In this document: positions 1-64,000 of the stretch, in pieces
Numbering within the stretch: position 1 is the first letter of the stretch
Layout: the number at the start of each line of letters is the position of its first letter
Assembly (NCBI GenBank): GCA_022641835.1
Contig: CP048719.1
Coordinates: 929,547 to 993,546, forward strand
Length of the DNA: 64,000 nt
DNA from: Petasospora fabianii
Taxonomy: Eukaryota > Ascomycota > Saccharomycetes > Phaffomycetales > Wickerhamomycetaceae
Direction of reading: 5' to 3'
Translations under genes and position numbers: made by a program
The notes under the pieces: generated by a model
Told to the model about the DNA's origin: nothing
Databases searched by the model: none
Seen by the model: only the letters and a program-made list of their open reading frames with translations

Positions 1-2743
1 ATTACACTATAACAGCATTGAATTATACTTATCCCCCTGGCATTGAGGTGCCTTTGGGGTGTTGAAAGGTCTTGATGATGCGGATGATGGAGGTTCGAGT
101 CATGTGGCGCTGGCTACTCTGCGACTGGGCTCTTACCAATATCATTTAGCCCATCTCGATCTAGATACAGATTCTACTGGCTCATGCAACGAGTGTTGGT
201 CAATGGATGCTTCAGTTTGGTCTACATGTACTTCGACTATGTCGACCCATGTGCATCGCGTGGTTTTGTGCTTGTCACTGCCAGTTGCCGTTGCTGAAGA
301 GCTAACCATGCCTTTATTCCATTCCATTCTTTCTTGGTCAGCCTCGGAGCATTATATGAGTCCAGTTTGATCACCTCTTTATATAGTTCTTGTCACACTG
401 CTCGGCACGGCTTGGAGATGGAGGACACTTCCCATTGATGTTTCACTACTTGACCTCTTCGGAGAGGCCGTGCTTTCCTGCAAACATTGTGGTTATGTTC
501 AGTTGTCTAGTCAGTCAGGTTGAGAGTGGTGTCTAACCATGTGTCTACACATGTGAACTTGCATTTTAGGAGTGTTGCGGTACTCCTATCTATAGGTCGA
601 GGGGAAGGGCTTAACTGCTCTTCATTCACTGCTTTCAACTACTGACACAAGACGCTGAACTAACGATCCCCTTTCCCCCTCTCCGAGCTTATGGGTCAAC
701 GGACACTGTGGTCCTCCAGTGCTATGTCTGATGATATACTGGTTTAACACATGTTTACGTGTGTGTCCTTGCATGGTATGACTTTGGCGTATCTATAAGT
801 CAAGGCAGGTGAGCTAACTGCCTCCATTCTAGTATCTCGTATGGACAAAGCACTGTAGATATGGGCCCTGACAGGGCTCTACAGACCAAGGTGACTGTTG
901 AATGTTCATGTGTCGACTCAGTTAAGTTGCTGGATGTGACGTCTACTCATGTGTCTTCACATGTGTCCTCGCTTGTCGAGGCTGATGAGCTAATTGCCTT
1001 CATTCATTACTTCCGCACACTGACAAGGTACTGAACACCCATGTTATACAGTCATACATTCAGCTGTCAGTTGACAGCTGCTCAGAGAGGTGGATTGGTC
1101 TCAGGGGAATCGTCCACATGTGACTTATACCATTTGTAGTTGGAGTTGAAGGATGCCCAGCCAAAAAGAGCTGCGAGCAGGGAGGAGTCCGTTGCCTTAT
1201 ATCACACCCAGGCGTGTCAATTGTTATATGTCTAGGGTGCCCTAAGGGCCAGTGCTTCTTCTGGGTCAGTGTTTGCATGGAGGTCGGTGTTATACCTCTT
1301 AGTTGAAGGACTCCGTACACCTCCCGCTGGCCCCATCTAACGAGGGGGAAGCCAGTGTGGCCTCGCACATGACGGTGGACTAGACCTACCACGACAGTCA
1401 TCGGGGTGTGAGATTCCTTCTTGGGACAGTGACATGGGGCTCGTGTGCACCTCATTAGTAGGCTCCAGATTCCCTGTGCCTGGCAACCCGAACGGGGAAG
1501 TCGGCAAACCCTAGGTGGTGTCCCTCGCAGACAGGTGGAGAAATCCTGGAGGGTCATCCCAGGATGTCGGACACTTCTCCCCAGGTAAAGACTACGGAGA
1601 TGGTCGTCAGAGTGCCACCTAGGATGGAAGAGGATGGAATTGGTGGTCTCTGGACACGACTATCCCGAATAGTCCCTGGCAGTGGGATAAGCCTTACGCT
1701 GACCCAAAAGTAGATCCGCGGCCCCTGGGAAGAGGTACTAACGTTGAACATAGACAGGGTGGACAGAGTGATGGATTATACCCGGTGGTGTTGTTCTTCC
1801 CCAGGTGGGGATACTCAGGTGGCCATGAATCGTGGTCATAGGCAGTGAGGTGATGTCTCTCCATATTGAGGCATCGGACAAATTCACCGGGGCCCAACAC
1901 TCTGCACACAACCTGTAATGTCAGCGTACAGGCCACCATTAAAGCAAGAGGCCCTTCCTTGCTATATTAATGGTCCCAGTGGGGTCAAAAATGTTGGGTA
2001 ATCATGGGAGAGCGGGGGCATGTCCGATTTTTCGTAGGTATAGGGTCAGGGCTCGCTATGTTGTAGGAAGGCGCTGGAGAGACAGGCAAGGCTTCTATGC
2101 GTCAATGAAGCACACGAGGGTGTTTATGTGCTAGTTAGTAATGCTATGAAGTCCTTTTTGTAGCTGTATTTACTGCGCTGATTGAGTTATTGCCAAAAGA
2201 AGCCAGTTGAGGTAGTGTAGGTATGCGCGCCAGGGCCAGATACTAGAGCCTATCTGAAATAATTGTCTATAACGTGCCTTCAGAAGGGTCAATAAAACAT
2301 CATTACTGTTATTGGAGTGATACCAAATGAAATAAGCTCGTTTAGAATGACTATACTGGGATCCAGCGCTAGAGTTGAAGCGTTGTTGTAGCTCGACGCG
2401 TTACTAGGTCAAAAGAATAAACCTATTGTTTTGCATGTGCTGACACCATTTCTGGCTAAATTACAGAAAGGACCATCCATAATGCTAGAAGTGAGCCAGC
2501 TGATCATACTGCAAGCAAGTGAGCGAGGTATGGAGGCGATTCCATTGTGTATGATCCTGTTATAGATCTTGAAAATTTGCCAGATTCTCTGTTCAAGACG
2601 TCACATACTAAGGACGATCATATACGATGGCAGTAGTATTATAAAGGCGTACAAGCTACTAGTACAGTGCATGTACACCCTCTCTACCCTCTATGGGCTC
2701 TCAAAGGCTCTAATTCTCGCTCGTCGTTGTATATGATCGTAAA
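1..2743. repeat. Copy A of a large hairpin-rich non-coding repeat
   Basis: This stretch aligns along its length with 12667-15208. It is a direct repeat, and the left end may be cut by the window edge. Three zones are seen. Positions about 50-1060 hold short modules, each with an inverted repeat near ACATGTG, a second hairpin, and a GCTAACTGCC-type motif followed by TTCATTC. Positions about 1060-2060 are more GC-rich and nearly identical to copy B except for homopolymer lengths. Positions about 2060-2743 are clearly more diverged. Open frames exist on the minus strand (for example 1060-1557) but homopolymer differences break them in copy B and no protein domain is visible. No transposase, integrase, reverse transcriptase, LTR or target-site duplication was recognised. 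It may be a non-coding repeat family, a source of structured RNA, or a decayed element. Confidence 0.85.
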
Positions 2744-3295
2744 CAATACCAAGAGCAAAGTTGGTAGGATTAGCGCAAATCAGCCTAGAAGCGGTACCAT
2801 AATTATCAGTCACCAGCTTCTCTAGTAGCTAGTATGCTATATCGAATGAAAGCCCTAAGCCAGGGCACCGTTATGCTGCTCTCGACCGGCTTTAACACTT
2901 AGTATCTAAGGTGTATGATGATGTTTAAAGTTCAGTTTTATTTCTCAGTAATTTATGCACATTTCGCGGAAATTTACCTCGTATCTTATTAGTGCATAAA
3001 TATGCATACTAGTTATGGCCATATGCATTAACGTGCATAGCACTGCCGATTAATACTTAAATTCTCTTATCCCGTCTTGTAGTCACCAATCTCATTGTTT
3101 TCTATGCGATGCTTGAAGATTTGCAGCACCATGAAGGCTGTGCTAGAGGTTCTTAGATCTATAACTCAGTCTGCGACATAGAGACATATCTATACGTTGT
3201 TCGCCACGAGATCGGTAAGTTCAATCGTTTAGGTAATAGGGTAAACAGCACATATCATTAAGCGTTTCCAAGTATAACTATATAACCTAACATCT
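2744..3295. other. AT-rich spacer between repeat copy A and SEC6
   Basis: No gene is seen. Positions 2950-3045 carry several TGCAT/ATGCA words (GTGCATAAATATGCATAC and neighbours) and TTTCGCGGAAA. A similar word mix (TTCGCGAATATTT, TTGCATAAACTTATGCAC) lies to the right of copy B at about 15438-15505, so a weakly conserved tail of the repeat may extend here. Confidence 0.4.
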
Positions 3296-5644
3296 TCATA
3301 GATAATTCTTCTTGATCTTGGAATTGAGGCTGAATCTCCCCATAAACGAAGGCTCAAGATTGTACTGATTTTCATCGATAAACTTCTTCTGAACCTCCTT
3401 AGCCCTTGGAATGATCATCTTAGCATCAGATGAATCGATATCTCTGCGTGCCTTGAGTACCAAAGAGAGGAATTCTGGTTTGATGTCAGGGAAGTTGGCC
3501 ACAGTCGATTGCCAATGGACAAGGATTTGATCAAGATCAGGTTCAGTGGACAAATCCATAAAGTTCTCAACAATCTTAAACTTAGATTCAATGATGTTTT
3601 GGTTTATGAATTGAACAAACAGCTTGTAGAACACTTCAAAGTCTCTCTTGACACAAGTGAGCAGCTTATCTGTTGTCTTTGGGAATTTGACGTCGTTGTT
3701 CAAATTATTCAAGTAGCGAAGAATACATTCTTCGATAATGTCCTCTGATAAGATCTCAAACAAATAACTGTTCATCGACATCTTCAATTCACCAAGATAC
3801 TCTCTTAGGGTATCAGAGATTTGTTGAGAGTAATTGGCAGAAGTCCAGTCCTTAGTAAAGATCTTATCCATGACAACTTTCAAATCGTCAAAGATGATCA
3901 CAATCAAACCATCACAACATTGCTTAGCCAAATTGGCAAAGCCATCAATGGTACTTTCAAGATCTGTATGGATCATAGAGGCATACTTCTTACTCACCAT
4001 TCCACCGTACTTATTCGAAATGGCCTCTGTGTAATCAGCACCTCTCATCTGATCGTTCGCCAAAGCTGTCAAATATTCAATCAATCCAGCAGGAACAGGT
4101 GTAATCTCCTCTTCTTCAGTCTCTTGTTTCTTCTTCTTCGAATCAACGTTGTTGTAAACAAGCCATTTCTGAACTTCACTCTTGACCAAGTCACCCCATG
4201 TTTGTTGTCTCTTAATTAGAAGTTTACCAAATTCAGAAATAACACCAGCCAAGATCTTACCTTGACCGGATCCAGCAGCAGTTTCACACTGTTGCGTAAA
4301 CATTTGAAATACAATTTTGGTTCCTTCCAATGCCAACAGCCCTTCAGAGTCAGCATCTGGTGCTTGGATTCTCGTCTTAAACACCTCATGCTCTGTGCTT
4401 TCCAAATTTCCAACCCATTCTTTCATCTTCATCACAATCAAGTTCAGATAATCTGTTAACAATTGTTCTTTCTCCGACTCACCAATTACGGTCTTGACAT
4501 CTGCCTTCTTGAGGTTGAAGTCAGTTCTCATAATTTCTTGGAATTGGTTATCAAAGTCCAAGATATCCAAGATGATGAGTGTCTCTGGTTCAGATTCAAT
4601 GAGTCTCACAATAAGTGTATGCAACTCGTTATAGTAAATGTCGTAATAGACTTTGAATATATCCCATTTTGGAGGGACGAGTCCCGTCAGCACTTGCTGC
4701 ACAGCAGCCAAATCATGAAAGACCCAACTCAATTCATTCAAGATTGCAAAGATGTCACCTTGATCCTCAAAAGTGGCCCAGCAGTTCTTGAAGATCTCCC
4801 TGACACTGTCAGTGATCTTTTCGAGGAAGAAATGCTTGTAGTGTCTTGGCTTAGTACGTCCCTGGAGTGTGCCATTGACAATTTGTTCAAAGAGCGATAC
4901 ACTACCTTTTTTCTCCTTGTTCTTACCTTCAATGACTTTTTTCAAAGCCTCAACCATCGTATCTTGCTTTTCTTCAAACTCAATGACCTTAGCAAGTCTA
5001 ACAACTAGACTAAAGTTTTCCTCCTTTACGGACTCGACGATACCCTCAATGATGTTTCCCAACATCCGATCAAACTTCTTGATGACGCCATCAGTCTTCG
5101 AGGTTAATCGTTTCACTGTGAATTTGGAATCATCACTACTCTTCTCTGCCAATTCTAATATCCGATCCTGGAAATCTCTTAGTGCGTTTAACTTGAAATG
5201 GATCGGTAGAAGTCCCGGCACTTCCGAGTCTGGTCCAATAGATTCATACTGCTCTTCTTCAATCATGCGATCCACTTCTTGTAAGCGGGCATTGAAACTT
5301 CCAACATCTTCTGCAATTCGTGAACTCTGATCAAAGATCTCATGGACGTGTGTAATGTTATTGATAAGCTCAAACCTACTGATGGAACCAAATGATTCAG
5401 TAGCGATGGAACTCACAGCGCTTAGATTGTCCCTAAGCGAGCGTACATCTTCCTGACACAGCGAAAGATGATCCATGTCTCGAAGAAGGTGATCCAGCTG
5501 TGTCTGTGCCAATGACTTGAGCTTCACATCGATGGCGGACTTCTCTGTCTGAAGCTGAGTCCTGAGTGTATTGATCTTGTCGAGATCCTCCTCGGTCTTG
5601 AGCAACTGCCCAATGTTACGTAGCGCGGCTTCACGTGTAGTCAT
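3296..5644 (-). CDS. SEC6: Exocyst complex subunit Sec6
   Basis: The 782-residue protein starts at the ATG at 5644 and is close in length to S. cerevisiae Sec6 (about 805 residues). The sequence is highly helical: an N-terminal coiled coil (roughly residues 1-120) is followed by the extended Sec6 helical-bundle domain to the C terminus, with no membrane segment. Sec6 is a subunit of the octameric exocyst, which tethers secretory vesicles to the plasma membrane at growth sites, where Sec6 binds the SNARE Sec9. A short lysine/glutamate-rich segment (KKKKQETEEEE, near residue 505) looks like a surface loop. It lies 361 bp downstream of NOG1 on the same strand. Identification is by overall family resemblance; no catalytic motif is expected. 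Confidence 0.9.
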   Translation of the reverse strand: MTTREAALRNIGQLLKTEEDLDKINTLRTQLQTEKSAIDVKLKSLAQTQLDHLLRDMDHLSLCQEDVRSLRDNLSAVSSIATESFGSISRFELINNITHVHEIFDQSSRIAEDVGSFNARLQEVDRMIEEEQYESIGPDSEVPGLLPIHFKLNALRDFQDRILELAEKSSDDSKFTVKRLTSKTDGVIKKFDRMLGNIIEGIVESVKEENFSLVVRLAKVIEFEEKQDTMVEALKKVIEGKNKEKKGSVSLFEQIVNGTLQGRTKPRHYKHFFLEKITDSVREIFKNCWATFEDQGDIFAILNELSWVFHDLAAVQQVLTGLVPPKWDIFKVYYDIYYNELHTLIVRLIESEPETLIILDILDFDNQFQEIMRTDFNLKKADVKTVIGESEKEQLLTDYLNLIVMKMKEWVGNLESTEHEVFKTRIQAPDADSEGLLALEGTKIVFQMFTQQCETAAGSGQGKILAGVISEFGKLLIKRQQTWGDLVKSEVQKWLVYNNVDSKKKKQETEEEEITPVPAGLIEYLTALANDQMRGADYTEAISNKYGGMVSKKYASMIHTDLESTIDGFANLAKQCCDGLIVIIFDDLKVVMDKIFTKDWTSANYSQQISDTLREYLGELKMSMNSYLFEILSEDIIEECILRYLNNLNNDVKFPKTTDKLLTCVKRDFEVFYKLFVQFINQNIIESKFKIVENFMDLSTEPDLDQILVHWQSTVANFPDIKPEFLSLVLKARRDIDSSDAKMIIPRAKEVQKKFIDENQYNLEPSFMGRFSLNSKIKKNYL

Positions 5645-6005
5645 ATGTATATCTTTCCTCTTTCCTTTACCTGCGTCCTTGTCTCCGTCTATCCACTGTT
5701 CAAGTTAACCGCCGTTAAAGTCAAAGGTGATGTTGATGTTTATGTTTATGAGATTAAGCGCCCATTCGCGAAAACGATCCGAAGCTCTACAACTTCATTA
5801 TACAGAAACCATAGTATTAACCCGGAAAGCACAATTAAATTGGAAACTAGTGTACACACAAGAAGAAATCATAGGTCATGAAACGGAGATGTGAAATGTG
5901 GGAAAAGAACAGAAAAAAATAGTAAAGAGAACACGTCATGATGAGGGGAAATGCAAATGCAGAGTAGATGGGATTGAAAAGACAACAACACATCATATAC
6001 CAAGA

Positions 6006-7919
6006 TCAACGGAAGTCAGTCTTACCGTTACCACGCTTACCACTGAACAAGTGCTTTGGCAAGGAGGCTGTAGAGTGACGATCACCCTCACCTTGTCTAG
6101 CCTGTCTGTTTCTCTCACGTCTCTGAACCTTGGCGAGTCTCTCAGCCTTAGATCTCAAAGAGCCATCAGAAACACCATCGTTCAAACGATCAGTCTTGTA
6201 AGCTGGTTGTCTCTTACCGTGACCAGTAGACATCTCTTCAAACACAACATCGGCACCAGTGTCCTCGTATCTCTGGGAGAGTTTGGCCTGCTTCTTGGCC
6301 TGGAGAGCAGAAGTGTTGTGGCCAAGAGATTCCAAGTGGTTTTCCATCTCGGAGAAGGACTTGGTCATCTTGGAACGTGGCATAGTACCACCATTCTTCA
6401 AAGCCTTTCTGTTTCTAGAAGCATTGATCATCTTTTGTTGCTTCTCTCTGATCCACTGAGCCTTCTCATGGATGTCCTCAGCTTCCTCGTCCTCAATCTC
6501 AGAGTCAGAGTCGTAGAATCCCTCAGCTTCCAATCTCTCTTCTTCCTCCTCCAAAGCCTGCAACTTAGCAGCAATGTCAGCATCCAAGAAGTCATAAACG
6601 TTCTTACCTTCAAGCAATTCTGGCATCTTGTCATTCTTCCATTCGTCATCCTCCAAGATGTACTTATCGTGTAAGTTGATGTTGAAAACACCTGCACCAC
6701 CATTCTCAGCTTCAATGTCACGAGCCAATCTTCTTCTGTTTGGATCCATCTTATCATACTTCTCAAGGGATTTAACACCTTCTGGAATGTAAGCTTCTCT
6801 CTTAATGTCATCTCTTGGAGCTGGCTTAGCAACATGAATCTTGTTCAAAACGTTGTTAACACGAGCGGAACCCTTAAGCTTTTGTTCAATTCTAGAGGCA
6901 AGCAATTTTTCACAAGCTTTGTTTCTAACATTCATAACGTTATCCTCCTCATGACAAGAAGCCTCCATGATCTCAACACCTGGTGTCTTAGTCAAAGTCT
7001 TTAACAACTCCTGACGTTCTGGATCCAAATCCTCTGGCTTGAGAATATCAGTCTTGTTTATCACAACAAGAACTGACTTGTTAGCGAACAATGGCTTAAT
7101 AGAGTGGAAAAGCTTAACCTGAGCCTCGATTGAGAAACCACACTGCTCGGAGATATCCATAAAGTAAAGTACTGTGGAACGCAAATGAGCAATAGCATAG
7201 ATGGATTGCATCTCAATGTTGTTCATCTCTTCAGTTGGTCTATCCAAGATACCTGGAGTATCAATGGCTTGGAATCTCAAATATTTATAGTCAAAATGAC
7301 CAACATAGAGAGACTTGGTGGTGAAGGCATATGGTTGCACTTCAACATCAGCCTTGGTGATACAACGAAGGAAAGAAGATTTACCAACGTTTGGGTAACC
7401 ACAGATCAACAAAGTTCTGGTGTTTGGATCAATAGATGGCAAACGACCCAAATGTTGTCTAACCTGCTCCAAATAAGCCAATGGGTCTTTAAGCTTCTTA
7501 ATAATGGTAGCCATACGACCAAGAGCAGCTCTCTTCAACTGCTTACATTGGAAAAGAGATTGACCAAACTTGAGCAATCTGACATAGTCACGAGAAACCT
7601 GCTCGATAAGAGACTTAGCTCTAGAAACGGCAGCGAGAGAAACCTTGTAATGATTCTTCTCATAAAGAGTATCCATAAGATCTCTATGGAATGGATGAAC
7701 ATCATCAATCTTTGGGAATCCGGAAATGATATCGTTAAACTTCTCTTCAAATCCTTCAGCAGTAAATTTGACCTTTCTCATATAAAAGGCTCTGATTCTC
7801 TGAATCTTAAAGCCCGGTCTGATCACAGTAGGTGTCTTTCTCTGTGTTCTGTTAAGAACAATGTCCAAGAGGTCATTGCCGTTAGGCACCGTTGGAATGT
7901 CCTTCCAAGTCAACTGCAT
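6006..7919 (-). CDS. NOG1: Nucleolar GTPase Nog1, 60S ribosome biogenesis
   Basis: The 637-residue protein starts at the ATG at 7919. An N-terminal helical region (about residues 1-165) leads into an Obg-type GTPase domain with G1 GYPNVGKS (about 174-181), G3 DTPG (about 220-223) and G4 NKTD (about 287-290). The C-terminal third is charged, with acidic stretches and a basic end ([16 protein letters not shown]). Nog1 binds pre-60S particles in nucleolus and cytoplasm, inserts its C-terminal tail into the nascent polypeptide exit tunnel, and is needed for 60S maturation. Length matches the yeast family (about 647 residues). It diverges from the HSP60-like gene across a 288-bp promoter. All diagnostic GTPase motifs are intact. 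Confidence 0.96.
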
Positions 7920-8207
7920 CTCTAGTGGCGTGGAATCAACTTCTAAGTAAAGCCCCCCGCTATGCGATGAGCAGCTCTTCTCCTTATTAAAATTTTTTTG
8001 TATGGCACCTGCACGAAAAGAAATAAAAAAAAAAAAAACTATCTCGCTTATGTAAGTGCTGACTACAGCAGCTCGACTCTAAATTACCCGGCTCACAATT
8101 CGGCCCCGGCCGAAGATCAATGAAGCTCATAGAACTCTTTTATAGATCTTGAGACCCAGCTCATCTCTTGTTGATATCTCACGCCCCATCGACAATATTC
8201 ATTGACA
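7920..8207. promoter_or_regulatory. Shared promoter of NOG1 and the HSP60-like gene
   Basis: This 288-bp divergent intergenic region contains a poly-A tract (about 8026-8038) that could exclude nucleosomes. A TTTTATAG box at about 8138-8145, some 65 bp before the chaperonin ATG, may be its TATA element. No clear three-unit heat-shock element was identified by eye. Confidence 0.4.
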
Positions 8208-9869
8208 ATGCTGAGAGGTCTTAAGCCACAAAGACAGTTCACACGTGGAATCAAGACCATTCATAAGGAGCTCAAGTTTGGAAACGAGGCGAGACTAGCT
8301 GTGTTACGAGGAGCTACTATTCTTCATGATGCCGTTGCCGTTTCGTTAGGACCAAAAGGTCGTAATGCATTAATGGAGCAGAAATACAATGCACCAAGAA
8401 TCACCAAAGATGGTGTTTCGATAGCTGAAGAGATTGTCGTTGCTGATAAATTTGAGAATATGGGTGCTCAATTGTTCAAAGATATCACACAGAAGGCTAA
8501 TGCAGAGTCTGGAGACGGTACAACGAGTAGTACTGTGTTGGCTCATGCAATCCTTTCAGATGCTATCAAGAAGGTCAGTACTGGATCAGATGCTAACTCT
8601 ATCAGAAAAGGTGTTCAGGCTGGTGTTCAGAGAGTTGTGGATTATCTTGAATCTCAAAAGAAGACCATCACAGGTGGTGAGGAACTTAAACAAATCGCTG
8701 CCATCTCGTGTAACGGTGATGCTCATCTCGGTGATCTCATTGCCAAGGCCGTGGAAGCTGTTGGTTTAGAAGGAATCATCACCATTGAAAAGGGAAACAC
8801 CGTCGAAGACAAACTTGAAGTCAAGAAAGGTTTCAGATTCAATGAAGGTTTCATCGATGCCAAATTTGGTGATCTTAGGAACCCAAAGAAGAAAATTGAA
8901 CTTGAAAACCCATTAATCCTACTCCATAAGGGAGACATCAAACAAGCTCAACACATTCTTCCAATTCTTTCACATGCCCAAAGGGAAAAAAGACCTGTCT
9001 TGGTCATTTGTGAGAATCTTGGTGGTGACGCACTCGCCATCTCTATCCTTAACAAGATCAGAGGCCAAGTCAACATCGTTGCCGTTCGTGCCCCAGGTTT
9101 CGGTGATGCCAGAGCCGACTACTTCTCGGATTTAGAAGCTGTCACTGGTGCAACACTCACAGATCCAAATGCCGGTACCATTGCAAGCACGGCTACGAAG
9201 CACTTGTTCGGATCGGCATCATCTGTATCAATCTCTTCAACTGAGACTGTTATCGTTGGTGGTAATGGTCCACAGCAAGCTGTTGAGCTTCGTGTTGAGG
9301 AAATCAGGGCAAGACTAGAAAATGATAAGACTTTAGGGTTGGGTGATAAGGATCAAATGAAGGAACGTCTTGCCAAATTGACAAGTGGTGCTGCTGTTGT
9401 TCAAGTTGGTGGTGCTTCTCAGATGGAAGTAAAGGAGAAAAAAGATAGACTTGATGATGCTTTGAACTCGACTTATTCTGCCTTGAAGAACGGTATTGTT
9501 CCAGGTGGTGGTGTTGCATTGCTCAAGTCCAGCGTGGCCCTTGAAGGTGCCGAGACTGATCTTAACTTTGATGAAAAGCTCGGTTTAGACATTGTTAAGA
9601 AGTCACTATCGGCTCCATTCGATAGAATCTTGGCTAATTCTGGCTTGACAGGTGCTGATTATAAACGCAAGCTTGATGGTTCCTTCAGCACTGGTGTTGA
9701 TGCAACCACTGGTGAGGTTGTTGACATGTATGACGCTGGTGTCATTGACCCTTTGAACACTGTCAAGTCTGCCTTGACAAATGCTGCTGGTGTCACAAGT
9801 TTGTTAGCTACAACTGAAGTTGCCATTACAAACGTTCTTGGTAAGATTGAAGGTTTTGATGGAAGATAA
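8208..9869 (+). CDS. Divergent mitochondrial HSP60-like chaperonin
   Basis: The first ATG (8208) gives 553 residues; the frame opens earlier but only from TTG. A basic, acid-free N terminus (about residues 1-19) suits a mitochondrial presequence. Group I chaperonin core motifs are present: LGPKGRN (about 47-53), TKDGV (67-71), GDGTTSS (102-108), RGQVNIVAVRAPGFGD, and PGGGVALL. Aspartates matching GroEL D52, D87 and D398 are kept, so ATP hydrolysis looks possible. The apical segment that reads GYLSPYF in GroEL (GFISPYF in yeast Hsp60) is GFIDAKF here (214-220), and there is no C-terminal GGM-rich tail; the protein ends GFDGR. Family Hsp60 folds imported matrix proteins with Hsp10. This may be a specialised paralogue, with a canonical HSP60 elsewhere, or an unusually diverged sole copy. 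Confidence 0.88.
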   Translation: MLRGLKPQRQFTRGIKTIHKELKFGNEARLAVLRGATILHDAVAVSLGPKGRNALMEQKYNAPRITKDGVSIAEEIVVADKFENMGAQLFKDITQKANAESGDGTTSSTVLAHAILSDAIKKVSTGSDANSIRKGVQAGVQRVVDYLESQKKTITGGEELKQIAAISCNGDAHLGDLIAKAVEAVGLEGIITIEKGNTVEDKLEVKKGFRFNEGFIDAKFGDLRNPKKKIELENPLILLHKGDIKQAQHILPILSHAQREKRPVLVICENLGGDALAISILNKIRGQVNIVAVRAPGFGDARADYFSDLEAVTGATLTDPNAGTIASTATKHLFGSASSVSISSTETVIVGGNGPQQAVELRVEEIRARLENDKTLGLGDKDQMKERLAKLTSGAAVVQVGGASQMEVKEKKDRLDDALNSTYSALKNGIVPGGGVALLKSSVALEGAETDLNFDEKLGLDIVKKSLSAPFDRILANSGLTGADYKRKLDGSFSTGVDATTGEVVDMYDAGVIDPLNTVKSALTNAAGVTSLLATTEVAITNVLGKIEGFDGR

Positions 9870-10123
9870 GTCATTGGTGGAACTTGACTCCTGTACATAT
9901 GCATAATCAATCCCGCTTCCATCGAGATCTAAATCTCTTTGCTCATATCCTTTTTATTTTTCTGGTAATACTAAAACAAATGTATATAGAATCAATAATG
10001 CAGCAATGGACTAAACGTCCACCCATGCTGCTTTTGTATCTCCCTAAATTGGTATTTTATAATCAACTCGTCCATAGATGTGATCCTGCACATCCTTTTT
10101 TTTTGAGGCTTTCAAAAACATCA

Positions 10124-11435
10124 TCAAGATATCTTCAAACTCCCAATATCAACCGCAACACTTGTTCTCCCCAAGAATTCCTGATCCTCATCCATCTTAA
10201 ATTGTGTATCCTCCTCCTCGTCATCATCTTCTTCTCCTTCTTCAGCACCGACAGGTGGCCCTTCCCATACAACATTCTCCTTCAATTGTGCAAAAGACAC
10301 AGAGGGACGACTCATACTTGATCTTGAGCCACGTCTTTGTAGCTCTTGAGGAGTCAACAAGTCTGATAAACTCGAGGGGACAAAATCCTCAAACATTTCC
10401 TCCTCGTCATCATCGTCATCATCATCATCCATGATTGCAGATTCAAACGCAGATGAGTTTTGATAAGTCGGACGTACAACGGCAGAGTGTGACATACTGC
10501 GATAATAGAGACTCTTAGAGTCGTGTGGTATTGTTGACGTCGTAGAAGCTGCTCCTGCTGCTGTTGATGTTGTGCTGCTCCATATGGAAGGCGAGAAGGT
10601 GCCTGGCTGCTCACTGGTTGAGTATGTACGAGGGTTTGTTGGGGAAACGGAGGAAGATTCCATGAACCCTGACCCAGCTATTGGAAGAGGAAGAGATCCA
10701 GCATGGGAAGAGGAAGTAAGACGGGATGTTGTGAATCCAGATGGAGGTGTATCAGAGTTTGTTACTAAAGTGGCGTTGAATGAAGATGGGGGTGAAAGGA
10801 TAGGAACTGTAGGGGATTCTGCAAAGGACAATGTCCGCGTGGTAAAGAAGCCATTTTGAGCGGATCCAACACCATTATTGTTCAATATACGCATTGGCAT
10901 TGTTGAGGAGTGTAATGTAGTGGAATCAGTCTTGCCATTAGTGCCGTTAGTTTGAGCAAGTGGTTCATGAGCCTGTGAATGACCGTTACCGTTGGTGTTC
11001 GCATTAGTGTTATGGATAACTGATCCAGTGGCAACATTATGGTTCTGATACACTTGTGCCAATGTCTTTGGGTTCACTCTGCGCCCATCTGGCAAGATGT
11101 GGGCCAGTGCACATTTGGCTCCAAACTTACAATTGCCCTTCTGGAAGTACTTGCATGGGGCAGTTTCAGAGTTCGTATCAAGCTGATGAGAAAAAGGACA
11201 GGCATTTCCAGCTTGACAGGCTCCTTGCTTAAAGAACTTGCAGGGAACATGAGCGAGATCTGTGTACGATATTGTTAGTTCAACTTTCGCAGAGATATAG
11301 TACCACGGAGAGGGGGCGGAAAGAGGATACTTGAAAGAAGAGCCCAATTTACTCACTCTTGGAAGGTGGAGACTTGGAAACGTCACCTGATGACCTTTGG
11401 GACTTGGAGAATGAACTCCGAGTTTTGTTAGCCAT
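10124..11435 (-). CDS. LEE1-like protein with two CCCH zinc fingers (one intron)
   Basis: Spliced gene: exon 1 is 11357-11435 (ATG at 11435), the intron is 11260-11356 (97 bp, GTGAGT donor, AACTAAC branch site, ACACAG acceptor), and exon 2 is 10124-11259; the product is 404 residues. The exon junction gives MANKTRSSF...SKNLAHVPCKFF. Two tandem C-x7-C-x5-C-x3-H fingers lie near residues 33-75 (CKFFKQGACQAGNACPFSH and CKYFQKGNCKFGAKCALAH), followed by ILPDGR. The remainder is Ser/Thr/Asn-rich and disordered with acidic runs (DDDDDDDD, EEDDDEEE). The finger pair resembles S. cerevisiae Lee1, of unknown function; CCCH fingers usually bind RNA. The C-terminal segment SRPSVSFAQLKENVVWEG is Ser/hydrophobic and might be phosphorylated. 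Family is firm, orthology to LEE1 less so. Confidence 0.8.
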
Positions 11436-12239
11436 CTCTTTGCTGTGTTTATTGTTCGCCTGTGGCGACGAGGAATGCTTCTTTGGCTGTTTCAACGTTG
11501 GTGGGGCTTTGAACGTGGGGGGAAAAGTGGTCGGCCTGTGTTTCGATTAGAGCTGTAAGGCCAAAATTTTGAGTTGTAATAAGCTTTCGGTTATTGAATA
11601 ATTCTTTTATGAACGATCGAGGAGAATATTCTGGCTGTCGATTGTGGCAACCCTTTTTAAGCGTCTTATTCCTCATCCGTGGCCCGGGGGGCTGATAATA
11701 GATTTTGGGTTCCCTTCCCAAACGCGACTAGATAAGCAACACACCCAAACACCACCACCTTTTTTTGACTCATATCTAAGTCAGATTATGTAATCCACTG
11801 TTTAGTCAGATTACGTAATCCCATTTTGTATTTTTCTGGTTTCCAGGGAGATAACTTATTTTTGTGGTTAGAGCCACAGTGCTACAACCACTGACGCACG
11901 CCACACTTTGCTAGATGTTCTACTCTTTTGCCCGCATCGAGGACATTTAGTAGGGCTGTTAGTTCTAAATTTCTCTGTTAATGAGTCTTTATTGTACTAG
12001 GTGGCTTCAAAGCTATCTTGGTACCTAGGTATTTGGATTTGCAAAGTCAGAGTACCTGCATGTTGGTTGTCTTTGTGTTATTGTTATGCACTGCTATCCA
12101 TATATATGGACCCATACCATTTCTTCAAGTTTATACTACAAACCATATCACATCTTATCATTTGAATCCTGTAGGAGTGATGTTATTTCGGCCCATTACT
12201 GAGTCTGCTCAGATTGAGCCTGATCAACCCCACTCTTAA
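11436..12239. other. Gene-free stretch with duplicated TTAxGTAA palindromes
   Basis: No convincing gene is seen. Two near-identical blocks, AGTCAGATTATGTAATCC (about 11781-11798) and AGTCAGATTACGTAATCC (about 11804-11821), hold palindromic TTACGTAA-type cores of the kind bound by Yap/CREB-like bZIP proteins. They lie about 350-390 bp upstream of the LEE1-like start codon. A 73-codon frame at 12018-12239 has no recognisable features and abuts the repeat. Confidence 0.45.
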
Positions 12240-15208
12240 AACTTGTGGGTTGGGCACTGTGGTCCTCCGGTGCTGCGTCTGATGATATACTGGCTTAACA
12301 CATGTTTACATGTATGTCCTTGCATGATACATCCTCTAGATTACCTATAAGTCAAGGCAGGTGAGCTAACTGCCTCCATTCCAGTATCTCGTCTTGACGA
12401 AGCACTGCAGTTATGAGCCTTTATTGGCTTTCCGGACCATGGTGACTGCTGATTGTTCACGTATCGACCCAATTGATTTGCTGGATGTGATGTTAATCAT
12501 ATGTTTTCATATGTGTCCTCGCTTGACGAGGCTGATGAGCTGACTGCCTTCATTCATTACCTCGGCACACTGGCAAGATACTGGACATGCTGGCCCCTAA
12601 TCCCCTGATGAAACAGTTGTCATCTGGCAGCTGCTTAGAAGGTACCAACAAGCCTGATCAAGCCATATATGGTAATCTTGACTTGTTGAAAGGTCTTGAT
12701 GATGCCGATAAAAGAGGTTTGGGTCATGTGGCGCTGGCTACTCTGCGACTGGGCTCTTACCAATATCATTTAACTCATCTGGATCTAGATGCAGTCATGA
12801 TATTCCTTGGTCTGCTTCATTTAGATGGGTCCAGTGGTTGATCTGTCTCTCTTTGCTTTAGTATATCTATACTGTCACACTGCTCGGCACGGCTTGGAGA
12901 TGGAGGACACTTCCCATTGATGTTTTACTACTTGACCTCTTCGGAGAGGCCGTGCTTTCCTGCCAAAATTGTGGTTATGTTCAGTTGTCTAGTCAGTTGA
13001 ATTGGTACTGGTGTCTTACCACGTATTCATACGTGTGAACTTGCATTTTAGGAGTGTTGCGGTACTCCTATCTATAGGTCGAGGGGAAGGACTTAACTGC
13101 TCTTCATTCACTGCTTTCAACTACTGACATAAGACGCTGAACTAACGATCCCCTTTCCCCCTCTCCGAGCTTATGGGTCAATGGATACTGTGGTCCTCCA
13201 GTGCTATGTCTGATGAGATACTGGTTTAACACATGTTTACGTGTGTGTCCTTGCATGGTATGACTTTGGCGTATCTATAAGTTAAGGCAGGTGAGCTAAC
13301 TGCCTCCATTCTAGTATCTCGTATGGACAAAGCACTGTAGATATGGGCCCTGACAGGGCTCTACGGACCAAGGTGACTGTTGAATGTTCATGTGTCGACT
13401 CAGTTAAGTTGCTGGATGTGATGTCTACTCATGTGTCTTCACATGTGTCCTCGCTTGTCGAGGCTGATGAGCTAACTGCCTTCATTCATTACATCCGCAC
13501 TCTGACAAGGTACTGAACACCCATGTCATATCTTAAGCTGTCAGTTGACAGCTTCTGAGAAAGGTGGATTGGTCTCAGGGGAATCGTCCACATGTGACTT
13601 ATACCAGTTGTAGTTGGAGTTGAAGGATGCCCAGCCAAAGTAGAGCTGCGAGCAGGGAGGAGTCCGTTGCCTTATATCACACCCAGGCGTGTCAATTGTT
13701 ATATGTCTAGGGTGTTCTAAGGGTCAGAGCTTCTTCTGGGTCAGTGTTTGCATGGAGGTCGGTGTTATACCTCTTAGTTGAAGGACTCCGCACACCTCCC
13801 GCTGGCCCCATCTAACGAGGGGGAAGCCAGTGTGGCCTCGCACATGACGGTGGACTAGACCTACCACGACAGTCATCGGGGTGTGAGATTCCTTCTTGGG
13901 ACAGTGACATGGGGGCTCGTGTGCACCTCAATAGTAGGCTCCGGATTCCCCTGTGCCTGGCAACCCGAACGGGGGAAGTCGGCAAACCCTAGGTGGTGTC
14001 CCTCGCAGACAGGTGGAGAAATCCTGGAGGGTCATCCCAGGATGTCGGACACTTCTCCCCCCAGGTAAAGACTACGGAGATGGTCGTCAGAGTGCCACCT
14101 AGGATGGAAGAGGATGGAATTGGTGGTCTCTGGACACGACTATCCCGAATAGTCCCTGGCAGTGGGATAAGCCTTACGCTGACCCAAAAGTAGATCCGCG
14201 GCCCCTGGGAAGAGGTACTAACGTTGAACATAGACAGGGTGGACAGAGTGATGGATTATACCCCGGTGGTGTTGTTCTTCCCCCAGGTGGGGATACTCAG
14301 GTGGCCATGAATCGTGGTCATAGGCAGTGAGGTGATGTCTCTCCATATTGAGGCATCGGACAAATTCACCGGGGCCCAACACTCTGCACACAACCTGTAA
14401 TGTCAGCGTACAGGCCACCATTAAAGCAAGAGGCCCTTCCTTGCTATATTAATGGTCCCAGTGGGGTCAAAAATGTTGGGTAAACATGGGAGAGCGGGGG
14501 CATGTATGATTTTTCGTAGGTATAGGGTCAGGTCTCGCTATGTTGTAGGAAGGCGCTGCAGGCAGAACCTAGGCTCCTGCGCGTGAACAGAGCCCCTGAG
14601 ATTGTATAAGGGCTACGTAGTGAAACTATGAGGCGTTTCAGGTAGCTGCAAGTCTTGCGCTGGTTGAGTTATTGTGAAAAGGAGCCAAGTGAGGTAGTGT
14701 AGGTATGCGGCATGGACCATACTTGCAACTATCTTTGATAATCGTCCGTAAAGAGACTTTACAAGAATGATTTCAGCCACATAGCAGATATCTAAGTATT
14801 GAACTGAGGTATTTCAAACGATTCTACAGGAATAGAAGGCTTGAGGTAAGGCTTTGTCGTAGCTGAACGCGTTACTAGGTCAGAACTTCAAGTCCATTCT
14901 TTTGCTTGTCTTGACACAATCGATGAAAAGCAAAGCGCATACCATCCTCTGTGGTAGATATGAGACAGCTGACTATAATACAAGTAGGTGAGCGTGGTAT
15001 GGGGTCGATATTATCGTGTATGATCCAGTTATAGATCTTAAAAACTTGCCGATATCCTCTGCTCAAGACGTCAGACACTAAGGACGATCACACACGATGG
15101 AACCACTACTAAAAATCCGCACAAGCTACTGGGACAGTGCATGTGCACACTCTCCACCCTATGTCGGCTTTCAAAGGCTCTAATCCTCGTTTGTCGTTGT
15201 ATATGATC
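12240..15208. repeat. Copy B of the large hairpin-rich repeat, with an extra module
   Basis: From about 12667 onward this copy matches copy A in the same orientation. It carries extra sequence at its left end: 12240-12640 is a diverged version of its own internal 13180-13560 (and of 690-1085 in copy A), so the element contains internally duplicated modules of about 400 bp. The central 13560-14540 part is nearly identical to 1085-2060, and most differences are one extra G or C in homopolymer runs. After about 14560 the match to copy A drops sharply yet stays collinear to GTCGTTGTATATGATC at 15192-15207. Several hairpins are retained with paired base changes (see findings). No ORF is conserved intact between copies. 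Confidence 0.85.
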
Positions 15209-15783
15209 CTATCCCGCTTCCTACAGCCCAAGCGGTTCACGAGGCCAAAGCAGGCATTATCTAGCGGCCACAGCCATATAGAGAGGGAGCATTACGCATT
15301 CTTCATCATATGGTCTGTGATACTGGGATCCCATCTACTTACCAATAGCAAAGACAGAGTCAATCAAGAGCAAAACGAGGGTGATAAATGATAAAATGTT
15401 AGTATGTTGATATATTTCAACGTGAAAAAAATCTGATGTTCGCGAATATTTCCTGCACTTTCATGCACAATCTGACGTGGTTGCATAAACTTATGCACTA
15501 TTGGCAAGGATTTGCATATACGTACATTAGTCGGCAGAAACACGCAGATCTACAAATGACAAAAGACCAAAAACAACACCTGTTATGTATCAAACATCTA
15601 AACATATATTGTCACCGGATTATGGGGCCAGTGGCTTTTGTGCTGTTGTCATCTTGTTTTTTGTTGTCAAATGTGTATATGAATTTCATTTCAAGTTGAA
15701 TATCTTATAAGTCAAGAAGAATTCTAGATCGTAAATTGGGCAAATAAGCATGCAGTAAAAACATAGATAGTTACTGATACAAC
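15209..15783. other. Spacer between repeat copy B and ATP2
   Basis: No gene is supported. An 87-codon frame at 15436-15699 has no features. The words TGCAT and TTCGCGAATATTT at about 15438-15505 recall the segment beyond copy A (2950-3045). Confidence 0.35.
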
Positions 15784-17819
<2,036 letters not shown>

Positions 17820-18171
17820 TGTGGCGTACAACTTTGCTGAGGTGCTTAGGGCGGGGGGAGAGTAGGAGAAAGCACCCGCCTCCACCGAAAATTCTTGAAC
17901 GCCGACAGCCTGGTTGGAGCCACACAGCCAATAGAAACGTCGCGTCGACGGCGAGCGCGGATTGGCTGTAGGTCACGTGTTAGCGACACTTCTGGTCACG
18001 TGTATTTGTTTTGTATTTTTGAGTGCGCACGTGACATTCACGTGGTTTAACCGCCCAACCTGCTACTCTTTCTTTCTTACTATATCTTAGCGGCAATCAT
18101 ATACTCTACTTTATATCATTAATTTACCCCTAATCACCCTATCTAACACCTATTTCTTGCCTAGCTTACAT
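17820..18171. promoter_or_regulatory. ATP2 upstream region: two CCAAT boxes and four CACGTG boxes
   Basis: CCAAT lies at 17928-17932 and its reverse ATTGG at 17961-17965, suiting HAP2/3/5 control of a respiratory gene. CACGTG occurs at 17974, 17997, 18028 and 18039, three preceded by TCACGTG or followed by GTGA, the core bound by Cbf1-type bHLH proteins. The segment also covers the 3' flank of PRO3, which reads leftward on the same strand upstream of ATP2. Confidence 0.6.
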
Positions 18172-19023
18172 CTACTTCTTACCCAGTTCACTGGCCCTGG
18201 CGGCGGCAGCACACACACCCTTGATTATTCCAGATTTGACTCCATTGGACTCCATCTCAACAATACCGGCAATAGTGGTACCCGCTGGTGTACACACCTG
18301 ATGTTTTAGTTCCGCTGGGTGTGTTCCTGTGATTTCAGCCATCTTGGCAGTACCTTCCAATACTTTGATAGCACACTCTTTACTCTCTTTCAATGGGATA
18401 CCCATAGCGACACCGGCTTCCATCAATGACTCAAGCATCAACAATACAAATGCTGGTCCAGATCCAACAAGTGCTGTTGCAGCATCCATGTTCTTTTCTG
18501 GTAATTCAACAACTTTACCAATTGGACCAACGAGATCCAAGATTAATTGACGTTCAGCTTCAGTGACAGCGGAGGAGTTAGCAACTACCGCGGTACCGTA
18601 TTGGAACTTGGCTGGGGTGTTAGTCATCACTCTTGAAACCTTTGGTGTGTATGTCGAAAACTGTTCAATAGTCCATCCAGCAACAAGAGAGATCAACAAG
18701 TCTTCGGATTTGATCTTGGAATTGCAAGCGCTAAGAACCTTCTCAGTAAGGTATGGCTTGGTTCCAACAACAATGACCTGGGATTGTTCAACAGCCTTAG
18801 CGTTGCTCTCATCGCCAAAGGAGACCTCAAAATCAATGTTCTCAGTGGCCTTGTAGATCTCAGAGAGTTTCTTAGCAGAAGACTCGGAGTTTACACATGC
18901 AATCACTTTCTTTGGAGCAGTTTCAGCCTTTGGTGCAGAGAGATAGGCAGAAAGGAAAGCCTGTCCAATAGTACCGCAACCTAGGACAGTCAATGTGTAT
19001 GGTTTCCCCTGTTCGTAGCCCAT
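18172..19023 (-). CDS. PRO3: Pyrroline-5-carboxylate reductase
   Basis: The frame is open further upstream, but the ATG at 19023 ([20 protein letters not shown]) gives 283 residues, matching the 286-residue S. cerevisiae Pro3. A Rossmann NAD(P)H-binding motif [11 protein letters not shown] is at about residues 12-22, [10 protein letters not shown] and RVMTNTPA follow, and [19 protein letters not shown] plus the [14 protein letters not shown] signature lie in the C-terminal helical dimer domain. The enzyme reduces 1-pyrroline-5-carboxylate to proline, the last step of proline synthesis, also used in arginine/ornithine breakdown. No targeting peptide is seen, consistent with a cytosolic enzyme. 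It is divergent from SEC13 across about 700 bp. Confidence 0.96.
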
Positions 19024-19722
19024 TGTGAAGATATTTTGTTGTTGGCACTGTCGATATTTTCCCTGAAGGAAGAAAAGAAGTTCGAGGAGTGGAACGTCGG
19101 TCATTGACGGTTGGCCCTAAATGCGCCGCTGACTGTTATTTTTTTTCGCGGGGGAGCTGTCTCCTAAGTGCAGGAACAAGCGATAAGGTCCTTGTGGTAT
19201 GGCTGTTGTGGAGTTCATCAAAAGTTGACTCTATCCTTTACAGTTCCATTGATCTTGTGCGTCCACTTATATCTCTATTGTTCGTATTATCACTGGATTG
19301 TTGTCTTCGCTGGTATCTACACTTATAGCGAGAACATGTCTTCAAGGCGACACTGGGGATGGAATCACTACCGTTGTAGGATATCAGCTTTCCTAGCTCA
19401 CTGAATTGGAATTCAACGCTAAATTTTACCAACCTCAACTGAAGAACATCATTATAATCATCCTCAAACGAGCACCAACAGACAAAAAACAGCATTTACA
19501 TACAACACAGATCATTAACAGTTACACACACCCGCACACCATGAATTCGCGAAACTGGCCAGACCACCCGTCGAGGAATTCGAACAGATCACCAACAAGA
19601 ATGGATCTACTGGATCAACCAAGAGACCCACGAGGCCATTCAGATCTTTACTTCCGATTCGTCGTTCGTTTCCGTGCACTTACTTTCAATCAGTCAACTG
19701 AAAACACAGATATCTGCACACA
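19024..19722. other. Intergenic region between PRO3 and SEC13
   Basis: The 699-bp divergent intergenic region holds no recognised gene. An ATG at 19542 opens a 74-codon frame (MNSRNWPDHPSRN...) running past the SEC13 start codon in another frame to 19765. If transcription starts upstream of it, this would be an overlapping upstream ORF. Confidence 0.35.
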
Positions 19723-20685
19723 ATGGTATGTCGATTACACGTCTTGCCACAACATCAACATCTGATATACTAACAACATCAACAACAGGTCACCATCGGT
19801 AACGCCCACGACGATCTCATTCACGATGCCGTGCTCGATTACTACGGCAAACGTCTTGCCACTTGCTCCTCCGACAAGTCAATCAAAATCTTTGAAGTTG
19901 ACGGCGATGATCACAAGCTTGTTGAGACATTGAGAGGACACGACGGTCCTGTGTGGCAGGTGAGTTGGGCTCATCCAAAATTCGGTGTCATTCTCGCGTC
20001 TGCCTCTTATGATGGTAAAGTGCTCATCTGGAGGGAGGAGCAGGGAAGATGGAGCATCATTTCTGAACATACCGTACACCAGGCATCAGTTAACAGTGTC
20101 TCTTGGGCTCCACACGAATACGGTGCACAACTTCTTGTGACTTCTTCTGATGGCAAGATCTCCATTGTTGAGTACAAGGAAGATGGTACTACATCTTCTT
20201 CTGTCATCGACCAGGCCCATGCCATTGGTGTCAACTCTGCCACTTGGGCACCACCAATCTCTACTGGTTCATCCGTTGATACAGGTGATAAACAATCCGA
20301 GCGCAGATTTGTCTCTGGTGGCTGTGACAACCTCGTCAAGATTTGGAAATTCAATGCTGATACCAAGAAGTATGATCTTGAGCATACACTTGAGGGTCAC
20401 TCTGATTGGGTCCGTGATGTTGCTTGGTCCCCATCTGCCCTAACACGCTCTTATATTGCATCTGCCTCTCAAGATCGTACAGTGTTGATCTGGACACAGG
20501 AAAAACCTGGTGCCGAATGGAAGAAGCAACCGTTGCAGCAGGAGAAATTCGCAGATGTCGTCTGGAGAGCAAGCTGGTCTTTGTCAGGTAACATCTTGGC
20601 AATTTCTGGTGGTGATAACAAGGTTACTCTGTGGAGAGAAAGCTTGGACGGTAAGTGGGAGTCTGCTGGTCACATTGATCAGTGA
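19723..20685 (+). CDS. SEC13: COPII coat / nuclear pore protein Sec13 (intron directly after ATG)
   Basis: The coding part of exon 1 is only the ATG (19723-19725). A 63-bp intron (19726-19788; GTATGT donor, TACTAAC branch site, CAACAG acceptor) is followed by exon 2, 19789-20685, starting [26 protein letters not shown]. The 299-residue product matches the 297-residue S. cerevisiae Sec13 in length and N terminus. It is a six-bladed WD40 beta-propeller ([45 protein letters not shown] visible), completed in trans by Sec31 in COPII or Nup145C in the pore. The frame without the intron would start at an internal GTG. In VTLW near the C terminus, Leu is encoded by CTG (20627-20629), supporting the standard code. 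A 35-bp tandem duplication covers the stop codon. Confidence 0.97.
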
Positions 20686-20724
20686 TCTTGTGGGAGTCTG
20701 CTGGTCACATTGATCAGTGATCTT
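20655..20724. repeat. 35-bp tandem duplication spanning the SEC13 stop codon
   Basis: The 35-bp unit beginning GTGGGAGTCTGCTGGTCACA occurs at 20655-20689 and again, identically, at 20690-20724, followed by a partial GTGG. The SEC13 TGA (20683-20685) lies inside the first unit; the second copy is untranslated. Confidence 0.95.
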
Positions 20725-20854
20725 GTGGCAGGGGAGAGCAAAGCTCCAAATACATTAGAGGGAAAGGGGGGGTTTATGTGTACAATATTTAAGAAAATGA
20801 GCTAGTCAAAATTTCACTTATGTATAGGTATTGATGCAATTCTTTTTTTAGAGA

Positions 20855-21751
20855 TTAAAATTCGTTAACGGTGGCTTCGATGATCTTTTGAACATCTTTC
20901 GAAGCTGCATTCGCATACTCCAATACTTCAGCATGCGATGCCATACCAGTATCCAGTGCAATTGGGTTCTCATCCATTGCACTAGCCGGTGGGTCAACGA
21001 CACATGCATTAGTAATTAGTGACAATGCTAAGACTCTAAGTCCACAATGTCTGGCGACGATAACTTCTGGGACGGTACTCATACCAACAGCATCACCACC
21101 AAGGATTCTAATGGCTCTTGATTCGGCTCTTGATTCAAAAGTTGGGCCTGAGACGTAGAAATATGTTCCCTCATGAATTGATCTTGTGATTCCAAGATCT
21201 TTTGCAGCATTGAAGAATTTCTTTCGTAATTCTAAATCGTAAGCATCAGAGAGTGGTTGAAATCTTGGACCATATTTCTCCAAATTTGGTCCTCTGAGTG
21301 GATGGAACCCAGAGAATCCAGGTATATTCAAATGGTCATAAATGATCATCAAATCACCTGGTTTATACTCGGCATTGATACCACCAGCGGCATTTGTCAC
21401 CACAACAATTTCACATCCAAGCTCCTTAGCAACACGTACGGGGAAAGTTGTCTCTTCAAAATCATACCCTTCGTAGAAGTGCAATCTTCCAACCATACAC
21501 ATCACAGGGGTCTTATTTTCGCCAATGTATCCAAATACGAGTTTCCCCTCATGACCTGGGACAGTAGATGTCTGGAAACCAGGGATCTCAGGGTAGTAGA
21601 TCTCCACTGGAGATTGGATAAGAGCCCCGATCCCACCAAGACCTGATCCACAAATGATCAGGGCCTTAGGAGTGAAATCAGGTACCTTGGTCTGGATGAA
21701 TGACTTGGCCCCGAGGATGATCCTGTAGTGTTCGTCAATGTCAGTGATCAT
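20855..21751 (-). CDS. PNP1: Purine nucleoside phosphorylase
   Basis: The first ATG in frame is at 21751 (MITDIDEHYRIILGAKSF), giving 298 residues; S. cerevisiae Pnp1 has 311. The phosphate-binding motif IICGSGLGGIG is near residues 33-43, GRLHFYEGY at about 87-95, VVTNAAGGIN at about 116-125, and SGPTFESRAE and GMSTVPEVIVARHCG follow, as in trimeric low-molecular-mass PNPs. The enzyme splits inosine and guanosine with phosphate into the base and ribose-1-phosphate in purine salvage and NAD-riboside turnover. It lies convergent with SEC13 and just downstream of DPH2 on the same strand; TCACGTGA occurs upstream at about 21871. Confidence 0.96.
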   Translation of the reverse strand: MITDIDEHYRIILGAKSFIQTKVPDFTPKALIICGSGLGGIGALIQSPVEIYYPEIPGFQTSTVPGHEGKLVFGYIGENKTPVMCMVGRLHFYEGYDFEETTFPVRVAKELGCEIVVVTNAAGGINAEYKPGDLMIIYDHLNIPGFSGFHPLRGPNLEKYGPRFQPLSDAYDLELRKKFFNAAKDLGITRSIHEGTYFYVSGPTFESRAESRAIRILGGDAVGMSTVPEVIVARHCGLRVLALSLITNACVVDPPASAMDENPIALDTGMASHAEVLEYANAASKDVQKIIEATVNEF

Positions 21752-21958
21752 TTCCAAAAGACTAGATCTTATTAGTTCTGCGAGAGCGTTGAAAGAGGTC
21801 CTTCTTATCTCATGATTAGTTTGTTTTCGTTTTTTTTTTGTGTAGCGTACACAAAAGAGTTTATTGAGGTCACGTGAGCCTGATACGTATTATCCAAATG
21901 GATCTTTTATCTACGTCTAGTTAAAGTATATGCATGCTCATAAATAGTGCTAAATAAA

Positions 21959-23764
21959 TTACTCCTTTCTGTTAGACATATCATAGTCGTAGCCTCTGGC
22001 AATACCACCTCTACCTTCTTCAACAAGGGCACCTTCTTCGTCAACATCTTCCTGACCGGCAAAGTCACTACCCAATCCTGTCCACTCTCTATTTTGCAAA
22101 TACACGGCAGAAGTTGAGACGGTTCCCTTGATGGCAACAGCCTGTGAGAAGGCCTTGACAAGTTTTCCATCTTCCCTGGCGGAGGCACTTGTGGAATCAA
22201 TCTCCAAATGTTGAATGTTTCTCAATGGTCTCGAAGTACTGACAAATTTACCAGTTACTGGGTTAAATTCAGGTGCTTCATCCTCTCCTTCAAGAGTTGG
22301 ACTCTGTGGAACGTCTGATGATGCTGTAGTTTCCTGTTCATCTGACTCATTATTATCATTATCATTATCATCAGCAATAAGTCTCTCAAACTCGGTGACC
22401 CATTTACCAGTCCATGTCACTTGTGGGCTCAGAGCCATCTCCAATTCATAAGGTGTGATGATCGGTTTGTAAAATTCATTAGTCTGATCGAGAATGATAC
22501 CACCTTGACCACATCCAAGGATGCACCACACTTCAATCGATTCAAAATTTGCAAGCTTAGCCACATTGGGTTTACCGACAACAAACATGTATGATTTTTT
22601 ATCAGCTTCACGGATCTTTCTTGAAACGGTCTTAATCATCTCAGTAGTGTTTCTTAGTGAGAGTGTGTTGACGAGGATTCCCACTGTACCTGAGGTACGA
22701 GCCATTTGCATGTATCTATATCTTTTCATGAGTGATGGGAAGGGACCCTGACTAGTTGTGTTTGATGAAGGGTCGTATATCGTCAATGTTGAGAATTTTG
22801 TGGTGAGAAACAGGAGATGTGGTGGTTGTGGTTGTGTAATATGGAAAAGATCGTAATCCAAAAGGTCTGTTTCAATGTCAAACTCTTCACTAGTGATCCC
22901 CTTAAGTAATCGGTTGGAGAATCTTGTTCCCTTTGAGATGGCATCACACGTTTTGAAACCAATGATGGTGGCAGTGTTAGCCCTTTCGAGATCAATGTCT
23001 GCAAATGCAACATTTGTGTATCCATCCTCTTTGAGTTGTTTGTAAATAGGGTACATGTAATGTGTATGTGGTGCATCTGCCATGATGACGACTTTAGCTT
23101 CCTTATCAGAGTACGTCTCTTTGAACTTTTGCACTGTAGTATCGATATCAAGGTATGGTTTACCAAAGACATAAACGGCATCAAGTTTCTGGATGGCATT
23201 TAAACAGGCATCACCAAAATGGATCACTATCTCTGCACCAACGTGTTCAGCTGCAACTTCATCGATACAACAGGCACTATATGCTGTATCAGCAAGGATC
23301 CAAACCTGTTGTGGAAGTGTATCATTCTGTTGCTTTGTATCGAGTGGGTCTGAGCATTTACAGTTGGAGCAACTCTTGGTGCAATGGTCCTTCTTGTCCT
23401 TTTTGTCCTTCTTTAACTTTTCTGTGAAGTTGATCTCTGTTTCCTCATGATGTTTGTCATCATGAGCCACTTTCAAACCCTCCTGAAGTTGTTGCACAAT
23501 GATGGCCGAGTCTGCGACAAGGGCATCCGGAAACTGGAGTGTAATCTTCTTGTACTTCTTCATACCATTATCGTTATCTTGTTTCAAAAAATCAATGAGC
23601 TCATCGATAGAGTAGTACTCTCTAATCTTGTCATGGAGAAGAGATGGCTCATCCCAACCTGGTCCCAGATATGGTCGTTGGTGCGTTGTTTCACCGTGTT
23701 TCTGGAACGAGAACGTCTGCTCGTCCTGATACGTTGATAACGAAGGAGCAACAGCCTCTGACAT
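21959..23764 (-). CDS. DPH2: Diphthamide biosynthesis protein Dph2
   Basis: The protein has 601 residues from the ATG at 23764; S. cerevisiae Dph2 has 534. Family signatures are ITLQFPDALVADSA (about residues 74-87), ILADTAYSACCIDEVAAEHVGAE (about 156-178) and VWCILGCGQGGIILD. Dph1-Dph2 is a radical-SAM [4Fe-4S] complex that moves the 3-amino-3-carboxypropyl group from S-adenosylmethionine to a histidine of elongation factor 2, the first step of diphthamide synthesis; Dph2 supports electron delivery to Dph1. Odd feature: a Lys-rich loop with clustered cysteines (C128, C132, C135, C137: CTKSCSNCKC) is inserted before the first signature and accounts for much of the extra length. The C terminus is acidic and glycine-rich, as in orthologues. 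Confidence 0.95.
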   Translation of the reverse strand: MSEAVAPSLSTYQDEQTFSFQKHGETTHQRPYLGPGWDEPSLLHDKIREYYSIDELIDFLKQDNDNGMKKYKKITLQFPDALVADSAIIVQQLQEGLKVAHDDKHHEETEINFTEKLKKDKKDKKDHCTKSCSNCKCSDPLDTKQQNDTLPQQVWILADTAYSACCIDEVAAEHVGAEIVIHFGDACLNAIQKLDAVYVFGKPYLDIDTTVQKFKETYSDKEAKVVIMADAPHTHYMYPIYKQLKEDGYTNVAFADIDLERANTATIIGFKTCDAISKGTRFSNRLLKGITSEEFDIETDLLDYDLFHITQPQPPHLLFLTTKFSTLTIYDPSSNTTSQGPFPSLMKRYRYMQMARTSGTVGILVNTLSLRNTTEMIKTVSRKIREADKKSYMFVVGKPNVAKLANFESIEVWCILGCGQGGIILDQTNEFYKPIITPYELEMALSPQVTWTGKWVTEFERLIADDNDNDNNESDEQETTASSDVPQSPTLEGEDEAPEFNPVTGKFVSTSRPLRNIQHLEIDSTSASAREDGKLVKAFSQAVAIKGTVSTSAVYLQNREWTGLGSDFAGQEDVDEEGALVEEGRGGIARGYDYDMSNRKE

Positions 23765-24000
23765 ACTAAATACCCCACTGAATAGTTAGAAAAGGGAAGA
23801 GATTTACTCCCCATTGAACAAACAAAGAAGTTTTTTTTTAAAGAGACTAAGAACGGTACGGCCACGCATCACGCATATCGCGAGGTCTCCTCCAAACACT
23901 CGCAACTTCAATTTTGACACAATTTTAGGCAAATTAGAACAATAAAAACATCAATTATATTGGGTTATTGAGTAATCAATCGATAAGACAATTGAGAAAG

Positions 24001-24380
24001 ATGCCTGCAGTATGTTTATTGTGTTAGGAGACACCAGTTGGAAGGAGCTGTACATCTACAAGCAAGAGTTTAGCTAACACTAAATCTAATAGCCATTTAC
24101 TAAAGAGGATGTGGAGGCACTAGTTAAGGCCTATATCCATGATAACGACACATCAGATGTGAATCACTTGATTCAACATGTGCTCACTGAGCTTAAGGGA
24201 TCCACTACCGACTATAAGATCCTTGTCTCTGCTACGCTGCTATCGCAACACATGGGTTCATTAGATGGGAAACACTCTGTTGGATTTCTTTGGAACGAAG
24301 AGACAGATGGTCACTACGCTATAAAGTTTGAAACTGGTGAGAGTTGGCTACTAGTGAGTGTATCTTACGTGAAGATGTGA
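24001..24380 (+). CDS. Tctex1-type dynein light chain / Tda2-like (one intron)
   Basis: Exon 1 is 24001-24009 (ATG CCT GCA), the intron is 24010-24092 (83 bp; GTATGT, GCTAACAC branch site, AATAG acceptor), and exon 2 is 24093-24380. The product is 98 residues, starting MPAPFTKEDVEALVKAY. The fold signature is visible as an N-terminal helix pair (VNHLIQHVLTEL), then YKILVSATLLSQ, SVGFLWNEETDGHYAIKF and a terminal strand WLLVSVSYVKM. This pattern is that of Tctex1/DYNLT light chains; in S. cerevisiae the Tctex1-like Tda2 works with Aim21 at cortical actin patches. Whether this one serves dynein or actin patches cannot be told from sequence. It lies 157 bp upstream of PRP16, on the same strand. 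Confidence 0.78.
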
Positions 24381-24536
24381 TAATAGTTTAATCATTCATA
24401 TAAATACTTATGATCAATTATGTCCCAAGCTTATGTAAGCGAAAAGTGAAAAATGTAAACAACTATACTAAACACTTCAATAACTACTAAATACTCTTAA
24501 GAAGACTATTGAAGACCATTAAGACGTCTCCTAGAG

Positions 24537-27038
24537 ATGTTTAAGAAACGTAAACCTCAAAGACAAAGAGATGTTGACCAGTGGGAGCTCAATAGACTTC
24601 AAACGGCCGGTACATTACAACGTGGGGCCGAGGATCCAGACTTTGAGTCTCATGAACCAGTTACCCAACTCACAACTCATCATCTGACTCCTCCATTTCT
24701 TGATGGATCGAGCATCTTCACAAGACAAACTGCACCTGTGAGTGCCGTGAGGGACCCTGAGGGTGACTTGGCCACGTTTGCTAAACAGGGAAGTGAAGTG
24801 GTGGCAAAGAGACGAGTTGAAAAGGAGAGAAGAAGTAAAGCTGGTGATGTTACAGGAATAGCTGGAAGTGCTATAGGTAATGTTCTTGGTGTTAAACAAA
24901 CTTTGGAAGAAGACGAATCAAATGGTAAATTCCGTGATACATCACAGGGTGAAGAACCCGTTTATGACAAGAATAAGAAGACACCAAAGGAACAGAGGAA
25001 AGATCTACCAGCATACGCAGTAAGAGATGAAGTGTTAAAATTGATACGAGATCATCAAGTCGTTGTCATAATTGGTGAAACCGGTTCCGGTAAGACGACA
25101 CAACTCACCCAATTCCTTTATGAAGACGGATATGCCCAAAGAGGACTCATTGGATGTACACAACCACGTCGTGTTGCTGCAACTTCTGTTGCTAAGCGTG
25201 TCTCTGAGGAAATGGAGGTCAAATTGGGTCAAGAAGTTGGTTACACAATTAGATTCGAAGATGAGACTAGTGATAAAACAGTCATCAAGTACATGACAGA
25301 AGGTATTCTTCTTAGAGAGACGCTTATGGATGCTAACTTAGACAAATACTCTTGTATCATTATGGATGAGGCCCATGAACGTACCGTGAACACAGATGTT
25401 CTCTTGGGATTATTCCGTAACTTACTATCCAGAAGAAATGATATCAAACTCATCATCACTTCAGCTACTATGAATGCCGATCGATTTGCAAATTTCTTTG
25501 GAGATGCCCCACAATATACCATTCCTGGTCGTACTTTCCCAGTTGATATCCATTTCTCTCGATATCCCGTACGTGATTATGTCGAAGAAGCCGTTAAGCA
25601 AACCATGATTGTGCATCTTCAATCGAAACCAGGTGATATTCTCATATTCATGACAGGTCAAGAGGACATTGACGTGACATGTGATCTACTCAACGCTAAG
25701 CTTAAACAACTTGATGATCCTCCACCATTAGACATCCTACCGATGTATTCCACACTCCCACCAGAACAACAGATGAAGATCTTTCAAACTGCCAAACCAG
25801 GGCATCGTAAAGTTGTCGTTGCTACAAACATTGCAGAGACTTCGCTTACTGTTGATGGTATCAAATTTGTCATTGATACCGGATTTGCAAAGATGAAAGT
25901 TTACAATTCCAAACTTGGTATGGAGAGTTTGCTAATAACACCCATTGCAAGAGCAAATGCCGATCAGAGAAGTGGTAGAGCAGGTCGTACGGCTGCTGGT
26001 TCCTGTTATAGGTTATACACTGAGAGGGCATCGAGAGAAGAAATGTATCCACAACAAATCCCAGAGATCCAAAGAACTAATTTATCAAATACACTCTTGT
26101 TACTTAAGAGTCTTGGTGTTAATGACTTGTTGAAATTCCCATTCTTGGATCCACCACCTAAGGATACCGTCACGTCTTCATTATATGAACTTTGGTGTAT
26201 TGGAGCTCTTGATAACTTTGGCAACTTAACTGAATTGGGCAAGAAAATGACAAAATTCCCATTACAACCTGCTCTTTCCAAACTTTTACTCACTGCTGCT
26301 GAAAAAGGTTGTTCTGAAGAGATGGTTATCATCGTGTCTATGCTCTCTGTGCCCAATGTGTTTATCCGTCCTAAAGAGCGTCAAGAAGAAGCCGACATGG
26401 CCCGTTCAAGATTCTCTGTTCCTGAATCTGACCATTTAACACTACTAAACGTGTACACACAATGGAGATCTAAACCTACTGGTGCTGATTTCTGGTGTAA
26501 GAAAAACTTTCTTAATAGTAGGTCACTCAGACGTGCCAAAGACATCAAAGAACAACTTGAGGAGATTATGAAGTCTAATAAGCTCTCAGTTTGCTCTTCA
26601 GGTCACGAGTGGGACATTGTTAGGAAATGTATCGCTTCTGGATACTTCTTCCAGGCTGCAAAGATTCATGGTATGACTGATTTCATCAACTTGCGTACAG
26701 GTATGAAATTACAATTGCATCCAACTTCTTCATTATTTGGTATGGCAGATCCACCACACTACGTTGTGTATCATGAATTGATGCTCACTTCGAAAGAGTT
26801 TATATCAGTGGTTACTGCTGTGGAACCACAATGGCTTGTTGAGTATGGTGGTGTTTTCTATTCTGTGAGGGACAAAGGTGGTGGTAGTAATAAGAAGAGG
26901 GCTATTGAAGAACAACTTGAAAGAGATGTCAAGAAGTATCAAGAGGATTTGCAGTTGAGTAAAGAGAGGAAGAAGAGTGTTAAGAAGCCTGTTGTTCAAG
27001 TTGGTATCAACAAGGCTAGACGGAGAAGAGGGTTTTAG
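24537..27038 (+). CDS. PRP16: DEAH-box splicing helicase Prp16
   Basis: The 833-residue protein starts at the ATG at 24537 (an in-frame TGA lies 27 nt upstream). The N-terminal block DVDQWELNRLQTAG, PPFLDGSSIFT and GSAIGNVLGVK is characteristic of Prp16/DHX38. Helicase motifs are intact: GETGSGKT (about 180-187), TQPRR, DEAH (about 273-276), SAT, and QRSGRAGR (about 475-482), then winged-helix, ratchet and OB domains with HPTSSLFGM and VYHELMLTSKEF. Prp16 uses ATP to remodel the spliceosome after the first step, allowing exon ligation, and proofreads branch-site choice. The protein is shorter than S. cerevisiae Prp16 (1071 residues) because the poorly conserved N-terminal extension is reduced. 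The C-terminal coiled, basic tail ends RRRRGF. Confidence 0.96.
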   Translation: MFKKRKPQRQRDVDQWELNRLQTAGTLQRGAEDPDFESHEPVTQLTTHHLTPPFLDGSSIFTRQTAPVSAVRDPEGDLATFAKQGSEVVAKRRVEKERRSKAGDVTGIAGSAIGNVLGVKQTLEEDESNGKFRDTSQGEEPVYDKNKKTPKEQRKDLPAYAVRDEVLKLIRDHQVVVIIGETGSGKTTQLTQFLYEDGYAQRGLIGCTQPRRVAATSVAKRVSEEMEVKLGQEVGYTIRFEDETSDKTVIKYMTEGILLRETLMDANLDKYSCIIMDEAHERTVNTDVLLGLFRNLLSRRNDIKLIITSATMNADRFANFFGDAPQYTIPGRTFPVDIHFSRYPVRDYVEEAVKQTMIVHLQSKPGDILIFMTGQEDIDVTCDLLNAKLKQLDDPPPLDILPMYSTLPPEQQMKIFQTAKPGHRKVVVATNIAETSLTVDGIKFVIDTGFAKMKVYNSKLGMESLLITPIARANADQRSGRAGRTAAGSCYRLYTERASREEMYPQQIPEIQRTNLSNTLLLLKSLGVNDLLKFPFLDPPPKDTVTSSLYELWCIGALDNFGNLTELGKKMTKFPLQPALSKLLLTAAEKGCSEEMVIIVSMLSVPNVFIRPKERQEEADMARSRFSVPESDHLTLLNVYTQWRSKPTGADFWCKKNFLNSRSLRRAKDIKEQLEEIMKSNKLSVCSSGHEWDIVRKCIASGYFFQAAKIHGMTDFINLRTGMKLQLHPTSSLFGMADPPHYVVYHELMLTSKEFISVVTAVEPQWLVEYGGVFYSVRDKGGGSNKKRAIEEQLERDVKKYQEDLQLSKERKKSVKKPVVQVGINKARRRRGF

Positions 27039-27117
27039 TGATAGACTATAAGCTAATGAATGTTATGATATACTACAGATGTGAAAAAATGCATCTATAA
27101 TGATAATGAATATGTGT

Positions 27118-28356
27118 TTACAAACCACCTCCATAAATACCTTCACTAGCAAAGATCTTCTTAATATGAGGGACGGAATAACCCTTGTGTAAAGCTAATT
27201 GCAACAACAAACGACATTTTTGTGGGTTTAAGTAACCACCAGCGATAGCACCTTCTAATTGTTTACCACCATCAACTTTTGGTAAATTTGCTGAAGTGAT
27301 ACAACCATCTTGAGATCTCTTTGAATAGACAACTGGGATTTGGAATTTACTCCAAATATATTTGAGAACTTCATTTGTCTCTTCACTGAGTGATCCTGCA
27401 CCAGAAGTGGCAAGGACTATAGCCTTTGCATTAACTTGTTCAATGGCCAATTCGATCAATTTTGGATTGAATCCTTGATGGTTATAGAGAATGATGACTT
27501 CTGGTAATTCATAACGTCTCTTAACACCAACTGGATCACTTGAGAATTGTAATTTGCCAGTGAGCTTTGTAGAGTCAATATCAATGTGTACATTACATGG
27601 ACGAGATTTTGGATAGAAGTAGTTAACGTTTCCATAAACGAATTGACCAAGGTAACCTTGTCCGACAGATTTGAATGTATCGAGTGTATTAGCATTAGAT
27701 TTTGTGATGTAGAAACCTGAACCGATGGAATCATTGAGTACAACTAAGACACCACGTCCAATAGATTCATCAGATGCAGCGACTGCAACAGCTTGGTAAA
27801 GGTTGAAAGTACCATCTGCACTGATAGAAGAGGAAGGACGCATACTTCCTGTCATGACGATAACAATATCTGGATAATTGATTGTAAGATCAAGGAAGAA
27901 AGCTGTCTCTTCGAGGGAATCAGTTCCGTGTGTGATGACAAATCTCTTGATACCGTCACATTCATATGCTCTCTTAATCTCACGATGAACAAGGAGCAAG
28001 TGGGTGGAGTTGAGTTCCTTAGAGTCGAGATTAACAATCTGTTGGAACTTCAAGTGTGCAATCTCAGAGAGTCCTGGCACTGAAAGGATAAGGTCTTCAA
28101 TGGTGAGGTCAACATCGTAACCACATGTCTGAAGATTAGACTCTGTCTTAGCAGCGATGGTACCACCAGTACCGAGGACTTTGACAACTGGGAGACTGTT
28201 ATTGTGTGAGTCAACATCAATCTCATGTGTCTGTGTGTGAGTAGTGATGGAGACGTTATGTGTCATGTGGTCAGAAGTGGAAACCACTGGTAGCAAAGTT
28301 GTAGTCATGAGATCTTCCACCGTATCGGTGTCCTTAACAGAGTCGATCTTGTCCAT
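27118..28356 (-). CDS. ASP1: L-asparaginase, no signal peptide
   Basis: The first ATG in frame is at 28356 (MDKIDSVKDTDTVEDL), giving 412 residues; upstream codons are open only from TTG. Both catalytic signatures of bacterial-type-II-fold asparaginases are present: GTGGTIA (first catalytic Thr, about residues 63-69) and THGTDSLEETAFF (second Thr and Asp). ILYNHQGFNP and SGAGS follow as expected. The enzyme hydrolyses asparagine to aspartate and ammonia. The first 55 residues are polar, Thr- and His-rich and lack a hydrophobic segment, so a cytosolic location is likely. It diverges from a GATA factor; a GATAAG site (minus strand, 28536-28541) lies 180 bp upstream, and a 14-codon upstream ORF precedes the start. 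A secreted paralogue lies at 37313-38416. Confidence 0.93.
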   Translation of the reverse strand: MDKIDSVKDTDTVEDLMTTTLLPVVSTSDHMTHNVSITTHTQTHEIDVDSHNNSLPVVKVLGTGGTIAAKTESNLQTCGYDVDLTIEDLILSVPGLSEIAHLKFQQIVNLDSKELNSTHLLLVHREIKRAYECDGIKRFVITHGTDSLEETAFFLDLTINYPDIVIVMTGSMRPSSSISADGTFNLYQAVAVAASDESIGRGVLVVLNDSIGSGFYITKSNANTLDTFKSVGQGYLGQFVYGNVNYFYPKSRPCNVHIDIDSTKLTGKLQFSSDPVGVKRRYELPEVIILYNHQGFNPKLIELAIEQVNAKAIVLATSGAGSLSEETNEVLKYIWSKFQIPVVYSKRSQDGCITSANLPKVDGGKQLEGAIAGGYLNPQKCRLLLQLALHKGYSVPHIKKIFASEGIYGGGL

Positions 28357-28404
28357 AGCTGAGAGATCTGTATGTGTTTTTTCTGGTAAAACCAAAGGGA
28401 AGAG

Positions 28405-28449
28405 TCAATACTCTTCACACAAGCCACAGGAGAATGAAGTGCCGTTCAT
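28405..28449 (-). other. Possible upstream ORF (14 codons) ahead of the asparaginase
   Basis: ATG at 28449 to TGA at 28405 encodes MNGTSFSCGLCEEY and ends 48 nt before the asparaginase ATG. It would be in the 5' leader if transcription starts upstream of 28449, which the sequence alone cannot show. Confidence 0.35.
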
Positions 28450-29041
28450 TTGATGCCATCTCATAGGATTTTTCTTTGTTGAATTTCGCCATTTTGGCGC
28501 AATGTCCTGGAGGTTAGAGGGGACTCTAATCCCCACTTATCCCCGCACTGGAAAGCAAATAGAATAACTTTTGTAGATCTTAAGTATACTAATTTTATAG
28601 TAATTGATTATAAGGAAACATATGTTTATGATTTCCATTGTCATTTATATCTCCGCTTCTTCTAACGAGTCATTGATGTTTCCATTTCCGGTAATTTCCT
28701 CTAATTTCGCCAAAATGGCGAAAATGGCGAAAAACTCCGCTACCTGAAACTGAAATGCGCAATTGTCCTTTTTTGGGGGGAGGGGGGCCAACATATCACG
28801 TGATCTGGTAGGGACCATATCCCTCTAATTTTCGTTCTTTTTCGCGAATTATATCACGTGACCTTCCCCTCCGGTCCCGCCTTCTTCTTTTTCGTTCTGG
28901 TAAGGGGCCACATTAAGAGTACTCAAAGGAGATTTTAGAGGGGGAATTTATTCCAACAAACCCACAATCTGAGGTGGAGAGAACAACTTAGCTTCCTCAT
29001 AACAACACAGAAAACAGAAGAGACAACAGACAAGACACAGA
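28450..29041. promoter_or_regulatory. Divergent asparaginase/GATA-factor promoter with E2F/MBF-like inverted repeats
   Basis: CGCCATTTTGGCG (28487-28499) and TTTCGCC-AAAAT-GGCGAAA (28705-28723) are inverted repeats of a TTTCGCC half-site; a further ATGGCGAAAA follows at 28724-28733. GATAAG (minus strand) is at 28536. Two TCACGTGA boxes lie at about 28796 and 28854. A G-rich run (GGGGGGAGGGGGG) is at about 28775. Confidence 0.5.
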
Positions 29042-30178
29042 ATGGACTTTGGCAACGACATTTCGGAATTGCTTGAGTCATTCACAAAGGTAAAACCCGG
29101 ACCGGAGCCAAAGGCTTTGGCTGAGTTATCAGAGGATCATATCACAAACCATCAATTACATCAAATGTATTCAGCTGTATCGCTTAAGAGACTACCACAA
29201 TCTGAACGTATTAAGAACTTAACATGGCGTTTGGGATCTATGGGAAGCTCAAAGGCTTCTACAAAGAAGTCTAATGAACGTATAACCAAGGCAGGTTCTA
29301 AGAAACGTTCATCCTTGTCTGAAGTGACTCAGCGCAACAACATGAACAACAACAACATGGACAACAACAACAACAACAAGGATCCTTCAACGGATCCTAT
29401 CAATGATGAGTTTGATTATGTGGCTCATATTAAGAAGATTTCTCAAGAGGAGTACCACCATCAACCATTAGTCACTAAACCAATCTCCAACAATCATTCG
29501 CTCCTAACAACTTCATTCCCTAACCCTCAAGTCAACCTTTTAGAGACAAACACAGACAAATTCTCTAAACCAATATCTTGTTCTAACTGTTCTACAACAT
29601 CTACTCCATTATGGAGACGTTCTTCTAATGGAGACATCCTATGTAACGCTTGTGGTCTCTTTTATAAGCTTCATGGAGTCATTCGTCCAATCTCTAAGAA
29701 GGCTACTTCAACTCAACATCACATCTCACCAACAACACCTTCTACAGCTACAACTTCTACAACAACTAACCCAATAACATCTAATGTTGGTGGTACCATG
29801 TCTCAAACATCAACACAAACAACACAAACTATGTTCCCACAACATTTCAACTCAACTCCATTCCATCTATCACCACAAGACCTTGCTCAATCACATACAG
29901 AACCACAACTTATCAAGACTACAAACTCCATCTCGTCCATCTCAGAACCTGATCAACTAGCTATGGATGAGTTCCTCGATTTTAGAATGGAAGTCGATAC
30001 TAAGAATGGTAATCCATTAGATATGGAACACGGTTTAGGACCTCTTGATGGTATAAACGATATCAACATCACCCATCATCATCATCATCCAAATGGTCAC
30101 ACCATGATGCACTCCTCCATCTCAGAGGATGTTGATATGTTTAAAGATGAATATGATTGGTTAAAGATGGGTATGTGA
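29042..30178 (+). CDS. GATA-type zinc-finger transcription factor (Gat1/Gln3-like)
   Basis: The protein has 378 residues from the ATG at 29042. A single C-x2-C-x17-C-x2-C GATA finger ([14 protein letters not shown]...[12 protein letters not shown]) lies near residues 179-216, followed by RPISKK. Near residues 58-66 the segment [11 protein letters not shown] resembles the N-terminal helix of fungal nitrogen regulators (AreA, Gln3 and Gat1 carry a similar ENLTWR motif). Asn, Thr and His tracts fill the linkers ([18 protein letters not shown]), and the C terminus is acidic ([13 protein letters not shown]), like an activation domain. Such factors bind GATAAG sites and switch on use of poor nitrogen sources. 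It sits next to one asparaginase and 7 kb from another, a plausible target pair. Activator versus repressor cannot be settled from sequence. Confidence 0.85.
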
Positions 30179-31165
30179 GTCTTAATCAGGGGGGTTGTTG
30201 TTTTCTATTTTAGTTTTAAGGGTCTTGTCGGTTACTGTGTTTCTTGGTTCTTTGTTTCTTTATTTTTTGGCTTTAAAGCTATATATGATCATGTTTATTA
30301 ACGCTGGAGTTAATATCTTGGTCTAATCATATCTATCTGTGTCTTTTTATGTTCTTTTACTTATTCATTTGTTGTCTAATCGTTTCACTTCTCTTGTTTC
30401 CCTTTATCTTACTCCATTACTGCAACTCGGCGATTGGTGCTTCCAGACCATGGATCAGCCGCTACACATTGGCTGCCTAGATGAACATATGCTCATAGAG
30501 CTATGCTCATAGAGTTATGCTACACTAATCCTTTAGAGGACAGAATGGAGGCTGTCTTCCCATTACATGCTCTTTTATCAACATTCACATGCACATACTT
30601 TTCAAATAAATCTTTTACTTGTCTTTACAGTTGTAGATCACTTAACAACCCCTGTATCTATATTGTGTCACTTTCTTGAAAGAGAGATTGTGCTTGGTTG
30701 CCTGATCTTGGTATAATCTGCGGGATTGGAAAGATAAGATAAGGGATCTCGGTGTTCGGGAAGCAACAAGACAGACACAACACCGATTCCATGATTTATC
30801 CTTCCAATTTGTTCCACAGTGTGTCTATAATATAATCTTTAAATTGCATATGAAATAATAACTCTAAGAGGTATTTGAATGGTGATTTTGACTTGGTTTT
30901 ACAGGTTTGCAGGTTTGCCGGTACCGGCCGGTACCGGCCCGGTATATTCATATAACCGAGACCTCATAACCCAGACCTCATGAACTCTTTCTCACCACAC
31001 ATCGATTAACTACAAATCAATCTCTATCATTAATATGGCGTGTGCAATTTTCCTAATGTACAACCCAAAAACAATTACAAAACCCGAATATAACAAAGAC
31101 GAAGTGAAAGCCCATCAAGAACCATGGCAAAAATAGAGTAGTAAACATAATGTTCCCATAATGAA
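30179..31165. other. Convergent intergenic region with hairpins and a 22-bp GC palindrome
   Basis: No ORF of note. Features seen: a 14-bp tandem repeat TATGCTCATAGAG[C/T] at about 30488-30516; a stem of TCGGTGTT (about 30750) with AACACCGA (about 30780); overlapping GATAAG sites at 30733-30743; and a perfect 22-bp palindrome at 30917-30938 (arms GCCGGTACCGG and CCGGTACCGGC). A short non-coding RNA in 30430-30800 is possible but unsupported beyond these stems. Confidence 0.4.
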
Positions 31166-33793
31166 TTAACCGGAACACATCTCACAAGCCTCTGGATTAT
31201 TGATAGCACAGGCAATCACCTTTGAGGAGAAAATGTCAACATCCTCCTCAGTCTCTGGCTTATCACCAGCTGAGGTCTCCTCAGCCTTCTCTTCAACCTT
31301 CTTCTCCTCAGCAACTGGAACTGACAATGGCTTGTTAGCCTCTTCCAAACTGAGAGAAGCAATAGAAGTAGAAGCAGTTTCAACCTCTCTTGGAGACAAG
31401 GAAACGTCTCTAGAAGCATCAGATTCAGCAGCGTAACCAATAGCACGTGGTTGGTATTCAGCTCTCTTCAACTTAGTCATATCAACAACGTTTCTACCAG
31501 CAGTGGCAGCCACGGAGGAATCAATAGTGAACTGAATAGCAGCAGAAGCAGCCTGGGTTCTCAAATAGTACATACCAGTCTTCAAACCCTTCTTCCAACC
31601 GTAGAAGTGCATAGAGGTCAACTTACCCATAGTTGGAGCTCTAATGTGAATGTTCAAAGATTGAGATTGATCAATGAAAGCAGCACGATCAGCAGCCATA
31701 TCGATGATAGTCTTTTGAGAAATCTCCCAAACGGTCTTGTACAAATCTTTCAATTCCTTTGGAATGTTTGGTAAGTTTTGAATAGAACCGTTATCAGAGA
31801 TGATGTGACTCTTCATAGAGTCATCCCAAACACCCAAATCAACCAAATCACGAAGCAAATATGGGTTAACAATCTGGAATTCACCAGCAAGGACACGACG
31901 AGAGTAAATGTTAGAAGTGTATGGTTCGAAACATTCGTTGTAACCCAAGATTTGAGAAGTCGAGGCAGTTGGCATTGGAGCAACAAGCAAAGAGTTTCTC
32001 AAACCGTACTTGACAATATCAGCCTTAAGAGTATCCCAATCCCACAAATCGGAAGGCTTTCTTCCCCAAAGGTCAAACTGAAGCTGACCCTTAGAAGCTG
32101 GGGAACCTTGGAATGATTCGTATGGACCTTCGGACTTGGCGAGCTCAAGAGAGGACTCCAAAGCAGCGTGATAAATGGTCTCGAAGATCTGAATGTTCAA
32201 TTCCTTAGCCTTTTCAGATTCAAATGGCAAACGCAAAATCATAAAGGCATCAGCTAAACCTTGAACACCGAGGGCAATTGGTCTGTTTCTCATATTGGAG
32301 TTTCTAGCTTCTGGAACTGGGTAGTAGTTACGGTCAATGATTCTGTTCAAGTTCTTTGTGACAACCTTGGCAATTTGATGCAAACGTTCAAAGTTATAAG
32401 TCTGAGTGGTACCATCAAGGGATTTTTCAATGAAAGCTGGCAATGCAATGGAGGCCAAGTTACAAACAGCAACTTCTTCTGGGTCAGAGTATTCGACAAT
32501 CTCACAACACAAGTTAGAAGACTTGATCATACCCAAGTTCTTCTGGTTAGTCTTCTCGTTACAGGCATCCTTGTAAAGCATGAATGGAGTACCAGTCTCA
32601 GTCTGGGCATCAAGGATTGCATACCACAACTTTTGAGCCTTGACAGTCTTTCTACCACGACCTTCTTTCTCATACTTCTCATAAAGAGCCTTGAATTCAT
32701 CACCATAACAATCAGCAAGACCTGGTGCTTCATTTGGAGAGAACAAAGTCCATTCACCATTAGACTCAACACGTTCCATGAACAAATCAGGGATCCACAA
32801 TGCTGGGAACAAATCACGAGCTCTGATCTCTTCTTTACCGTGATTCTTTCTAATGTCGATGAAATCAAAGATATCTGCGTGCCATGGTTCCAAATAAAGG
32901 GCAAATGCACCAGGTCTCTTGTTACCACCTTGGTCGACGTAACGAGCAGTGTTGTTAAAGACACGAACCATTGGAATCAAACCGTTAGAAGTACCGTTAG
33001 TACCAGCAATGTAAGAACCTGTAGCTCTAACGTTATGGATGTGTAAACCGATACCACCAGCGGTCTTGGAGATCAAGGCACATTGTTTCAAAGTCTCATA
33101 GATACCCTCGATGGAATCTTCTCTCATAGCCACAAGGAAACAAGAGGACATCTGTGGGTGTGGGGTACCAGCGTTGAACAAAGTTGGAGAAGCATGGGTG
33201 AAGTATCTCTCAGACATGAGGTTATAAGTCTCAATAACTGATTTAATATCTCTACCATGGATACCGATAGCGACTCTCATGATCAAATGCTGTGGACGTT
33301 CAGCGACTTTACCATTAACACGCAACAAGTAAGATCTTTCCAATGTCTTGAAACCAAAGTAGTTATAGTTGAAATCTCTATCGTAGATGATGGCAGAGTC
33401 CAACTCATCTTTGAACTCTTGAACAATGTCATAAGTTTCCTTAGACAACATCGGAGAATGGAGATCGGTCTTTGGGTTAATGTAGTTGTAAAGCTCTTCG
33501 ACAACAGAAGAGAACTGTTTAGTGGTTTGCTTATGCAAATTAGAGATGGCAATTCTAGCAGCTAAAGTAGCATAGTCTGGATGAACAGTAGTCATATAGG
33601 CACAAGTCTCAGCAGCCAAGTTATCCAACTCGATAGTGGTGACACCTTCATAAACACCAGAGATGATTCTTTGAGTGATCTTAACGGCATCAATATGTTC
33701 TGGATCAAGACCATAACATAGTCTAGAGATTCTAGCTGTAATCTTATCAAACTTGACGGGCTCACGACGACCGTCTCTCTTGCAAACGTACAT
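31166..33793 (-). CDS. RNR1: Ribonucleotide reductase large subunit
   Basis: The frame runs upstream to 33940, but [17 protein letters not shown] at 33793 matches the family start and gives 875 residues; S. cerevisiae Rnr1 has 888. The N-terminal ATP cone (about residues 1-90), the active-site cysteine segment MSSCFLV, the radical motif NLCCEI (Asn, Cys and Glu of N-x-C-x-E), and the C-terminal redox pair CEMC are present. The enzyme reduces ribonucleoside diphosphates to deoxy forms. A TATATAAAAG box (minus strand, about 33885-33894) and five ACGCGT MCB boxes lie within 240 bp upstream, fitting MBF-driven G1/S expression. The C-terminal linker before CEMC is Glu/Ala/Ser-rich, as expected for a flexible swinging arm. 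Confidence 0.97.
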
Positions 33794-33874
33794 CGTATAA
33801 ATAGTTGTGTTGATGTAAGTTAAAGGAAAGAAGAACCAACAGGTGTGTGGTGGACGAGTAAAGAAAACTGGGAG

Positions 33875-34029
33875 ACGCGTCTCTTTTATATAGCGCGAGT
33901 TGGTTGTCTGTTGGTACGGGCCACGCGTTAGGGCATACAAAACAAACGCGTCAACGACGCGTTATTTTCGCGCCTAAACGATCGCTGATTGGCTAAGACG
34001 TTGAAAAGTAAACAAACACGTCGACGCGT
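33875..34029. promoter_or_regulatory. MCB (ACGCGT) cluster upstream of RNR1
   Basis: ACGCGT occurs at 33875, 33923, 33946, 33957 and 34024, with TTTTCGCGCC, an E2F-like site, at about 33966-33975. A sixth copy is at 34375. MCB boxes bind MBF (Mbp1-Swi6) in yeast and drive RNR1 at G1/S. Confidence 0.88.
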
Positions 34030-34755
34030 TATTACCAAAGCAGCATTTCAGATTACAAATGGTAAATAGGTGTGGGAGACCGGTGTAGATAAGCTATGAA
34101 GTTGTATGGAGTTCTGGTTGATTTAATAGAGTAGATGATTTGTTGTATTAAGATATCCTATCTACATATTTAATACCTGTCCTTCTAGTGTCTGTCTCTT
34201 CCTGTTGTCTCTCTCTCTCTCTCTCGGGGTCATTAGTCTAATGACCCCCACAACAAAAGAAACAATAAACATTTCGCCAAAGATGCGAAAAAACAACACA
34301 CTATGCCTATAGAGATGGGTTTTGGCGATTGGATGGGCCACACGGGTGTTGCTATAGACTTTTCGCCAAAATGAACGCGTCATGTATTATGTACCCTGCC
34401 ATATAAACAACCCGAATTGGGTGTATACACCCCGGATTGAGACTGGTTACCGATTTGTAAGTCTTTATCACCGTAGAATTCTTTATGATCCATGTTTTGG
34501 TCCGGGTGTTTCCAATGGGTGTTGTAAATCTTTATGAACCGGGTGTTAACACCTCTAAAGGGCACCAATAGTGATGGGAGCTATTGGTTGTTTAGCTTAC
34601 TGTAACTATGTAAATACCAGCTAAGACGAATTATTCATACCAGCTAGACGAATTCAAGAGATGAAGTAACATTAGTACTATAAGGACAGATTAAGATATG
34701 CACTACAACATAGACACATTGATGATTCGTATAGTCATTAAGTAGACAACAGTGG
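34030..34755. other. Distal RNR1 upstream region with paired palindromes
   Basis: No gene. A (CT)n run sits at about 34208-34225. TTTCGCCAAA, E2F-like, is at 34272-34281 and 34361-34370. Palindromes GGGTGTATACACCC (34419-34432) and GGTGTTAACACC (34542-34553) share GGTGTWWACACC, with half-sites GGGTGTT between them. Confidence 0.5.
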
Positions 34756-35676
34756 TTAAACCGCATCCGGCATCAGACCCGGTAAGATGCTCCATAAAGG
34801 TTCAGTCTTATCATTAATCTTTTGTAACATCTTCTCTCTCTTGTCCAATGCATCAGCATTTGCAACAAACTTAAACTCTTCACCAGGATGGAATTCATCA
34901 CAATATTGTGAAGCAAGATTAAAATCAAACTTGTTATAATGTGTAAGCAAGTAATTCACCATTGTTTCAAATAATGGTTTCATTGTTGGATAAAAATCAA
35001 TATCTGCCTCCATAAATTTAAGTGCAATTGTACTTTCAACAATATTGAGTGGTGTCATACCACCATATGTTGTCCATTTAAGTTCCATTTCACCTCTTGC
35101 AAATGCCACAAGGGTCAAGTATTGATTTGCAGCTGCAAATGTATCAGCTGATGGTTTAATATCATGGAAAACAGAGATATAGTCTTGATAAAATGGATGT
35201 CTAACAAGTGTTGTCTTGATAGTTCTCAATTGATCCAAATAGACATAGACTTCGGAACTCGGTATCACATTATATGTGGCGAAGAAGTATCTCAAATTGA
35301 GACGTCTGTGTAAAAACTCTCTCATCATAACATGGATCCTCTCGTATATCAATAATGCAATATCATCAGCTTGGTCCTGGGCAAATAGATTTAAGAATAA
35401 TGGATATATTTCATTCCTTGAACGGATATTGTCTGTGATTTGTACGGGACGAGGACTCACAAGCATAGTATCCCACGTATCTCCAATGAATTTCTTATGC
35501 ATCCTTGTGAGAACTTTATAATAAGCATCAAATGGATGTACTGAATGTATAGAATCCTTATTGTAAACCATATCTGGGAACTCTCGTACAAGTTCTTCAA
35601 GCCCCTGAAGAAACTTATTGGTAGCATTAGAGAAGATCACAAGACGATCTCTCGGGGCCATGTCTCGAGGAGTCAT
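34756..35676 (-). CDS. Unrecognised conserved-looking protein, 306 residues
   Basis: The ORF starts at the ATG at 35676; a second in-frame ATG (MAPRDRL, 35661) is an alternative. I do not recognise the family. The protein has no signal peptide or membrane segment, is rich in helices and aromatic residues (YYKVLTRMHKKF, RRLNLRYFFATYN, HYNKFDFN), and ends in LWSILPGLMPDAV. The even composition and length suggest a real soluble protein. Codon use is A/T-ending like that of the neighbouring asparaginase and SVL3-like genes. It lies upstream of RNR1 on the same strand, separated by 962 bp, and downstream of the complex I subunit gene. No function is proposed. Confidence 0.8.
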   Translation of the reverse strand: MTPRDMAPRDRLVIFSNATNKFLQGLEELVREFPDMVYNKDSIHSVHPFDAYYKVLTRMHKKFIGDTWDTMLVSPRPVQITDNIRSRNEIYPLFLNLFAQDQADDIALLIYERIHVMMREFLHRRLNLRYFFATYNVIPSSEVYVYLDQLRTIKTTLVRHPFYQDYISVFHDIKPSADTFAAANQYLTLVAFARGEMELKWTTYGGMTPLNIVESTIALKFMEADIDFYPTMKPLFETMVNYLLTHYNKFDFNLASQYCDEFHPGEEFKFVANADALDKREKMLQKINDKTEPLWSILPGLMPDAV

Positions 35677-35749
35677 TAAGTGTGGAGATGATAATTGAAG
35701 AGCTCACAAGACTCTTAAGTATACCATCGAACCAATGTTTACCTTTTTC

Positions 35750-35885
35750 CATTTTTTTTTTATTTTTTTTTTATTTATTTTTTTTTTAATTTTAATTCCA
35801 AGCATACACCCGGACATCTCTTGGTTTTAATTTTTTTTTATTTTTTTTAATTATTTCCACACACCCGGACATCTCTTGGTTAATT
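35750..35885. repeat. T/A-rich tract with a 55-bp-spaced direct repeat
   Basis: Runs of T broken by single A occupy about 35751-35790 and 35827-35852. Between and after them the word ACACCCGGACATCTCTTGG occurs twice (starting 35806 and 35861), so a unit of about 55 bp is tandemly duplicated. Confidence 0.85.
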
Positions 35886-36085
35886 TCACTATTACAATAT
35901 CTTTTTAGTTGATTGATGTTTTATAGTCATATACTCCTTTTTATTTAGTAAACTAGTGATCTACAATGATGTCTTTCGTATGTTTATATATTCAAATGCA
36001 AAACATAATAAATAGTAGCTATGAAAGGTGGGGCTCTGCCCCACCTTTCTAAGCAATAAATAAGAAGCTAATCAGCAATAAATAA

Positions 36086-36502
36086 TCAAGCACGTCTTGG
36101 AACATATTCCCTTTCAAAAGCTGGTGTAGAACGTCTCTTTTCACCTCTGAAATATTTTCCCTATATGATGTTAGTTAGCAATCGAATCATGATATAATGA
36201 ACTACTGGGACATACTTGTGAATCATAAGCTAACCAGGTTAAACCTGCAGGAATTGCAACCATGACAATAAGTAAAGGTGTAAGATTCTTTGGTGTGACA
36301 CGGAATCTTTCACCAAGGGTTTCCCTATAGCCTATATGTCTGTTAGCAATGGTGTTTGTTGTTATGGTGGAAGTGTGGGGTGGTTACTCACGGTAGAATT
36401 TCTCAAGGGCTGGATCTTTAATGAGGGCTATACTTGTTGTTAGAAGACTGTAGTAGATATGAGACTAGTCAACTTACGCTCAGGGCCTTCTCCGTGTGCC
36501 AT
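36086..36502 (-). CDS. Complex I NDUFB4/B15-like subunit, four exons
   Basis: Four exons assemble a gene with no long ORF: 36478-36502 (ATG at 36502), 36392-36427, 36216-36331 and 36086-36160 (TGA). Introns are 50, 60 and 55 bp with donors GTAAGT, GTGAGT and GTATGT, CTAAC branch sites and ATAG acceptors, and all joins keep frame. The 83-residue product begins MAHGEGPEPLIKDPALEKFY, continues with RETLGERFRVTPKNL, then one membrane helix (TPLLIVMVAIPAGLTWLAY), and ends DSQGKYFRGEKRR...VPRRA. The pattern of a DPALEKFY start, one helix and a KYxxRGE segment fits the B15 (NDUFB4) accessory subunit of mitochondrial NADH:ubiquinone oxidoreductase. Splicing is well supported; the family is a resemblance judged without a search. 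A complex I gene excludes a Saccharomyces-like host. Confidence 0.78.
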
Positions 36503-37312
36503 TTTATCGTATAGTTATCTCTAAATAAGAACTACATATAAAGTACTAATAGTCTCCGCTTTTTTCTAGCGGAGGAAAAAGAGAGGGCGCGAGTAGGGTA
36601 ACCTTAATACTCTATAGCTAATATATACACATAAATTAATCTCCGCTGTTTAGATTATGTAGATGTGTATTGAATAGATATTGTCTATGGATGAGCATGT
36701 CTAAGTATCACTCAGGTGATAAACACCTGATGGATACCTCGATAGATGGAGGAGAATACAACTCCGCTAATCCAACCAATTACCGATACTTAACGTCTTA
36801 TACGACTGTTATGAAATGACTCTTGGCAAATAGGGAGTCATATGATCAAAATGAACCAATTAGTTCTCAATTAGATGTATCGGAATACTACATGCATATG
36901 CACATTCAATAAGAGCAAATGAAATGCATATGATATGATTTGCGTTAGAGATAAGAGATGCCTTAAGGTGTTTAGATAGAAGGATGGTGGACGCGAGCTT
37001 AGTTGGTAGTTTGAGCTAATGAAGATGTTACAATAAGTGGGTATAGAGAGCTAAAATGTTAATATATATCTTTGTATTACGTCTTATTTACTCCCTATAT
37101 GTCTTTTTCCCGAGTTTTTTGGACTATTTAATGATACTAATGATTATATATGATCCGAGGGTCTCAGGGGTAACAAGTGCGGCAAGATCTCCGAACTCGA
37201 GTCATTATCGATTGGCGCATTTGACTTGGAATAGGTATAAATTGGACTTATTCCCTCTTTTTTTATCATTGAGATAATGTACATCTCAACTAAAGTCAAG
37301 CAAAGCAACAAA
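36503..37312. other. Spacer upstream of the secreted asparaginase
   Basis: No gene is seen. A hairpin CTCCGC-TTTTTTCTA-GCGGAG lies at about 36555-36575 near the complex I gene start, and further CTCCGC words are at about 36643 and 36767. CGATAATG (minus-strand CATTATCG) is at about 37204. Confidence 0.35.
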
Positions 37313-38416
37313 ATGAGACTCTCTAACTCAATTCTTACATCTGTTCTCATTACACTTGCAACTGCTCTACCACATAATCTTGATCTTCAATCAAGAGACT
37401 TGGAATCAGTTAATTCATCACTTCCAACAGTTAAGATCTTTGGTACTGGTGGTACAATTGCATCTAAGGGTGATACATCTGCCACTACTGCCGGATATAG
37501 TATTGGTCTTACCGTTGATGATTTGATTGATGCTATTCCATCACTTGCTGAAAAGGCTAATTTAGATTATCTTCAAATCTCTAATGTTGGTTCCAATTCT
37601 TTAAATTATACCCATTTGATCCCATTACATCATAATATCTCTGAAACTCTTGCATCTGATGATTATGATGGTGCTGTTGTTACACATGGAACTGATACTA
37701 TGGAAGAAACTGCATTCTTCCTTGATATCACTTTAAAGTCCGAGAAACCAACTATCTTAGTCGGTGCTATGAGACCATCTACTGCTACAAGTGCAGATGG
37801 ACCAATGAATCTTTACCAGGCAGTTTCTATTGCCGGTTCAGAAGAAGCCAAGGGTCGTGGTACAATGATTACTCTTAATGATCGTATTGCTTCAGGTTTC
37901 TACACAACAAAGATTAATGCTAATACACTTGATACTTTTAAGGCACAGGAACAAGGATACCTTGGATTGTTTATCAATGATGATATTGAATTTTATTATC
38001 CACCTGTCAGACCAAATGGATGGCACTACTTTGATATCTCAAATGTAACTGATGCATCTGAGATCCCAGAAGTTGTTATCTTATATTCATACCAAGGGCT
38101 AAACCCTGAGCTTGTGGTTCAGGCAGTTGAAAAACTTGGTGCTAAGGGTATTGTTCTTGCCGGATCTGGAGCTGGTTCATGGACAAACACTGGAGATATC
38201 TTTAATAAGGAGATGTTTGACAAATATGGTATTCCAATTGTTGCATCTCATAGAACAGCTGATGGATCTGTTCCATTAGGAGATTCTGATGAATTTACTA
38301 TCTCTTCTGGGTTCCTTAATCCACAAAAGGCTAGAATCTTGTTACAAATGTGTTTGTACTCTGGTTATTCTAATGACCAGATCCGTACAGTGTTTAGTGG
38401 AGTTTATGGTGGTTAA
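37313..38416 (+). CDS. Secreted L-asparaginase (Asp3-like)
   Basis: An upstream in-frame ATG at 37277 exists, but the ATG at 37313 starts a typical signal peptide ([20 protein letters not shown]) and gives 367 residues; S. cerevisiae Asp3 has 362. Catalytic signatures are GTGGTIASK (about residues 43-51) and [14 protein letters not shown]. Potential N-glycosylation sites include NSSL, NYTH, NISE and NVTD, which suits a cell-wall or periplasmic enzyme. It releases ammonia from extracellular asparagine when nitrogen is poor. It is a diverged paralogue of the signal-less enzyme at 27118-28356, in the opposite orientation and about 9 kb away, with the GATA factor in between. A strong hairpin and a minisatellite follow the stop codon directly. 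Confidence 0.93.
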
Positions 38417-38417
38417 A

Positions 38418-38443
38418 AGTATTACATCGATAGATGTAATACT
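38418..38443 (+). terminator. 3' hairpin directly after the asparaginase stop
   Basis: AGTATTACATC and GATGTAATACT form a perfect 11-bp stem with loop GATA, beginning 2 nt after the TAA. It may shape the mRNA 3' end; fungal termination does not depend on such stems, so the role is inferred. Confidence 0.6.
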
Positions 38444-38677
38444 ATACTAATAAACTAATACACTAATAAACTAATACACTAATAAACTAATACACTAATA
38501 AACTAATACACTAATAAACTAATACACTAATACTAATACACTAATACTAATAAACTAATACTAATACACTAATACTAATACACTAATACTAATAAACTAA
38601 TACTAATACACTAATACTAATACACTAATACTAATAAACTAATACTAATAAACTAATATCTAATAAACTAATAATAA
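38444..38677. repeat. ACTAATA(A/C) minisatellite
   Basis: About 230 bp consist of 8-bp words ACTAATAA/ACTAATAC and 6-bp words ACTAAT. The first third alternates 8+8 (16-bp period); the rest is 6+8 combinations (14- and 28-bp periods). Every unit contains TACTAAT or ACTAATA, close to the splicing branch-site sequence. Confidence 0.95.
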
Positions 38678-39399
38678 CTTTATAGTAGGACAAACCGGAA
38701 CAGCAACGGAAAGAACGGAGAGAAGAGACTCGGAGCCCATAAGCGTTAACTCCGTGTTTCCCGAGCCGAACTCCGAGTCAAATGAGCTGTTTGTTAGGAC
38801 TGTTTATAAACTGAATTTAACTGAGGTTTAAACGTATAGATCTCATATATCCATTACTAAAGCATATCTAAAAGTCTGGGGTCATACTCTTTTATATATT
38901 TAACACTTAAGTGTAAGGATGTATAGAACACCACAGCACAGCCGAGCATCTTCTTTCCGAATTTTTTTTTTTTTTTTTAAATTTCGCGTACGTGTTCTCC
39001 GAGTGTCTCACCAACGAAGGATTAAAACTTCGGTTCGCTGTTTCACGTTTGCACTTGGCTTTGACAGTTTATATCATTCATAAACTTATACTCAACCGAG
39101 AAGGCATATACAAACATAAAAGTTTGTGTTTAAGCTACCGGTATAACCAAACTTTTTCTATCTTTTCATCTTTAGGTCCCGTACCGGTCCGGTCCTATAC
39201 TCCAGTCTCTACCTCTTCCTTTTTCACTTACCGACTCTCGGGATAGATCCCGTTAATTTGCTTCACTGCTTCGGTTTGCTTCGGTTCCTTCACTTCTCTT
39301 CCCCTCTCAAAGTGTTTACTACCGGTTAACTATCTACCTACATTCGTCTCACCCAGATTGGTCTGTCACCTTGTGCTCTATCATACAACCTGGTAAGCA
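38678..39399. other. Intergenic region upstream of the SVL3/PAM1-like gene
   Basis: No gene. CTCCG/CGGAG words recur (38726-38780), a poly-T run of about 18 sits near 38962, and ACCGGT or CCGGTCCGG words occur at about 39139, 39182 and 39322. Confidence 0.35.
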
Positions 39400-42075
39400 A
39401 TGACTTCCAGACTTAACTTGCTTGCCGTGGGTTCAAACCCAAAGATCCTTCATTACCTTTGGAGATTTCAGTCAACAAATAAGTTGAAACTTCATCTTGT
39501 AACTGATGAGTTACCATCTTCGAAAAGCATTACACTCTTAGATGAAGCAACTAATACCGGACATACCATCTCTCCTGATATCATTGCTACCGATATCCCA
39601 TCTCTCGGTTCTACAAAATATGACCTTGTCTTACTCTCATCCAAGTCTCTTCAAGATATTTCAAATATATCTTCAAGTTTAGTTCCAGTCATCGGTAAGA
39701 AAACCATCATCATTATCGAATCAACAGGGTTTGTTAACCTTGAACCTTTCCTTAAGAATTGTCTACCACAAGACCTTTCACTCGCTGTTTTCTCTTGTAT
39801 ATCATCAGTTGATATTCGTAAAGTGTCGACAGACCAATATATCATCAAAGATACAGCAGATGCTCGTCAAATCATCTTGGGTGAATCAGGTTCTATGAAC
39901 TCAAAGTACTCACCTTCAACACAACAAGATCTTGGTGCATTGGTTAAACTACTTGGATTTGAACAAACTGATTCAACAAGAGTCTCTTCAAAGAACACAT
40001 ACCTTGAATTCCTAGTCGAACAATGGAAATTCGCCATCCCACGTATCTGTTTCGACCCATTATTGATCCTTTTCGAAGAACCAACTCCAACAGGTTTAAC
40101 AAAGCAAATCTTAGCTAAACCACTACTCTCAGGTTTAGTCACTGAACTTATAACAGTGGCTAAGACAATGGGGTGTAGATTACCAGTTGGCTATGATAAT
40201 GAATCCAATCTACTCAAACGTTGGTCCGAGGAGAACAAATCATCATCAAGTCATAACGAATCTGTCAAATACGTTTCATCTCCACAATTCTTCTACAACT
40301 TCTTTCATAAGAACAGCTTGGATATTGATATGCTTCTTTTACAACCAATCTTACTTGCAGATGATCATGGTATTAAGACTCCATATCTCGAGTTTCTCTA
40401 TGCTACAATTTGTCAATATGATAAGTTAAACAATGGTCCAAACTCTTTGTTCTTTAAGAGAGCTGATGGTATTGACTCTAAGGCATTGCAACAGGAAATT
40501 GAACGTTTGAACTTGACTCTTAACAAGCAAATGGATGATTACAAGACCTTATTAAGACAAAATGAATCTTTGCAAATGCAAACAAGAGACATTGCTGAAA
40601 AGGATTCCAAATTGACTCAGTTGATGACAAGTTTAGAGACTTTACAATTGGAAAAGCAACAATTGAATCAGAAATATCAACAAAAGTCACAATTGTTACA
40701 ACAAACTGAGTCAAGAGCTCTCCAAGCTGAATCAAGGATTCAACAATTGCAATCTCAGTCTCAGTCTCAACAGAAAGTTACTTCACAAGTACCAGCTCTA
40801 CAAGAACCTATCCAACAAAATGGATCTGCCCAGCAGCAGCAGCAGCAGCATCAGCATCAAACACCTATTGTTCAACGTACCATCCAGACACATCAGCAAC
40901 AACACGAAGTTTCAGCAGATGGTACTCCAGATCTTCGTGATTTGACAGATGTCGTTATGTACAGTGCCGCAATGGAATCACCAATAAAGCATAACAAGAC
41001 TCCAGAGATGCTTGATTCCGATCCACAACAACCTGTTCCACCTACTCAATCACTTCCACCTTCTCTTCATCTTCCTCAAGCTCCTCAACAGCAGCAGCAG
41101 CAGCAGCAGCATCCAGCTCAAAGTTATCCATCACAGATTCAAGGTACTTATCCACAGCAACAGGATCTTGGTCTTTCAGCTAGAGAGTTTGAGTTGAAGA
41201 AGAAAGAGGCACTGTTGAACAGTAGAGAGATGGAACTGAACAAGAAGTGGTCTCAATTGAACAACAACAGACACCCACAACAGTTACAACCACCTCTTCA
41301 ATCCATTAAGCCACGTGCCGGTAGTCAACAACAACCACAGCCACCATTGGTACAACAACAGCAACAACATTTCCTTAATGGTCCAATGCCTCAAAAGCCA
41401 GCACCACGTCGTGTCTCTACAATGCCAATTATGGATTCTGAAGTACTTTACTCCGGTATAAACACTGGTGTAAACACTGGTGGTATGCCAGGAATGAATG
41501 GTGCTCATAATCCACAATTCAAGAAGACATCAAGAAAGAACCGTAAATCATCTTTCCCATTGACAACGACTGGATTCAATGATCAATACTCTCAAATCCG
41601 TCCTGTTACTCAACAACATGGACAACAACAGGCACCACAACCTATACGTCAAAGTAGTCAACCTTTGATGCAACATGGTGGTGGTGCATATCCAATCTCT
41701 CCACAAGGTATACCTGGTTTATCACCACCTATGAAACCAAATCCTCAATTTCAACAATCTAAACCATCAAGACCATCACCTAATGGATCAACAAATGAAT
41801 TGAGTGATCAACCAGGTTTAGATCCAACTTCTCATTCAAATTCCAATTCATCAAATGAGATGATGATGAATGGTAATTCAGGTGGTATGGGTTTAGGTGC
41901 AACAACGGTTGGTGCTGTAACTAATACTAATGGTAACATAACTGCTGATACTTCATTTGGAAGTGTTAGTAATGAGGATCAATCTGTTGGTGCTCCTTTG
42001 GGTGTTATTAGTGGTGGTACTAATTCTGATGAAAAGAAGAAGAAGAAGAAGTTTGGTATGTTTGGTAAGAAGTGA
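39400..42075 (+). CDS. SVL3: Svl3/Pam1 family protein
   Basis: The 891-residue protein starts at the ATG at 39400. The N-terminal 330 residues (LNLLAVGSNPKILHYLWRFQ..., YDLVLLSSKSLQDIS, IIIIESTGFVNLEPF) resemble the ketopantoate-reductase-like Rossmann domain of S. cerevisiae Svl3 and Pam1. A coiled coil follows (about 365-450), then a long Gln/Pro-rich region with QQQQQQ tracts, and a Lys-rich C terminus (KKKKKKFGMFGKK) that could contact acidic membrane lipids. Svl3 and Pam1 localise to sites of polarised growth; their biochemical role is unknown and they are not thought to be active reductases. The coiled-coil repeat (EFELKKKEALLNSREMELNKKW) near residues 600-620 looks like a second dimerisation helix. 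Family call rests on N-terminal resemblance. Confidence 0.75.
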   Translation: MTSRLNLLAVGSNPKILHYLWRFQSTNKLKLHLVTDELPSSKSITLLDEATNTGHTISPDIIATDIPSLGSTKYDLVLLSSKSLQDISNISSSLVPVIGKKTIIIIESTGFVNLEPFLKNCLPQDLSLAVFSCISSVDIRKVSTDQYIIKDTADARQIILGESGSMNSKYSPSTQQDLGALVKLLGFEQTDSTRVSSKNTYLEFLVEQWKFAIPRICFDPLLILFEEPTPTGLTKQILAKPLLSGLVTELITVAKTMGCRLPVGYDNESNLLKRWSEENKSSSSHNESVKYVSSPQFFYNFFHKNSLDIDMLLLQPILLADDHGIKTPYLEFLYATICQYDKLNNGPNSLFFKRADGIDSKALQQEIERLNLTLNKQMDDYKTLLRQNESLQMQTRDIAEKDSKLTQLMTSLETLQLEKQQLNQKYQQKSQLLQQTESRALQAESRIQQLQSQSQSQQKVTSQVPALQEPIQQNGSAQQQQQQHQHQTPIVQRTIQTHQQQHEVSADGTPDLRDLTDVVMYSAAMESPIKHNKTPEMLDSDPQQPVPPTQSLPPSLHLPQAPQQQQQQQQHPAQSYPSQIQGTYPQQQDLGLSAREFELKKKEALLNSREMELNKKWSQLNNNRHPQQLQPPLQSIKPRAGSQQQPQPPLVQQQQQHFLNGPMPQKPAPRRVSTMPIMDSEVLYSGINTGVNTGGMPGMNGAHNPQFKKTSRKNRKSSFPLTTTGFNDQYSQIRPVTQQHGQQQAPQPIRQSSQPLMQHGGGAYPISPQGIPGLSPPMKPNPQFQQSKPSRPSPNGSTNELSDQPGLDPTSHSNSNSSNEMMMNGNSGGMGLGATTVGAVTNTNGNITADTSFGSVSNEDQSVGAPLGVISGGTNSDEKKKKKKFGMFGKK

Positions 42076-42185
42076 TGTGCATATACATACTAATATATTT
42101 TGATTTAGGTCTTATTGTAGCTACAGTATAGCTACATAATAGCTACATCAAACAAACAGATATCGTTACTCATTACAAATGACTA

Positions 42186-43079
42186 TCAATCTTCTTCATT
42201 CTCTTCATCAAAGTCATCACCTTCATCAACACCACCAAGTTGTCTTCTCTTAATTTCATTGGCTCTATTCAAGATACCATCTAAATCACCACCAGTACTT
42301 AACAATCTTTCTCTATTTCTCTTACAAGTCAAAGTATCAGTATGACGCTTTAGGGCATCCTTACGTGCAAAACCTTTACCACATCTATGACAAACATGTG
42401 GTAATACAGGTAAATGTGCACGTTGATGACGACGAAGATCGGATGAACGACGGAAAGATAATGTACAATCACGACATATGAATGGTTTAGATTCACCATC
42501 TCCAGGTGAATTTGGATCTTGATTATATGGTGTAGCTGTCGAGGATGATGGGGTGTGTTGATCATTTGATCTTGGAGTCACTGCATGGATCGATTGATGT
42601 GGTGATTGCTTTGGACCTAAATCGTTTATACTATCTGTTGAATGTGTTGGGTGGTGATGACTTCTGATCCAGTCAGCATTGCCATGGTCATTGTGGTTAT
42701 TGTTATTGTTATTGTTATTGTTGCTGTTGATATTGTTATTCCCTGTAGATGCTGTTGTACTACTAGTAGAGCCAGCACCATCCTCGGTTGTTCCCTGTAA
42801 ACCAAAGTAATTCAAGTTGAAAGTTGGGAAATTCGAGGCCTTTGTCGAATCGATGAGCCCGAGATTTTGACTATGAGGTTGAGATTGTTGTTGCATCAAC
42901 TGTTGACGAAGAAACTCTGTATTATCTTGCGGGACATTTGGAGATGACTTTGATAAAGAAGCATATTGGATGCGTCGTAGAAGCTCGAGAATCGTTGGGT
43001 CAATCGGATTGTTCATTGACGTGGCGACTATGGCCTCGGCAGCTGCTCGGAAGAACTTGCGGTCCTCGTCGTCGTTCAT
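42186..43079 (-). CDS. C2H2/C2HC zinc-finger transcription factor
   Basis: The protein has 297 residues from the ATG at 43079. Two adjacent C-terminal fingers are seen: CRDCTLSFRRSSDLRRHQRAH (C-x2-C-x12-H-x3-H, about residues 201-221) and a second, CHRCGKGFARKDALKRH followed by TDTLTC (C-x2-C-x12-H-x5-C). The end is acidic (EEGDDFDEENEED written as mixed D/E). The middle is Asn/Ser/Thr-rich with an N-tract. Such fingers bind DNA; the atypical final cysteine occurs in several fungal regulators, possibly Rpn4-like, but the orthologue cannot be named with confidence. It is convergent with the SVL3-like gene (110 bp apart) and divergent from HRD3. Confidence 0.8.
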   Translation of the reverse strand: MNDDEDRKFFRAAAEAIVATSMNNPIDPTILELLRRIQYASLSKSSPNVPQDNTEFLRQQLMQQQSQPHSQNLGLIDSTKASNFPTFNLNYFGLQGTTEDGAGSTSSTTASTGNNNINSNNNNNNNNNHNDHGNADWIRSHHHPTHSTDSINDLGPKQSPHQSIHAVTPRSNDQHTPSSSTATPYNQDPNSPGDGESKPFICRDCTLSFRRSSDLRRHQRAHLPVLPHVCHRCGKGFARKDALKRHTDTLTCKRNRERLLSTGGDLDGILNRANEIKRRQLGGVDEGDDFDEENEED

Positions 43080-43677
43080 TGTGGTGATATAAGAGATAAG
43101 TGAAGGCTAAGCGTGGCTTACAGCTTGGGTTAGAGGTATGCTCGGGATAAGGAAGAACTAAGCTTCACTGGATTAACTTCCTGTTTGCTTTGGGACACTA
43201 GGAGGCGTTGGCCCTGTGGGGTACTAGTATATTCAAATACTCGAGGAACACTTTCATGTAAAAACAAATTACGGCCCAACGTTGACGTGCTAGGGGCAGT
43301 TCACACAGAAACCAAAAAGATGATGAAGTTAGCTCAAGTCACGTGAAATTGACAAGCGCTTAACGCGTCCGCTAAATTTAAAAAAAAAATAAAATAAAAA
43401 ATAAAAATAAAAAAATAAAAAAAATAATTAAAAAAAACACATGTGGTGTTCGGGTGTGTGTATTACGTAAGGAAATGCAAATACTATAGTGGTACAGCCA
43501 CACCCTCTCTTTCGCGAAATCACTTGACCCGATTAAGGACAGCTCTATATATCTCTATATCTCTATATCTATACTTCTCTCATTATCTTTACACTAATCT
43601 AATCTCTTTGCAACTTGCCTCACTTTCAATTGCATCTTACACCTTTATCTTGAAATTGTTAAGACAGGTTTACAAAA
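43080..43677. other. Divergent C2H2-factor/HRD3 promoter with A/T tract
   Basis: TCACGTGA lies at about 43339, ACGCGT at about 43363, and a nearly pure A tract with T interruptions at 43377-43437. A (TCTATA)n microsatellite is at about 43545-43573, roughly 105-130 bp before the HRD3 ATG. No gene is seen. Confidence 0.5.
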
Positions 43678-45945
43678 ATGCGCACTCTATCGGTGCTGGT
43701 AACAGGTGAGTTATATACAAGGTCGCCCAGATCATGACGCTTTAATACTAATCAAACAACAGCACTCATATCACATCTCGTGTTTGCAAATGATACAATA
43801 ACCAAGGCAAATCAACTTTATGACCATGCTTCGAACCTTCTCCATACAATACCAATGTTCAAACCACCAAGCCCTGAAATGGCTGGCCAATTGCTATTAC
43901 AGATGGACTACAGCTTTGATCTAGTACGTACAGAATATCAAGAACGTATGTCATCATTAAGTGATGTACAGAGAGAAGCTCTTGATTTGCTTATTGAAAG
44001 TGCTGATTTGGGTAATGTTGATGCTGCTTTTATGTTGGCGGAGATGAATATGTATGGGAACTATACTTTCCCAACAAATGGCTCATTGGCATTACAGTAC
44101 TATCATAGAGTTGTTGAATTGGAACCCAATGCAACTGCTTATTTCAATTTGGGGTTCATCTATGCTACGGGACTCTTTGGTGAAGTTGAACTAAACCAGG
44201 CTAAGGCAAACATGTATTATGAGTTTGCATTTGAACAAGGTGATCTTAGGGCCGCAATGGTATTAGGGTATAGATACTTTTATGGTGTATCGATGCCCGA
44301 AGAGTGTGATAAGGCCAAATTTTACTATCGAATTGTCGCTGATGAAATGAAAAAGATATGGGATCAAGGACCACTAGGTGGTCCACATCTTGATTCATTT
44401 AACATCCGTGTCTCTGATTTCCAAGATGGTGTATACGGTAAAGGTGTTGGCGACGTCAAGACTTCACTGAAGAGAAGATCAGACAGGTACGACCACATCT
44501 TACACACAGATACCCTGACAGTCGATGAATATAGCATCTATGATCAGATATACTACCGTGCCATTACAAACTATGAAGGAAGCTACACAAGATCACGCAA
44601 TTTCGCAAAGGCTTATAACAATGCTATGAAAGGTTACACTGAAGGTCTCACTGAATTAAGACGTCTGCAAGACTATGAGAAATATTATGTTGCCAGATGT
44701 GCTTATCTTCTTGGTCATATGTCCATGAGAGGTGAAACAGGTGGTACGGCACCAGATTATGATAAGGCATTAGAATACTTGAAGAAATCACTAGAGATTT
44801 TCCCCAAATTGATTGATCCAAAGATTGATCTTGGATTAATTTACTCCAAAGGTCCAGAATCATTAAGGGATCCTGCCCTGGCCAAGTCTTACTTTAACTC
44901 CATCCAACTTTATCAATCATCGCCATCAAACTTTACATATGGACCTCTCGGTCAAGCATTTGGTGTTGGTGAGACGCAGTATTACACGGGGATCGAACAG
45001 TATTATCACTATGCTGAGATTTTTGAACATAAACAGAAAGAGTTCAATTGTAATGATGTTGTGAGGTACTTAAGGCATTTTGTCGAGTATTTTGATCCAA
45101 TTCTCACTTCTTTAAATTGGGCACATCATGAGCTTGGATCAGATCGTCCATCAAACGCATTAATTGGGTACGCTATGGCTGCAGAGATGGGATTTGAAGA
45201 GGCACAGGCTTCAGCGGCATTCTTGATGTATCAGCCACCGGGACTTCTTGAACTTCCACCAGTGATTCCAAAAGAGAGAAGAGAAATGGCAAAAGTTTAC
45301 ATTACACGTTCGTCATGGCAAAATAATTGGGATTCTACGGTATTGCTAGGTGATATGTATTTTGCTGAAGGTGAATACGAAAAAGCTGTGAGTTGCTATG
45401 CTGGAGTTGATCTTAGATCGGCTCAAGCTTCTTTCAACATGGGCTGGATGTACGAAATGGGGCTTGGTGTGGAGAAGGACTTCAATTTGGCAAAGAGATA
45501 CTACGACTTATCCATGGCTAACCATGCGAAGGCTTATTTGCCCGTTCAGATCTCTCTTGTAAGACTGAGATTCAAACGTCTTATCAACAAAGTGTTTGGG
45601 TCAGAGAACATGTCTGATGAGACAGCACCGGAGCCGAGAACATGGGCCGACTGGTTGAATCTTTATCAAAAAGTACGTGGGAAGACACAGATCCCATCTG
45701 ATTACGAAATTGGTGTTGAGAGAAACCTGAGCCCGGAAATGACTGAACCGCAGGAGAACTTGATTGACCTGACGGAGGAATTTGTTATCATTCTGTTCTT
45801 TGGTGGTGCTTTCTTAATGTTCTGGGTAGTTTATATGCTCCAGCAAAGACAGATCCGGAGAAGAAATGCCGAGGCTCGTGGAGACCAAGACGCTCCGCAA
45901 CCTCAACCAGAAATTCAAATCCGTTTTGGATTTGTTGCAATCTGA
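43678..45945 (+). CDS. HRD3: ER-associated degradation protein Hrd3 (one intron)
   Basis: Exon 1 is 43678-43705, the intron is 43706-43762 (57 bp; GTGAGT donor, TACTAATC branch site, AACAG acceptor), and exon 2 is 43763-45945; the product is 736 residues. The join reads MRTLSVLVTALISHLVFANDT, a signal peptide split by the intron; without splicing only a GTG start is available. The lumenal body carries Sel1-like repeats (AAFMLAEMNMYGNY, AYFNLGFIYATGLFGEVE, ASFNMGWMYEMGLGVEKD), and a single C-terminal membrane helix (FVIILFFGGAFLMFWVVYML) precedes a short basic cytosolic tail. Hrd3/Sel1L stabilises the Hrd1 ubiquitin ligase and recognises misfolded lumenal proteins with Yos9. Length is somewhat below the 833 residues of S. 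cerevisiae Hrd3. Confidence 0.9.
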
Positions 45946-46234
45946 TATTTAAAAGTGAAGGATAAAAGAATGGGTTACGATATCAACTTAAATTCAATAA
46001 ACAATAGCGAGTATATGAGCTTGTGGCCCTTCGGTCCATCCTCGGCTTTAACGCGAAATAACCGAACCTGTCGGTAAAATGCAACCAAATTGTTCCGGGC
46101 CAAAATACACCTTTAACTCATTTCTCCATTGATCAGCCATCCCTAAAAGTGTTTCCCGTTCAAAACTTTCCACTTTCCTACTTTCCTACTCTTAAGACCC
46201 AACATCAGGTCCTGAACTTGCCTTTTTCTCCGTG

Positions 46235-48169
46235 ATGAAGGCTGGCGACGCTGAGGCAAACACTCCGTTCAATGGCTCACAGGACCCTGAGCTCGATGAT
46301 ACCTCCTTCGACCTCGAGATTGAGGATCCTCTGGAACAACAGGGCTTCAGGTTCAACTCTTACTCCAGAAACAGATTCATTGCATTCATCCAGAAGCTAC
46401 TCGAGGGTCCTGAGGTGCCGCGAGACGAACCTCCACAAATCAAAGGTCCTCTCCTCGGACAATGGGAGCAATGGCCGGCCATTGTGCATCACAGATTCCC
46501 AAGAAGAATACGCATCGCTGCTGTGGTTGGCTACCTCTGTGCCTGGTACATCCTGGTGCACTCCATCATGCACCCGTCCTTTAGCCATGGGCCCCGTGTT
46601 AAGGATTCAGACATTGAGGTGATCACTTTGTCGTGCACCGGTGATGGCTACTTCTGGAAGGGTAAGAACGAGGCATGTGGCTTATCGGGTGAAGAATGTA
46701 CTCCTTTTAAAGACAGAGAAGTACTTGTCAAGTGTCCAGCATTGTGTGACAGAACGTGGGTCTGGGCTGCCACACCTGTTGGCGATGAGATGGTGAAGTA
46801 CAGACAATACGCCATTGGCGGAGGTGCGCTCGATGACAAATCCGAGGATGGTGTGCTAACACATCCATACAGAGCAGACTCATTCCCCTGTGGCTCAGCA
46901 GTTCATGCTGGTCTGGTGAGCCCGTACTCTGGTGGATGCGTTAGAATGTCCTTCAATGGCAACTCTTTCAAGTTTGAGGCCTCCGAGGGAAGCCATGGTA
47001 CCGGCTGGTCTGTGTCCTTCCCATCTTTCTTCCCATCATCATTCGTGTTCAAGGAACTGCCCGCCGGTGTCTCTGGTTGCTTTGACCCTCGCTTCGTGGT
47101 GCTCACCTTGAATTTTATCCTTGGTGCTCCAGTAGTGTACCTTTGTTCCGGCCTCGTCTCCTATTGGGTGCTGACCATTGTTGGCTTTTGGACAATCACC
47201 ATCACTCTGGACCCTCCTCTTGCTGTGAACCCAGAAGACGTCTCCTCCGTGGCTGAACTCATATCTACAGGGTTCGCACGCATGTTACCCTTGTGTTTTG
47301 TTCTGTATGCGTTATGGAAAGGTGCCGTCAAGCGTACATTTGCCGATGGCTCTTCCCCCATCGTCAAGTTGTTCATCTGGTACCCACTTTTCTGGATTGG
47401 AACTGCCAATGTCATCACTTTCGACCGTCTTCCCTTAGACAGATTCACAGCTTCTGACATTGCCCAGCAGAAAGGTGCCCTTGCAACAGCTGTCTCTGTT
47501 GCGTTCCTCATTACTGGATGTGTCGTTGTCCAAGGCATACAAGTTTGGCGTTCTGGAAGATTCGTACACTATCTCATACTATATGCAGTCATCATTCTCT
47601 CTTGCGTCATGCTTGCATCTCTGCCGAATCTCCAGCTGAGAATCCATCACTACATCCTTGCCCTTATCCTGATCCCTGGGACCTCGACTCGTGGCACCAC
47701 TGCCTACGCTATCCAAGGTGTACTTCTTGGTCTCTTACTCTCCGGTGTTGCCCGTTGGGACTTTGCCTCTATCGTCGAGACCCATGTCTCTCTCTTGAGA
47801 GGTGAGGCAGGTGCCGCTGCCCCTCCACCGACTGGCATCTACTACGAACGTGATATCCTTAGGTGGAACACTACATGGCCCGATGACTCTACCCCAGATC
47901 CACGTCTTGATGGTGTCTCGATCACGATCAATGACATTGAGTACTTCAGAGAGGACACTAGTCATAAGAACATCAATCAGCTGGTGTTCCATGAAGACAT
48001 CAAGCCAATGTTGTTTGATGCTAAGGATGCTCTCGGTGATGTTCCACTTTACATTAGAATCGCTAGAGCCTCCACTACAGACAGAGACGTAACAGGTGAC
48101 TACTCACGAGCTGCTCTTTTGACATGGCCAGGTGGTAACTTTACCCCGCCAGAAGAAGGCAGAAGTTAG
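46235..48169 (+). CDS. Fungal LCCL-domain multi-pass membrane protein
   Basis: The protein has 644 residues from the ATG at 46235 (the frame opens 3 nt earlier only from GTG). After an acidic N terminus (1-60) comes one membrane helix (IRIAAVVGYLCAWYILVHSI, about 93-112), then a cysteine-containing LCCL domain (about 130-275: CPALCDRTWVW, YRADSFPCGSAVHAGLVSPYSGGCVRMSF), then at least seven further hydrophobic helices (about 285-530), and a soluble C-terminal tail. The architecture matches fungal LCCL proteins, whose function is unknown. The LCCL domain would lie outside the cytosol between helices 1 and 2. Codon use is more G/C-ending than in the HRD3 and SVL3-like neighbours. Confidence 0.88.
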   Translation: MKAGDAEANTPFNGSQDPELDDTSFDLEIEDPLEQQGFRFNSYSRNRFIAFIQKLLEGPEVPRDEPPQIKGPLLGQWEQWPAIVHHRFPRRIRIAAVVGYLCAWYILVHSIMHPSFSHGPRVKDSDIEVITLSCTGDGYFWKGKNEACGLSGEECTPFKDREVLVKCPALCDRTWVWAATPVGDEMVKYRQYAIGGGALDDKSEDGVLTHPYRADSFPCGSAVHAGLVSPYSGGCVRMSFNGNSFKFEASEGSHGTGWSVSFPSFFPSSFVFKELPAGVSGCFDPRFVVLTLNFILGAPVVYLCSGLVSYWVLTIVGFWTITITLDPPLAVNPEDVSSVAELISTGFARMLPLCFVLYALWKGAVKRTFADGSSPIVKLFIWYPLFWIGTANVITFDRLPLDRFTASDIAQQKGALATAVSVAFLITGCVVVQGIQVWRSGRFVHYLILYAVIILSCVMLASLPNLQLRIHHYILALILIPGTSTRGTTAYAIQGVLLGLLLSGVARWDFASIVETHVSLLRGEAGAAAPPPTGIYYERDILRWNTTWPDDSTPDPRLDGVSITINDIEYFREDTSHKNINQLVFHEDIKPMLFDAKDALGDVPLYIRIARASTTDRDVTGDYSRAALLTWPGGNFTPPEEGRS

Positions 48170-48337
48170 GGTCTTCGATACAAAAATATACTACACACTA
48201 CTATTTCATCATTGTAACTTATCGAAACTTCAAAATAAATGCAAGAACGTCAATGCACAACTTGCTATGGAATATACATAGTGATACCTGTGAAACCCAA
48301 GGAAATAAAAACTAAAACCCGATATCAACTTCAAACC

Positions 48338-51300
48338 TCACTTCTCCTTCTCCTCCTCAGCCTCTGGCTCAATGACAACAAGCAAGTCAGAAGCATCAAC
48401 GTTGTCACCATCCTTAGCCAACACATCAGCTACGAGACCAGCAGCTGGAGAGGAGATAACCATCTCCATCTTCATAGCAGACAACACAGCCAAAGGATCA
48501 CCCTTCTTGACAGCAGAGCCCTTGTGCACCTTAACCTCAACGATGACACCAGCCATTGGAGCACCAACCTGGTTGTGGTTGTGAGCATCAGCCTTTGATC
48601 TAGAAACTGTCTCAACCTTGGACTTCTTGTCAGAAACGGAAACCTTACGCAACTCACCGTTCAACTCAAAGTAGACATCTCTCATACCAGTCTCTGGGTT
48701 CAAGTCACCAACAGCGGTACACTTAATGATCAAGGTCTTACCCTGGTCAATAGTGACGGTGATCTCCTCACCAAGCTTTGGTGGGGCAAGGAAGTTTCTG
48801 GTTGGCAAGACAGACAAGTCACCATACTGCTCCTTAACCTTTCTGAAGTCCTCGTAAACCTTTGGATACATGTTGTAAGAGGCAACGTCACACTCGGTGA
48901 TCTTGTTGAATCTCGAAGACAAGTCCTCTCTGATTCTGTCAAAGTCGAATGGAGCCAACTCCAAACCTGGTCTAACCTCCAATTTTCTTCTCTTGCCTCT
49001 CAACACATCAGATCTCAATGGCTCTGGGAAACCACCATATGGCTGACCAATCAAACCTTCGAAGAAGTCCAAAACAGAGTCTGGGAAGTCCAACGAGTTG
49101 GCAAGTCTCTTGACATCCTCTGGAGTGAGTTTGTTGGAAACCATAAACTGGGCCAAGTCACCGACAACCTTAGAAGTTGGAGTAACCTTAACCAAGTCAC
49201 CAAGCAAGTAGTTGGCCTCACGGTAAGCTCTCTTGGTTTCGATCCACTTCTCACCAAGACCAACCTGTTGAGCCTGGAAGAGCAAGTTGGTCAATTGACC
49301 ACCTGGGATCTCGTGCTGGTAAACCTCTGGGTCTGGACCCTTCAAGTCAGCCTCAAAGACAGAGTACAACAATCTAATTTCAGCCCAGTAGGCGTCAATC
49401 TCTCTCACATTGGCCTCATTCATGTTAGTGTCAATCTCACCATCGAGAGAGGCGAGCAAGGCAGAGATGGATGGCTGAGAAGTCAAACCGGACAAAGAGT
49501 TGGTAGCAACATCAACAACATCGGCACCAGCTCTAGCACAAGCCGCCATTGAGGCAACACCAGTACCAGCAGAGTCGTGAGTGTGCACGTGGATTGGCAA
49601 GTCTGGGTACTTCTCTCTCAAGGCACCAATCAAGAGCTTAGCAGCCTGTGGCTTCAAAGTACCAGCCATGTCCTTGATACCCAAGATGTGAGTACCAGCC
49701 TTCACAATGGCATCGGCAATCTCCAAGTAGTACTCCAAGTTGTACTTCTTACCTGGCTGCAACATATCACCGGAGTAACAGACAGTGGCCTCAACGACAC
49801 CACCAGCCTTCTTGACAGCCTCGACACCAACCTTCAACTGCTCCAAGTCGTTAAGAGCGTCAAAGACTCTAAAGATGTCGACACCATTGTCCTTAGCCTG
49901 CTTGACAAAGTGGTCAATGGCATTGTCTGGCAATGAGGAGTAAGCAACACCGTTGGCACCTCTCAACAACATCTGGAATGGAATGTTTGGAACGAGCTTT
50001 CTCATCTTTCTCAATCTGGCCCATGGGTCCTCGTGCAAGAATCTCATAGCGACATCGAAAGTGGCACCACCCCAACACTCAAGGGCAAAGGCACCAGAGT
50101 AACCGTGGGCAGTGGTTTGAGCAATAGCGAGCAAGTCATAAGTTCTCAATCTTGTGGCGAGCAAAGACTGGTGGGCATCTCTCCATGTGGTATCCATGAT
50201 CAAAGTACCCTTGAAGTTACGAACCTGCTTAGCGAAACCCTCTGGGCCCTCAGCGAGAAGAACGTCTCTCCAACCCTTTGGTGGAGCAGTAGTGACATCA
50301 ATGACATCACCCTGGGCATCGTGGATGGCTGGTACCTCTGGGTCCTTGGTGAGCTTTGGCAAACCAACCTGACCCTTAATGGATGAACCATTAACGGCCA
50401 GATCAGCAAGGTAAGCCAACAACTTCTGTGCTCTGTTCTGGGATGTGGCCATCTCGAACAATTCTGGAGTGTCATCAATGAAAGTGGTCCAGTACAAACC
50501 GGATGTGAACACCTCGTGGGTCAACAATGTAAGCAAGAATGGGATGTTAGTCTTGACACCTCTAATTCTAAACTCAATCAAGGCTCTAAGCATTTTTCTT
50601 CTGGCAATCTCATAAGTAGAACCGGAACAAGAACATTTGACCAGCATCGAGTCGTAGTGTGGAGAAATGACAGCACCGGCAAATCCGTTACCACCATCCA
50701 ATCTGACACCGTTACCACCGGCAGATCTGTAAACCTCAATCTTACCTGTATCTGGTTGGAAGTTCTTTGAAGGGTCCTCAGTGGTAATACGACACTGAAT
50801 GGCGAAACCTCTAGTGGTGATCTTGTCCTGCAAGAGACCCAATTGCTCCAAAGATGCACCAGCAGCAACCTGGATCTGAGCAGCAACAATATCGACACCA
50901 GTGATCTCTTCAGTGATTGTGTGCTCAACTTGAATTCTTGGGTTGATTTCGATGAAGTAATGTCTGTTCTGGCTATCAACAAGGAACTCTGCTGTACCGG
51001 CGTTGATGTAGTTAGCGGTCTTTGCCAATTTGACAGCATCGGTCAAAATGGCATCACGGACATCCTTTGGCAATGTCAAAGCTGGGGCAACTTCAACAAC
51101 TTTTTGATGTCTTCTCTGAACAGAACAGTCTCTCTCAAACAAGTGGATGACATTGCCGTACTTATCGGCCAAGAGTTGGACCTCAATGTGCTTTGGCTTG
51201 TCAAGGAATCTCTCAATGAAACATGTACCGTTACCAAAAGCGGTGATTGCCTCTGATCTAGCTCTGTTGAAGGCATCTTCGATATCATCACCTTCACGGA

Positions 51301-51895
51301 CAACTCTCATACCACGACCACCACCACCGAAAGCGGCCTTAATAATAACTGGGAAGCCGTACTTTTCGACAAATGCTCTAGCGTCATCGACAGAGTCAAT
51401 TGGGCCGTCAGTACCTGGGACAGTTGGGACACCAGCAGCGTCAGCGAGGTTTCTAGCAGAAACTTTATCACCGACAGAGTCAATGATCTCAGCAGTTGGA
51501 CCAATCCAAGTGATACCAGCTTCGGCAACCTTCTTGGCAAACTCAGAGTTTTCAGAGAGGAAACCATAACCTGGATGAATCATATCAACCTTGTGCTCTT
51601 TAGCAATCTTGATAATCTCATCAATCTGCAAATAAGCCTGCACTGGAGAGAATTGACCCTTTTCACCAATTGGGTATGCCTCATCGGCCTTGAGTCTGTG
51701 CATGGAGAGTCTATCCTCATGGGAGTATATGGCCACGGTTTGCATAGAGAGTTCATGAGCCGTTCTAAAGATTCTAATTGGAATCTCACCTCTGTTAGCA
51801 ACAAGGATCTTGTTGGTCTTCTCGCCCATCAAGATGGACTTTCTTCTGAACTGGTCAATTTCGCCAGTCTCAGGCGCCAGCGTCTCAGAAGCCAT
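48338..51895 (-). CDS. PYC1: Pyruvate carboxylase
   Basis: The frame is open from 52000, but the ATG at 51895 (MASETLAPETGEIDQF) gives 1185 residues, close to S. cerevisiae Pyc1 (1178). Domain order is biotin carboxylase (KILVANRGEIPIRIFR, then GGGGRGMR and EVQLLADKYGN), carboxyltransferase (MDTTWRDAHQSLLATR, ECWGGATFDVAMRFL) and the biotin carrier (AMKMEM with target lysine about 45 residues from the end). It carboxylates pyruvate to oxaloacetate with ATP and bicarbonate, feeding the citric acid cycle, aspartate synthesis and gluconeogenesis. No mitochondrial presequence is seen, as usual for yeast cytosolic Pyc. It is convergent with the LCCL gene. Strong codon bias (GGT, AAG, TTG) suggests high expression. 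Whether it corresponds to PYC1 or PYC2 is undefined. Confidence 0.96.
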   Translation of the reverse strand: MASETLAPETGEIDQFRRKSILMGEKTNKILVANRGEIPIRIFRTAHELSMQTVAIYSHEDRLSMHRLKADEAYPIGEKGQFSPVQAYLQIDEIIKIAKEHKVDMIHPGYGFLSENSEFAKKVAEAGITWIGPTAEIIDSVGDKVSARNLADAAGVPTVPGTDGPIDSVDDARAFVEKYGFPVIIKAAFGGGGRGMRVVREGDDIEDAFNRARSEAITAFGNGTCFIERFLDKPKHIEVQLLADKYGNVIHLFERDCSVQRRHQKVVEVAPALTLPKDVRDAILTDAVKLAKTANYINAGTAEFLVDSQNRHYFIEINPRIQVEHTITEEITGVDIVAAQIQVAAGASLEQLGLLQDKITTRGFAIQCRITTEDPSKNFQPDTGKIEVYRSAGGNGVRLDGGNGFAGAVISPHYDSMLVKCSCSGSTYEIARRKMLRALIEFRIRGVKTNIPFLLTLLTHEVFTSGLYWTTFIDDTPELFEMATSQNRAQKLLAYLADLAVNGSSIKGQVGLPKLTKDPEVPAIHDAQGDVIDVTTAPPKGWRDVLLAEGPEGFAKQVRNFKGTLIMDTTWRDAHQSLLATRLRTYDLLAIAQTTAHGYSGAFALECWGGATFDVAMRFLHEDPWARLRKMRKLVPNIPFQMLLRGANGVAYSSLPDNAIDHFVKQAKDNGVDIFRVFDALNDLEQLKVGVEAVKKAGGVVEATVCYSGDMLQPGKKYNLEYYLEIADAIVKAGTHILGIKDMAGTLKPQAAKLLIGALREKYPDLPIHVHTHDSAGTGVASMAACARAGADVVDVATNSLSGLTSQPSISALLASLDGEIDTNMNEANVREIDAYWAEIRLLYSVFEADLKGPDPEVYQHEIPGGQLTNLLFQAQQVGLGEKWIETKRAYREANYLLGDLVKVTPTSKVVGDLAQFMVSNKLTPEDVKRLANSLDFPDSVLDFFEGLIGQPYGGFPEPLRSDVLRGKRRKLEVRPGLELAPFDFDRIREDLSSRFNKITECDVASYNMYPKVYEDFRKVKEQYGDLSVLPTRNFLAPPKLGEEITVTIDQGKTLIIKCTAVGDLNPETGMRDVYFELNGELRKVSVSDKKSKVETVSRSKADAHNHNQVGAPMAGVIVEVKVHKGSAVKKGDPLAVLSAMKMEMVISSPAAGLVADVLAKDGDNVDASDLLVVIEPEAEEEKEK

Positions 51896-53909
51896 TATTA
51901 GAGCGTGAGGTGTGTATGTGCCTTGGTTCTTGCGCTTGCGCTTGGTGTTTGGGGGAGGTCGTAGCCGCTGGGGCTTCCCCCCGGGGCTGACGGCGGGCAC
52001 GCCAATATTTATACCGCCCGTGGTCTCATCACCAAATAAAAAAATTCGCGATTGGGCGGCTGTCCGTTTCCGCCTGCGATTGGAATGACTAATTTTGGTG
52101 GGAGTGATTAAAAATTTTTTTTTTTTTAACAGGGTCGAGGGTCCTGTCTGGAGCGCGCGGTCTCTAGGCGGCTTCTGGGCGGACTTCTGCCTAGACGCCT
52201 GCCTAGCTGTCTGCCTAGGGACCTCCCTGGCATAAAAAAAAAAAAAAATTAAAATCTGGGGTACTGGACGGGGTCATCAGAATTGAGTCGCGGAGGTCAT
52301 CGGGCAGAAAGCAGCCAATGAGAAGGCTGACGAACAAACGGTCACTGCAGTTTACATCACCAAAGGTGCTTCCCAATGTTTCAATCTCGTGTGATGGTCA
52401 ATTGGTAGTAGATTGATCCTCGTCTGACCCCTGTGTAGGATGTGCCCAGAGGAGCACCCCCACGCTACTAAACAAAAATCCATATGTCCCCACGGAGCAA
52501 CAGCAGCAATAAGTGCTTCCTATCGACCGAGGAAGCCCGGAGATTTTGTCTCTTGTCTATTGTATACGCTGGCCCACCAGCCACGGATTGTGTCTCATAG
52601 CTGTAATACATGCACATCAGACACACCCCGGGCCAAACTCCTCGGTCTGTCTCCATTTTTTGTAAACAATGGAGATACTTCTCCACGTTTTGTCCCGGGC
52701 CTGGGGGCCTAGGAGGAGCCCTTGGTCCTGGTGTCTTCATTGTATCACCCCGGCTTTTTAACTCCCCACATTCCTCCCCGGTGGTACACCATTGACTATT
52801 TTGATTCTGTCTGCCGAGGAACTAGAACAGCCGTGTGTTTGTTATACCCCACGCAAAACTACATAAACAATCAAAATAAAAGGGGAGTGGGCCGTTCCTT
52901 CCTCCAAATTGGGTGACGATACCCGCGCAGGCGGATTGGTTTGTCTATAGGGAAGAAAAAAATCTGGGGTCGTGCCGAACAAAAATAGCAGAGAGTAGTG
53001 TGGGGAAGCTGATTAAATTATGAGGGGGGGTTCTCTTAATTCTAAATAACTCAGTCTACCTATTTCTTTCCTTTCTACCCTATCGCAACCTACTGGTGTC
53101 CCGAGGCTCCTTGGCTCTCATGGCTCATACTTTAAAAGAGATAGTTATATCTGCGCTTTAGCTAACGTCACTGGTTGGGCCACTACAACCTATCCACACA
53201 GTCTCTCTCTCGGCTCTTCTATTTTTTTGTCTTATTGCTTAGACAAGAGATGTCCTGGTGTTGGGTTGAACTTCATGTGGGGAATCAATAGCAATGTATT
53301 ATAGTTTTCAGGGGAGAACCGAGACAACTGATAAGAGTCAATGTCCAGCACCATTATGAGATTATCATTTCCAATATTGAATATGTTATATAGAACAATA
53401 TTTGAAGTAATATTTTATCATATCGGATAGGACATCTCCAATATAGTGAAATATACATGTCATATCGATCTACGTATCACACCATATAACAAATCAAATC
53501 ATAATTATATATTGCTGTTTCAAACTTTATCTGATCGATATCATAAATTTGTTATCAATATATTTTTGAAGTTCAACATTTTCTGAATTCCTTAAACAAA
53601 CATGACAGGAGTACTACCCGATTTCTAAAAAGGAATTCAATAACCCTGGAACTACTTCAATTAATTACTCTTAAACATCCAAGAAATTGCCTTAAAATAT
53701 CAACGACTTTTCAAGATTAGTCCTATACCCAACAGATAAAATAACGGTAAGATATAATGTCGAATATATGTTCAAGTAAAAAGCCAAAAAAATGGTGTTG
53801 AGGTGTGAAAAGCACGTGACTATCATCCAGACATCACGGCCCTATTGCTACACTACTTTTACACTCATCATTATCGTCATGGGGCATTTCTCATTATAAA
53901 CAAAGTTCT
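51896..53909. other. 2-kb gene-free stretch between PYC and DUO1
   Basis: No supported gene. Poly-T/A runs lie at about 52116-52128 and 52234-52247. Between them CTGCCTAG-type words recur (about 52187-52222) with their reverse complement CTAGGCGG (about 52166). From 53350 to 53780 the DNA is AT-rich with short palindromic AT words. Frames in 52440-52916 show no domain features. Confidence 0.4.
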
Positions 53910-54470
53910 TCATCTCTTAGTGCTTTTAGTTACAGATGATGAAACTCTAGAGCTCGATTTTTGAGTTGAAGAGACCGGTCTCGATCCTCTTCCATATACT
54001 CTTCTTTGAAGTGCATCTTCTCGAGCTTGTTGTCTCTGTTCCTGTGTCTGTTTCTTCTGTCTCAATGCTTCTCTTTCTTGCTCTTTTCTCTGTTTCTCTT
54101 GAGTGTAACGTCTATTCAATTCTTCAAACTTCTTAAGCTGTGCTTGGTACTCTTCCTCATTCTTGGTGATACCTTTCCAATTTTTATCACTGAGAAGGTT
54201 GGTTGTGTATGATGCTTGTGACAAAATCTTGATCCAGAGGTCCAAGAGCTTGTTTGTTGATCCTGTCGTAGAGAGAACCACATCAAGGTTTGACGATGTG
54301 GCCTCAATGGAATCTATGACGTTGTCGATGGATGTAGTGATTGCATCGAGTTGTTCCAGCTCGCGTTGAAGGGCATGTACTCGAGAGGCTCCTGTCAGTT
54401 TACTATGGTCCTTGGCACTACCAACGGTGGACTTGATTTCGCTAAAAGTTGTAAGAAGGTCCTTGGACAT
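53910..54470 (-). CDS. DUO1: DASH/Dam1 kinetochore complex subunit Duo1
   Basis: The protein has 186 residues from the ATG at 54470; S. cerevisiae Duo1 has 247. The diagnostic core is an N-terminal helix (LQRELEQLDAITTSIDNVIDSIEATSSNLDVV) followed by TNKLLDLWIKILSQASYTTNLLSDKNWKG (about residues 72-100), then a long charged coiled coil (EEEYQAQLKKFEELNRRYTQEKQRKEQ) and a basic, Ser-rich tail. Duo1 is one of ten subunits of the DASH ring that links kinetochores to microtubule plus ends. Two ACGCGT boxes 69-97 bp upstream suit G1/S expression. The Ser/Arg-rich tail (SRVSSSVTKSTKR) resembles Aurora/Ipl1 target sites, by inference. It is divergent from the gene at 55017. Confidence 0.87.
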   Translation of the reverse strand: MSKDLLTTFSEIKSTVGSAKDHSKLTGASRVHALQRELEQLDAITTSIDNVIDSIEATSSNLDVVLSTTGSTNKLLDLWIKILSQASYTTNLLSDKNWKGITKNEEEYQAQLKKFEELNRRYTQEKQRKEQEREALRQKKQTQEQRQQAREDALQRRVYGRGSRPVSSTQKSSSRVSSSVTKSTKR

Positions 54471-54538
54471 ATTGTCTCTCTCTGTCTTTCTGTCTCTTTC
54501 TCCCTCTCTGTCTCTCCATGTTGTATAGTCTACTTATT

Positions 54539-54567
54539 ACGCGTCAGCTTTGTTTTGAATCACGCGT
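54539..54567. promoter_or_regulatory. Two ACGCGT (MCB) boxes upstream of DUO1
   Basis: ACGCGT at 54539-54544 and 54562-54567, 69 and 92 bp from the DUO1 ATG, in the 546-bp divergent region shared with the gene at 55017. The proximal leader also has a (TCTG/TCTC)n tract (54472-54515). Confidence 0.7.
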
Positions 54568-55016
54568 ATGAGCGCTTAACCCTTGACTTCCATATAGGGA
54601 AAAACCAAATAAATACTCAGTATTATTTGACAAAAAAAAGAAATTTATCTCCGTCGGCCACCAACGGCAACAATCGGACCGAATCTCGAAAACTGTTACT
54701 CATACTTTTCAAGTTATCAGGTACCAAACACACCACCTAAAAGGGATCTTAGAAAGTCAGCGTAAACTCTCACACCACCACCGCTTCATCTGTCGTCAGC
54801 AACACCAATTTCCATCGAACGGAACCCCATACGACACAGTTGTTCAACACACACTGGTCCTCGTTGTCTGATTGCTCTTGACGGTGCTCCCAAGTTTGAG
54901 CTAACCCCCCTCCTCCCCTTCACACCAAATTTACCTTCCCACCTTTCTCCCTTTTTCCTATTGTCTCTGAAGAGATCTAAAACTTACCCATATCATCCCT
55001 CAACGGCCATAGATTT

Positions 55017-55601
55017 ATGTCAACACAAGCACAAATGCGATACGTGTACGACTACGAGATGTACTCTCCGCTGAATTCGCCCTTCCACTCCGACGGCCTT
55101 GGTATGAACTACGCAACGGACTATCCGGGCTCAACACAGACGGCAAAGTTTGAAAAGAAGCTCGTGTTGCATTATATCATCAATCATAGCTTCAATCTCT
55201 TGTTTGAAGGTTATGCAGAGAAGCTTCAACTCGAGATAAATGAGAAGACACAAGTTGAGCTCATCCAGTTCACAGTGGCACTTTTTAAGAGACTCGAACT
55301 TTCTTTGCAAAATTTTCAAAAACTATTGCTATTATTGAACCGGTATTTTACAAAGCTCGGTTCTGAGAAGCTTCAGCTCTCTGTTAAACAAGTTGTATTG
55401 GGATTGTTGGTGCAGATTGTTGGAATTACATCCACCAATTGGCATAGCGTTACCGGTCTTCCTCTCAACTCGGTACATGCCCTTGTGAGGTACATTGATG
55501 CTGATTTGGACGAAGAAGATTATGATTTCAGCAATGAGGAGCTTGAAATGATTAATGACAAGATGAAGTCACTCATCTACTCTAGATTTGATGTTATTTA
55601 A
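55017..55601 (+). CDS. Small helical protein, possibly cyclin-box-like
   Basis: The 194-residue ORF starts at the ATG at 55017. I do not recognise an orthologue. The N terminus (1-45) is Tyr/Ser/Pro-rich and probably disordered. The rest is helical and hydrophobic: KLVLHYIINHSFNLLFEGYAEKL, then VELIQFTVALFKRLELSLQNFQKLLLLLNRYF, then LQLSVKQVVLGLLVQIVGITSTNWHSVTGLP, ending with an acidic helix. The run of helices with F-x5-L-K-R-x2-L-S-x2-N-F-x3-L-x3-NRYF recalls the first helices of a Pho80/Pcl-type cyclin box, but the length is short and the match was made by eye only. It shares a divergent promoter with DUO1. No membrane segment is predicted despite the Leu-rich stretch. Confidence 0.75.
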   Translation: MSTQAQMRYVYDYEMYSPLNSPFHSDGLGMNYATDYPGSTQTAKFEKKLVLHYIINHSFNLLFEGYAEKLQLEINEKTQVELIQFTVALFKRLELSLQNFQKLLLLLNRYFTKLGSEKLQLSVKQVVLGLLVQIVGITSTNWHSVTGLPLNSVHALVRYIDADLDEEDYDFSNEELEMINDKMKSLIYSRFDVI

Positions 55602-56376
55602 CGAACCTTTTCCCACCCGCTACTATTTTACGATCTCTCGCTTATGCATGTTCTTTTAGCTACTAAGTAGACTTGTAATTCAGAATCCCTATCACATATG
55701 ATCTACTCGCTAAATGTTGCCCCTCTCCTCTCGGAAATCTCCCTCATATACAAGATAATAGTATAAACCCATACTCCTGTCATCCCCACCGACTTCAGAT
55801 CTCGTCGTGGACTGATTACACATCAATTATCGGTATCTTCGATTACAAATTAACCCCATCTATGCTTCCCTAATGCAATTTAGGGGTTCCGAGGGCTCTA
55901 AACCGTGGTTGAGAATTGAGATCTACATCACAGATCATTTGTTGACCCCACACTATCCACTCATTTAACTTGAAGTCGGAATTATGAACATGTGGAATAA
56001 TGAGAAGAAGGCGGATCATAATCTTTTGTAATGACTAAAACGGCTAGATGGAAAAGCAACCGTTAATTCTGAAGAGGTGACCTTGGTCCCTCCCCGCATC
56101 TCAGATTAAGCGACAGACATACATGAAACTACAGAGCTGTTGCGAACTTCGGCTTAGAACCTCTATTTTCAGCTTCAAAAGCAGGATTATGCTTGAGAAC
56201 CTGGATCTGCAGAGCAATTCCACGCTTAAATGTATTGAGGACCTGAAATTACACACTTTCATTCGAGAGGAAGTGACATACAGGTTGTTAGGAACCTTAT
56301 AAGAGGAGATCTCCCCCATATTCAATGTACTAATAAAATAGATTCAAACATATGTAGTCTCTCTATACTTGTCACG
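55602..56376. other. Gene-free stretch upstream of the alpha/beta hydrolase
   Basis: No supported gene. A 74-codon minus-strand frame at 56101-56325 has no domain and no credible splice partners. No repeats stand out. Confidence 0.35.
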
Positions 56377-57516
56377 ATGAAGCTTTCAAGAGCTCTTATA
56401 CCACTGACACTGTTCAGTAAGTCATCTATTAAGCGACCGAACCTACACAATACATAGTACTAACACCTACAATTAGCAACTGTTGCACTCTCTATACCAA
56501 TTGCTCTCGATGTGTCAGGCTTGGAGAGCTTTGCCAGCTTGCTGGAGCCAGACAACTTTGACCTTGTCAAGTTCACTGAAGCCTTTGTGGCTCTCTTTGC
56601 CACACCAATATCTGCACTCCTTCCCATGAGACTGGTTGGTACCATATTACCAAAGTTATCTATCAGCACTAATCTCGAGCTCATTGAGCCTTTGATTGAA
56701 GAGCACCTCCCTAATTACAACACTGAATTTCATGTCGATGGTGTTGAGGATGGTAGAGTGGCCTGGTTAGTTGAAGCCGAGAACAGAACAAGTGATGACC
56801 CAGTGATCTTTTACGCCCATGGTGGTGGTTACGTCTTTGGACTCTTTCCAAACTTCCCATACCTCTTTGCCACAATCTACAAGTGGCTAGGCAACGATAG
56901 ACTCTCCATTCTGTTGCTTGACTACACCCTTGCCACAGATGGTACTTATCCTCAGCAAATCATCGAGTTCACCTTGTCCTACAATAAGCTAGCTGAATCA
57001 TCAGTTAACATCATCATCGCTGGTGACTCTGCAGGGGGTCACTTGTCTCTTGCCTTTGTCAGACACCAGAGTTACAAGCCATTCGAAGAAGTTCCAGAGG
57101 CTGTTAATCAAAAACCAACTGGTGCCATTCTCCTTTCTCCTTGGGTGAACTTGTATCCACAAGATGGAGTTGGATCTTACAAGACCAACTCAGGTAAGGA
57201 TATCTTGGGAGCTCCAATCCTTCGTCACTTTACAGAAGTTTTCCTTCCTGATAAGTCTTTGTATGAGCTTCCAAAATTCAACCCATATAATGACACAATT
57301 GGTTGGGACTCGATTCTTCCAGAGACCATCTTTGTCTCCAAAGGAGAAAACGAAGTTCTCCGTGACGATATCACCAAGTGGACGGAACTTGCTGAGCTGA
57401 ACGACTCTGAGGTGTACGAAAGCCCTGATGCCATTCATGACAGTGCCATCTTCACTCCAAAGCTGTCTGACATCACTCCTGAAATAGTCAAGTACTTAAA
57501 GTCATTGGGCTACTGA
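56377..57516 (+). CDS. Say1-like alpha/beta hydrolase with signal sequence (one intron)
   Basis: Exon 1 is 56377-56416, the intron is 56417-56476 (60 bp; GTAAGT donor, TACTAAC branch site, AATTAG acceptor), and exon 2 is 56477-57516; the product is 359 residues. The join gives MKLSRALIPLTLFTTVALSIPIALD, a signal peptide or anchor. The hormone-sensitive-lipase group signatures are HGGGYVFG (oxyanion hole, about residues 130-137) and GDSAGGHLSLAF (nucleophile Ser). An acid residue near ENEVLRDD and a histidine in DAIHDSAIF complete a likely triad. S. cerevisiae Say1, an ER sterol-acetate deacetylase, has this fold; this protein could be that or another carboxylesterase. Sites NRTS and NDTI could be glycosylated in a lumenal location. 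Confidence 0.85.
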
Positions 57517-57636
57517 TAACTCACACACATGAATGATAAAACAGATTATATATATGTCGAAGACTATAATTAACTTTTCGAAAATACGTATTCTCATGCA
57601 TTAGACAAAGATTAAGACACAAATTAGTCAAGGGTA

Positions 57637-59016
57637 TTACTTCTTCTTCTGGGAAGTAGAGTTCTTTGGCAACTCCTTGACGAATGGAATAAACTCTGGT
57701 TCACCTGGGATGTACTTTCTCAAGACCTCTGGAATGACCAAACCATCTTCAGTCTGGTAGTTCTCCAAGATACAGCACAATGCACGCTCAGTAGCACACA
57801 AGGTAGAGTTCAAACAGTGAACATACTTCTTTTCACGGTCAGTCATCTTCTTGATACCACATCTGATTTCCAAGTTTCTAGACTGGTAATCGGTACAGTT
57901 AGAGCAGGAGACCAACTCCTTGTACTCCTGCTGGAATGGGAACCAAGCCTCCAAGTCGTACTTCTTAGCAGCAGCGTTGTTCAATTCACCAGAGACAATA
58001 GCAACGACTCTGTATGGCAAACCGAGGGACTGGTAGAATTCCTCTGACAAGTTGATCATACGGTCAAACTCCTCCCAGGACTTCTCAGGCTCAGTGAGAC
58101 AGAACTGCTCAATCTTCTCAAAGGCATGGACACGGAAGATACCCCAGGCATCCTTACCGTGAGAACCGGCTTCTCTTCTGAAACATGAGGAGTAACCGGC
58201 ATAACGCACAGGCAATTGTTCAGCTGGAGACTCAAACCATTCACCAGCGTGGTAGGCGGAGATTGGCTGTTCAGAGGTGGCAATCAAGTACTTCTCATCT
58301 TCACCATCGATGACTTTATAGAGTTCTTCATCGAACTGGGACAATTGAGCGGTCTTTGCCATCACATCCTTGTTCATCATGACTGGGGCCTGCAATGGGG
58401 TGTAGCCACCCTTAGAAGCCAAGAAGCTGAGACCGTAATTGATCAAAGCCTGGTTCAAGAAGACACCATACTGTCTCAAGAAGTAACCACGGTGGCCGAC
58501 AATACGGACACCACGCTCTGGGTCGTAACCGTCCAAACGAAGCAAAACCTCATGGTGGGAAAGGGCAGCTGGCTTACCAGTAGCGGTGGCAATCTTTTCA
58601 ACCTTGTCGACACCAGCTGGTTTCCAGTCTCTGACGAGGGCGTTGTTATCCTCGTTATCGGAAACTGGGACGGACTCGTGAACAATGTTACCAACTTGGT
58701 TGACTTTAAACTTGAGCTGCTGGTCAGCTTCCTGCTCCTTAACTGTGAGCTGTTTCTTCTTCTCGACAATCTCATCCTTCTGTTTCAAGAGCTCAGTGGC
58801 ATCCTCCTTAGCCTTGAACTTAAGACCAATCTCCTTCTGAATCTTGTTCTGCTCCTTGTTGAGGGCATCAAGGTCGAATCTGATCTTGGTCCAATCCTTG
58901 TAGTCAGCGATGATCTCATCAACGAGCTCGACGGAGTCGTAACGAGCCCTCTGGGAGGCACGAATGGTCTCTGGGTTACCACCTTTCTCCTCGATGAACT
59001 GTGTAATGTCCAACAT
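57637..59016 (-). CDS. SES1: Cytosolic seryl-tRNA synthetase
   Basis: The protein has 459 residues from the ATG at 59016; S. cerevisiae Ses1 has 462. The N-terminal tRNA-binding coiled-coil arm (about residues 27-110, DALNKEQNKIQKEIGLKFKAKEDATELLKQKDE...) precedes the class II catalytic core with LIATSEQPISAYH (about 243-255), motif 2 around YAGYSSCFRREAGSHGKDAWGIFRVHAFEKIEQF, and the motif 3 region ALCCILENYQTEDGLVIPEVLRKY. It charges tRNA-Ser with serine. The tail is Lys-rich (TSQKKK). Codon bias is strong (TTG, AGA, GGT, AAG), as expected for a highly expressed gene. One ACGCGT lies upstream at about 59063. It is convergent with the alpha/beta hydrolase. Confidence 0.97.
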   Translation of the reverse strand: MLDITQFIEEKGGNPETIRASQRARYDSVELVDEIIADYKDWTKIRFDLDALNKEQNKIQKEIGLKFKAKEDATELLKQKDEIVEKKKQLTVKEQEADQQLKFKVNQVGNIVHESVPVSDNEDNNALVRDWKPAGVDKVEKIATATGKPAALSHHEVLLRLDGYDPERGVRIVGHRGYFLRQYGVFLNQALINYGLSFLASKGGYTPLQAPVMMNKDVMAKTAQLSQFDEELYKVIDGEDEKYLIATSEQPISAYHAGEWFESPAEQLPVRYAGYSSCFRREAGSHGKDAWGIFRVHAFEKIEQFCLTEPEKSWEEFDRMINLSEEFYQSLGLPYRVVAIVSGELNNAAAKKYDLEAWFPFQQEYKELVSCSNCTDYQSRNLEIRCGIKKMTDREKKYVHCLNSTLCATERALCCILENYQTEDGLVIPEVLRKYIPGEPEFIPFVKELPKNSTSQKKK

Positions 59017-59362
59017 TAGTGTGTGTTTCTACTTTGATGTGTCGAGAAAAGGTGGAAGAGGACGCGTGATTGTAACCTCCTCATCATGGCCTTTTTAGAC
59101 ACGACGATGAAAAAATCCACGCATAAATCTCACTACGCTGTTACGGTTATGCATTGGAGGGAGGCACTCATTGACTCATAGATAAGAGTAAATGTAGTAG
59201 CTGTTTTGTACTCCTTAATCTAGTAGTATTTCCTATTAACCAATGAAGATTAAAATAAAAGTTGAATACTCACTGTATTAACTATATAGAATTAATACAA
59301 AGGATAGCCTTCTTAATTCCAACATCTAACCTTCGCTGAGTTCCAAAATTGTTGCTTCTTTG

Positions 59363-59435
59363 GGACTGATGGTCTAGTGGTTACGACGTCGCCTTTACAC
59401 GGCGAAGGTCGCGGGTTCGAACCCCGTTCGGTTCA
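59363..59435 (+). tRNA. tRNA-Val (anticodon UAC)
   Basis: The 73-nt gene folds as a full cloverleaf: acceptor GGACTGA with TCGGTTC (two G-U pairs), D arm GTC/GAC with loop TAGTGGTTAC, anticodon stem TCGCC/GGCGA with loop TTTACAC, so positions 34-36 are TAC; T arm GCGGG-TTCGAAC-CCCGT, and discriminator A. There is no intron and CCA is not encoded. Internal promoters are visible: TGGTCTAGTGG (A box) and GGTTCGAACCC (B box). It resembles the yeast tRNA-Val(UAC) sequence. It stands alone between SES1 and ENP2. Confidence 0.97.
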
Positions 59436-59446
59436 ATCTCAAAGAA

Positions 59447-59454
59447 TTTTTTTT
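59447..59454 (+). terminator. RNA polymerase III terminator of tRNA-Val
   Basis: A run of eight T begins 12 nt after the tRNA discriminator base, as usual for Pol III genes. Confidence 0.9.
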
Positions 59455-59905
59455 AACTCTTTATTTCTTAGTCTTTTTTTTACTCTTTTCTTTAGTCTTT
59501 TCTATTTTGGATGTATTATGATTCTTATTATAAGCATAAGTGATCTCATTTATGACCTCTATATCCGATTTGTTAAGCATGTGAGATGCCCTACCTGTTG
59601 TGTTTTCACGGACTTGTCCTCACTTACTTTCTAAGATTGAAAGTCCCCCTCACCATTTCTCTTAAACATAGAGATACAATCAATCAGAAGAGGCAAAAGA
59701 ACAAGTAGGTAAGAACAAGTAAGTAAGGGCATAGTTACAAAGAGCTAATGAAACGATGTTTGTGTGGGGATGCGATGAGGGTGATCGGATAAGATCGCGA
59801 GCTTGAACAAAAAAATTTTGTGCCATAAAAATTAAGTACCTCTCATCAAGTCATCTCATCTTTAACCTGCTTAGTTTCTAAACACACTTTTACAACTAGA
59901 CCAAT
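59455..59905. other. Spacer between tRNA-Val and ENP2
   Basis: T-rich at first (59460-59510), with no gene seen. AAATTTTGTGCC lies about 90 bp before the ENP2 ATG. AAGTAGGTAAGAACAAGTAAGTAAG at about 59700-59726 is a short purine-rich direct repeat. Confidence 0.35.
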
Positions 59906-61999
59906 ATGGCTCTCAAGTCTACATACTCTGGAGACGTTGCCGTCTACCAGGTGAGTGGTGCTAATGTGTCCCGTTCGCTTCCAGATTGGATGGAGAGAAA
60001 GAGAAAGAGATCATTGAAGAATGACCTTGACTACCAAATGAGAATCGATTTACTTCAGGATTTCGAATTCCAAGAGGCTTCTAATAAGATCAAAGTCACC
60101 GCTGATGGTCAGTTTGCTATGGCTACCGGTACATATAAGCCACAGATCCATCTCTACGAGTTTTCTGAGCTTGGTTTGAAGTTTGAGAGACACACCGATG
60201 CGGAGAACGTTGATTTTACAATCCTCTCTAATGATTGGACAAAGTCCGTACATCTTCAAAACGATAGAAGCATAGAGTTTCAAAACAAAGGTGGTATCCA
60301 TTACAGATCAAGAATCCCAAAATTTGGAAGAAGTCTCGCTTATAACGCAGTTAACTGTGATCTTTACGTTGCCGCTAGCGGCAACGAAATTTATCGTCTT
60401 AACTTGGATCAAGGACGTTTCCTTCAACCTTTTGTCCTTGAATCTGATAGAGGTGCTAACCATGTGTCTGTGAATCCTGTACATGGTCTTTTATCCGTTG
60501 CCCTGGAAGATGGAACGGTGGAGTTTTGGGATTCAAGAGCAAAATCAAGAGCAGCTAAGCTGCAAGTGCCCTCATCATACGATAATGAAACGTTCGAAGT
60601 GACAACTACAGCATATAAGAATGATGGTTTAGGATTTGCATGTGGTACCTCAAATGGATACTCTTATCTCTATGATTTGAGATCATCACAGCCAACATTA
60701 GTCAAGGATCACGGTTTCGGTGATAACATCAAGAAGATCATGTATCTAAATGATGACAAGTTTGTCGCCACTGACAAGAAGCTTGCCAAGATTTACAATG
60801 GTGATGGTTCGTTGTATGCCTCTATGGAACCATCTGTTGACATCAACGATTTGGAATGGATCCCAAACACTGGTATGTTCTTTATGGCTAATGAAGGTAT
60901 TCAAATGCATACATACTATATTCCAAACTTGGGTCCAGCACCAAAATGGTGCTCTCATTTGGATGGTATCACAGAGGAATTGGAAGAGAAACCAACTGCA
61001 AGTGTTTACGAGAATTACAGATTCATCACAAGAGACGATGTTGCCAAATTGAAGATTCAACATTTGATTGGTACCGCATACCTCAAGAGTTATATGCATG
61101 GTTTCTTCCTCAAGACAGAGCTTTACGACAAGTTCAACTTGGCTGCTAACCCAGATTCATTCAAGGATATGAGAGAACGTGAGGTTAGAAAGCGTATTGA
61201 TAAGGAGAGAGAATCTAGAATTAGGACCACAGGTGCTGTTCAGAATACTAAGCTTAAAGTTAATAAGGATCTTGCTGATAAGATTCTCAAGAAGTCTGGT
61301 GCTGATGCAGCTGAAGAAGTTGTTAATGATGATCGTTTCGCTGAGATGTTTGAGAATCCAGACTTCCAGATTGATGTTGAATCGCACGATTACAAACAGC
61401 TTAACCCAGTTTCTGCCCCTGGTGACACGGATAACAAGCGTGTAAGAGCATTGACAGCCGCTGAGGAGTCTGATGAAGAGAGACTTAACTCTAAGAACAA
61501 TGGATTTGAATCATCTGAGGATGAAAATTCATCTGATGAGTCTGAGTCTGAATCTGAATCTGAAGATGAGAATGATAAAGAGGAGTTGGATAAGTTGCAA
61601 AAGATTAAGCAACAGAAGCAATTGGAAGCTATCAAGAGAAGAATGGCTGCTAAGCAGCAGGCTGACCAGATGCTTGAAGAGATGAAGATGAAGGCATACT
61701 CAACTGAAGGTGCCGCTTCTGCTACACCAGCGAAGAATGATGTTTCACTCGGTAAGCAACTTAAGAAGTTGGAGAAGATTGAGAAGGAGAAGAAGGAGTT
61801 GAATAAGGGTCAGGTGCTTCATAAGAAACCACGTGGTGAAGCTGAGCTTACTTTCATTCCAAAGAAGGCTGAGAAGAAGCCAAAGAAGAAGGTTGAGTTT
61901 GATGAATCTGATGAAGAATCAGAGCAAAAGCATGGTAGAACGAAGCAGAGATTTGAAGGAAGAAGAAGAGCTTCTAAGAATGCATTCCGTGGTATGTAA
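59906..61999 (+). CDS. ENP2: Nucleolar SSU processome protein Enp2
   Basis: The protein has 697 residues from the ATG at 59906; S. cerevisiae Enp2 has 707. The start MALKSTYSGDVAVYQVSGANVSRSLPDW and the RRS-like LPDWMERKRKRSLK segment are typical of Enp2/NOL10. A WD40 propeller covers about residues 60-370 (VTADGQFAMATGTYKPQIHLYEF, VNPVHGLLSVALEDGTVEFWDSR), followed by the NUC153 motif DDRFAEMFENPDFQIDVES (about 477-495). The C-terminal 200 residues are acidic then basic coiled coil (SSDESESESESEDEND, KKAEKKPKKKVEFDE). Enp2 joins the 90S pre-ribosome with Bfr2 and is needed for 18S rRNA processing. It is the second ribosome-assembly gene in the window after NOG1. Confidence 0.95.
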   Translation: MALKSTYSGDVAVYQVSGANVSRSLPDWMERKRKRSLKNDLDYQMRIDLLQDFEFQEASNKIKVTADGQFAMATGTYKPQIHLYEFSELGLKFERHTDAENVDFTILSNDWTKSVHLQNDRSIEFQNKGGIHYRSRIPKFGRSLAYNAVNCDLYVAASGNEIYRLNLDQGRFLQPFVLESDRGANHVSVNPVHGLLSVALEDGTVEFWDSRAKSRAAKLQVPSSYDNETFEVTTTAYKNDGLGFACGTSNGYSYLYDLRSSQPTLVKDHGFGDNIKKIMYLNDDKFVATDKKLAKIYNGDGSLYASMEPSVDINDLEWIPNTGMFFMANEGIQMHTYYIPNLGPAPKWCSHLDGITEELEEKPTASVYENYRFITRDDVAKLKIQHLIGTAYLKSYMHGFFLKTELYDKFNLAANPDSFKDMREREVRKRIDKERESRIRTTGAVQNTKLKVNKDLADKILKKSGADAAEEVVNDDRFAEMFENPDFQIDVESHDYKQLNPVSAPGDTDNKRVRALTAAEESDEERLNSKNNGFESSEDENSSDESESESESEDENDKEELDKLQKIKQQKQLEAIKRRMAAKQQADQMLEEMKMKAYSTEGAASATPAKNDVSLGKQLKKLEKIEKEKKELNKGQVLHKKPRGEAELTFIPKKAEKKPKKKVEFDESDEESEQKHGRTKQRFEGRRRASKNAFRGM

Positions 62000-62246
62000 T
62001 TAAGGCATTATATAAACTTTACCATTGGGTTAAATTCTCTCTTTTGTAGCCAATAGCGTCGCGAGGTGTGTTTTAGATGGGTAGGAGGGAGGGGTTTTAT
62101 GTAGTCAGGTGGGGTCAAATGGGCCGTCATGTGTTGCCGAACATTAAATCAAAAAATTACCATGATAAGAAGTCATTCAAGTTGTCTTTATATTCATTAA
62201 TAGATCGTTTAAGCATGATCAATCATGTGAAATCATTTTCATTTCA

Positions 62247-62801
62247 TCAAGTTTCTAAGAAACGGACTTTTTTGCAAGGGGTATCATCTGTATCGGTGAG
62301 TATATCACCTGATCTATTACGACGTAATCTCAAGAACCCACCACCACTAGAATTTGTACTCTTTTCAGCTTTCTTTAAGATATCCTGTGATTCCTTTTCA
62401 AGCATTTCATTATATTTTTTCACTTGTGCCTCTCTTACTTGATGTTTAAGGAATTTTTCATAACTTGTCTTTTTGCGAGGCATCGGCGCATCAGTTTCAA
62501 GATCGTCATTTTGTTGCTCAGAGTCAGAAGAGTTGTGTTGAACAGTATTTGCTGGACCTTCTTTGATCATACTAACAAAGAGTTTAAGTTTACTTGTTTG
62601 TACTTTACCCTTAGGTTGTGATGTCATGACGACTTCAGCATCAATAGTGGTGAGTGGAGTATTAGTTGTAGTTGTAGGTGTCGTATGGTGAGATTTTGGT
62701 GTGTTGAAACTCATTGAAAACCGTTTAGAAATAGCCTTTTTCCTAGGATTTGGAACCGTTGTGAACGTTGAATCTGCAAGAGGTGGTATTATAGATGTCA
62801 T
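62247..62801 (-). CDS. Unrecognised basic protein with C-terminal KKVRF motif
   Basis: The ATG at 62801 (MTSIIPPLADSTFTTVPNPRKK) gives 184 residues; the frame opens earlier only from TTG. The family was not recognised. The N-terminal half is Ser/Thr/Pro-rich with basic clusters and possible kinase sites (KKAISKRFSMSF). The middle is acidic and Gln-rich (DSEQQNDDLETD). A basic amphipathic helix follows (SYEKFLKHQVREAQVKKYNEMLEKESQDILKK), and the extreme C terminus is TPCKKVRFLET. K/R-K/R-V-x-F matches the RVxF docking motif of type 1 phosphatase regulators, so a Glc7-binding role is possible but inferred from five residues. It is convergent with ENP2. No transmembrane helix lies in the ATG-started form. 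Confidence 0.65.
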   Translation of the reverse strand: MTSIIPPLADSTFTTVPNPRKKAISKRFSMSFNTPKSHHTTPTTTTNTPLTTIDAEVVMTSQPKGKVQTSKLKLFVSMIKEGPANTVQHNSSDSEQQNDDLETDAPMPRKKTSYEKFLKHQVREAQVKKYNEMLEKESQDILKKAEKSTNSSGGGFLRLRRNRSGDILTDTDDTPCKKVRFLET

Positions 62802-63879
62802 AACTGTTATTGTTGTTGTTATTGGTGTAAAAAATGTGGAGAAGGGGAGGAAGAAGATAGCAATGGACAAAAGGGAGGAAATTTGTTTTTAGGAGCCATA
62901 GGTTTTTCCGAAACGGGCGCGCCCCCTAATTAAGTTTTTCCGGAGTGCCGAAAGTTCCGGGGGCGAAGTTTAAGGCACATTTTTTCTCCACGTATGTGCA
63001 GCGTGTGGGGGGGAAGTTGGGAGGGGATGAAAAAGAATGACTATGTGGACTTGTAGATTTGTAAGGTGCCGGGGGAGTTTTCGGTGGAAAGGTATTTTGT
63101 ATAAGGCAAAGATAAGTGTATAGTGGATACTAACTTTACACAGAGTAAGTGGGAAGAGAGGAAAAAGTTAGGGAACCCTGTACTTATAATCTTCAAAAAG
63201 TAATTTAACGAATAGGATTCTTAGCCAATCTATAATCTTGAATCACAACAACGGTATTGTCTAGGTCAATGCTATGCTGCTGATTTGACTATAAGATTGT
63301 CTTGAGTATATCACGCCATTGGACCGAAGGTGTGACGTCATTTACCAAGAGAATACACTTATAGTGGTTCGATTATATTGATAGATCAAACGATACCACC
63401 CCACACTATTATATCCTGTCGCCTATCTTTGTCTCTCTCACATAGGACTCAAATCCTATACTGAATCAGCATGAGCTAGCTTATCGGTGAACACGAGAGA
63501 TAACCTTTGCGAGATCGCCAATCGCGCCAAAAAACGGTTTCAGTAGAAGTGGACAACTCCCAGGTGTTACATATAAGGAGAACATACATAGAGTCAGAGG
63601 GTAAGACTACCAATGCCAATGCCAATGCCAATGCCACACAGGAGATGTCGGTGTAATTGATAGTAATCCATCAAATCTTTATCCGCACATCCGCAGAAAC
63701 AGCGGAGCTCCGCTTGTAAAAGGATTGACACTTGAGCCGAGCGACCGTTGGAATCGCACGTCTTTCCGCATTTCGGGCTTTATCTTTGTGCAGGCGGATA
63801 AAAATTTTTTTTGTTCTCTCACATAAGAGGATACTCTAGTCGAGCTGGTGATACACGATGGTGTCCTATTGAAGTCTAT

Positions 63880-63915
<36 letters not shown>

Positions 63916-64000
63916 AGAGAGAGAGAGCCAAGTTGATGACTGAAGTCGATGTGTGAGTCTATGTCTATTACTAGCTTCACAGTATTTGTAACACTTGACT
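62802..64000. other. Gene-free right end with short repeats
   Basis: No gene is seen. CCAATG is repeated four times at 63610-63635; a perfect 14-bp palindrome AGCGGAGCTCCGCT lies at 63701-63714; a (TA)n tract followed by (GA)n spans 63882-63927. GGGCGCGCCCC occurs at about 62915. Confidence 0.6.

Follow-up and report, generated by a model that had tools for sequence, protein, structure and literature searches.

Within the 64,000-nucleotide stretch of budding-yeast DNA analysed here (the window), a large repeat occurs in copies that differ at paired positions of short hairpins, and this raises the question of whether selection maintains a structure and, if so, in what kind of molecule. Its sequence points most strongly to one of two things: a large structured non-coding RNA that is multicopy and so far undescribed, or a selfish element based on RNA.

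Distribution and architecture of the repeat

Searching the 12.3-Mb, 16-contig genome revealed this dispersed, intergenic, non-coding repeat at 14 loci, in full at 13 of them and in decayed form at one (L039). The 14 places lie on seven of the 16 contigs, with one to four on each, and nine contigs have no copy. A 5′ array of modules is followed by a core of about 0.9 kb and by a 3′ tail that exists in two versions. The array is made of homologous three-hairpin modules, 62 over the 14 loci, all in the orientation of the element; 43 of the 62 were outside the training set of the sequence model R1, which was built from M2 sequences only and by which the M1 and M3 modules were then found. In the core, mean pairwise identity among the 13 full copies reaches 0.969; the modules lie at 0.86-0.90 and most of the tail at 74-81%. 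The 0.67 obtained for domain M0 is no measure of divergence, since some of the copies entering it have other sequence at that place. L039 was excluded from these 13-copy identity figures and from the reading-frame and indel analysis of the core, and kept in the 5′-region alignment, the tree-null tests, the module counts and folds and the comparison of palindromes. Because the homologous module and tail flanks are far more diverged than the core, the copies must be old; no recent insertion was seen. The 5′ start point differs among copies and the ends of the element are not sharp. Flanking host genes are unrelated between loci, the sole common flanking ORF being shared by L028 and L033, and a search for tRNA-linked insertion found no tRNA in any of the 14 loci. 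Plasmid, phage and viral collections, where yeast DNA is not expected, held no match to the repeat.

The window holds two copies, both on the plus strand. Copy 1 begins with domain M0 (395-481), a basal stem with a TTCG-loop hairpin, followed by module M1 (530-634; match to the M2-only model, E 0.00026), which comprises hairpins a, b and c, contains hairpin 1 at 538-553 and has a predicted closing stem extending to about 500-655. Module M2 (740-836) is a training sequence of R1, and module M3 (940-1012; E 7.7e-6) contains hairpin 2 at 948-963. Then come a 20-base palindrome, hairpin 3 (1061-1080; an exact match, compared over 14 copies), the nearly invariant core (1141-2045; 13 full copies and one partial copy genome-wide) and a version-A tail (2046-3060, end approximate), whose AT-rich end at about 2950-3060 has many TGCA words and one TTTCGCG word. 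Copy 2 repeats this order with M0 at 12877-12963, M1 at 13012-13116 (L027:2059-2163; E 6.1e-5) containing CACGTA-TTCA-TACGTG at 13020-13035, M2 at 13222-13318 (L027:2269-2365; R1 training sequence), M3 at 13422-13493 (L027:2469-2540; E 5.6e-7) containing the hairpin at 13430-13445, an exactly matching palindrome at 13535-13554 and a core at 13615-14527 that is 98% identical to that of copy 1. Upstream of copy 2 lie an extra M2 module (12291-12388, L027:1338-1435; R1 training sequence) and an extra M3 module (12490-12561, L027:1537-1608; E 6.7e-8), both also on the plus strand; the latter contains CATATG-TTTT-CATATG at 12498-12513 and is followed by a palindrome-like stretch at 12614-12633, both exact matches.

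Pairing and covariation across copies

The initial annotation had taken paired changes in these three hairpins to imply selection on structure, and the eight stretches that it quoted are all present letter for letter. Perfect hairpins with a 6-bp stem and a 4-nt loop number 43 in the window, a figure inflated by the repeat copies, against 17.7 expected from composition; a lone hairpin of these dimensions is no rarity, and the weight lies in homologous placement and in differences that fall on paired bases. Among the 18 copies that could be aligned at hairpin 1, the two double-changed pairs are of the CACGTA type in 10 and of the CATGTG type in 8, and both pairs are intact in every copy. These two alleles form a single block: as its four sites are fully linked, the change is one haplotype swap and not several independent compensations. 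The proposed R-scape check over many copies was approximated by an all-pairs test with a tree-based null, in which this block was the sole signal below E 0.05 (E = 0.01), and the non-paired combinations 540-548 and 543-551 scored equally. The CATATG form of hairpin 2 exists, but only in the module at 12498-12513, one of 19 copies over which the hairpin is nearly invariant. The outer pair of hairpin 3 does vary between C-G, A-T and G-T, although L029, L035 and L038 have mismatches within the stem; among the 14 copies folded, the most diverged, L039, retains the stem with other letters.

Three hairpins from two copies and a partial third are therefore insufficient on their own, since one of them is a single linked block and since template switching or gene conversion can yield such pairs; the case for structural selection draws its support from the wider data. 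A structure folded from the copy L026 alone has a Watson-Crick fraction of 0.786 (0.722 +/- 0.012 in the tree null) and 67 double-change cells (43.4 +/- 7.1) in a test that includes L026 itself, and none of 300 simulations reaches either value. When L026 and L027 were omitted, the local plus-strand helices still gave 28 double-change cells against 15.7 +/- 4.2 (P 0.0075), the tree-based P values being only guides because the copies recombine. For long-range helices of the plus strand, those with arms over 30 nt apart, the paired fraction was above the null (P 0.005), as was the number of pairs with at least two Watson-Crick types (21 against 14.9 +/- 2.4, P 0.015), while double-change cells showed no significant excess (30 against 23.7 +/- 4.6, P 0.11); in all, long-range pairing exceeded the null by three of four measures. 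Relative to the tree-based null, pairing predicted from a single copy persists in the remaining ones, with clear results in local hairpins and weaker ones in long-range helices. The minus-strand structure likewise passes the local tests.

Covariation across modules was strong, with 86 double-change cells against 24.4 in shuffles, in an alignment that was itself fitted to the structure. No covariation was found in M2 alone, two of five measures failed to exceed shuffles in M1, and the core is too invariant for covariation testing. Departures of the G-U and A-C kinds did not differ from background (Fisher P 0.31), and the directions of substitution at paired sites showed no bias (152 against 157).

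Folding, coding capacity and known families

Relative to shuffled sequence, both large segments fold better on the plus strand than on the minus strand, with z-scores of -5.06 and -3.40, respectively, for 500-1150 and of -5.31 and -1.02 for 1141-2090 (20 shuffles each). Twelve M0 domains were found in the 14 loci, with loops of TTCG (8), TACG (3) and TTTG (1), those of two copies being read from the printed sequence, and with loop stems of CTC/GAG (6), CCC/GGG (4) and the mismatched CCC/GAG (2). By the rule of the UNCG tetraloop family, this variation resembles the kind expected of UNCG-like RNA tetraloops. Single-sequence folding chose the loop hairpin in three of the 12 domains and formed the basal stem in nine.

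The core has no conserved reading frame: 23 of its 28 indel runs are not multiples of three, its longest open stretch ranges from 82 to 173 codons over 13 copies, and a 165-aa ORF had no Pfam match. At the gathering threshold, Rfam gave one match in the whole window, a tRNA at 59363-59435. With E <= 5, the sole match in window 1-3200 was to TarB (526-597; E 0.35; 22.8 bits, where the threshold is 80), and with E <= 0.5, five of the 14 loci gave only sR11 in L034:82-145, below threshold and outside the element. The large bacterial RNAs OLE, ROOL and GOLLD are families included in Rfam, and no homology to them was found in these searches of the window, of window 1-3200 and of the five loci. CTGATGA-like words suggested a C/D-box snoRNA, a candidate rejected as these Rfam searches gave no such match in the element. 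A polymerase III gene was likewise rejected; the B-box-like word near 93-102 is altered, as seen by eye, in the second copy near 12717. Nrd1/Nab3 words, poly-A words and T runs showed no clear bias between strands, and a scan for sigma-70-type promoters, the wrong type for yeast, found 7 sites against 4.5 +/- 2.1.

In the three copies examined for hallmarks of mobile elements, long direct terminal repeats of the kind expected of an LTR retroelement, LARD or TRIM were absent. Window 1-3250 had none, and the repeats seen in L034 and L038 were short ones of the modules, a simple repeat and chance-like 20-30 nt pairs. With regard to the terminal inverted repeats of a DNA transposon or MITE, L038 alone showed a candidate, one inverted pair of 20 nt with 80% identity whose arms lie 2.4 kb from each other.

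A model for the repeat and its alternatives

We give an even chance to the reading in which the copies form a gene family and encode, on the plus strand, a long structured non-coding RNA of at least about 1.6 kb. The suggestion of the initial annotation that the repeat may encode such an RNA gains from the pairing beyond the tree null, from the shared module plan and from plus-strand folding, and leaves room for a role as DNA. Also consistent with an RNA are the 13 full copies between unrelated host genes, the expandable 5′ array, pairing that is kept while letters change, the variation of the M0 loops and a core that hardly differs between copies and has no conserved frame. We propose that the copies would be transcribed from the plus strand, that the modules could act as repeated docking or assembly domains for protein binding or RNA-RNA contact, that the core may hold a sequence-specific function, and that gene conversion together with purifying selection would hold the cores alike.

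An alternative without structural selection, which we regard as unlikely, is that the dispersed repeat is old, that its short inverted repeats are perfected by template switching during replication (quasi-palindrome correction) and that the resulting alleles spread by gene conversion. According to one study, multibase compensatory changes may arise through template switching (PMC8794818), and another describes, in yeast lacking RNase H2, mutations that extend the identity between quasi-palindrome arms (PMC3820800). The full linkage of hairpin 1 fits this process, as do the sister copies L026/L027, L030/L031 and L035/L036, which differ in alleles as conversion would give, and the double-change cells, whose excess is clear for local hairpins but falls short of significance for long-range helices. 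Long-range pairing nevertheless exceeds the null by the other measures, and template switching leaves the shared hairpin plan of three diverged modules and the invariant core unexplained. Dispersal between unrelated genes, the lack of own proteins, 5′ ends that begin at differing points and the structured, RNA-like modules would all suit a non-autonomous selfish element moving via RNA, whose hairpin modules would let a partner encoded at another genomic locus package or reverse-transcribe it; the absence of long direct terminal repeats in three copies and the age of the copies speak against such an element, which we think quite unlikely. Improbable, finally, is a DNA element made of inverted-repeat protein sites or cruciforms, or serving as an origin, boundary or pairing site. 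The arms of hairpin a are CANNTG-like words in most modules, the 3′ end carries the AT-rich array of TGCA words, and wobble in local hairpins has no strand preference (24 G-U and 23 A-C states), all of which favor DNA; yet arms that change letters and stay paired are not expected of a sequence-reading protein, and the plus strand folds better in both large segments. The uneven spread over contigs also shows that the repeat does not occur once per chromosome, and on this distribution a centromere was rejected.

To our knowledge, yeasts have yielded few descriptions of large structured RNAs other than those of the ribosome, spliceosome, telomerase and comparable complexes. Published accounts of OLE, ROOL and GOLLD describe long non-coding bacterial RNAs whose predicted secondary structure is elaborate and which contain highly conserved stretches (PMC12286853, PMC9723947). 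The repeat, as a putative RNA, shares these features and differs from the three in its place on yeast chromosomes, its roughly 14 copies, its tandem homologous modules and its lack of a match in the Rfam searches above. It is possible, though doubtful, that it represents a eukaryotic counterpart, in kind and not by descent, of such large ornate RNAs. Multi-kilobase in length, this RNA would join an invariant core to an array of homologous multi-hairpin domains that can expand, and concerted evolution would maintain it at about 14 yeast loci. In a multicopy family whose modular 5′ array varies in length, the function of such RNAs would be approachable, since the small genome allows copies to be removed or exchanged, and the repeat offers a test case for compensatory changes made by selection as against template switching and gene conversion.

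Among dispersed repeats, large retrotransposon derivatives have a conserved structured internal domain; like them and TRIMs the repeat is dispersed and without its own proteins, and unlike them it lacks long terminal repeats, as judged from three copies. The major repeat sequence of Candida albicans, likewise scattered through a yeast genome and repetitive in its internal parts, is similar by description; we know of no structured modules in it. Of the seven CTG sites of Sec6, three align with leucine, and the host, once considered as a CTG-serine yeast, is therefore probably outside that clade, unlike the host of the Candida repeat.

Copies and anatomy of the repeat

The repeat occurs twice in the window, with an extra partial module block preceding copy 2, and all eight stretches quoted in the initial annotation were found in place within it. 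A genome search with 380-1160 of copy 1 returned at least 25 matches; the core (1141-2045) returned at least 15 in 14 places, 13 as full-length copies and one split in two. One locus, on contig C2 near 714 kb, is a decayed copy with a large core deletion and lower identity throughout; its remaining core is 78% identical to the other copies.

In copy 1 a small domain, M0 (395-481), comes first in order, followed by matches to three homologous three-hairpin modules, M1 (530-634), M2 (740-836) and M3 (940-1012), a 20-base palindrome (1061-1080), the core, a tail that exists in two versions over 2046-2750 (A in seven loci, B in six) and a final AT-rich stretch in which TGCA words recur (about 2950-3060), which lies at the same place in the other full copies. 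The AT-rich end of most full copies also carries a single TTTCGCG word; this resembles the sites of APSES-type transcription factors. Five loci (L027, which is copy 2, L029, L031, L033 and L035) have a further upstream module block, whose modules are about 80-84% alike; the upstream parts of six loci contain six additional M2-type modules. A degenerate extra module upstream of M0 (215-330) was seen by eye; the M2 model gave no match there.

Mean pairwise identity across 13 copies is 0.868 for M1, 0.865 for M2 and 0.904 for M3, and 0.74-0.81 within tail versions past the first 60 columns, against 0.969 for the core, which is therefore sharply set apart. The two tails are strongly diverged yet share motifs near their ends, and the adjoining core is 97% alike, an allele-like split.

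Tests of pairing and covariation

A covariance model built from 19 M2 sequences and run on the 14 loci (120,014 bases, E <= 0.2) found 62 modules, every one oriented as the element is: 25 of M2 type (the 19 training sequences included), 19 M3 and 18 M1. E was 0.91 or more for the three matches that ranked next. A sequence-only model found 61, and M3 scores rose from 18.5-26.1 bits to 27.5-40.7 bits with structure, the two models being calibrated differently. In an alignment of the 62 modules, which was fitted to the structure and has 59 distinct rows in three related groups, 88.5% of cells are paired versus 81.2% in shuffles, and double-change cells, in which both sides of a pair are altered, number 86 versus 24.4. 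A double change occurs at 10 pairs versus 6.9, a level that 7 of 500 shuffles reached; for further pair types there is no excess (146 of 500).

The hairpins of M1 are 98-99% paired, with double changes at two pairs of hairpin a (8 of 18 copies each) and in three and one copies in hairpin b; in its closing stem pairing drops to 86%, the outer half being broken in many places. M1 exceeded shuffles in three of five measures, with no excess in double-change pairs (6 vs 4.7) or further pair types, and M2 alone showed no covariation excess over shuffles. The loops of the 12 M0 domains found read TTCG (8), TACG (3) and TTTG (1), the kind of UNCG-like variation that an RNA tetraloop would show. Their stem is CTC/GAG in six, CCC/GGG in four and mismatched in two, and the hairpin was chosen by only 3 of 12 single-sequence folds.

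The initial annotation took paired changes in three hairpins as selection on structure. Our own implementation of an all-pairs covariation test (19 sequences, 574 columns, 200 tree simulations) gave E < 0.05 for four column pairs, drawn entirely from sites 540, 543, 548 and 551 of hairpin 1 (538-553); since only two of the four are base pairs, the signal is one linked block. PMC8794818 argues that multibase compensatory changes can arise by template switching, so hairpin 1 alone is no proof of selection. That the palindromes were perfected in this way, with gene conversion and without function, is an unlikely account of the repeat. The inference of selection fared better in structure-restricted tests, which exceed the tree null. 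The plus structure derived from locus L026 alone gave Watson-Crick pairing of 0.786 versus 0.722 +/- 0.012 and 67 double-change cells versus 43.4 +/- 7.1; the minus-strand structure gave 0.809 versus 0.740 and 51 versus 32.0 (300 simulations).

The copies recombine, sister copies carrying differing alleles, so that the simulation P values serve as guides only. In a retest without L026 and L027 (400 simulations, local and long-range helices apart), local plus helices had 28 double-change cells versus 15.7 +/- 4.2 (P 0.0075), with variable pairs not in excess (12 vs 9.9, P 0.23). Long-range plus helices exceeded simulation in variable pairs (21 vs 14.9 +/- 2.4, P 0.015) and paired fraction (P 0.005), and not significantly in double-change cells (30 vs 23.7 +/- 4.6, P 0.11). 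On the minus strand, double-change cells were in excess in local helices (27 vs 15.8, P 0.015) and not in long-range ones (15 vs 13.1, P 0.34).

Strand and nature of the element

Single-sequence folds gave z of -5.06 plus and -3.40 minus for 500-1150, and -5.31 and -1.02 for 1141-2090 (20 shuffles each). When the alignment of 13 copies was scanned in 18 windows, plus z was lowest at -5.52 (517-708), -5.10 (899-1083; minus -4.67) and -4.99 (1478-1674); several windows had values close to or above zero for plus and minus alike. The tails were unremarkable in most windows; one tail-A window, at -7.03 minus versus -3.39 plus, is at odds with a plus-only reading. Long-range plus helices have 36 G-U and 17 A-C states, local ones 24 and 23; overall the counts do not differ significantly from the background share of 0.547 (P 0.31), and substitution directions at paired sites are unbiased (152 vs 157). 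Folding energy favours the plus strand, and wobble counts show no significant strand preference.

The proposal of an undescribed structured non-coding RNA is partly upheld and is the best reading. For the repeat, no family of Rfam came up to its threshold in searches of the window, of its positions 1-3200 and of 5 of the 14 loci. We give about even chances to the repeat being a transcribed gene family of candidate multicopy long structured RNAs. A non-autonomous RNA-based selfish element is doubtful, three copies having no long direct terminal repeats, and a DNA element is more improbable still. The literature surveyed, in which subscription journals are poorly covered, showed no description of such an element, a weak sign of novelty.

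Coding potential and genomic setting

The core shows no conserved reading frame: of its 28 indel runs, 23 have lengths not divisible by three, and among 13 copies the longest open stretch ranges between 82 and 173 codons. Copy 1 is short of bases in six homopolymer runs (1435, 1471, 1493, 1578, 1780 and 1798) relative to most or all of the 12 other full copies, three losses being common to L033. Such gaps have the look of long-read homopolymer error, which may account for the 165-aa ORF of copy 1 (1060-1557, minus strand). That ORF, L028:1968-2495 and L026:2115-2627 are the three of 20 scanned ORFs in or beside the loci without a Pfam family at E <= 1e-5; the other 17, one of which (in L038) falls below Pfam's own cut-off, name unrelated enzymes and regulators. 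The 14 loci contain no tRNA genes. Two copies on contig C4 have common upstream DNA, a local segmental duplication, with a 175-aa ORF (L028:1968-2495 and L033:1260-1787, 95% identical; no Pfam match in the one scanned).

The window (C5:929547-993546; 42.8% G+C) belongs to a genome of 12,335,623 bases in 16 contigs and holds budding-yeast genes for Sec6, NOG1, a TCP-1/cpn60 protein and ribonucleotide reductase, the last with large chain 1 of entry 1zyz, presumably the S. cerevisiae protein, as best solved relative. Because three of seven Sec6 CTG codons stand opposite leucine in solved Sec6, CTG is probably read as leucine. ORFs 27118-28395 (minus) and 37277-38416 (plus) are, by sequence family, what we take to be putative asparaginases; directly after the second lies a tandem array (38437-38677) of 16.6 copies of a 14-base unit, consensus TAATACTAATACAC.
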